From IMG/VR virus record IMGVR_UViG_3300044546_000048, positions 1 through 26,055 of that record: a DNA stretch of 26,055 nucleotides. One strand, 5' to 3'. The notes beneath the pieces were generated by a model that had not been told where the DNA came from, searched no databases, and worked only from the letters and a program-made list of their open reading frames with translations. Positions within the stretch are counted from its first letter, which is position 1, and each line of letters begins with the position of its first letter. Origin of the DNA: a virus. The position numbers were made by a program, and so were the translations under genes. Of the stretch, positions 1 through 26,055 are shown in pieces.

Positions 1-1419
1 GCCGCCGTAGGTGTCGATGGTGATGGGGCAAGTAAATGTTTTACCTGCGCTGGTGATGGTTTGGGTTGTGCCGCCGGAGAAAGTTAATGTTGCTGAATTG
101 CTAAAAGTAACGCCGGAGCCGTTTGTCCAACTACCATAGATTGTTGTTCCACTATTAAAATTGATTGTTACGGAGGACGTTCTTAATGAAGCGTCAACAC
201 CCGGCAAATATCCAACTACATTGCTAGAAGTTATCGACGACCCCGCAGATACAAAATTATCAATAACTGCGGTATCTTGTGCTAATGGGTAATATACGAG
301 CGATGAAGACCCGCCCGAAGTTTGCGCCCAGACGTTATTGGCAAAGTTTTGTGACCCAGAGCCAACAAGAAACACCGTCTTAGGCGCATCAAACGTGATG
401 CCCCTGCACTCACCGCGATTGCCGATGCGTGTTCCGCTGATGGGGGCTGCTGTGCCACGGACATACAGGCCACGGAAGTCTGCGTCTGTCAGGCTTGGGG
501 CAGAATTGACCACAAGGTCTTGTGAGATGCCGTAAGTGGCCGATGCAAAGAATACGCGCCTGTTACCTGCTGTGCCTGTGGTGGACAGTGTGCCGTTGAT
601 GGTTTGCTGGGCGTTGAAGGTGACTGTAGTTACACTGGCCGACGCGGGTCCGGCAACAGAAAAGTTATTAAATGTGTTTGCGCCAAGAATGGTTACGGAT
701 GTCCCAGTTGAGTTGGTAAATGAGCACGCTACGTTATAAAACGTCAGGCCAGCACCGAGTGGAAGGTTTATTCCTACCGCTGCACCAGATGATGCAAAGT
801 TTATTTGTGAAGTTCCTGCATTAAATGTAAGGTTTGTATTAGTGGAAAAATTAATTGACGAAGAACTATTTACTCCAACGGTGACTGTTGAGTTATTTAA
901 AATAAGAGCACGTAAATTAGAGTTGCTTGAACTAAGTTGACCCGATAACGTAACCGTGTAGCCACTTGTCGAGGTATTAAAAGTACCCGCCGTCAAAATT
1001 AAATTTGATGTAGTTAAGGCGCTTCCAAGAGTCCACTCCCCTCCTACTCCATTAAGTATGAAGTTGCCACCAAAGGAAGCGCCGTTGGGGGTAATCGTCT
1101 TGCCTGTGGTTGTTGCGCTAAATGTAATCCCGCCTGTTGCGCTCCACACAGTCCCCGCTAACAATGTCATGGAGCCGCGAATGTTCAGCGTAGGTGATGT
1201 ACCCGTAGCAAACGTAACCGTACCTGCTGACACTGTAATGTCTAGACAGGCCAATGCGCCCGTCATGGTGACGGTGTAGGTTCCCGCTTGGTCAAAGAAG
1301 ACGCTATCCGCTACGGTCGGGACAGACGCACCACTACCCCCGCCGGAGGTAGCAGACCAGTTTGTAGTGCTGGTGGTGTCCCAAGTGCCAGTACCACCAA
1401 CCCAGAAGCGATCACTCAT
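1..1419 (-). CDS. Large beta-rich virion protein, N-terminal 473 codons (continues off left edge)
   Basis: The minus-strand frame starts at 1419 behind a GAGGAG site and stays open to position 1, so the C terminus lies outside the window. It begins MSDRFWVGGTGTWDTT and soon after reads TNWSATSGGG and ADSVFFD, an opening I recognise from phage tail or appendage proteins. The rest is low-complexity Ser/Thr/Gly/Asn sequence with recurring short beta-strand units such as 'GKTITPNGASFGGNFILNG', the look of a right-handed beta-helix or stacked beta-sheet. It is the last gene visible in the late operon, after the adaptors and small proteins, which fits a distal tail or host-contact protein. No enzyme motif is visible. 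Virion role is inferred; exact function is unknown. Confidence 0.75.
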   Translation of the reverse strand, partial: MSDRFWVGGTGTWDTTSTTNWSATSGGGSGASVPTVADSVFFDQAGTYTVTMTGALACLDITVSAGTVTFATGTSPTLNIRGSMTLLAGTVWSATGGITFSATTTGKTITPNGASFGGNFILNGVGGEWTLGSALTTSNLILTAGTFNTSTSGYTVTLSGQLSSSNSNLRALILNNSTVTVGVNSSSSINFSTNTNLTFNAGTSQINFASSGAAVGINLPLGAGLTFYNVACSFTNSTGTSVTILGANTFNNFSVAGPASASVTTVTFNAQQTINGTLSTTGTAGNRRVFFASATYGISQDLVVNSAPSLTDADFRGLYVRGTAAPISGTRIGNRGECRGITFDAPKTVFLVGSGSQNFANNVWAQTSGGSSSLVYYPLAQDTAVIDNFVSAGSSITSSNVVGYLPGVDASLRTSSVTINFNSGTTIYGSWTNGSGVTFSNSATLTFSGGTTQTITSAGKTFTCPITIDTYGG

Positions 1420-1421
1420 TT

Positions 1422-1613
1422 TTACTCCTCAGTTGGAGGAGTTTCTTCAACAACTTCTGCTGGTGGGGCGGTTACGATGGCAATCCAGTTGTCCACGCGC
1501 TGCTGTTTCATGGCATCAATCTGCTCATCAGTCATGCCGTGGTCGTCAGGCAGGTGCAAGGCGTCCCGGAAGACGCCGTGCGGAGTTGCAAATTCAAAGT
1601 CGATCTTGACCAT
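1422..1613 (-). CDS. Small acidic protein of unknown function (63 aa)
   Basis: It starts MVKIDFEFATPHGVFRDAL and ends in an acidic, proline-containing tail (PPAEVVEETPPTEE). Mid-protein sequence DDHGMTDEQIDAMKQQR looks helical. It sits two bases upstream of the large beta-rich protein, whose ribosome binding site overlaps this gene's end, so the two are likely co-translated. No known domain is recognised. Similar small ORFs often accompany tail-fibre genes and might act as fibre chaperones, but that is a guess from position. The open frame, tight spacing and codon pattern support a real gene. Confidence 0.65.
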   Translation of the reverse strand: MVKIDFEFATPHGVFRDALHLPDDHGMTDEQIDAMKQQRVDNWIAIVTAPPAEVVEETPPTEE

Positions 1614-1621
1614 GGTTCAAA

Positions 1622-1801
1622 TCAAGCAGCTTCGAGTTCGTCTTCCGCAAACCAGCGATGCTGGACATTGCCTTCGGCATCAGTCCACTCGATCATGTAG
1701 AAGAAATTGCCGTCTTCATCCATGCGCAGAGACTGCACCGGACCTTCAGGGATTACGGCCTTGACGCGGACCGATTGGGCTTTTGCAAATTTAGTTGCCA
1801 T
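1622..1801 (-). CDS. Small protein of unknown function (59 aa)
   Basis: The frame reads MATKFAKAQSVRVKAVIP, then a conserved-looking core (DGNFFYMIEWTDAEG) and ends FAEDELEAA. A strong GGAGA site lies just upstream of the ATG at 1801. The alternation of charged and aromatic residues suggests a small compact beta fold of the SH3-like size class, but no family is recognised. It fills exactly the space between its neighbours in the late operon, with 12 bases to the gene upstream and 8 to the gene downstream, which is good evidence that it is translated. Confidence 0.65.
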   Translation of the reverse strand: MATKFAKAQSVRVKAVIPEGPVQSLRMDEDGNFFYMIEWTDAEGNVQHRWFAEDELEAA

Positions 1802-1813
1802 GATGATCTCCTA

Positions 1814-2395
1814 TCAAACAGCGTCGAGGCTGAAAGTGTAAGTGACGTTCAAAGTGTCACCAGAAACAACGCTACGGTCGCCGGGCGCTTGAAAGTCGGA
1901 GGCCGAGAACAGAATACCTGTAGTGCCGCTTTTTGTGCTGTTGCTAATCAAGAACGCACCGCCCACGGTAGACGTGGCGTTGATGGTAAACGACGCTGGA
2001 GAAGCGCTGTTGTCGATCACCGAAGGATCAGCCGTGGTAGCGGTGCCAAACGTCGCTGCGGGGCGCGTGGCGTTGCTGTATGGAACCACTTCAGTCCAGC
2101 CTGCGTGCGAAGCGGCAGTGTCGCCAGCGGCAGGGGTGTTGGACGCGCCCGCACCGTACAAACCAATGAACCACGTAGCAGTGTACGAACTGCCCGTGAA
2201 ATACTTGGTGTTCATGTCTTGCAGGCCGACGTTGACGACCAGATTGTGGGACTTTGCCTCCCACTTCAGGTTACCGTCTTTGTCAAAGCACTGGATGCCA
2301 TAGACACCGCCTGCTCCGACGCCTTCTTCTACCGGCTTAGCCAGCGCAAGGGCGGCACCGATAAAATCACTTGAATTTGCCTTGTTATCTAACAT
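1814..2395 (-). CDS. Phage structural protein, tail or head-fibre like (193 aa)
   Basis: Start chosen at MLDNKANSSDFIGAALA (2395) because AAGGAGC precedes it; the frame is open further upstream, but that stretch overlaps the next gene. Residues about 20-60 (GVYGIQCFDKDGNLKWEAKSH followed by NLVVNVGLQDMN) resemble a segment common in small phage virion proteins; the remainder is Ser/Thr/Ala/Gly-rich beta sequence ending GDTLNVTYTFSLDAV. No transmembrane segment or enzyme motif is seen. Position between adaptor-like proteins and the distal beta-rich protein points to a minor virion component. Precise role unknown. Confidence 0.72.
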   Translation of the reverse strand: MLDNKANSSDFIGAALALAKPVEEGVGAGGVYGIQCFDKDGNLKWEAKSHNLVVNVGLQDMNTKYFTGSSYTATWFIGLYGAGASNTPAAGDTAASHAGWTEVVPYSNATRPAATFGTATTADPSVIDNSASPASFTINATSTVGGAFLISNSTKSGTTGILFSASDFQAPGDRSVVSGDTLNVTYTFSLDAV

Positions 2396-2405
2396 GAGGT
2401 GCTCC

Positions 2406-2813
2406 TTATGAAATGCGAATAAGTGCCGAAGTTGCCGTGTTTGCGGGCATCTGCACGGTGAACGAAGTGGTTGCCGTTTTATCAGCACCAAAATCCAATA
2501 CCGCCACAGCAAGATTGCCGAGGTTTGTATTGTATATGAGCGCTCCACGCGCTGTAAAGTTAGCTGGATTCCACGTTGTGTCCGCAAAATCCAAATAGGC
2601 TGTTGTGCCTGATTGCTGCACTGTCACGCCGGTCAAAGTGTTTCCACCAGCAACGTATCCTGTGCCAGTGATTTCGTTGGTTGTGCTGTACACCAGTGTG
2701 CCTGCGCCAAGGTCTGCCTCGGCTGTGTACAACGCCATTTTGAGCGTGCCAGTAGCCAGATACTGAAGTGCAATGAACTTCGCCTGCGTGGTAAGAGTTT
2801 GTTGGAATGCCAT
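2406..2813 (-). CDS. Beta-sandwich-like phage virion protein (135 aa)
   Basis: The protein begins MAFQQTLTTQAKFIALQYLATGT's shorter core 'LKMALYTAEADLG', followed by VYSTTNEITGTGYVAGG and a beta-strand-rich remainder ending ATSALIRIS. This 'ALYT.....YT..NEITGTGY.AGG..L' pattern is familiar from small proteins in many tailed phages, usually annotated hypothetical. Its ATG shares one base with the TGA of the adaptor-like gene upstream (TGATG junction), so translation is probably coupled. Placement right after an adaptor gene suggests a small tail or connector-associated protein. The family is recognised only by pattern. Confidence 0.75.
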   Translation of the reverse strand: MAFQQTLTTQAKFIALQYLATGTLKMALYTAEADLGAGTLVYSTTNEITGTGYVAGGNTLTGVTVQQSGTTAYLDFADTTWNPANFTARGALIYNTNLGNLAVAVLDFGADKTATTSFTVQMPANTATSALIRIS

Positions 2814-3724
2814 CAGTTAACCTGTGTGCGAACTTGCCCGTTACGATACGCATCGCCGCGCTGCTTGCCGTCTGCCAAATTCTTGTACAAGGCAACCGCC
2901 TGAACGTACCGATCTTGATACAGCTTGACCATGTCGGCATCACCCTTCATGTAGGTCAACGCTTCGCACATGGTTCCGTACAACAGCACGGAATCAAAGT
3001 TGTCGCCCAACCATGATGTGCCAAGTGCGTTGCCAACAGTAGAAACAGGGATAGAAAAACCTGACCCTGTGTTGCCAATAGTTGATGATGTTGCACTTAA
3101 TGTATCGCCAATTACAAACCCAGTGCCGCCTTGGACCAACGTAACAGAAGTAACCGCATTGCCGGAAATCACAACATTAGCAACTGCACCAGAGCCAGCG
3201 CCACCCGTTAAAGGCACATTCAAATAAGTGCCGTTGGTGTACAGACTTCCACCAGTAACTGTTCCAAGAGTGATAACAGGCGTCTGAATGATTGACTCGG
3301 GGTACGCGTAGTAGTGCAGCTCTGCGCTGTACGCAGCGTCTGGCGTTGGCCCAACAATAAAAGTCAGCTCATCCTGATTGGTTGATAGAGGGCCAAAGAT
3401 GGCGTAGTGCTTGGGCTTGCCTGTGATGGCGGGGTTGGGGTAAGCATCACGTATGAAGTTCACGTCCTTGTCCAGCAAATACTCATACGCGCCACCAGCA
3501 GCGGGAAAAATTGCCAAACTGTAAACGGAGAAAAAATCTCCCGGACAGTTCAAATACTTGTTGTTGGCGGACAACGATCCGGTCACGTTTTTACGCTGGT
3601 TCGCTGGCTGAGCAACGTTGAAGATACGCTGCTCAGCCTGCCGAATGAACGTGTTCATATCGACCGTTGCGAAAGTGTTCTCGCAATAGTCTTGGACAGC
3701 GGTGACCAGCTCGTCGTACGTCAT
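2813..3724 (-). CDS. Head-tail adaptor / tail-tubular-A-like protein with inserted beta domain (303 aa)
   Basis: The helical N terminus (MTYDELVTAVQDYCENTF, then FIRQAEQRIFN, residues 1-36) and the middle segment FIVGPTPDAAYSAELHYYAYP (about 122-142) match phage head-tail adaptor or connector proteins that bind below the portal. The helical C terminus (LLYGTMCEALTYMKGDADM, then YQDRYVQAV) is also typical. Between them, residues about 152-230 hold a glycine-rich insertion with YTNGTYLNVPLTGG and VQGGTGFVIGDTLSA, a module known as an add-on in many virion proteins and absent from minimal family members. Its stop overlaps the next start by one base. It resembles 4573-5508 in architecture. Confidence 0.8.
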   Translation of the reverse strand: MTYDELVTAVQDYCENTFATVDMNTFIRQAEQRIFNVAQPANQRKNVTGSLSANNKYLNCPGDFFSVYSLAIFPAAGGAYEYLLDKDVNFIRDAYPNPAITGKPKHYAIFGPLSTNQDELTFIVGPTPDAAYSAELHYYAYPESIIQTPVITLGTVTGGSLYTNGTYLNVPLTGGAGSGAVANVVISGNAVTSVTLVQGGTGFVIGDTLSATSSTIGNTGSGFSIPVSTVGNALGTSWLGDNFDSVLLYGTMCEALTYMKGDADMVKLYQDRYVQAVALYKNLADGKQRGDAYRNGQVRTQVN

Positions 3725-3987
3725 GCCATTGGACCCCGAGACATCAAGCCCTTAGTGGCCGCGCCAGTACCGCGCATCTTAATGCCGCTGGTCTTTGTGG
3801 GCTCGTCACCAGCGGATTTGCTAATAGCACCAATGCTTACATCGTACGTGTCGAGTTTGCTATGGTTAGGCTCTTTGCCGGGGTTGGTAGAGGCTTTTAC
3901 GGCCTTACCATCCATTGTGTGCGGCTTGGCGTAGACGCTGGCATCGCCAACTTCTTTGCCCATCATTTTCTTGCTATATGTAGCCAT
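3721..3987 (-). CDS. Small basic phage protein with RGTGAATKG tail (88 aa)
   Basis: Begins MATYSKKMMGKEVGDASV and ends GIKMRGTGAATKGLMSRGPMA. The C-terminal motif G-I-x-x-R-G-x-G-x-A-x-x-G resembles short motifs in neighbouring small proteins (3990-4178, 5764-6033, 6037-6375), suggesting a shared binding role, perhaps to a virion surface or nucleic acid. No membrane segment is present and the composition is lysine-rich and probably disordered. It overlaps the adaptor-like gene by four bases (ATGA junction). Function is unknown. Confidence 0.7.
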   Translation of the reverse strand: MATYSKKMMGKEVGDASVYAKPHTMDGKAVKASTNPGKEPNHSKLDTYDVSIGAISKSAGDEPTKTSGIKMRGTGAATKGLMSRGPMA

Positions 3988-3989
3988 GA

Positions 3990-4178
3990 TTATCCTCGTT
4001 TCTGCGCTGCAATTTTAGCCAAGCCACGGCCCATAGATTTCATGTTGGCGTTGGTTTTACCCTTGCCAGCACCCTTGCCGCCCATTGTTTCTTTAGCTGT
4101 CGGGCCACTGTTGGGGAAGATTTGAACATTAGTCTTACCCTTTTTAGCAATGCCGTCGGCTGATCGTGTGTATGCCAT
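3990..4178 (-). CDS. Small basic protein with ADGIAKKGKT motif (62 aa)
   Basis: Start at 4178 (MAYTRSADGIAKKGKTN) is chosen because AAGGAG lies seven bases upstream; a TTG further up is less likely. The protein is lysine/glycine-rich (GGKGAGKGKTNANMKSMGRG) and strongly basic, with the family motif at its N terminus instead of its C terminus. It likely lacks a globular core. Its ribosome binding site overlaps the end of the zinc-ribbon gene upstream. Function unknown; basic charge would permit DNA or capsid binding. Confidence 0.68.
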   Translation of the reverse strand: MAYTRSADGIAKKGKTNVQIFPNSGPTAKETMGGKGAGKGKTNANMKSMGRGLAKIAAQKRG

Positions 4179-4189
4179 TTCAATCTCCT

Positions 4190-4573
4190 TCAAGATATGG
4201 TAACTGTACCAACAAATGCCGTTGCCACCAAGTAGTTTGGCGTTAAACCGACATCAAAATTACTAGCCCCGCCTACCGGGTTCCAGCCCCACTGAATATC
4301 TCGTGATCCGCCCGACGGGTTGCCGTCTTCGTTTACGCCAGAAGTGACATACGTTGTGTCCTTACGCGGGTTGCGTAAAGCTTGCGGATCATCTACAGGA
4401 AATGTGCCTAGCATCAACTGCGGCTGATCCGGGTCCCAGCATGCAGGGCACACCAGCAACTCGTACTTACGCTGCTTAATGATCTCGGTACGCAACTTCT
4501 TGAGTTTGTACTGCTGCCCACAGCGATCACACATAGCAATCGCTATTTTGCCCGACGCGAAACGATTACCCAT
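4190..4573 (-). CDS. Zinc-ribbon phage protein (127 aa)
   Basis: Two CxxC pairs are visible, CDRCGQQY (residues about 15-22) and CPACWD (about 42-47), spaced as in a zinc ribbon. The second half (ATAFVGTVTIS at the end, preceded by an Asn/Gly-rich stretch) looks like a small beta domain. The one-base overlap with the upstream adaptor-like gene (stop and start share base 4573) suggests translational coupling and a role in the same assembly step. The family occurs in phages as a hypothetical protein. Zinc binding is inferred from spacing. Confidence 0.75.
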   Translation of the reverse strand: MGNRFASGKIAIAMCDRCGQQYKLKKLRTEIIKQRKYELLVCPACWDPDQPQLMLGTFPVDDPQALRNPRKDTTYVTSGVNEDGNPSGGSRDIQWGWNPVGGASNFDVGLTPNYLVATAFVGTVTIS

Positions 4574-5508
4574 TAGTAACCCCCGCCACTTCCAATAAAC
4601 GATGGCCTTGGAACAAGTCGTAGTGGAGCTTTCTCGCGGTCTTCCCCAGCAGCAATTTCAAAGGTCTCGTCGTAAATCTGCTTGAGCATCTGAATGCGTG
4701 GCATCAACTCAGGAACCTTGACCGCAATATGGTACGCCAGACCAGCCACAAGACATGGCAGAAAGCGAAAGTTCATGTCAGCCGTTTGAACGCCAGCGCC
4801 AGCATCCTGCACTCGGCGCAGTCTCCAATACACAAACTGATACGGGGTAGTGTTGTCGGGAGTTGGCCAGAGAGTTACAGCGGGGAGCTGGGGAACAAAC
4901 ACCGCAGTGCCATTTGTATGCGAGGCTGCGGTTGTGTTGTTTTGTCCACGGAACACACCCCCAAGGGTATTCCCTGATACGTAGGTGTAATAGATATCTT
5001 CCGAGTCAAGGCGCATGAAGCCCGATCCGGCTAGTCCAACCACCGTGTTAAGCGTGAGCGTAGTGTCTGTGGAGTTGATGGCCCCGACGAGGACTGACGA
5101 CGTAGGGTTAGTTTCGCCAGAAAGCCGCTGAATCCAGACTTGAATTGGGCGAGCTTGGCTAAGCTTGTTTGGAATAGTTGCATAGGTAGAAACGCTAATG
5201 CGTGAAATAGTTAGGTCAGCTTGCGTAGAAGCAGTGTTTGACCCAGTACGGACAACGTGCTCTAGAAGGTCGATAGTGTCTGTAGGCAAGGCGTATGTTG
5301 CCAAGCCCGGAGTCAGGTTAATAATCCCCTGCTCCATCGTCCACATGTTGATACCCTTGTTTTGCCACTCAATGGTCATCAGGTTCATCGACCGACGAGC
5401 TGTACGCAGGTCGTAGCCAGAACGCATCTCACGGCCAGCCCTCTCCCACGCCTCTTCAGCGATCTCCGTAAAGTCCATATTGAAGAGGGTGGAGCCGGTA
5501 GTGGTCAT
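4573..5508 (-). CDS. Head-tail adaptor-like protein with inserted beta domain (311 aa)
   Basis: The N-terminal helices (FTEIAEEAWERAGREMRSG, then LRTARRSMNLM and IEWQNKGINMW, residues about 13-56) are typical of phage adaptor or portal-neck proteins, as are the segments LWPTPDNTTPYQFVYWRLRR (213-232) and the helical C-terminal region (AGLAYHIAVKVPELM, 255-269). Residues about 138-206 form a beta insertion containing LTLNTVVGLAGSGFMRLDSE, then YYTYVSGN and the pattern FRGQNNTTAASHTNGTAV, a recognisable phage surface module. It shares layout with 2813-3724 but carries a different inserted domain. The protein probably extends the neck below the portal. Confidence 0.8.
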   Translation of the reverse strand: MTTTGSTLFNMDFTEIAEEAWERAGREMRSGYDLRTARRSMNLMTIEWQNKGINMWTMEQGIINLTPGLATYALPTDTIDLLEHVVRTGSNTASTQADLTISRISVSTYATIPNKLSQARPIQVWIQRLSGETNPTSSVLVGAINSTDTTLTLNTVVGLAGSGFMRLDSEDIYYTYVSGNTLGGVFRGQNNTTAASHTNGTAVFVPQLPAVTLWPTPDNTTPYQFVYWRLRRVQDAGAGVQTADMNFRFLPCLVAGLAYHIAVKVPELMPRIQMLKQIYDETFEIAAGEDREKAPLRLVPRPSFIGSGGGY

Positions 5509-5511
5509 GTT

Positions 5512-5760
5512 TTACTTCTTTGCTGTCTTCAATGAGTCTACAAATGCCTGTTTGGTAGGGGCACCAGCAGTACCGGGCTTGCGCATTTTCTCACCAGAAC
5601 CAGCGGCAATACGCTTCTTCTTGGCGTTAATGTTGGCATAAAGGCCAACAGCGCCACCCTCGGCGAACTGCGTGAAGTCAGTGTTATCCCGGCGGGCTTT
5701 CTTTTTCCCACTGGGCATCTTAGAGGGGAGCATTGCCCCCATACCGCGACTGGCTCTCAT
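5512..5760 (-). CDS. Small basic protein of unknown function (82 aa)
   Basis: The sequence (MRASRGMGAMLPSKMPSG, then KKKARRDNTDFTQFAEGG) is rich in Lys, Arg, Gly and Ala, and ends RKPGTAGAPTKQAFVDSL plus TAKK. A second possible start, MGAML, lies six codons in; neither has an outstanding ribosome binding site. The 'EKMRKPGTAGAPTK' segment recalls the Gly/Lys motifs in nearby small genes. Gaps of three bases on each side support an intact late operon. No function can be assigned. Confidence 0.62.
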   Translation of the reverse strand: MRASRGMGAMLPSKMPSGKKKARRDNTDFTQFAEGGAVGLYANINAKKKRIAAGSGEKMRKPGTAGAPTKQAFVDSLKTAKK

Positions 5761-5763
5761 AGC

Positions 5764-6033
5764 TCAACACATCTTTCCGCGAGTTTTACCCCGCTTAGCG
5801 ATACCGTCTGCACGGGTAACACCACCAGAAGCCATCCTCTTGGGCTTACGCGCAGACCCACCGTCAATATCTTGCGGAACTGGCATACCTTCGCGGAACA
5901 CTGAGTCTTTAGGCGCAGGCTTCTTAGGCGCTGGCTTAGGCGCGGGCTTTTTTGAAGGCGGCGCACCTTCTGGATCAGTAGGTGGTTCGCCCATTTCAGC
6001 GGTGTAGATACCGCCGTCTTTATATTTTTTCAT
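5764..6033 (-). CDS. Pro/Lys-rich small protein with ADGIAKRGKTRG tail (89 aa)
   Basis: After a short N terminus (MKKYKDGGIYTAEMGEPP) comes a repeat-like Pro/Ala/Lys stretch (KKPAPKPAPKKPAPK, about residues 28-42) resembling a flexible TonB- or histone-tail-like linker. The C terminus reads GGVTRADGIAKRGKTRGKMC and carries the motif shared with 3990-4178 and 6037-6375. The protein is highly basic and probably extended. Binding of capsid or DNA is possible. Function unknown. Confidence 0.68.
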   Translation of the reverse strand: MKKYKDGGIYTAEMGEPPTDPEGAPPSKKPAPKPAPKKPAPKDSVFREGMPVPQDIDGGSARKPKRMASGGVTRADGIAKRGKTRGKMC

Positions 6034-6036
6034 GGC

Positions 6037-6375
6037 TTAGCACTTCCCACCATTTTTCATAGTTACTTGCGTACCTCTGGTAAGGCCCTGTTTAGCAATG
6101 CCGTTAGCAGACTTATGACCAGAAGCCAAACCACCAGCCTTCAAACCTTTGTGGGCCTTGGAAGCTGGCATGCCCGCATGCTTAGCCAAAGCTGCTGGCA
6201 TTTTGCCTTTTTTCATTTCGTCTTTCATATCGCCACCTTTAGAAAACTTGCGGCTCTTGTCCGCGTTGGAGAATTCTTTGCCCACAGATTGTGGGACGCC
6301 TGCCTTCTTAGCAAACGCTGGGTTGTTAGCCACCGCCGCCATAAAATTATGTTGTTTCTTGCTAACTGAGGGCAC
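6037..6375 (-). CDS. DUF3008-like small phage protein with NGIAKQGLTRG tail (112 aa)
   Basis: The N terminus MPSVSKKQHNFMAAVANNP, then AGVPQSVGKEF, matches the short helical 'SxKQ..FM..V' motif of DUF3008-type proteins found in phages. A Lys/Gly-rich linker (KKGKMPAALAKHAGMPAS) leads to the C-terminal segment SANGIAKQGLTRG, the same motif as neighbouring small genes, followed by a final cysteine. It overlaps the membrane-protein gene upstream by 14 bases. Family assignment rests on the N-terminal motif; the role is unknown. Confidence 0.72.
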   Translation of the reverse strand: MPSVSKKQHNFMAAVANNPAFAKKAGVPQSVGKEFSNADKSRKFSKGGDMKDEMKKGKMPAALAKHAGMPASKAHKGLKAGGLASGHKSANGIAKQGLTRGTQVTMKNGGKC

Positions 6376-6610
6376 TGCGATGCTCCTTCATGAAGTCATC
6401 AATCTTGCTCTCAAGACGGTCCAACCGGGCCAGAACACGATTGATGTCGCTGTGCACATCCGCCTTGGTCACGTACTTCTCAGCGTTCTCTTCACGGGTC
6501 TTGCTCAACAAGATGCTCAGGCGCTTCACTTCATCGTGCGACACGCGCACCCACAGCAACAACGCTGCAGAAGCAAACGACAACAGAACGTTCCAGACCA
6601 TCAAGTCCAT
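6362..6610 (-). CDS. Small membrane protein with coiled coil, holin- or spanin-like candidate (82 aa)
   Basis: Residues about 4-22 (MVWNVLLSFASAALLLWVR) form one hydrophobic helix, followed by a charged helical region with heptad-like leucines (VKRLSILLSKTREENAEK, then VLARLDRLESKIDDFMKEH). One transmembrane helix plus a cytoplasmic or periplasmic coiled coil is the layout of some phage lysis accessory proteins (i-spanins, atypical holins) and of virion membrane proteins. No endolysin is present next to it, so the lysis role is only a possibility. It lies between two small basic-protein genes in the late operon. Confidence 0.72.
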   Translation of the reverse strand: MDLMVWNVLLSFASAALLLWVRVSHDEVKRLSILLSKTREENAEKYVTKADVHSDINRVLARLDRLESKIDDFMKEHRSALS

Positions 6611-6611
6611 G

Positions 6612-6866
6612 TCAGCACTTCCATCGCGCCAATGACGCGGCTTTACGAGTGGGCTTGCCCTTCTCGTCTTTCATTGGACCGGGCATACCTGACATGCGTG
6701 CGCAGAACGAGTCCTTGCGCTTGCCACCCTGCGGCTGCGGGGCTTTGAGGTTGCTACCGGTTGCAGCGTTGTACTTGGCACGGCCTTTGGCTGTTAACCC
6801 AGCTCCCTTGGAGGCAGGTAACTTCTCACCACGACCGATTGCAAGGGATGGGGTCTTCTTAGCCAT
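6612..6866 (-). CDS. DUF6321-like small basic phage protein (84 aa)
   Basis: The order of motifs KGAGLTAKGRAKYNAATGS, then LKAPQPQGGKRKDSFCARM, then SGMPGPMKDEKGKPTRKA and ARW near the C terminus is the pattern I associate with DUF6321, a small domain frequent in aquatic phages. Spacing of the motifs is intact, so this looks like a full-length copy. The protein is very basic. It overlaps the gene upstream by eight bases. Molecular function is not established; a virion or DNA-associated role would suit its charge and location. Confidence 0.8.
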   Translation of the reverse strand: MAKKTPSLAIGRGEKLPASKGAGLTAKGRAKYNAATGSNLKAPQPQGGKRKDSFCARMSGMPGPMKDEKGKPTRKAASLARWKC

Positions 6867-7140
6867 AAAACACCGTGATTTTTGCGGTAGCAGGGAGCGT
6901 TACATGGACGTTCGTTCTGAACAAAATCCCTTGGCCGGGAAGCGGCATCGTAATTGGCTGCGTACCCGTCGCAATGTTAAATTGCAACAGTACGGTGCCG
7001 CTTGCACCGCCGTCACGGAAGATTACATCGCCAGCGGTTCCGCCAGAAATGCAATGGTAGGCTCTGACACGCGTGCGGTAAGTCACCACGGTAGCCGTAG
7101 CTTCGGTGTGTACCGCTAGGACATCGGTTTGCATCGACAT
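6859..7140 (-). CDS. Small beta-rich phage protein (93 aa)
   Basis: Start at 7140 (MSMQTDVLAVHTEATATV) is set by AGGAG seven bases upstream. The sequence alternates in a beta pattern (RTRVRAYHCISGGTAG, DVIFRDGGASGTVLLQFN, then ITVFYG at the end), as in small Ig-like or jelly-roll capsid-surface proteins. No catalytic motif is visible. It follows a UUCG-loop hairpin and another beta-rich small gene downstream of the major capsid gene, consistent with a minor head component. Function inferred from position only. Confidence 0.7.
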   Translation of the reverse strand: MSMQTDVLAVHTEATATVVTYRTRVRAYHCISGGTAGDVIFRDGGASGTVLLQFNIATGTQPITMPLPGQGILFRTNVHVTLPATAKITVFYG

Positions 7141-7154
7141 AATCAATCTCCTTT

Positions 7155-7175
7155 AAAACAGGGGCCGAAGCCCCC
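7155..7175 (-). terminator. Hairpin with TTCG loop, probable weak intrinsic terminator
   Basis: On the minus strand GGGGC-TTCG-GCCCC (7161-7174) is followed by TGTTTT. The stem is perfect and the UUCG loop is exceptionally stable. The short T run suggests partial termination between the gene ending at 7184 and the one starting at 7140, or an RNA processing/stability element. Confidence 0.6.
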
Positions 7176-7183
7176 GAGATCAA

Positions 7184-7492
7184 TTAGCTCAGGGCTGCGC
7201 CAACGGCAGTAACCCAAGCGGCACCAGTGCTGATGACCAAGCAATACTCGTTGTTGCCAGCGCCGTTGTCAGAGATCAAACGAACTTGGCCAGCATTGCC
7301 AGCGGCAGCGGCAGGCAAAGCGGCAGTCAGGATGGCAGGCAGGTCCACGAAGGAAGAAACTGTAACGCTGTCCACGCTGGTTGCTGCACCGAAGGTAGCG
7401 TCCACGGTAACAGCGCCAGTGGTGGCGTTAATGGTGATGTCTTGAAAGCCGTTCTCGGAGCGAACTGGGCCGTTGAATGTGGTATTTGCCAT
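7184..7492 (-). CDS. Small head-fibre or decoration-like protein (102 aa)
   Basis: The protein begins MANTTFNGPVRSENGFQDI and continues with Thr/Val-rich strands (NATTGAVTVDATFGAATS), ending ICLV-like strand region YCLVISTGAAWVTAVGAALS. 'NG.V.S.NGF' openings followed by beta strands are common in phage head-fibre or decoration proteins encoded just after the major capsid gene, as here. A GAGGAAA site precedes the ATG at 7492. It is separated from the capsid gene by a terminator and a long inverted repeat, so its expression may be set apart from that of the capsid. Confidence 0.72.
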   Translation of the reverse strand: MANTTFNGPVRSENGFQDITINATTGAVTVDATFGAATSVDSVTVSSFVDLPAILTAALPAAAAGNAGQVRLISDNGAGNNEYCLVISTGAAWVTAVGAALS

Positions 7493-7514
7493 GATTTTTT
7501 CCTCATGCGGTTAA

Positions 7515-7560
7515 GGTGTATCTGTCTGCATGACGTCGGCCCGGAGCCGTCAGATACACC
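7515..7560. repeat. Long inverted repeat between capsid gene and head-fibre gene
   Basis: GGTGTATCTG (7515-7524) pairs perfectly with CAGATACACC (7551-7560). The 26-base interior contains a further small GGC/GCC stem. It lies between the capsid terminator and the start at 7492, so a transcript reading through would fold into a long hairpin just upstream of that gene, possibly an RNase III-type processing or stability element. Confidence 0.7.
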
Positions 7561-7597
7561 GGAAAAGTCCGGGAGTGGCTGCAATATACACCAAAAG

Positions 7598-7622
7598 AAA
7601 AAGGGGCACAAGGCCCCTTTTT
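7598..7622 (-). terminator. Intrinsic terminator after the major capsid gene
   Basis: AAAAAGGGGC (7598-7607) and GCCCCTTTTT (7613-7622) form a perfect 10-bp stem around a 5-base loop, flanked by A and T runs, so it can act on either strand. It starts 10 bases after the stop of the capsid gene on the minus strand, a usual position for moderating expression of downstream late genes. Confidence 0.85.
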
Positions 7623-7631
7623 CCGCTTCTA

Positions 7632-8543
7632 TCAGGACGAACCGGGCGAACCGAAAATGCCCAGTGGGTCAGACACGCCGAACGAATAACGCTCACGGGC
7701 CTTGTAACGGACGTTGCCGGTATCAAAGTCGCCGTCCATGCCAGTAGCCATAGGCGTACGGACAAAGTGCTTCAGACCGTTAGGCACGTCAGTCAACAGG
7801 AACCAAGCGTTGGTGTCTGTCAAGAAGTGGTTAACGCAGTAGCCTTCAGGAATCGAGCCGTTGTTCTTCAAGGCGTTGATATCGTTGTCAGCAGTGCCGA
7901 CGCGCAACTCAGTCTCAAGCAGACGAGTAGCAACGAACATCAACGAAGGAGGAACGACCAACTTCTTAGGCTTAGCAGCGATCAGCAAACCACGCTCATC
8001 TGTCCAAGCAGCGATCTGAATAACAGCGTTTTCCAACGATGTTTCGTTCAAATCAGCGCCGGTAGAAGGACGGTTGCTGTTAACGCCACCAGACACCAGA
8101 GGGTGAGCTGTAGAGCACAGGACCACGCCGTCGCCGTATGTTGGGCCACCAGTAAAGGCGTTGTTCAACACAAAAGCAGCTTTAACTTGCTTGGTGTAAG
8201 CCATACCACGGGCCAAAGCCTTGGTGTAGCGGCTGGAGAGGCTGTCGTACAAGTTATCTTCCACGGCTTCTTCGGTGATGGAGAAACCCATCGCGATTGT
8301 TTCGTGTGTGTAACGTGCAGTCCATGCTTCCTGTGCATTGTCATAAGCGATGGCGGAGCCTTCGTTCTTAACAGGTGCAGCAGAGAAACCAGACAGTTTT
8401 GTTTCCTCTTCAAAGCTACGCTCCGAGGATTCGGTCTCGTAGATTTCCTTGTGCTCTTCGCCGTACTTAGCGTACTCAAGACCGAACAAAGCGTTCAGGC
8501 CGGGGAGCAGTTCTTTCAGCAGTTGTGCGCGTGAAATAGCCAT
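7632..8543 (-). CDS. Major capsid protein, Mu gpT-like, HK97 fold (303 aa)
   Basis: The order of features fits Mu-type major head subunits: a helical N terminus (MAISRAQLLKELLPGLNALF), an E-rich region (EIYETESSERSFEEETK), the segment HETIAMGFSITEEAVEDN, then FTGGPTYGDGVVLCSTAHPL and KPKKLVVPPSLMFVATRLL, and a C-terminal beta region (ERYSFGVSDPLGIFGSPGSS). Length is close to the family norm, and no separate prohead protease is visible in the window. AAGGAGT precedes the ATG. The gene lies after scaffold and decoration-like genes and is followed by a strong terminator, as expected for the most abundant virion protein. Confidence 0.92.
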   Translation of the reverse strand: MAISRAQLLKELLPGLNALFGLEYAKYGEEHKEIYETESSERSFEEETKLSGFSAAPVKNEGSAIAYDNAQEAWTARYTHETIAMGFSITEEAVEDNLYDSLSSRYTKALARGMAYTKQVKAAFVLNNAFTGGPTYGDGVVLCSTAHPLVSGGVNSNRPSTGADLNETSLENAVIQIAAWTDERGLLIAAKPKKLVVPPSLMFVATRLLETELRVGTADNDINALKNNGSIPEGYCVNHFLTDTNAWFLLTDVPNGLKHFVRTPMATGMDGDFDTGNVRYKARERYSFGVSDPLGIFGSPGSS

Positions 8544-8555
8544 GATTTAGACTCC

Positions 8556-9134
8556 TTAAACACCAGTGGTGTTGTTGTACTGGTGGGTGTTGATCTTAAC
8601 GATCAGCTCGACGTAAGCGTCGGCACCAGTAGCTGTTGCGGGCACAACGTCAATCACGCGGATTGGCAATGTGTTGGTGGTGGCGGTGCTGGAAGACAAC
8701 ACTGCGACGCCGGAATCACCAGTATTGGTGTTACCTGCGTTTTGCACCAAAGCCATGTTGGAACCAACCACACTGCGGCTTACGCTTGCAATGACGGTAG
8801 TACCAGACACAACTGCCACTTGGAAAGCAGCCATTGGATCATCAACAACATACGCAACCATGTTAGTTTGGCCAGCAGGCGCATATTGCGACTGGACTGG
8901 TTGACCAGCAGAGTTAGTGTACGAGCAACCAACAAACACGCCACATGGAGTAGCGGCAGTAGTGCCTGTATCTTTGTTGACATAACCATCAACGATCAAA
9001 ACGGTATCGCCAAAGAACGTTGCGGTGTAGCCAGAAGCCATAGGAATCTGGCGGATTGCCCCAGCGTAGGCCATGCCATCAATACGATTGATGGGTTTGA
9101 GGCCGTACGGAGCGCTGACTGTAGGATAAGCCAT
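8556..9134 (-). CDS. Capsid decoration or head-stabilising-like protein (192 aa)
   Basis: Start at 9134 (MAYPTVSAPYGLKPINRID) follows GGAG at six bases. The motifs YGLKPINRIDGMAYAGAIR, then YTATFFGDTVLIVDGYV and TPCGVFVGCSYTN, are known from a phage structural family encoded beside capsid genes; the remainder is Ala/Thr/Val-rich beta sequence ending VELIVKINTHQYNN. It stands directly upstream of the major capsid gene, with 12 bases between, which suits a head protein made in similar amounts. Role is inferred from neighbours. Confidence 0.78.
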   Translation of the reverse strand: MAYPTVSAPYGLKPINRIDGMAYAGAIRQIPMASGYTATFFGDTVLIVDGYVNKDTGTTAATPCGVFVGCSYTNSAGQPVQSQYAPAGQTNMVAYVVDDPMAAFQVAVVSGTTVIASVSRSVVGSNMALVQNAGNTNTGDSGVAVLSSSTATTNTLPIRVIDVVPATATGADAYVELIVKINTHQYNNTTGV

Positions 9135-9152
9135 TGTGAACTCCAAAAAAGA

Positions 9153-9605
9153 TTAAGTACCTTTACCGAAAGTGACTTTGGAGCTACGTTCTTTAAACAT
9201 AGGCATCCGTGGGTCATTCTCGCGCATGTAAGTGTTATCCACCGAAGCCATTTGAGCCTCCGCTTGTTTGCGGTAATACTCATCTCGCTGCTGTGTGAAT
9301 TCCACAGGTGTTTTGCAGAGCAATAGACCGCCTACTTCCACACAGTCTGGGAACTTCGGGTTTGAAGAACCAAACAAGCGGATTTCGGGGTGGTCAATAG
9401 CTCTAACGGGTTCCCAGCCTTCGCGTAACTTTCCAGAAATGTTAGTGGCGTCATCTTTGCCAAGAGAGCTGATACGAATCCAGCGAAACGCATAACCCGG
9501 CTCCGGATTGGGGTCGGGTAGAAGTTGAGGGGGCATCCATTGCTTTGGACGCTCCGCTGCATCGCGTGTATCAAGTTCCCGTGCTAAACGTGTTGACTTT
9601 TCCAT
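9153..9605 (-). CDS. Head-region protein of unknown function (150 aa)
   Basis: Start at 9605 (MEKSTRLARELDTRDAAER) leaves seven bases after AAGGA; an ATG at 9611 overlaps the upstream stop (ATGA) but sits too close to that site. The core contains AFRWIRISSLGKDDATNIS, then GWEPVRAIDHPEI, LLLCKTPVEFTQQRDEYY and a charged C terminus. No enzyme motif or membrane helix is seen. Genes of this type sit between scaffold and capsid in related phages and are annotated hypothetical or structural. It may help procapsid assembly. Confidence 0.75.
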   Translation of the reverse strand: MEKSTRLARELDTRDAAERPKQWMPPQLLPDPNPEPGYAFRWIRISSLGKDDATNISGKLREGWEPVRAIDHPEIRLFGSSNPKFPDCVEVGGLLLCKTPVEFTQQRDEYYRKQAEAQMASVDNTYMRENDPRMPMFKERSSKVTFGKGT

Positions 9606-9607
9606 GT

Positions 9608-10555
9608 TCATTTCCTTAACTGTTCTTCCGCAACCTTACGAGCATAAAGGTCCAAAGGAACTCCAAGCCGCTTGGCGATGTTCACCTGTGTCTGCGTAAG
9701 CACGATCTTTTTAGGCGCTGTGCTACGGGTTGCAGGTGCAACGTTTGATTTTCTCAACGAAGTTGGCGCATTCGTCGGTCTCTCAGACTCAAACTGATCT
9801 GGGAAAACTTGTCTAACTCGAGAATTTAACTTCTCGTAATACTCGCTGGACTGAGGATCAACTCCAGATTTAACTAGCTTGGTGTGGAGTCCAAGTGCAA
9901 AGCTAGTCATCTCATCATCAGAACCAAACCACTTATTCTCTGATTGCCAAGCCAGCGCTTTTTGGTCGACTGGAGGCTGATTTACTACTTGTTGTTGAGT
10001 TTGTACCTCAGTTTTTTCCCCCTGTAAAGGGGCGGGTCTAAAATTGTTCACGCGATCCATTTTGGATTTAGCGGTAATTAACGCGTCCTGCGCCTCAACA
10101 ACAGCGTCTGAATCGCCTGATTCGTAGGCTTCTTTGTACTTGGCTTTGGCTTTTTCAACCTCATTACCAACCACTCGTTTAGCCTGCTCAAGCAACGCCT
10201 GCTGGTTTGTATTCAGAGAACCCTTGAGTTTCTTGTTCTCTTCTACAACAGTTTGGGCAATACGTAGTGCTTCCTCGCGCTCGCGCTCTGCTAACTCTTT
10301 AGCCCGGCGCTCCTCGTGGTAACCCTTTGTAAAATGCTGAATGCGCTTGCGCACGCCCTCATCGTATTTATTCAGCTCGTCCTCAGCGAAGTCCTTTGGC
10401 GGGTCTTCCATTGGTCGGCGACCACGATCCTCAGCCGGAGTGTCATCGACTACTTCGACTTCCGTTTCTTCGCCCTCAATTTCAAACTCAACCTTTTCTT
10501 CTTGGTTGGTTTTACTTTCGCGCTCGTCAGGGAATTTAAATTCTTCTGTGGCCAT
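9608..10555 (-). CDS. Probable capsid scaffolding protein (315 aa)
   Basis: The protein has the usual scaffold layout: an acidic N terminus (EKVEFEIEGEETEVEVVDD, residues 20-38), a long charged coiled coil from about 75 to 165 (RRAKELAEREREEALRIAQ, then AKAKYKEAYESG), a Gln/Pro-rich linker (QTQQQVVNQPP) and a basic C-terminal part (SLRKSNVAPATRSTAPKK, then TQVNIAKRLGVPLDLYARK) that could bind the capsid protein. It lies a few genes after the portal and before the capsid gene, the standard place. There is no sequence sign of an internal protease. Assignment is by layout and context. Confidence 0.8.
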   Translation of the reverse strand: MATEEFKFPDERESKTNQEEKVEFEIEGEETEVEVVDDTPAEDRGRRPMEDPPKDFAEDELNKYDEGVRKRIQHFTKGYHEERRAKELAEREREEALRIAQTVVEENKKLKGSLNTNQQALLEQAKRVVGNEVEKAKAKYKEAYESGDSDAVVEAQDALITAKSKMDRVNNFRPAPLQGEKTEVQTQQQVVNQPPVDQKALAWQSENKWFGSDDEMTSFALGLHTKLVKSGVDPQSSEYYEKLNSRVRQVFPDQFESERPTNAPTSLRKSNVAPATRSTAPKKIVLTQTQVNIAKRLGVPLDLYARKVAEEQLRK

Positions 10556-10564
10556 GATTGCTCC

Positions 10565-10969
10565 TTAGTTGGGGCGCTGAATACCGCGAGGGTCTTGCAC
10601 AACTGCTTGGATGGAATCATCGTTAATGAGCCTCCACTCAGTGCCGTGGATTTTCATGCGGGTCCCTGTATTAGGGCGAACCAACACAAAATCACCAACT
10701 TTGCAGCTCGGGCCACTTGGAAAACGGCTAGCGTCTTTAAACGCATCGGGGCCAATCTTGGCCACAAATAACACGGGGGACAAAAGCTCCTCGTGGTACA
10801 TGGCAGTAGCAGACTTCAAAATTCCAGTCTCGCTAAACTCTTCCTCGGCCTTGGGCAGCATACACAGCAAGTGGTATGTAGCTGGATCGGGCACTTGTTT
10901 GGCTTTCTCTTCGGCGGTGGTGTTTAGCACACCGCTTAGATCAACCGCATTAACATCAAATTCAGTCAT
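10565..10969 (-). CDS. GroES-like co-chaperonin (134 aa)
   Basis: The C-terminal half follows the GroES beta-barrel pattern: EEFSETGILKSATAM (mobile-loop region), SPVLFVAKIGPDAF, CKVGDFVLVRPNTGTRMKIHG and EWRLINDDSIQAVVQDP. Phage co-chaperonins such as T4 gp31 replace or assist host GroES in folding the capsid protein, and this gene sits in the head cluster, which fits. Start at 10969 (MTEFDVNAVDLSGVL) is chosen on AAGGA eight bases upstream; an upstream GTG is possible. The first 35 residues are extra to a minimal GroES. It overlaps the gene upstream by eight bases (ATGACTGA). Confidence 0.82.
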   Translation of the reverse strand: MTEFDVNAVDLSGVLNTTAEEKAKQVPDPATYHLLCMLPKAEEEFSETGILKSATAMYHEELLSPVLFVAKIGPDAFKDASRFPSGPSCKVGDFVLVRPNTGTRMKIHGTEWRLINDDSIQAVVQDPRGIQRPN

Positions 10970-11159
10970 CGTCAGAGTCCTTAAGTTTACGCACGAGGTC
11001 ACCTATTTCGTACTGAACGGTCTGGAGACCTCGGATAAAACCGCTCAGTTCTTTGTAGTGATCGTAGGATTTCGCGCTACCATCACACAAAACTTGTACC
11101 TGACTCTTACGATGCTCTTCGATTTTGGAAGAGAGCAATTCCAGAATTTTTTTGTCCAT
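10962..11159 (-). CDS. Small helical protein (65 aa)
   Basis: The protein (MDKKILELLSSKIEEHRKS, then YKELSGFIRGLQTVQYEIG and LVRKLKDSDDD) is almost wholly helical with heptad-spaced hydrophobics, suggesting a coiled-coil dimer. Small proteins of this sort occur between portal and scaffold genes in several podovirus-like genomes. It lies two bases downstream of the portal gene and overlaps the GroES-like gene by eight bases, so it belongs to the head operon. No function is known to me. Confidence 0.7.
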   Translation of the reverse strand: MDKKILELLSSKIEEHRKSQVQVLCDGSAKSYDHYKELSGFIRGLQTVQYEIGDLVRKLKDSDDD

Positions 11160-11161
11160 GT

Positions 11162-13681
11162 TTAGCCTTTATTCGGGGGTTGCTGGGCCTGCATCATCTT
11201 CTGCATCATGGCCATCTTGTGCTGCTCATCGCTCTGCCCCATGCCCTGCTGGTGCGTTTGTTGCTGCTGCTGTTGAGCTTGTTGCTGGCTAGCCACTTCC
11301 AAGGCGTGGAGTTCCTGTGCCTGCATGATCTCTTGCTGCGTGCGCATAGCCGCCATGTTCGGGTCTTCACCTGTTTTGGCCGCGCTATCTCGTGCTTTGA
11401 GCGCCAGCTCTTCCGCTTTTATCTGCAAGTCGCCCTTGACCTTGAGCAACTTAGTCTCGGCTTCCTTGGCACTGATTTGAAGCTCGGCTTGCTGCATCTG
11501 CACCAGCGGGTCTTGCTGCATCTGCTGGTTTTGCTGCTGTTGAGCTTGAGCCATGTTTGCATTGAGCAACTGAGCTGACGCTTGTGCAACCAACTGAGAC
11601 AACTGAACCTCGACCTGCTCTGGCAACTGCTCTCCGGGTGGCGGCAGTGGCACGCCCATCTGCTCTTCGATCTTGCGACGGTACGCAAACGCCAAGTGCT
11701 CGGAAATGTGAGCTTGAACAGCGGCCATCATCTGCTGCGCCATAGGGTTCTGGCCCATCTGCGCTGCAATCATCGGGTCTTTCAAGAACGTAGTGTGCAC
11801 AGCGATGTGTGCGTCTTGGTCCTGATAGATGAACGCCCGTGTAGGCTCGCCACGCAAGAAGCCCATGTTCTCGCTGATCGGGTCTTTCGGCTTCTCGTCA
11901 TCCTTAGTAGGTACAAGCTTGTCAGCGTTCTTGATGCCCAAGACTTCAATCATCTGGCGGTGCAACTGAGGCAAGTCATAAATCTGCGGAGCGCCTTGGG
12001 CCAACTGGATCACAGCCTGATACTGCATGATCCGCTGCGCCATCGTCGCACTGTTCGGATCACTCACGGGGATCACGTCCACCATGTCGTAGTCGCCCTG
12101 CTTGGCCATGCGGTCGCCACTGGCCGGGTCGTACTCATACTCTGTGGGGGCGTAGTCGCGGATGATATTCTTCAAGAGCTTAAACTCTTGCTTCATGCTG
12201 TAGTGCACCCGCGCCTGCACCGCGCTCATGGTTTTTAACTGTCGCTCAAGGATGGCAAGTGTCGTCCCGACAGGTGCATTGGCGCTCATGTCACTGACTT
12301 TCATATCAGCAACCGAACCCAGTCGGCGACCTTCCTCCGTGATCTTATCTAGCAACCCGGCCAGAACCATTGACGGTTCTTTGTACGGCAGAGCCATGAT
12401 GTTGTCGCGGATAGAGCCAGACGGCACGTCCATGTCGCGGAACTCGCCCGGAGAGATTGGGGTGTCGTCGTCTTTAATACGCAAGCCACGGGTCTTCAAG
12501 CCGCCGGGCAAGTTAGACAGCGTACCGGCGTCGATCAACTGACGAATCAGCGAAGTGCCAGCGCGAGCGTATCCACCAATCAGGTGGATGAAACCAAACC
12601 CATAAGCGCCAAAGCCCGGAATGTAGTCGTACTGAACAAAGTGCTGGCGCTTGATCTTGAGTGTGTCTTCCTCTTCCCAGTTGCGGTAGATAGACAGAAT
12701 CTTGCTTGTGCCCTTGTCAATAGAGATGATATACGGCAGTGCAATATCATCCTCGTCCTCGTAACCCGGCAAGTTGTAGTCAATCTGAATCTCGTAGATT
12801 TGGTAGCGGTCGTCGTCCGTAAGGGAATACCCTTGCTCGTCCGCTTTCTTTTTCTCCACGTCTGTGTGCACCTGCGCTGGCTCGCCCAGTTCAACGTCTT
12901 TGTAGAACCCTGCGACTTGTAGCTTCTTCAGGTCGTTCTTGGTCTTGCGCATGACGTGCGTAACGCGCTCTGCCGTACGTGCACCCGAGGAGCCGTAGGG
13001 AATTATGATGTCCTCAGCAGGAATAAACACCGAAGTCTGGCGTCCCAAGCTGGGATCAAAATACACCTTCTTAAACGCCGAGCCAGCCAGACCCAAGTTG
13101 AACAGCATGCGCTCGTGTTCTGGGCGGTACTCAGACATCACCTCAGTAAGCTGGTAGTTCATGTCTTCCCGTACACGCTCAGCGGCTTGCTCTTTAAGCT
13201 TGTCAATCGCACCGATGATCTCGGTCTTGACTGGGCCTTGAGCTGGGAACGTCTCAATGATTGTCTCGGACTGGAAACGAACAGCAGCTTCTGTCAGCAC
13301 TGTGGAGTACACCCCGCAAGCTCCGAGCCACGGCTCAGTGCGTTCTTCGTACTTCATACCCAGAACATCCAAGCCCTTGACGAACATCTCAACCCAGTCT
13401 TTACGGCTGGCAATGTCTCCGTCAACATCGCCCATGATGTCGCCTGCAATCTTCTCTAGCTCGCCCTCGTCTATAAACTCAGCAAGGTTGGAGTCAAACT
13501 CTTCCCCTTCTTTGCCCTCGTCAGGCATCAAGTCAATCTCAATACCGTCCATATTGACAAGCACGCCGTCAGGGTTTTCTATCTGAATCTCAATTTCAGA
13601 CATATCGTCTGAGATGTCGTCTTCTTCGCTCAAACCAAGCGGGGCTTGCGCCAGAGAGGGGAACATATTCGTGGCCATCAT
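11162..13681 (-). CDS. Portal protein, P22-like size class (839 aa)
   Basis: Length, position directly after TerL, and segments such as WVEMFVKGLDVLGMKYEER (near residue 95), WLGACGVYSTVLTEAAVRF, FNLGLAGSAFKKVYFDP and VPAEDI-like 'FIPAEDIIIPYG' identify a portal of the larger type seen in P22- or epsilon15-like podoviruses. The first 70 residues are acidic, and the last ~150 are Gln/Met/Ala-rich (AQAQQQQNQQMQQDP, later QQQAQQQQQQTHQQ), resembling the extended helical barrel of long portals. Two adjacent ATGs (13681, 13678) follow AAGGA; either may be used. It forms the DNA gateway and docks the terminase. Confidence 0.92.
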   Translation of the reverse strand: MMATNMFPSLAQAPLGLSEEDDISDDMSEIEIQIENPDGVLVNMDGIEIDLMPDEGKEGEEFDSNLAEFIDEGELEKIAGDIMGDVDGDIASRKDWVEMFVKGLDVLGMKYEERTEPWLGACGVYSTVLTEAAVRFQSETIIETFPAQGPVKTEIIGAIDKLKEQAAERVREDMNYQLTEVMSEYRPEHERMLFNLGLAGSAFKKVYFDPSLGRQTSVFIPAEDIIIPYGSSGARTAERVTHVMRKTKNDLKKLQVAGFYKDVELGEPAQVHTDVEKKKADEQGYSLTDDDRYQIYEIQIDYNLPGYEDEDDIALPYIISIDKGTSKILSIYRNWEEEDTLKIKRQHFVQYDYIPGFGAYGFGFIHLIGGYARAGTSLIRQLIDAGTLSNLPGGLKTRGLRIKDDDTPISPGEFRDMDVPSGSIRDNIMALPYKEPSMVLAGLLDKITEEGRRLGSVADMKVSDMSANAPVGTTLAILERQLKTMSAVQARVHYSMKQEFKLLKNIIRDYAPTEYEYDPASGDRMAKQGDYDMVDVIPVSDPNSATMAQRIMQYQAVIQLAQGAPQIYDLPQLHRQMIEVLGIKNADKLVPTKDDEKPKDPISENMGFLRGEPTRAFIYQDQDAHIAVHTTFLKDPMIAAQMGQNPMAQQMMAAVQAHISEHLAFAYRRKIEEQMGVPLPPPGEQLPEQVEVQLSQLVAQASAQLLNANMAQAQQQQNQQMQQDPLVQMQQAELQISAKEAETKLLKVKGDLQIKAEELALKARDSAAKTGEDPNMAAMRTQQEIMQAQELHALEVASQQQAQQQQQQTHQQGMGQSDEQHKMAMMQKMMQAQQPPNKG

Positions 13682-13687
13682 TTATCC

Positions 13688-15211
13688 TTAGTAGTACGCA
13701 TTGCGTCGACTGGATTTGAACAACTTGACTTCGTCCGGCTCATCGCTGGGAAGTCGAAGGAATCCACCCTGCCTAAAACGCATCAAAGCAAGTGTTGTTG
13801 CGTCAACCAAGTCATCATGCTCGCCTGACGGAAACGCCCCAATTTCATCGACTAATTCTTCAGCCCAACGAGTTTGGGGAACCCACACTTTCCCAGACGC
13901 AATTATGTCTGATACTGAGTTTAGCCGGGCAATTTTGTCTTGCCCTTTGCTTGGCGTGTATTCCATCACAGGAATACCCATAGCCCTAAGTTCGTAGATT
14001 AGCGGAGCCCCGGTAGCCTTCTTCTCGATAAGCAACCCATCAGGCTCCCACTCTTTGTACTCGTTGAGCACGTCCTTCTTCAGCTCAACCCACTCAACCC
14101 GCTTCTTGTACGTGTTGAGCAAAATGATGTTTGGGCGCAAGTCGTCTTGTTCGCAGTTAAAAATGCCCCAAGTCGTACCCGCAGAATAGTCAGCCCGCTG
14201 GTTTTTCTCAAACGCCGTGTCCCATGTCTGAAGAATATAGTCACACCGTGGTGGCGTTTCAGGCTCCCATATCTTCCACCAATCGCGTTTAATAATCGCC
14301 GACTCGTTACCGACAGGATTTTGCTGATACTGGGCCTGCCACTTGGAATTGGGCAGTTCTTCGTGCAGCGCTTCAAGCTCTTCCTTGGACCAAAACTCTG
14401 GCCAAAGTGGGTTCCCGCTTGGGAGGATGGCCGGAAATTCGATAACTTCCCAGTCGTTTTCACCCCGCAAAGCTGCGTTTTTGAGCACTTGGCCCGTTAA
14501 ATCGCGCTGTGCCCAGCGTGTCATCACAATAACAATGGCCCCACCGGGCTGCAAACGCTGACGTGGACCTGACGTGTACCACTCGTACACCTTGTCATAG
14601 ACTTCTGGGTTGACTGCGGCCATCGCAGCCTCTTGTTCTGAGTGCGGGTCGTCAATAATCAGCAGGTCAGCACCTTTACCGGTCACTGTACCCCCCACAC
14701 CAATCGCAAAATAGTCACCACCCTTGCTGGTGTTCCATCTTCCGGCAGCTTTTGAGTCAGCTTGGAGCTGCAACTCGGGGAAAATGTTGGAATAGACCTC
14801 GGAATCGACCAAATTTCGCACTTTTCGACCAAAACCGACCGCCAATTCGCCCGTGTTGGACGACTGGATTACTTTTTTGCCCGGAAACTTGCCCAAAAAC
14901 CAAGCAGGTAGTAAGTAAGAGGCAAACTCTGACTTAGTGTGGCGAGGAGGCATATTAATAATGAGGCGCTTGCATTCTCCACGGGCTACCCTTTCAAAAG
15001 CTTCTGCCATTCGCTTGTGGTGCTTGCCCGCAATGAACGTAGGCCACACCCGTTTGGTGAAATGGATGAACTTTTCCTGAGATAGCTCACGTTCTTTGAG
15101 CTTCTCCAAATGTATAAGCTGCTTCTCTAGTACCCGCAGGTCCGTGTCCGATAACTTTCCAGCAGCTACCAGAGTTTCGATATCGTTAAGAGAGACTTGT
15201 TCGTCAGTCAT
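13688..15211 (-). CDS. terL: Large terminase subunit TerL (507 aa)
   Basis: Counting from MTDEQVSLND, an ATPase domain shows a Walker A-like segment MPPRHTKSE (87-95) and Walker B LLIIDDPHSE (183-192), with the coupling-type motif VIVMTRWAQRD (227-237). The nuclease domain carries QTWDTAF (Asp331), LLIEKKATG (Glu396) and the acidic GEHDDLVDATT (463-473). All key residues are present, so it should be active in cutting and pumping DNA. The start at 15211 overlaps the upstream gene by eight bases (ATGACTGA) without a strong Shine-Dalgarno, so coupling is likely; a TTG at 15250 is the alternative. Confidence 0.95.
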   Translation of the reverse strand: MTDEQVSLNDIETLVAAGKLSDTDLRVLEKQLIHLEKLKERELSQEKFIHFTKRVWPTFIAGKHHKRMAEAFERVARGECKRLIINMPPRHTKSEFASYLLPAWFLGKFPGKKVIQSSNTGELAVGFGRKVRNLVDSEVYSNIFPELQLQADSKAAGRWNTSKGGDYFAIGVGGTVTGKGADLLIIDDPHSEQEAAMAAVNPEVYDKVYEWYTSGPRQRLQPGGAIVIVMTRWAQRDLTGQVLKNAALRGENDWEVIEFPAILPSGNPLWPEFWSKEELEALHEELPNSKWQAQYQQNPVGNESAIIKRDWWKIWEPETPPRCDYILQTWDTAFEKNQRADYSAGTTWGIFNCEQDDLRPNIILLNTYKKRVEWVELKKDVLNEYKEWEPDGLLIEKKATGAPLIYELRAMGIPVMEYTPSKGQDKIARLNSVSDIIASGKVWVPQTRWAEELVDEIGAFPSGEHDDLVDATTLALMRFRQGGFLRLPSDEPDEVKLFKSSRRNAYY

Positions 15212-15818
15212 TGGTAGGTTCTTCTTCGGAATCTTCCATAACTTCTTCAACTTCCGCCGACTCGATCATTTCGTAGCCCGGTGTGCCTAGCTGAGCATCC
15301 AGATCGTCTAGCGGCGTGATGTCCGCTACGTCCGTATTAAGCAACCGCTTGATCCGCTCCTTAATTGAGTTCTCAAGAGACTTGGAAGTGGTGTGGTGCA
15401 CAGTAATCTCGCTGCGCTCGGTAAAAATACCGATATCTGAATGCTTGCCGAGTAGCTCAAGCGCCTTGATCTCAATCTTTGGGTCGCCGCAGTCGGACAG
15501 CTCAATCAGTTTGTTGGTAATCAGGTTGCGTGCTTGTTGCGCATCTGCAACAGCTTGGAAGTCGTACCGTTTGAGGATGGCCGAAGCGGCAGCGGCTTGG
15601 CCGGAGGACTTAATGTGTTGGGGTGTCTTGGCAGCTTTTGTAACAAGCTCGACAGCCTTAGCGCCATCTTTCTCGTTGAAGTCTACGCCCCCGCCGAGTT
15701 GCTCGATGAAGTTGATTGTGTTGGCCGCAATCGCAATGCCATCCTTCTGAGTCGCGGGAGACTCTTCGGACAAATCAAATGGGATCGGATGATCCGGGGT
15801 AGGGTTCAATTTAATCAC
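15204..15818 (-). CDS. Probable small terminase subunit (204 aa)
   Basis: It is the first late gene, directly upstream of TerL and overlapping it by eight bases. The middle is helical (AAAASAILKRYDFQAVADA, then NLITNKLIELSDCGDP and IEIKALELLGKHSDIGIF), the last resembling the small-terminase pattern 'KALELLGKH..IGIF.ER'. The C terminus is very acidic (ESAEVEEVMEDSEEEP). The only good start is GTG at 15818, with no clear ribosome binding site, so initiation may be weak. TerS would recognise packaging DNA; that role is inferred from position and this motif. Confidence 0.75.
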   Translation of the reverse strand: MIKLNPTPDHPIPFDLSEESPATQKDGIAIAANTINFIEQLGGGVDFNEKDGAKAVELVTKAAKTPQHIKSSGQAAAASAILKRYDFQAVADAQQARNLITNKLIELSDCGDPKIEIKALELLGKHSDIGIFTERSEITVHHTTSKSLENSIKERIKRLLNTDVADITPLDDLDAQLGTPGYEMIESAEVEEVMEDSEEEPTND

Positions 15819-15850
15819 CGGGTAAGCGCACCAATGAAAGGAATGCCTGA

Positions 15851-15879
15851 AATGTAACAGCGTTTCAAAATTTTTGCAA
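15851..15879 (-). promoter_or_regulatory. Candidate late promoter on the minus strand
   Basis: On the minus strand TTGCAA (15874-15879) and TACATT (15851-15856) are 17 bases apart, a tolerable sigma70 arrangement (four of six matches in each box). Transcription would begin roughly 25 bases before the first late gene. The -35 lies inside a 20-bp AT palindrome. The match is modest and the late operon may use another signal. Confidence 0.35.
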
Positions 15880-15886
15880 AAATTTT
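15867..15886. repeat. 20-bp perfect AT-rich palindrome
   Basis: AAAATTTTTGC followed by AAAAATTTT is a perfect 20-bp palindrome with A- and T-tracts, likely intrinsically bent. It sits just upstream of the late operon and overlaps the candidate late -35 box, so it could be a regulator site or a bent DNA element. Confidence 0.8.
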
Positions 15887-16082
15887 TTGGGGTAAGGGTT
15901 TTTACTTAGGCCGGGGGGTGTTCCCTGTATGGCGATTTTTAGCCGAGTCCGCCCAATTTTTAAATTGCAAGATCGTTTGAGCAGATTAGTGTGTAGGGTA
16001 TTTCTAGGATTCCTTCTCCCCTCTTGTTGGGGTGGCACTCCGGTGGGTCACGGGTTTTGAGCTTTTTTTATCCCCTAGCACC
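15887..16082. other. Noncoding control region between late and early operons
   Basis: No gene is supported here. The stretch holds a G-run near 15911, a short palindrome CAATTT-TT-AAATTG (15954-15967) and a CCCC/GGGG hairpin (16018-16032). A packaging (cos or pac) site could lie here because the small terminase is adjacent, but no diagnostic signal is visible. Confidence 0.5.
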
Positions 16083-16093
16083 TAACAATGTTA
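16083..16093. repeat. 11-bp operator-like palindrome, copy 1 (upstream of early promoter)
   Basis: TAACAATGTTA, exact. It lies 23 bases upstream of the -35 box of the first early promoter, where a bound protein could touch RNA polymerase. Confidence 0.85.
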
Positions 16094-16116
16094 TGTAATT
16101 ATTGTTCACGCTATCC

Positions 16117-16145
16117 TTGATTTTCCCATTATTTTATGGTATAAT
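16117..16145 (+). promoter_or_regulatory. Early promoter P1
   Basis: TTGATT (16117-16122), 17-base spacer, TATAAT (16140-16145), the last preceded by TATGG as in the other two early promoters (TGTGG). It drives the single gene at 16225. It is flanked by copies 1 and 2 of the 11-bp palindrome. Confidence 0.8.
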
Positions 16146-16151
16146 ATACTC

Positions 16152-16174
16152 ATGCAAACAGATAATGATTGCAT
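16152..16174 (+). promoter_or_regulatory. 5'-terminal leader hairpin with GATAA loop, leader 1
   Basis: ATGCAA (16152-16157) pairs with TTGCAT (16169-16174); the loop contains CAGATAATG. The stem begins at the expected transcription start, seven bases past the -10. The same arrangement occurs at the two other early promoters. Confidence 0.55.
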
Positions 16175-16194
16175 CTCGGTTAGGCGGGTTTACC

Positions 16195-16205
16195 TAACAT
16201 TGTTA
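16195..16205. repeat. 11-bp palindrome, copy 2 (leader of first early gene)
   Basis: TAACATTGTTA, exact, preceded by CC. It is in the 5' leader, ending 19 bases before the ATG at 16225, between the -10 box and the gene, a position suited to repression or roadblocking. Confidence 0.85.
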
Positions 16206-16224
16206 GATTATCAGAGGTTACATC

Positions 16225-16719
16225 ATGAATCAAGTTACAGTTACTCAAGTGTCCACAGTCAACGATATCGCTGTGTTGCGTCAATCAGTCGCTGACGCTG
16301 TTGTTCGGGCTTATGGCGCTGAACGTGAGTATGCCCATGCATTGTGCAACACCTTGCCAGCCGAATGGTATCTTGTCGAACACAATGACAAGGGCGAAGC
16401 CGCCAAGCCTGTGCACGCTGAGAAAAAAGCATTGTTCGCGGTGCTCAATGCCGCCAAGCATAGTAACCCGTCAACGGTCTGGGCGCGTGTTCGTAAGTAT
16501 GCACAAGAGCACATCGAGGGCGCACCTACTAGCGAAGCCACTACAGATGACGTGGCAAGCCGCACACCCCGCACGTTGACCCTGCGCTTGATTGAGGAAT
16601 TGAGCACCTTGCACAAGGCTTGCACCAAAGCCGAAAGTCTGACAGACAAGGAACGCGACGCGCACACCTACATTGTCAGCGCATTGTCAGCGATGGGCGT
16701 GGACGTCAACACCATCTAA
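16225..16719 (+). CDS. First early gene, conserved-looking phage protein of unknown function (164 aa)
   Basis: A GAGG site precedes the ATG. The N-terminal half includes VLRQSVADAVVRAYGAERE, AEWYLVEHNDKGEAAKPV and the segment SNPSTVWARVRKYAQEH (about residues 80-96), a helix with basic residues; the C-terminal half is helical (TLTLRLIEELSTLHKACTK, later HTYIVSALSAMGVDVNTI). I recall similar proteins at the head of early regions in aquatic phages, without known function. It has its own promoter, leader hairpin and terminator and is flanked by three copies of the 11-bp palindrome. An autoregulated DNA-binding protein that recognises that palindrome is a reasonable but unproven idea. Confidence 0.85.
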   Translation: MNQVTVTQVSTVNDIAVLRQSVADAVVRAYGAEREYAHALCNTLPAEWYLVEHNDKGEAAKPVHAEKKALFAVLNAAKHSNPSTVWARVRKYAQEHIEGAPTSEATTDDVASRTPRTLTLRLIEELSTLHKACTKAESLTDKERDAHTYIVSALSAMGVDVNTI

Positions 16720-16726
16720 ACTACCG

Positions 16727-16744
16727 GGAGGGCGCAAGCCCTCC
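16727..16744 (+). terminator. GCAA-loop hairpin preceding the terminator
   Basis: GGAGGGC-GCAA-GCCCTCC is a perfect 7-bp stem with a GNRA tetraloop, eight bases after the stop of the 16225 gene. It lacks a T run and probably protects the 3' end or assists the terminator that follows. Confidence 0.65.
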
Positions 16745-16752
16745 ACCATCCC

Positions 16753-16777
16753 AAGCCCCGCTAGTCGGGGCTTTTTT
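16753..16777 (+). terminator. Strong intrinsic terminator of the first early transcript
   Basis: AAGCCCCG (16753-16760) pairs with CGGGGCTT (16766-16773) around CTAGT and leads into a run of six T. It makes the 16225 gene monocistronic. Confidence 0.92.
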
Positions 16778-16793
16778 GCGTCCGCCTCTGGCC

Positions 16794-16804
16794 TAACATT
16801 GTTA
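16794..16804. repeat. 11-bp palindrome, copy 3 (17-bp extended)
   Basis: TAACATTGTTA inside GCCTAACATTGTTAGGC, the longest symmetric version (17 bp). It lies just after the terminator of the first early gene. Confidence 0.85.
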
Positions 16805-16812
16805 GGCTTGAC

Positions 16813-16836
16813 TGATATGCTGTGAACAGCATATCA
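16813..16836. repeat. 24-bp palindrome with 11-bp perfect arms
   Basis: TGATATGCTGT (16813-16823), centre GA, ACAGCATATCA (16826-16836). The arms are perfect. Only a short T run follows, so it is a poor terminator; a dimer-binding operator or cruciform is more likely. It is unrelated in sequence to the 11-bp palindrome next to it. Confidence 0.85.
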
Positions 16837-16866
16837 CTAGATTTTGGGTTTGTCAAGGGTTTTTTT

Positions 16867-16898
16867 CTATGCCAGTTCTCAGGTCGGCGGTAGCCAGC
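16867..16898. repeat. 32-bp direct repeat, copy A
   Basis: CTATGCCAGTTCTCAGG and following bases through 16898 recur at 16987-17018 with a single difference (G/A at the fifth base). The copies are exactly 120 bp apart, and each is followed four bases later by a version of the 11-bp palindrome (16903, 17023). Confidence 0.9.
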
Positions 16899-16902
16899 GG
16901 CC

Positions 16903-16913
16903 TCACAATGTTA
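16903..16913. repeat. 11-bp palindrome, one-mismatch copy
   Basis: TCACAATGTTA differs from the consensus at one base. It follows direct-repeat copy A at the same distance as the exact copy follows copy B, so it is likely a decayed member. Confidence 0.6.
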
Positions 16914-16986
16914 GTACCTGCGTATCGGTTTGGCTTGGCCTACGTATTATCCTCAGTACACATTAGGTTTGGTTAAGACTACTTTG

Positions 16987-17018
16987 CTATACCAGTTCTC
17001 AGGTCGGCGGTAGCCAGC
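16987..17018. repeat. 32-bp direct repeat, copy B
   Basis: Same unit as 16867-16898 with one difference; followed by palindrome copy 4 at 17023. The 120-bp period suggests duplication of a larger segment whose intervening sequence has since diverged, or paired binding sites. Confidence 0.9.
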
Positions 17019-17022
17019 AAGC

Positions 17023-17033
17023 TAACAATGTTA
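17023..17033. repeat. 11-bp palindrome, copy 4
   Basis: TAACAATGTTA, exact, attached to direct-repeat copy B and directly before the cluster of GTTACG motifs. Confidence 0.85.
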
Positions 17034-17102
17034 TGTTTTTTTCAATGTTACGGGCTAATGTTACGTGCGTAACGCCCCGCAACCCGCATGAAACCTAGAT
17101 TG

Positions 17103-17113
17103 TTACAATGTTA
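17103..17113. repeat. 11-bp palindrome, second one-mismatch copy
   Basis: TTACAATGTTA, one base from consensus, overlapping a GTTACG motif. It may reflect chance overlap of the two motif types. Confidence 0.4.
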
Positions 17114-17460
17114 CGCGTTTTTCGGAAAGGGGTGCAGGTTGCCAGAAAGTTTTGAGAAGCAAAGCAAGACAGCAAGCGCATTTCATACCACGCAAACATT
17201 TTTGGACGCCATTCATTCATTCTTAAAAATCACATAACATTATAACAATACATAAAAAAACACCCCTCCACAGAGGAGAACACCGCGTTACGTTTCACGT
17301 TACGTTTACCCCCATTTCCGTTACATTTCCCCTTTTTTCATAACGCACCACACATTGCTTTCATAACACCCGCCCAACCCCCACCAAACCACCTACCATA
17401 ATAACCCTACTGCTGACCCCACTTAAAATATAACATAACTTTATAACATTGCCCCATATC

Positions 17461-17515
17461 TTTAGTCTCACCCCAGACTAAATCACTTGACAGAAGCGTA
17501 ACTTTGTGGTATAAT
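17461..17515 (+). promoter_or_regulatory. Early promoter P2 with upstream inverted repeat
   Basis: TTGACA (17487-17492), 17-base spacer, TATAAT (17510-17515): a consensus-grade sigma70 promoter. Just upstream, TTTAGTCT (17461-17468) and AGACTAAA (17475-17482) form a perfect 8-bp inverted repeat, well placed for an activator or repressor. The whole 55-base unit recurs at 19797-19851 with three differences. It drives the operon starting at 17609. Confidence 0.9.
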
Positions 17516-17520
17516 AAAGG

Positions 17521-17556
17521 TTGAACGCAGATAATGCGAGGGCGCACTACGTTCAA
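17521..17556 (+). promoter_or_regulatory. 5'-terminal leader hairpin with GATAA, leader 2
   Basis: TTGAACG (17521-17527) pairs with CGTTCAA (17550-17556); inside are CAGATAATG and a nested TGCG-AGGG-CGCA stem (17535-17546). The stem starts six bases past the -10, at the expected RNA 5' end. It shares CAGATAATG with leader 1. Confidence 0.6.
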
Positions 17557-17568
17557 TCCCAAACCGCC

Positions 17569-17579
17569 TAACAATGTTA
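17569..17579. repeat. 11-bp palindrome, copy 5 (leader of P2 operon)
   Basis: TAACAATGTTA within the 15-bp version CCTAACAATGTTAGG. It is in the 5' leader, 29 bases before the ATG at 17609, downstream of the leader hairpin. Confidence 0.88.
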
Positions 17580-17608
17580 GGTACATCAGCAAATCAGAAA
17601 GGTTAGAT

Positions 17609-17833
17609 ATGTCAGACTGGAGAGAGTGCCGTGATTGCGGCGATGACGTTCACATTGAACGCTGGAACCTAGGCTACCGACACTGCTTATTCTGCGGTGA
17701 AGAAGCCGCCCGTGTTGAGCGCATGTCTTGGTGCGTAGTCCAAGAATACGGCAAGGGTAACTACCAATTCGTAACCACTGCTAGCGCACCCACAACCCTC
17801 AAGCAGACTAATCAGAAGGAGTTACGCACATGA
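17609..17833 (+). CDS. Small zinc-ribbon protein (74 aa)
   Basis: Start at 17609 (MSDWRECRDCGDDVHIERW) follows AAAGG; an ATG at 17534 would put the leader hairpin and palindrome inside the gene and is rejected. Cysteines in CRDCGDD (residues 7-13) and CLFCGEE are spaced as a zinc ribbon. The remainder (RMSWCVVQEYGKGNYQFVT) is short and unremarkable. It is the first gene of the P2 operon and ends in an ATGA overlap with the next. Early phage zinc ribbons often act on host transcription, but no partner can be named. Confidence 0.75.
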   Translation: MSDWRECRDCGDDVHIERWNLGYRHCLFCGEEAARVERMSWCVVQEYGKGNYQFVTTASAPTTLKQTNQKELRT

Positions 17834-17916
17834 CACGCTGGGAAAAGTTCGAGCGGATTGTGTTCCTTGCTTGCCTCATCGTGGTGGCACTGGACGTTTA
17901 TTACTGGAGGCCCTAA
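17830..17916 (+). CDS. Tiny membrane peptide (28 aa)
   Basis: The frame MTRWEKFERIVFLACLIVV followed by ALDVYYWRP has one hydrophobic helix (IVFLACLIVVAL) with a basic N-terminal flank. It overlaps the zinc-ribbon gene by four bases (ATGA), and its stop TAA is the first three bases of palindrome copy 6, whose ATG starts the next gene. The gene-to-gene fit and clear membrane segment argue it is real despite its size. Possibly an inner-membrane early peptide. Confidence 0.6.
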   Translation: MTRWEKFERIVFLACLIVVALDVYYWRP

Positions 17917-17924
17917 CAATGTTA
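17914..17924. repeat. 11-bp palindrome, copy 6, forming a stop-start junction
   Basis: TAACAATGTTA: the first three bases are the stop of the 28-aa gene and bases 6-8 are the start codon of the next gene. GGAGG lies just upstream as its ribosome binding site. Confidence 0.9.
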
Positions 17925-18269
17925 GCAAGCACTATTGAACCGACAAGCTGGTTTTTTGGGTTGAACAAACCTAAGACACGTATGTTCATGCGCAAGTGGG
18001 ATGGCATACGCAAGAACGTGCGACACATGGAGGAGTCACTACTCCTGCTGATGAACAACCCAGAGACTACGCCCGAGCAATTGGTTTTAGCTAGCAAGCT
18101 ATACACAAGCGTAACGCAACAACTGCACGACCATGCCCAGATTATTGACACGTTCATTTATCACGGGCACAAACTCATGCATATGAAAAGCTGTCCAACC
18201 TACCGCACAGGTAACGAAGACCTATGCGAGTGCAAGGATTGGCAAATGGAGCCTAACAATGTTATCTAA
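17919..18269 (+). CDS. Early protein of unknown function (116 aa)
   Basis: Start is the ATG inside palindrome copy 6 (MLASTIEPTSWFFGLNKPK) with GGAGG eight bases upstream; a longer frame from 17871 overlaps the membrane peptide. The middle is helical (MRKWDGIRKNVRHMEESLL, then QLVLASKLYTSVTQQLHDH). Near the C terminus His and Cys residues cluster (HGHKLMHMKSCPTY, then DLCECKDW), perhaps a metal site. The last residues PNNVI are encoded by palindrome copy 7. No family recognised. Confidence 0.72.
   Translation: MLASTIEPTSWFFGLNKPKTRMFMRKWDGIRKNVRHMEESLLLLMNNPETTPEQLVLASKLYTSVTQQLHDHAQIIDTFIYHGHKLMHMKSCPTYRTGNEDLCECKDWQMEPNNVI
18254..18264. repeat. 11-bp palindrome, copy 7, containing a start codon
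   Basis: TAACAATGTTA encodes NNV near the end of the 116-aa protein and supplies the ATG (18259) of the next gene in another frame. GGAG lies upstream. Confidence 0.88.
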
Positions 18270-18432
18270 ATTCTTGCTCACCGGATGGAGCAACCGATTC
18301 GGCTATTGGGTAACCGAGGTGATCGAGGCCAAGGACGCAACCCTTGCCCGTGAACGCTTCACAACCAAGTACCCAACGCTGAAGAACACAAGAGCCCTGC
18401 GCCTACGCGCACCCGCCGAGATGATGGAATAA
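18259..18432 (+). CDS. Small basic early protein (57 aa)
   Basis: The frame MLSKFLLTGWSNRFGYWVT, then ARERFTTKYPTLKNTRALR, ends PAEMME. Its start is the ATG inside palindrome copy 7, so it overlaps the gene before by 11 bases. The content (aromatic N-terminal part, Arg-rich middle) recalls small phage proteins with an 'ARERF..KYP..KN.RALR' segment, but I cannot name a family. No membrane segment. Confidence 0.65.
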   Translation: MLSKFLLTGWSNRFGYWVTEVIEAKDATLARERFTTKYPTLKNTRALRLRAPAEMME

Positions 18433-18449
18433 CTAACCAAGGAACCGAA

Positions 18450-19538
18450 ATGTCATTCAATTCAACAAACAGAATACCGTACCTGCCCGGCTATACGGAA
18501 GCCAAGCACCTGCACGACAGGGTTAAACCCATCCGAGGGCACACACCCGAACTGCGCCCACTTGCTGCCCGCCGAGACAAACAGATGTCCATACGCGAGA
18601 ACCCAGAGGGACACATCGAGTGTGTCCTGTACGAGACCCCTGTTGTTACGTTTAGGCAAGATGGGGTAGTCACTGTCACTCCTGGCAAATGGCCGAGCGC
18701 ATACACAAGTTCGTTCATCGAAAACGTCCTGCCCTCAGTGCGGGTCAACCGAACACGGGACATTCTGATCGTGCGCTTGGGCGTGAAGAAGTACCCGCTG
18801 AAGCAAGGCATGAAGCTAGACCTCAAGAGAGCAGACACCAGCATTGTCCGGTGGGACGTGGTTGAGGCCGAGGGGGTCAAGGCATGGAGTCCCAGCCGAG
18901 CCAAGGCTAACAATGTTAGGTCTGCGTACAAAGAGATGCTTGCGTACCACAAGAACATGATTGCTCTGCTGTCTCAGGAAGCCGACAAGGTTGACAACCA
19001 CTACGGGGAGGTAGACCCAGACGAGCCGTTCGTAACGAAGAAGGTTGTTGTGCTGGACATGGAGGCGCTGAAGATTGCGCTTGGTACTAGGCGCGTAACC
19101 GACCAAGGATGGGGCAACAGCAAGGCGGCTGAGATAGAAGTGCTGGACATAGAGATGTTCCGCAGGATTGTGCACAAGCCAACGTGGGGTGGTAATGGCC
19201 ATGACCGAGTAGCCAAGTGGATGGAGTACAGGAACGAGGTGCTTGCACTGATGCGTGATGACCAGCCAGAAGAAACCAAGCATGCCAACTTTATGAAGGT
19301 GTCGATGGGGTTGCTGGTAAACAGGACAGGGTACGTAGCAACGCACCCGCACCACAACAGACAGACCGAGTTCCGACTCGCACGTTCGACTGCGTTAGAG
19401 GTGGTGAATGACTTCCTGACACTAGCGCATGCAGAGGACATGATGGAGTACAAGCAGTTGCCCGTAGGAAAGATACCGACTACCAACTATGCCGGTATGT
19501 TGTTCGATAACTTTAGAACTGAAGGAGAGAAAGCATGA
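18450..19538 (+). CDS. Early protein of unknown function (362 aa)
   Basis: The N-terminal part contains PYLPGYTEAKHLHDRVKPI, then a beta-rich region (GHIECVLYETPVVTFRQDG, VVTVTPGKWPSAYTSSF) that I associate with an uncharacterised phage family dealing with 'VLY.TPVVT...DG..T...G'. Residues from about 150 are mainly helical. An internal 11-bp palindrome (18908) encodes ANNVR. The C terminus overlaps the next gene by four bases (ATGA). It is the largest gene of the P2 operon and may act in DNA metabolism, but no catalytic motif is visible. Confidence 0.82.
   Translation: MSFNSTNRIPYLPGYTEAKHLHDRVKPIRGHTPELRPLAARRDKQMSIRENPEGHIECVLYETPVVTFRQDGVVTVTPGKWPSAYTSSFIENVLPSVRVNRTRDILIVRLGVKKYPLKQGMKLDLKRADTSIVRWDVVEAEGVKAWSPSRAKANNVRSAYKEMLAYHKNMIALLSQEADKVDNHYGEVDPDEPFVTKKVVVLDMEALKIALGTRRVTDQGWGNSKAAEIEVLDIEMFRRIVHKPTWGGNGHDRVAKWMEYRNEVLALMRDDQPEETKHANFMKVSMGLLVNRTGYVATHPHHNRQTEFRLARSTALEVVNDFLTLAHAEDMMEYKQLPVGKIPTTNYAGMLFDNFRTEGEKA
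18908..18918. repeat. 11-bp palindrome, copy 8 (inside a gene)
   Basis: TAACAATGTTA with flanking GG, read as xxT-AAC-AAT-GTT-A (Asn-Asn-Val) in the 362-aa gene. Confidence 0.85.
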
Positions 19539-19789
19539 AAGCAATGAACATTGGAGTGCCGACAGGCTATCGCGGGTGCATCATCGTGCCCGTCAATGAT
19601 GGGTTCGACGTGGTGGACAGAGCAAGCGGCAGGTGGATGCACGTGCCCAACCAGCGCACAGCCAAGTGGAACGCAACTGTGTGGACACGGCTACGTGATG
19701 AGTTCGACAGCCACACTCCGATCCCCCTAACAATGTTACCCACTGCGGTAGCAGAGCTAGTCACTAGGAAAACGGTGGTGATGAAGTGA
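19535..19789 (+). CDS. Small early protein of unknown function (84 aa)
   Basis: Begins MKAMNIGVPTGYRGCIIVP after a GAAGGAGAG site and overlaps the previous gene by four bases. The N-terminal half looks beta-rich (CIIVPVNDGFDVVDRASGR, then WMHVPNQRTAKWN) and the C-terminal half helical (LPTAVAELVTRKTVVMK). Palindrome copy 9 encodes LTML within it. It closes the P2 operon immediately before promoter P3; no terminator separates them, so read-through into the next operon is likely. Confidence 0.7.
   Translation: MKAMNIGVPTGYRGCIIVPVNDGFDVVDRASGRWMHVPNQRTAKWNATVWTRLRDEFDSHTPIPLTMLPTAVAELVTRKTVVMK
19728..19738. repeat. 11-bp palindrome, copy 9 (inside a gene)
   Basis: TAACAATGTTA read as xTA-ACA-ATG-TTA (Leu-Thr-Met-Leu), a different frame from copy 8. 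It lies about 60 bases upstream of the P3 inverted repeat. Confidence 0.85.
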
Positions 19790-19796
19790 GGGAGTA

Positions 19797-19851
19797 TTTA
19801 GTCTCACCCGAGACCAAATCACTTGACAGAAGCGTAACTTTGTGGTATACT
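19797..19851 (+). promoter_or_regulatory. Early promoter P3, duplicate of P2
   Basis: TTGACA (19823-19828), 17-base spacer, TATACT (19846-19851). Fifty-two of 55 bases match P2. The upstream inverted repeat is kept in altered form: GTCTC-ACCC-GAGAC (19801-19814) gains one pair and loses another compared with P2. It drives the AAA+/VWA operon. Confidence 0.9.
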
Positions 19852-19855
19852 ATAA

Positions 19856-19879
19856 GCTGATGTGGATAAACACGTCAGC
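19856..19879 (+). promoter_or_regulatory. 5'-terminal leader hairpin with GATAAA loop, leader 3
   Basis: GCTGATGTG (19856-19864) pairs with CACGTCAGC (19871-19879), nine pairs including one G-U, closing a six-base loop GATAAA. It starts five bases past the -10, at the expected RNA 5' end. Confidence 0.65.
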
Positions 19880-19890
19880 ACCAACCCGCC

Positions 19891-19901
19891 TAACAATGTT
19901 A
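19891..19901. repeat. 11-bp palindrome, copy 10 (leader of P3 operon)
   Basis: TAACAATGTTA within CCTAACAATGTTAGG, 23 bases before the ATG at 19925. Context (CCGCC before, then ATCAG and AGAAATGTCAGA) resembles leader 2, so promoter and leader appear to have been duplicated together. Confidence 0.88.
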
Positions 19902-19924
19902 GGCATCAATCAGAAGGATTAGAA

Positions 19925-20989
19925 ATGTCAGAAATCAAATTCGGTAAGAGCATCACGCTCAAGCAAGCGGCGACACTCATTCGCACCAACCCAACCACTC
20001 GGTTCCTGTTGCAGGGCGAGCCGGGCATCGGCAAGTCTTCATTGCTGGAGAGTATTGCGGCAGGACTCGGCTACGAGCATGCCTATATTGACGTACCCAA
20101 TATGGACTTGGGCGATATCGCAATGCCTGTGATCGACCACGACACCCGCACGACCCGCTACTATCCGAACGCTCGGTTCAAGATTCACGAAGGCAAGCCG
20201 CTGGTCATCATGCTCGATGAGTTCACCAAGGGTGCAGACCCAGTGAAGAACATGCTCCACCCCATGCTAGAGAAGGCTAACCCCCGACTCGGCGATATCC
20301 CGCTTACTAAAGACACCGTGGTGTTCTTGACTGGCAACTTGTCTACGGACGGCGTAGGTGACAACCTGAAAGCGCACAGCCGTAATCGACTGGTTCCGGT
20401 GACGATCAGCAAGCCTGATGCAGATCAGTGGATTGAGTGGGCTATCAACAAAGGCATTGAGCCAGAGGTGATTGCGTGGGTGAATCGGTTCCCTCATGCG
20501 ATGGCAAGCTATACGGACGCAGGTCAAGGTGACAACCCGTACATCTACAACCCGAAGCAATCGCAGAAAGCGTTTGTGTCTCCACGTTCGCTAGAAACTG
20601 CATCTAACATTGTTAGGACACGCAAGGACAACGACCCAGACACAGTGATCGCGGCGTTGACAGGTGCTATCGGTGAGTCAGCCGCCCGTGACATGCAAGC
20701 GTACATCGAGTTCTCCGACCAGCTACCCACATGGGAGGCAACGGTGTCACATCCGAAAACAACGAACATCCCTACGTCAGCAGGTGCATGTGCAATCGTG
20801 GTGTTCGGCGCTATCGCTCGGGTGGACAAGACAACTATCGGGCCGTTCATGGAGTATCTGGACAGGTTCGATGCAGAGTGGCAAGCAGTGTTCGCTATCA
20901 ACATTGCCAAGACACCAAGCAAGCAGGGCATTGCGTTCAGTTGCAAAGCCTTCTCGGATTGGGTTGCACGTAACCACGACTTGCTCTGA
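19925..20989 (+). CDS. MoxR/CobS-type AAA+ ATPase (354 aa)
   Basis: Counting from MSEIKFGKSITLKQ, Walker A is GEPGIGKS (31-38), Walker B VIMLDEF (94-100), a sensor-1-like asparagine lies in FLTGN (134-138) and a likely arginine finger in HSRNR (151-155). The order and the 'FLLQGEPGIGKSSLLESIA' opening are typical of MoxR/CobS-like ATPases, which usually remodel proteins with a VWA-domain partner; such a partner is encoded two genes downstream. An upstream GTG (19862) would put the leader hairpin inside the gene and is rejected; AGAAGGA precedes the chosen ATG. An 11-bp palindrome at 20605 encodes SNIV. All ATPase residues are intact. Confidence 0.9.
   Translation: MSEIKFGKSITLKQAATLIRTNPTTRFLLQGEPGIGKSSLLESIAAGLGYEHAYIDVPNMDLGDIAMPVIDHDTRTTRYYPNARFKIHEGKPLVIMLDEFTKGADPVKNMLHPMLEKANPRLGDIPLTKDTVVFLTGNLSTDGVGDNLKAHSRNRLVPVTISKPDADQWIEWAINKGIEPEVIAWVNRFPHAMASYTDAGQGDNPYIYNPKQSQKAFVSPRSLETASNIVRTRKDNDPDTVIAALTGAIGESAARDMQAYIEFSDQLPTWEATVSHPKTTNIPTSAGACAIVVFGAIARVDKTTIGPFMEYLDRFDAEWQAVFAINIAKTPSKQGIAFSCKAFSDWVARNHDLL
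20605..20615. repeat. 11-bp palindrome, copy 11 (inside AAA+ gene)
   Basis: TAACATTGTTA, reverse orientation, flanked by GG, read as xxT-AAC-ATT-GTT-A (Asn-Ile-Val). Confidence 0.85.
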
Positions 20990-20996
20990 GGTGACC

Positions 20997-21245
20997 GTGC
21001 CTAGCAAGTACGCATTCGTGCGTAGGCAGACAACACACGACCTTGTGCAAGCCGACAAGATTTTGTTGGCGTTGCGTACAGCGGGGCAACCCTACTACAC
21101 AGGCAAGTACGAGCTAGTGGACGTAGGGGACTACACCGCACTGCGTGGGTCTAACTACGAAGCGATCTCAGTGCACGACACATTCGAGGAGGCGAAGATG
21201 TTCGCCGACATGATTAACAAACAACGAGAGATAGAAGGAGTCTAA
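20997..21245 (+). CDS. Small protein between the ATPase and the VWA gene (82 aa)
   Basis: A GTG at 20997 (reading (M)PSKYAFVRRQTTHDLVQ) with GAGG five bases upstream is the best start; another GTG lies six bases before. No ATG is available near the 5' end. The protein has a helical first half (ADKILLALRTAGQPYYTG) and an acidic C terminus (TFEEAKMFADMINKQ, then REIEGV). Its stop TAA is the beginning of palindrome copy 12. Lying between ATPase and VWA genes, it may be an adaptor of that pair. No family recognised. Confidence 0.7.
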   Translation: MPSKYAFVRRQTTHDLVQADKILLALRTAGQPYYTGKYELVDVGDYTALRGSNYEAISVHDTFEEAKMFADMINKQREIEGV

Positions 21246-21253
21246 CAATGTTA
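21243..21253. repeat. 11-bp palindrome, copy 12, forming a stop-start junction
   Basis: TAACAATGTTA: TAA ends the 82-aa gene, ATG (21248) begins the VWA gene, with AAGGAG upstream. It has the same construction as copy 6 although the genes are unrelated. Confidence 0.92.
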
Positions 21254-22447
21254 GAAGAACGTAAATTACAGAAAGCAAAGATCACGCTCATGCGTAGCCC
21301 CAAGTTCGCATTGCTTCAGGGCGTGATGATGATTGGGCGTACGAGCGTAGTCGACAACATCCCGACCGCGTGCACCAACGGACGTGACGAAAAGTACGGG
21401 CGTGCGTTCGTAGCCGCGCTGTCGGATAAGGAACTGGCATTTCTTGTGGCGCATGAGGTGTCTCACAAGATGTACCGACATCTGACTACGTGGACAAAAC
21501 TGCACGACGAGAATCCGCATCTCGCAAACGTGGCTTGTGACTACGTTATTAACCTGATGCTCAAGGAACTCGACCCCGCCGAGGACATCATTGCTATGCC
21601 TGTGTACAAGGACGGGCCACTCAAGGGTCAGCGCATGGGTATGTACGACCCTAAGTACAAGGGCATGAACTCCAAGCAGGTGTTCGACCTACTCAAGCAA
21701 GAGCAGGAGAAGAACGGCGGAGGCGGCAGTGGTGAAGGCATTGACGACCACGATTGGGATGGTGCGAAGGAGATGAGCGACGAGGACAAGAAGGTACTCG
21801 AGCGTGAGATTGACCAAGCCATTCGGCAGGGACTGATGGCGCATGAGAAGGCGCATGGCAAGGGTGGGGGTGGTATCGGGCGTGAGATTGACGAGCACCT
21901 TGAGCCGAAGATCAACTGGCGCGAGGAACTGCGTGAGTATGTGAAGGCAACGTGTAGCAACAAGGACACGTCCTCATGGCGCAGGGTGAATCGCAGGTTC
22001 CTGACTACGGGTACGTACATGCCGAGCATGATCGGCGAGAAGGTTGGGCACATTGTCGTAGCCATAGACACGTCTGGGTCTATCGGTGGGCGTGAGCTTA
22101 ACGAGTTCTTGGCCGAGGTGAAGGGTGTGGCCGAGGAGGTCAACCCAGAGATCGTTGACCTGATCTATTGGGACGGTGAAGTGGCAGGGCATGAGAAGTA
22201 CGAGGGTGCGGAGGTATCTAACATTGTTAGCTCAACCAAGCCCAGAGGTGGTGGAGGCACTGACCCTAGTTGCGTATCCATACATCTGCGTGACAACAAC
22301 ATCAAGCCCGAGTGCGTCATCGTGTTGACTGACGGGTATGTACCGAACTGGGGTAGTGAGTGGACTGCACCGACTATGTGGGTAATCACAGGAGGGAATA
22401 CCAATGCGGTTTCGGACAATGGTCGAACAATTCATATTAAAGATTAA
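21248..22447 (+). CDS. HEXXH metallopeptidase-like plus VWA domain protein (399 aa)
   Basis: The N-terminal domain has LAFLVAHEVSHKMYRH (about 63-78) with HEVSH as a zinc-binding HEXXH, followed by NVACDYVIN (94-102), as in the DUF2201-type putative metallopeptidases. A Gly-rich, charged linker (155-215) leads to a VWA domain with MIDAS residues in AIDTSGSIG (272-280), GGTDP (336-340) and VLTDGY (359-364). All metal-binding residues look intact. Together with the AAA+ ATPase two genes upstream this forms a MoxR-VWA pair, a class of protein-remodelling machines. Whether the peptidase domain is active, and on what, is unknown. Confidence 0.9.
   Translation: MLEERKLQKAKITLMRSPKFALLQGVMMIGRTSVVDNIPTACTNGRDEKYGRAFVAALSDKELAFLVAHEVSHKMYRHLTTWTKLHDENPHLANVACDYVINLMLKELDPAEDIIAMPVYKDGPLKGQRMGMYDPKYKGMNSKQVFDLLKQEQEKNGGGGSGEGIDDHDWDGAKEMSDEDKKVLEREIDQAIRQGLMAHEKAHGKGGGGIGREIDEHLEPKINWREELREYVKATCSNKDTSSWRRVNRRFLTTGTYMPSMIGEKVGHIVVAIDTSGSIGGRELNEFLAEVKGVAEEVNPEIVDLIYWDGEVAGHEKYEGAEVSNIVSSTKPRGGGGTDPSCVSIHLRDNNIKPECVIVLTDGYVPNWGSEWTAPTMWVITGGNTNAVSDNGRTIHIKD
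22219..22229. repeat. 11-bp palindrome, copy 13 (inside VWA gene)
   Basis: TAACATTGTTA, read as xxT-AAC-ATT-GTT-A (Asn-Ile-Val) between the MIDAS strand and the GGTDP loop. Confidence 0.85.
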
Positions 22448-22457
22448 GGGGTACGAG

Positions 22458-22706
22458 ATGGTAGTAGTTGACTTAGGGTATCGCAAGGTTGTGCTTACCA
22501 AAGAAAAGGCATTGCAACTGATCGAGTGTTTGGAGAACGCCGAGCAGTACGAGGATAAGTACTGGAGCGAAACCAAGCGCAAGGAGTTGAACATAGAGGG
22601 GCCGTACACCTACCACGTGTACCCGCTTGATGGGGGTTTCACTATGACCATATTGGGTGACACCAAGTATCAACTGGCTAAGTTAGCCGGTAAACCAACG
22701 GAGTGA
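22458..22706 (+). CDS. Small phage protein with YHVYP motif (82 aa)
   Basis: Start at 22458 (MVVVDLGYRKVVLTKEKAL) follows AAGGGG after the VWA stop; an ATG at 22404 inside the VWA gene has a strong AGGAGG and could add 18 residues. The order LGYRKVVL, ALQLIECLENAEQYEDKY, YTYHVYPLDGG, YQLAKLAGKP matches a small family frequent in aquatic phages, function unknown. Gene order suggests it belongs to the P3 operon and is translated after the VWA protein. Confidence 0.72.
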   Translation: MVVVDLGYRKVVLTKEKALQLIECLENAEQYEDKYWSETKRKELNIEGPYTYHVYPLDGGFTMTILGDTKYQLAKLAGKPTE

Positions 22707-22708
22707 GT

Positions 22709-22879
22709 ATGAAAACGTTTGAAGTGGAACTGCGCCGCACAAGCTACATCACTATGACTGTAGAGGCGGAGAACGAGGACGATGCCGAGACTAAAGCATG
22801 GGCACAGATCGAGGCCGACAACGTGAACATCAACGATGCGTCTTGGGACGTTGAATCAGTCGAAGAAATTTTTAACTAG
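22709..22879 (+). CDS. DpnD/PcfM-like small acidic protein (56 aa)
   Basis: The frame MKTFEVELRRTSYITMTVE, then AENEDDAETKAWAQIEADN, ends VESVEEIFN. The 'F.V......Y...TVEAENEDDA...A' pattern is that of the DpnD-PcfM-like family of small acidic proteins, which occur in mobile elements but have no settled role. GGAG lies six bases before the ATG, and the gene exactly fills the space between its neighbours. Strong negative charge could make it a DNA-mimic or protein partner; that is speculation. Confidence 0.7.
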   Translation: MKTFEVELRRTSYITMTVEAENEDDAETKAWAQIEADNVNINDASWDVESVEEIFN

Positions 22880-22891
22880 CAGGAGTAAATC

Positions 22892-23740
22892 ATGAGTATT
22901 AGTGCATCAGCAGTGTTAGTAGAGTTGAACATCAGCGTGTGGCCAGCGTCTAAGTTAGATCGGGACGCCACAACACAAGTGAATACGGACGCATCAGCAG
23001 TCGTTGACGCAGCGCGTGTCCACAAGAATCTATTCGCAGGTACGAACTTGCGTAAGGAGATCGAGAACTTTGCGGCCAAGGTTCGGCTGTATCACAACCA
23101 ACGCACATTACCTTGGGCAGACAAGGGTGAGCGCATGTTGCCGACTGCCTTGTTTATGGAATACAAGCAGACCATGAACGGGTACGAGCAGACGTTCAAC
23201 ACAATGTGCGATGCGTTCTTCCACGCATACCCCGACCTAGTAGCAGATGCGCCTATCCACCTAGGCAAGATGCACAGGGTCGAGGACTACCCAGAGCTTG
23301 AGGAAGTGAAGCTGAAGTTCGGGTTCCGCAGAACAGTCAAGCCTGTGCCAGAGGCGGGAGACTTTCGACTGGACATACCTGCGAATGACTTGGCCGAGAT
23401 GCAAGCAGAGTTTAATGTGCAACAGACTAGCAAGCTGGCAGACGCTATGCGCGAGCCGTGGGAGCGACTGCATGAAATGCTAGTAGGCATGTCCAAGAAG
23501 CTGGACGACACATCGGGTGGTAAGAAGCGATACCACGACACACTGGTGAGTAACCCGCTTGAGCTTTGCTCATTGCTTACCAAGATGAACGTGACCAATG
23601 ACCCCAAGTTAGAGGAAGCACGTAAGGAGCTAGAGCTAACAATGTTAGGTACAAACATTGAGGCTATCAAGGAAGACGAGTATCACCGCACCGAGGTCAA
23701 GGCCAAGGTCGATGCAATCATTAAAAAGTTTGAATGGTAA
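22892..23740 (+). CDS. DUF3150-like protein (282 aa)
   Basis: The N terminus MSISASAVLVELNISVWPA, then SKLDRD, and the later segments RLYHNQRTLPWADKGERML, MEYKQTMNGYEQTF and PVPEAGDFRLDIP match the DUF3150 pattern, a helical protein of unknown function. In integrative elements such proteins occur beside CobS/MoxR-like ATPases and VWA proteins; here all three share one operon, which supports the call. Palindrome copy 14 encodes LTML near the C terminus. AGGAG precedes the ATG. It is probably part of the ATPase-VWA machine, as substrate, adaptor or scaffold. Confidence 0.78.
   Translation: MSISASAVLVELNISVWPASKLDRDATTQVNTDASAVVDAARVHKNLFAGTNLRKEIENFAAKVRLYHNQRTLPWADKGERMLPTALFMEYKQTMNGYEQTFNTMCDAFFHAYPDLVADAPIHLGKMHRVEDYPELEEVKLKFGFRRTVKPVPEAGDFRLDIPANDLAEMQAEFNVQQTSKLADAMREPWERLHEMLVGMSKKLDDTSGGKKRYHDTLVSNPLELCSLLTKMNVTNDPKLEEARKELELTMLGTNIEAIKEDEYHRTEVKAKVDAIIKKFEW
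23637..23647. repeat. 11-bp palindrome, copy 14 (inside DUF3150-like gene)
   Basis: TAACAATGTTA followed by GG, read as xTA-ACA-ATG-TTA (Leu-Thr-Met-Leu), the same frame as copy 9. Confidence 0.85.
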
Positions 23741-23750
23741 GGAGTAGATC

Positions 23751-24632
23751 ATGGACGCAAAAGCCGCAATGCAGATGAGTAACGTAGTCCTCAGCGATAA
23801 GCTGTTGGAAGGTAAACGTAAGTCTGATGTTGATATCAGAGTAAACGCACCCCTGCATGAAATCATGTGGAAGGTAGTCACCGAGAACCCAACGTGGGAG
23901 TTCCGAGTGGGCACGGGTCGCAACGAAGTATCCCGTGATGTAGTCGACAGAAGTGTCGTAGGTGTACGGTTGAACAGATTTGATGTGTTCAAAGACAACG
24001 AGCAGATAGGCAGTATCGGGCGCAACTATCGGTCTACCCGCATGGGTGGTGACTACGTGTTCGCTATCAGCAGTAACGCACTCAAGAACGAACGAGAGCG
24101 TAACAGCGAGTACTGCACTAAGGATGCTAAGAAAGCCCTAGCCGCCATTAAGAAGACGTTCTCGAACAAGAGCATGAGTGAGCGTATGAACGAGGCGCTC
24201 AACCGTGCCGCACAGGTTATCAGTAACGAGCGTAACTCTAAATCGCATAACGCCCACAGGTACATGCAAAAACTGTCTCCTACCCTATCTTCTTTTGCGT
24301 TCATAACTATGCAGAAAGAGTTCGAGGCATACGCACAGAGCGTGGGTATGGGCACAGTGTTGGATGAGTACCACAACGCCCAGCTTCAGATGATGACTGT
24401 AGATGCAATACAAAACAAGTTCAACACTGTTGAAGCAACGCATCTAGTGTTATCTCTTGGGGGTAAGTACGTAGTTAAAACAGGTGACAAGATAGATATC
24501 TACGATGATAATACGCTCCCCGTAGAGATGCGGGGCAAGCTAGGCATGCTCAAGCTCGTAGAGCCAGAGCAGATGATCGAAGGCGTAGGTTGCCGAGCAA
24601 CTACCGAAGTCTTTGTCTTACTCGCCGAGTGA
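23751..24632 (+). CDS. Early protein of unknown function (293 aa)
   Basis: Starts MDAKAAMQMSNVVLSDKLL after AAGGAG, ten bases behind the DUF3150-like gene. The N-terminal half is mixed (IMWKVVTENPTWEFRVGTG, then VGVRLNRFDVFKDNEQIGS, a beta-hairpin-like section), the middle is helical and basic (KKALAAIKKTFSNKSMSER, then NRAAQVISNERNSKSHN). The C terminus contains THLVLSLGGKYVVKTGDKI. No catalytic motif is recognised. Its position ties it to the ATPase-VWA operon, and it may be a partner. It contains no 11-bp palindrome. Confidence 0.8.
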   Translation: MDAKAAMQMSNVVLSDKLLEGKRKSDVDIRVNAPLHEIMWKVVTENPTWEFRVGTGRNEVSRDVVDRSVVGVRLNRFDVFKDNEQIGSIGRNYRSTRMGGDYVFAISSNALKNERERNSEYCTKDAKKALAAIKKTFSNKSMSERMNEALNRAAQVISNERNSKSHNAHRYMQKLSPTLSSFAFITMQKEFEAYAQSVGMGTVLDEYHNAQLQMMTVDAIQNKFNTVEATHLVLSLGGKYVVKTGDKIDIYDDNTLPVEMRGKLGMLKLVEPEQMIEGVGCRATTEVFVLLAE

Positions 24633-24649
24633 GAACTGGCATAACGACA

Positions 24650-24660
24650 TAACAATGTTA
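24650..24660. repeat. 11-bp palindrome, copy 15 (before a small gene)
   Basis: TAACAATGTTA followed by GGAG, 11 bases before the ATG at 24672, so a bound protein would cover the translation start region's DNA. It is the last copy in the window. Confidence 0.85.
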
Positions 24661-24671
24661 GGAGATTAGAA

Positions 24672-24848
24672 ATGACCAAACCTTGGATTCCCGTGGGCCA
24701 CCCCGATTACAAATGGACTAGCGGTGCTGACGTACAAGCACTGTGGCGCAAGTATGGATGGACACCACCAAGTGAGAAGATGACACCACCACCTGTGGTG
24801 AAGAAAGAAGAACCCACATGGGTGAACGTAGTGCGGCGGGTTAAATGA
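24672..24848 (+). CDS. Small Pro/Trp-containing protein (58 aa)
   Basis: The frame MTKPWIPVGHPDYKWTSGA, then DVQALWRKYGWTPPSEKMT, ends WVNVVRRVK. GGAG precedes the ATG. The segment 'VQALWRKYGWTPPSE' is recognisable from short proteins in aquatic phage genomes, of unknown role. It overlaps the next gene by four bases (ATGA). Because of its length it is easily missed, but start signal and coupling support it. Confidence 0.7.
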   Translation: MTKPWIPVGHPDYKWTSGADVQALWRKYGWTPPSEKMTPPPVVKKEEPTWVNVVRRVK

Positions 24849-25051
24849 AAGCTGTACTAGAGTTCAATTATCCGCAGGATGAGATCAAGCTGCGTAGGGC
24901 ATTGGCAGGCGACAATTTTGCCGATGCGCTGTGGGAAATAAAAAACAAAGTGCGAGAGCATTTTAAATACGACGCCGACCCAGTTGATGTTTTAAAGGCC
25001 GTGCGGGAGATGGTGGATACAACTCTTTTGGAGGCAGGAGAAGACGTATGA
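24845..25051 (+). CDS. Small phage protein, 'ALWEIKNKVRE' type (68 aa)
   Basis: MKAVLEFNYPQDEIKLRRA, then ALWEIKNKVREHFKYD, then VLKAVREMVDTTLLEAG. This order (beta N terminus, ALW helix, KY, final helix) is common to small proteins in many phages and has no assigned function to my knowledge. It is linked to its neighbours by four-base ATGA overlaps on both sides, marking a translationally coupled run of small genes. Confidence 0.75.
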   Translation: MKAVLEFNYPQDEIKLRRALAGDNFADALWEIKNKVREHFKYDADPVDVLKAVREMVDTTLLEAGEDV

Positions 25052-25188
25052 AGGCATTGATTGAATACATTAAAAAACTGTTCGCCCGTGTAGAGCCAGC
25101 AGTGACTGACGAGCATTGTCCTTATTGTCACGGCCTTGGCTACGACAGTAGTGGGTGGACATGCGCATGCTTGAGGGAGAAGAAATGA
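25048..25188 (+). CDS. Tiny cysteine-rich protein (46 aa)
   Basis: MKALIEYIKKLFARVEPAV, then CPYCHGLGYDSS and CACLREKK. The CPYCHGLG segment resembles the CxxCxGxG unit of DnaJ-type zinc fingers, with a second CxC ten residues on, so one zinc could be bound. It overlaps both neighbours by four bases. GGAG lies upstream. Function unknown. Confidence 0.65.
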   Translation: MKALIEYIKKLFARVEPAVTDEHCPYCHGLGYDSSGWTCACLREKK

Positions 25189-25436
25189 AAGACATTGTTG
25201 ACATAGCAAAAGAAGTGGGCTACCCACTGATGGTCTTTGATGGCAAGCCTCATGTATGCCCAGAACTTGAGCGCCTTGTGGCCGCTGTTCGTGCTGATGA
25301 GCGTGAGGCGTGTGCCAAGGTTTGCAAGAAACACGCTGATGTATATGCAGGGCTTGAACAAAACCCAGCAACGCAGTCGGCATGGGCGGCTTGCATCGAC
25401 AACCATGACTTCATCCGAGCAAGGGGACAAGCATGA
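25185..25436 (+). CDS. Small phage protein, 'EREACAKVC' type (83 aa)
   Basis: Start at 25185 (MKDIVDIAKEVGYPLMVFD) overlaps the preceding stop; an earlier in-frame ATG at 25155 lies inside that gene and is less likely. The section LERLVAAVRADEREACAKV and the C-terminal IRARGQA are hallmarks of a very common small phage protein type of unknown role. AGGGAGAAG lies upstream of the start. Confidence 0.78.
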   Translation: MKDIVDIAKEVGYPLMVFDGKPHVCPELERLVAAVRADEREACAKVCKKHADVYAGLEQNPATQSAWAACIDNHDFIRARGQA

Positions 25437-25654
25437 ACACCGAAGAAGACGAAGAGTTCAACCGCATCGAGCGTGAAGCCGCCATGCGCAAAGCCGCTGT
25501 ATCTGCCGCCGTTGCAAAGCGTGAGTGGGTGGGGCTGACGGATGAAGAGATCGCCAAACTAGAGGAGACAACAACGTGCTTGGCAAATGAATCATGGCTG
25601 CGCAACCTGACACGCGCCATCGAAGCCAAATTGAAAGAAAAAAATGAAATGTAA
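25433..25654 (+). CDS. Small phage protein, 'WVGLTDEEI' type (73 aa)
   Basis: The sequence (MNTEEDEEFNRIEREAAMR, then REWVGLTDEEIAKLEETTT and LTRAIEAKLKEKNEM) contains the frequent phage segment W.GLTDEEI followed by a helix and a C-terminal helix with 'AIEAKLKEKN'. Function unknown. AAGGGGA lies before the ATG, and the gene overlaps both neighbours, by four bases upstream and eleven downstream. Confidence 0.78.
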   Translation: MNTEEDEEFNRIEREAAMRKAAVSAAVAKREWVGLTDEEIAKLEETTTCLANESWLRNLTRAIEAKLKEKNEM

Positions 25655-25901
25655 ATGTCACCCTAACTCGTTCTTCCACTGGGCACACAACAAACGCGAC
25701 AGCACGTTCGTCAAGGATGTAACCTTCAGGCCCAAGGCCGCGCAGACCTACGCGCATCTGACGCCAGCGGAAAACTTGGTGGCCTACAAAGCCTTCAGTA
25801 TCCACAGCCGAGCGCACCCGAAAACCAAACCATCACTCAATAAACATGAAATGCCCAATCTGCAACGCATGGACACGCACACTAGAGACACGAACCGATG
25901 A
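25644..25901 (+). CDS. Small protein of unknown function (85 aa)
   Basis: It begins MKCKCHPNSFFHWAHNKRD, with a Cys-x-Cys-His N terminus that may bind metal, followed by VTFRPKAAQTYAHLTPAEN. The last 18 residues overlap, in another frame, the start of the next gene by 56 bases, which is unusual in this tightly but economically packed region. The ribosome binding site is poor (A-rich). The real product could be shorter or the overlap tolerated. Confidence 0.5.
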   Translation: MKCKCHPNSFFHWAHNKRDSTFVKDVTFRPKAAQTYAHLTPAENLVAYKAFSIHSRAHPKTKPSLNKHEMPNLQRMDTHTRDTNR

Positions 25902-26055
25902 AACCACCAATGAAATCTGGCGCAGAAAAGAGTGCGCCAACCTGCACACATTCATCTCGCTTGAACAAGTCACAGCGGGAACAACTCCACGCCCTAATCA
26001 AAAACGCATGGTGGCCGTTCGACCGAGCCGACCCGAAAGTGCTGAACTTGATGCA
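25846..26055 (+). CDS. Zinc-ribbon protein, partial (70 codons, runs off right edge)
   Basis: The frame MKCPICNAWTRTLETRTDE, then NEIWRRKECANLHTFISLE, stays open to the window end. CPIC plus ECANLH, with 'W.R.L.TR' between, is the pattern of NrdR- or Ogr-like short zinc ribbons common in phages and linked to DNA binding or transcription control. The ribosome binding site is weak. It overlaps the preceding gene by 56 bases. The complete length is not visible. Confidence 0.7.
   Translation, partial: MKCPICNAWTRTLETRTDETTNEIWRRKECANLHTFISLEQVTAGTTPRPNQKRMVAVRPSRPESAELDA

Follow-up and report, generated by a model that had tools for sequence, protein, structure and literature searches.

Genes gp24 and gp25 of phage N4 are core genes of N4-like phages and in N4 are carried on middle transcripts (PMC4193335), and our literature searches found no functional study of either. 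A MoxR ATPase paired with a metallopeptidase-vWA protein is also known from group 2.2 jumbo phages, for which a role in virion assembly has been proposed, with Acidianus two-tailed virus as the model (PMC7824862, PMC4124505). For NorQD, target remodelling requires both an intact ATPase and an intact VWA MIDAS; in the proposed mechanism the MIDAS binds the target while a 'finger' of the VWA protein occupies the ring pore (PMC9976466). Here we analyse a viral locus in which an earlier note had recognised a MoxR/CobS-like ATPase, a metallopeptidase-VWA fusion and a DUF3150-like protein. The note overlooked that the ATPase/VWA half had been described before, in N4-like phages (PMC4193335) and in jumbo phages (PMC7824862). 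We add the third gene and a comparison across phages and plasmids.

The locus lies in IMG/VR record IMGVR_UViG_3300044546_000048, whose 26,055 bases we refer to as the window; the three genes of interest (the trio) occupy positions 19925-23740. The head, portal and terminase genes are on the minus strand and end at 15.8 kb, and a plus-strand block made up mainly of small genes starts at 16 kb. It is this second block that houses the trio, which is divergent from the structural genes, outside their block and on the opposite strand. Immediately 5' of the ATPase gene is a near-consensus sigma-70-like promoter (TTGACA-17-TATACT, the -10 being preceded by TG; 19823-19851, plus strand, 11 of 12 consensus bases), called by consensus match only, in a scan that as a whole yields no more sites than shuffled sequences. 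A perfect sigma-70 consensus with the TG extension (TTGACA-17-TATAAT, 17487-17515) is found 5' of a 99-aa ORF at 17534. The palindrome CTAACA(A/T)TGTTAG has 17 matches with up to two mismatches, compared with 0.38 expected, spanning 16082-24661 (for example at 16194, 17568, 19890, 20604, 21242, 22218 and 23636). All but one of these are within the non-structural block, both intragenic and intergenic, and several positions are conserved in relatives at about 70% protein identity, such as those near +745 of the third gene and just 5' of the VWA start codon. These palindromes are possibly dispersed operator- or stoperator-like sites.

The first gene of the trio (ATG at 19925, stop ending at 20989; plus strand, as are all genes described below) encodes a MoxR-type AAA+ ATPase of 354 aa. 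It matches AAA_5 in Pfam (28.0 bits, cut-off 22) and phrog_1297 in PHROGs (E=5.6e-49), has a Walker A motif (GEPGIGKS), a Walker B DE and conserved sensor-1 N138 and R155, and has a VWA partner encoded nearby; the Walker motifs are intact in the ATPases of 50/50 relatives. The MoxR part of the original description thus stands, while 'CobS-like' is too specific, because the CobS and CbbQ_C domains are unmatched. More broadly, Pfam gave no CobS, CobT, CobT_C or CbbQ_C match in the window's proteins, and identity with CobS/CobT of the cobaltochelatase CobNST was rejected, as domain support is absent.

The second gene (21248-22447) encodes a 399-aa protein of the N4 gp25 family, in which a DUF2201 metallopeptidase-like domain is fused to a VWA domain. 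It matches PF13203 (DUF2201_N; 93.3 bits, cut-off 23.2), PF09967 (DUF2201; 59.0 bits, cut-off 26.4) and phrog_1314 (E=1.5e-90). The zinc-peptidase motif HEVSH (residues 69-73, 21452-21466) and the MIDAS, formed by DTSGS (residues 274-278, 22067-22081) and completed by T338 (22259-22261) and D362 (22331-22333), are both intact, as the earlier note had read them. Among full-length relatives the HExxH is intact in 62/62 and the MIDAS in 62/62, and residues N94, A96 and D98 downstream of HEVSH are likewise invariant. A predicted model of the VWA domain fits known VWA folds (Z 12.5, rmsd 2.9, 159 residues). Many phage records, some of them in RefSeq, name the phrog_1314 protein 'HNH endonuclease'; since only DUF2201 domains exceed their cut-offs in the window member, this label looks like a propagated misannotation.

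The third gene (22892-23740) encodes a 282-aa protein whose relation to DUF3150 is remote. It has no Pfam match at E<=1, and the PF11348 model found nothing in five relatives' records. Aligned by hhalign to PF11348-type proteins, its profile reached a probability of 79.8, rising to 89.5 with a larger alignment (pairwise E 2e-6, score 52.5); decoys reached at most 20.5 when column-shuffled, 32.8 when block-permuted and 19.3 when reversed, and neighbouring families at most 21.3. Formal membership of Pfam DUF3150, for which the curated cut-off is not reached, was therefore rejected, and what we retain of the 'DUF3150-like' label is remote homology, with a profile-profile score well above the decoys.

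Among cultivated phages, MinM2 is the sole tblastn relative of the third protein at E<=1e-5; its protein is annotated DUF3150 and is identical to that of Pag-Yong1 and Pra-JY27. Three records with an identical third protein and an equal length of 65,014 (OQ594354, OL906435 and PP438419) probably represent one phage, and the hosts they name differ (Synechococcus, Planktothrix and Planktothricoides). The predicted model of the window's third protein (mean pLDDT 82.8, pTM 0.59) has N-terminal beta elements followed by long helices. It matches viral proteins, one of them named DUF3150, and Foldseek gave no match in the PDB at E<=0.001. A new fold is unsupported: the matches are to helical bundles only, the best with Z 10.4 over 94 residues, a range common for such bundles. 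A PDB sequence search with the profile of this protein returned nothing meaningful, and a literature search did not find a paper containing 'DUF3150'.

To see how the three genes travel together we used the third protein as query against IMG/VR, which gave 188 stretches, of which 80 loci were kept. Where the stretch leaves room, the third gene of these uncultivated relatives is accompanied by the VWA gene in 57/57 loci, by the MoxR ATPase in 43/43 and by the gene of a 293-aa protein (23751-24632 in the window), which always lies 3' of the trio in this clade, in 77/77. As these phages are related to each other, independent lineages matter more. MinM2-type phages carry all three genes in the order MoxR-DUF3150like-VWA, and so do plasmids of Robbsia, Simplicispira and Rhodovastum. 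The third gene is present in 31/299 Burkholderiaceae genomes, and in nearly all of the loci opened both partners adjoin it. A first profile scan of genome contigs with a phage-led alignment found nothing, and among 398 genomes sampled across the phylum the third gene was present only in the one already known, so that it is seemingly rare outside Burkholderiaceae. On IncC, SXT-type and other MOBH elements, true DUF3150 genes are accompanied by an AAA+ ATPase and a VWA protein, which likewise has HExxH.

The module observed in the window is therefore confirmed. The earlier note had proposed that the three genes form one module and had tied this to their recurrence elsewhere; they recur together in relatives, in plasmids and in MinM2-type phages. 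Its statement that integrative elements have similar ATPase/DUF3150/VWA sets proved right, and such sets are also on conjugative elements. Of the two further partners it had listed, the 82-aa gene (20997-21245) could be identified in no more than 10 loci of the relatives and is thus an accessory rather than a core member, while the 293-aa gene is constant and fast-evolving. Two more accessory ORFs, of 100 aa (22404-22706) and 58 aa (22703-22879), are recognised in 33 and 7 loci, respectively.

The pair of ATPase and peptidase-VWA genes, which belongs to the core gene set of N4-like phages, is found in hundreds of phage records: the VWA fusion was matched in about 700 and the ATPase in 322 of 50,697. 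Eight phage neighbourhoods were opened (N4-like Ab2712, LIT1, CB4 and SBP1; Thermus phiFa; Bacillus phage G; PA5oct; rv5-like A51.2), and all eight have the pair with intact HExxH. No DUF3150-like match was seen within the stretches examined around these pairs, and searches of the whole records of Ab2712, LIT1 and phiFa did not find such a gene.

A tree of the VWA proteins places the window clade with the N4-like pairs (96/83) and not with the plasmid trios, while MinM2 groups with the Rhodovastum plasmid (97/98). The latter grouping recurs in the MoxR tree (99/95, together with the MinM2-like L146), which is otherwise poorly resolved and has long branches. The joining of MinM2 with the Rhodovastum plasmid suggests exchange between phage and plasmid. 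With the window VWA protein siding with the N4-like pairs and the MoxR tree poorly resolved, a single origin of the trio as a unit is unsupported, and gain or loss of the third gene may have happened repeatedly.

All three proteins are under strong purifying selection. Against close relatives, dN/dS was 0.03-0.07 for the ATPase, 0.07-0.09 for the VWA protein and 0.03-0.06 for the third protein. Against one relative, G001, it was 0.041, 0.072 and 0.051, respectively, comparable to the major capsid protein (MCP, 0.051), portal (0.047) and terminase (TerL, 0.090), while neighbouring genes reached 0.47 (362 aa), 0.28 (293 aa) and 0.19 (100 aa); the ratios are approximate, since several of the comparisons have a dS close to 1 or higher, and the contrast is still large. 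The trio thus appears as a constrained machine amid fast-evolving neighbours. The 362-aa (18450-19538) and 293-aa proteins flank the trio, their positions kept, and neither has a family match at E<0.01 in Pfam or PHROGs.

Where the trio acts can be approached through phages with homologous virion genes. The sister phages DSL-LC04, HTVC027P, CRP-902 and 023Pt, whose terminase (35-57% identical in the records listed) and portal (identity about 40-44%) are homologous, have none of the three genes, whereas MinM2 has them all. The presence of the trio on conjugative plasmids and its absence, as a block, from sisters with the same virion genes make the question of its function testable, and point to a shared intracellular task of mobile DNA, probably work on proteins or DNA complexes, rather than to particle building. 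The gene context points the same way. In G001 the trio reads towards a block of DNA polymerase, exonuclease, helicase and primase genes, the N4-like pair is followed by helicase and DNA polymerase genes, and the IncC/SXT-type sets adjoin ssb-bet/RecT-exo. In SXT the recombination operon, which starts at s089, is driven by Ps089, a strong SetCD promoter (PMC4344509, PMC4542580), and this promoter region is the strongest of those bound by SetCD (PMC4344509); judging by gene order, the SXT trio would be part of this operon. The Robbsia plasmid trio departs from the pattern, adjoining PRTRC and T4SS genes. Together with the distribution, the neighbourhoods opened speak more for work inside the cell, close to DNA metabolism, than for virion assembly.

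We propose, with somewhat less than even confidence, that the trio is an ATP-powered remodelling machine that works inside the cell, most likely on a replication- or recombination-linked complex of invading DNA. The proposal builds on what was observed: which genes are present and that the three are linked, that their catalytic and metal-site residues are intact and under strong purifying selection, and that the trio is independent of virion type; complex formation and ATP-driven remodelling are inferred from analogous systems. By analogy with NorQD and RavA-ViaA, the ATPase would form a ring and serve as the motor, the VWA domain would be an adaptor whose metal site grips the target, and the DUF3150-like protein would be a third subunit, probably one that recognises the target. 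The HEXXH domain on the adaptor is a putative peptidase, recognised by its motif, that would probably cut or clip the engaged target; our literature searches returned no account of such activity in any member. The module is encoded with non-virion, presumably early or middle, genes, and its target would most likely be a protein complex tied to replication or recombination of invading DNA. Action on such complexes would explain why phages and plasmids share it. A bolder form of this proposal, in which we have rather low confidence, is that the trio is an ATP-dependent protease of new architecture, exchanged between phages and conjugative plasmids, in which a MoxR ring would pass targets, picked by a DUF3150-like receptor and gripped at the VWA metal site, to a zinc peptidase that is part of the adaptor, and so clear or reshape protein complexes on incoming DNA.

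The earlier note had suggested dismantling of a host complex, activation of a phage enzyme or counter-defence, and none of these was established. Best placed among the alternatives, though still unlikely, is counter-defence or host takeover, in which the trio would disassemble or cleave a complex of the host, defensive or regulatory, that phages and plasmids both encounter. Its sharing between phages and conjugative plasmids, its patchy, all-or-none presence among sister phages and the DarB-like antirestriction protein also carried by G001 agree with this, and the fast-evolving 293-aa neighbour could be a variable specificity partner. (The DarB-like relative is a 1102-aa ORF, at 279-3584 of L188.) However, the rate at which the trio evolves is as low as that of capsid genes, as one would expect of a conserved machine more than of a protein directly engaged in an arms race, and PADLOC found nothing in the window beyond generic ATPase similarity. 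Action on a conserved host target is possible.

A chaperone with peptidase for virion assembly or maturation, as proposed for jumbo phages (PMC7824862), is improbable. The precedent from Acidianus two-tailed virus is a tail role inferred for p618/p892, which have no peptidase domain (PMC4124505). Selection on the trio is as strong as on virion genes, and the PA5oct ATPase is tagged ESI-MS/MS in its record, a tag also used there for structural proteins, which hints at virion association in that phage. Weighing against assembly are the four sister phages without the trio, the plasmids that carry it and make no virions, its position outside the structural block on the other strand, and the mass-spectrometric table of virion proteins of N4-like RPP1, which in the accessible part of its report has no homologue of N4 gp24/gp25 among its entries (PMC4193335).

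Very unlikely is a role like that of NorQD or CobST, in which the trio would insert a metal cofactor and thereby activate a metalloenzyme of phage or host: this is what NorQD and similar MoxR-VWA pairs do (PMC9976466), and CobT- and CbbQ-type domains are present in the IncC/SXT version, but the window's proteins have neither CobT nor CbbQ_C, and no common metalloenzyme gene was seen in the neighbourhoods of MinM2-type phages and of the Robbsia, Simplicispira and Rhodovastum plasmids. Least likely of all is a weapon or exclusion system against competing elements: MoxR-vWA ternary systems with a third component have been described as conflict systems, but with variable effector domains (PMC7159879), whereas the three proteins here vary little and are under strong conservation, and Pfam, in which the third protein has no match at E<=1, recognised no domain of VMAP type.

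Several known systems come close to the remodelling machine proposed here. Gp24 (ATPase) and gp25 (vWFA) of N4-like phages belong to the same ATPase and metallopeptidase-VWA families (PHROGs 1297 and 1314) and are encoded near each other, but a DUF3150-like gene is absent from the two N4-like records searched whole, and the virion is of another type. The pair of group 2.2 jumbo phages has the same domain fusion and partner as the window, and the accessible part of its report describes no third component (PMC7824862); the virion-assembly role proposed there is disfavoured for the window's clade by the distribution seen here. Profiles assign the Burkholderiaceae plasmid trio to the families of the window proteins (E about 1e-53 to 1e-124), and all three components of the Rhodovastum trio align to the window families; in both, the order is MoxR-DUF3150like-VWA, compared with MoxR-VWA-DUF3150like in the window, and the third protein has 27-28% identity to the window's. 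The IncC/SXT-type MOBH set (for example in pAR060302 and pR997) likewise has three components, among them a VWA protein with HExxH and MIDAS and a third protein that is remotely homologous to the window's and is itself a full Pfam DUF3150. It differs in its CbbQ-type (CbbQ_C) ATPase, clearly related to the window's by profile (97.6), and in its CobT-type VWA protein, which aligns to the window's only over the HExxH region. The trio is thereby tied to a DUF3150 cluster, itself uncharacterised, on elements of clinical importance, IncC and SXT.
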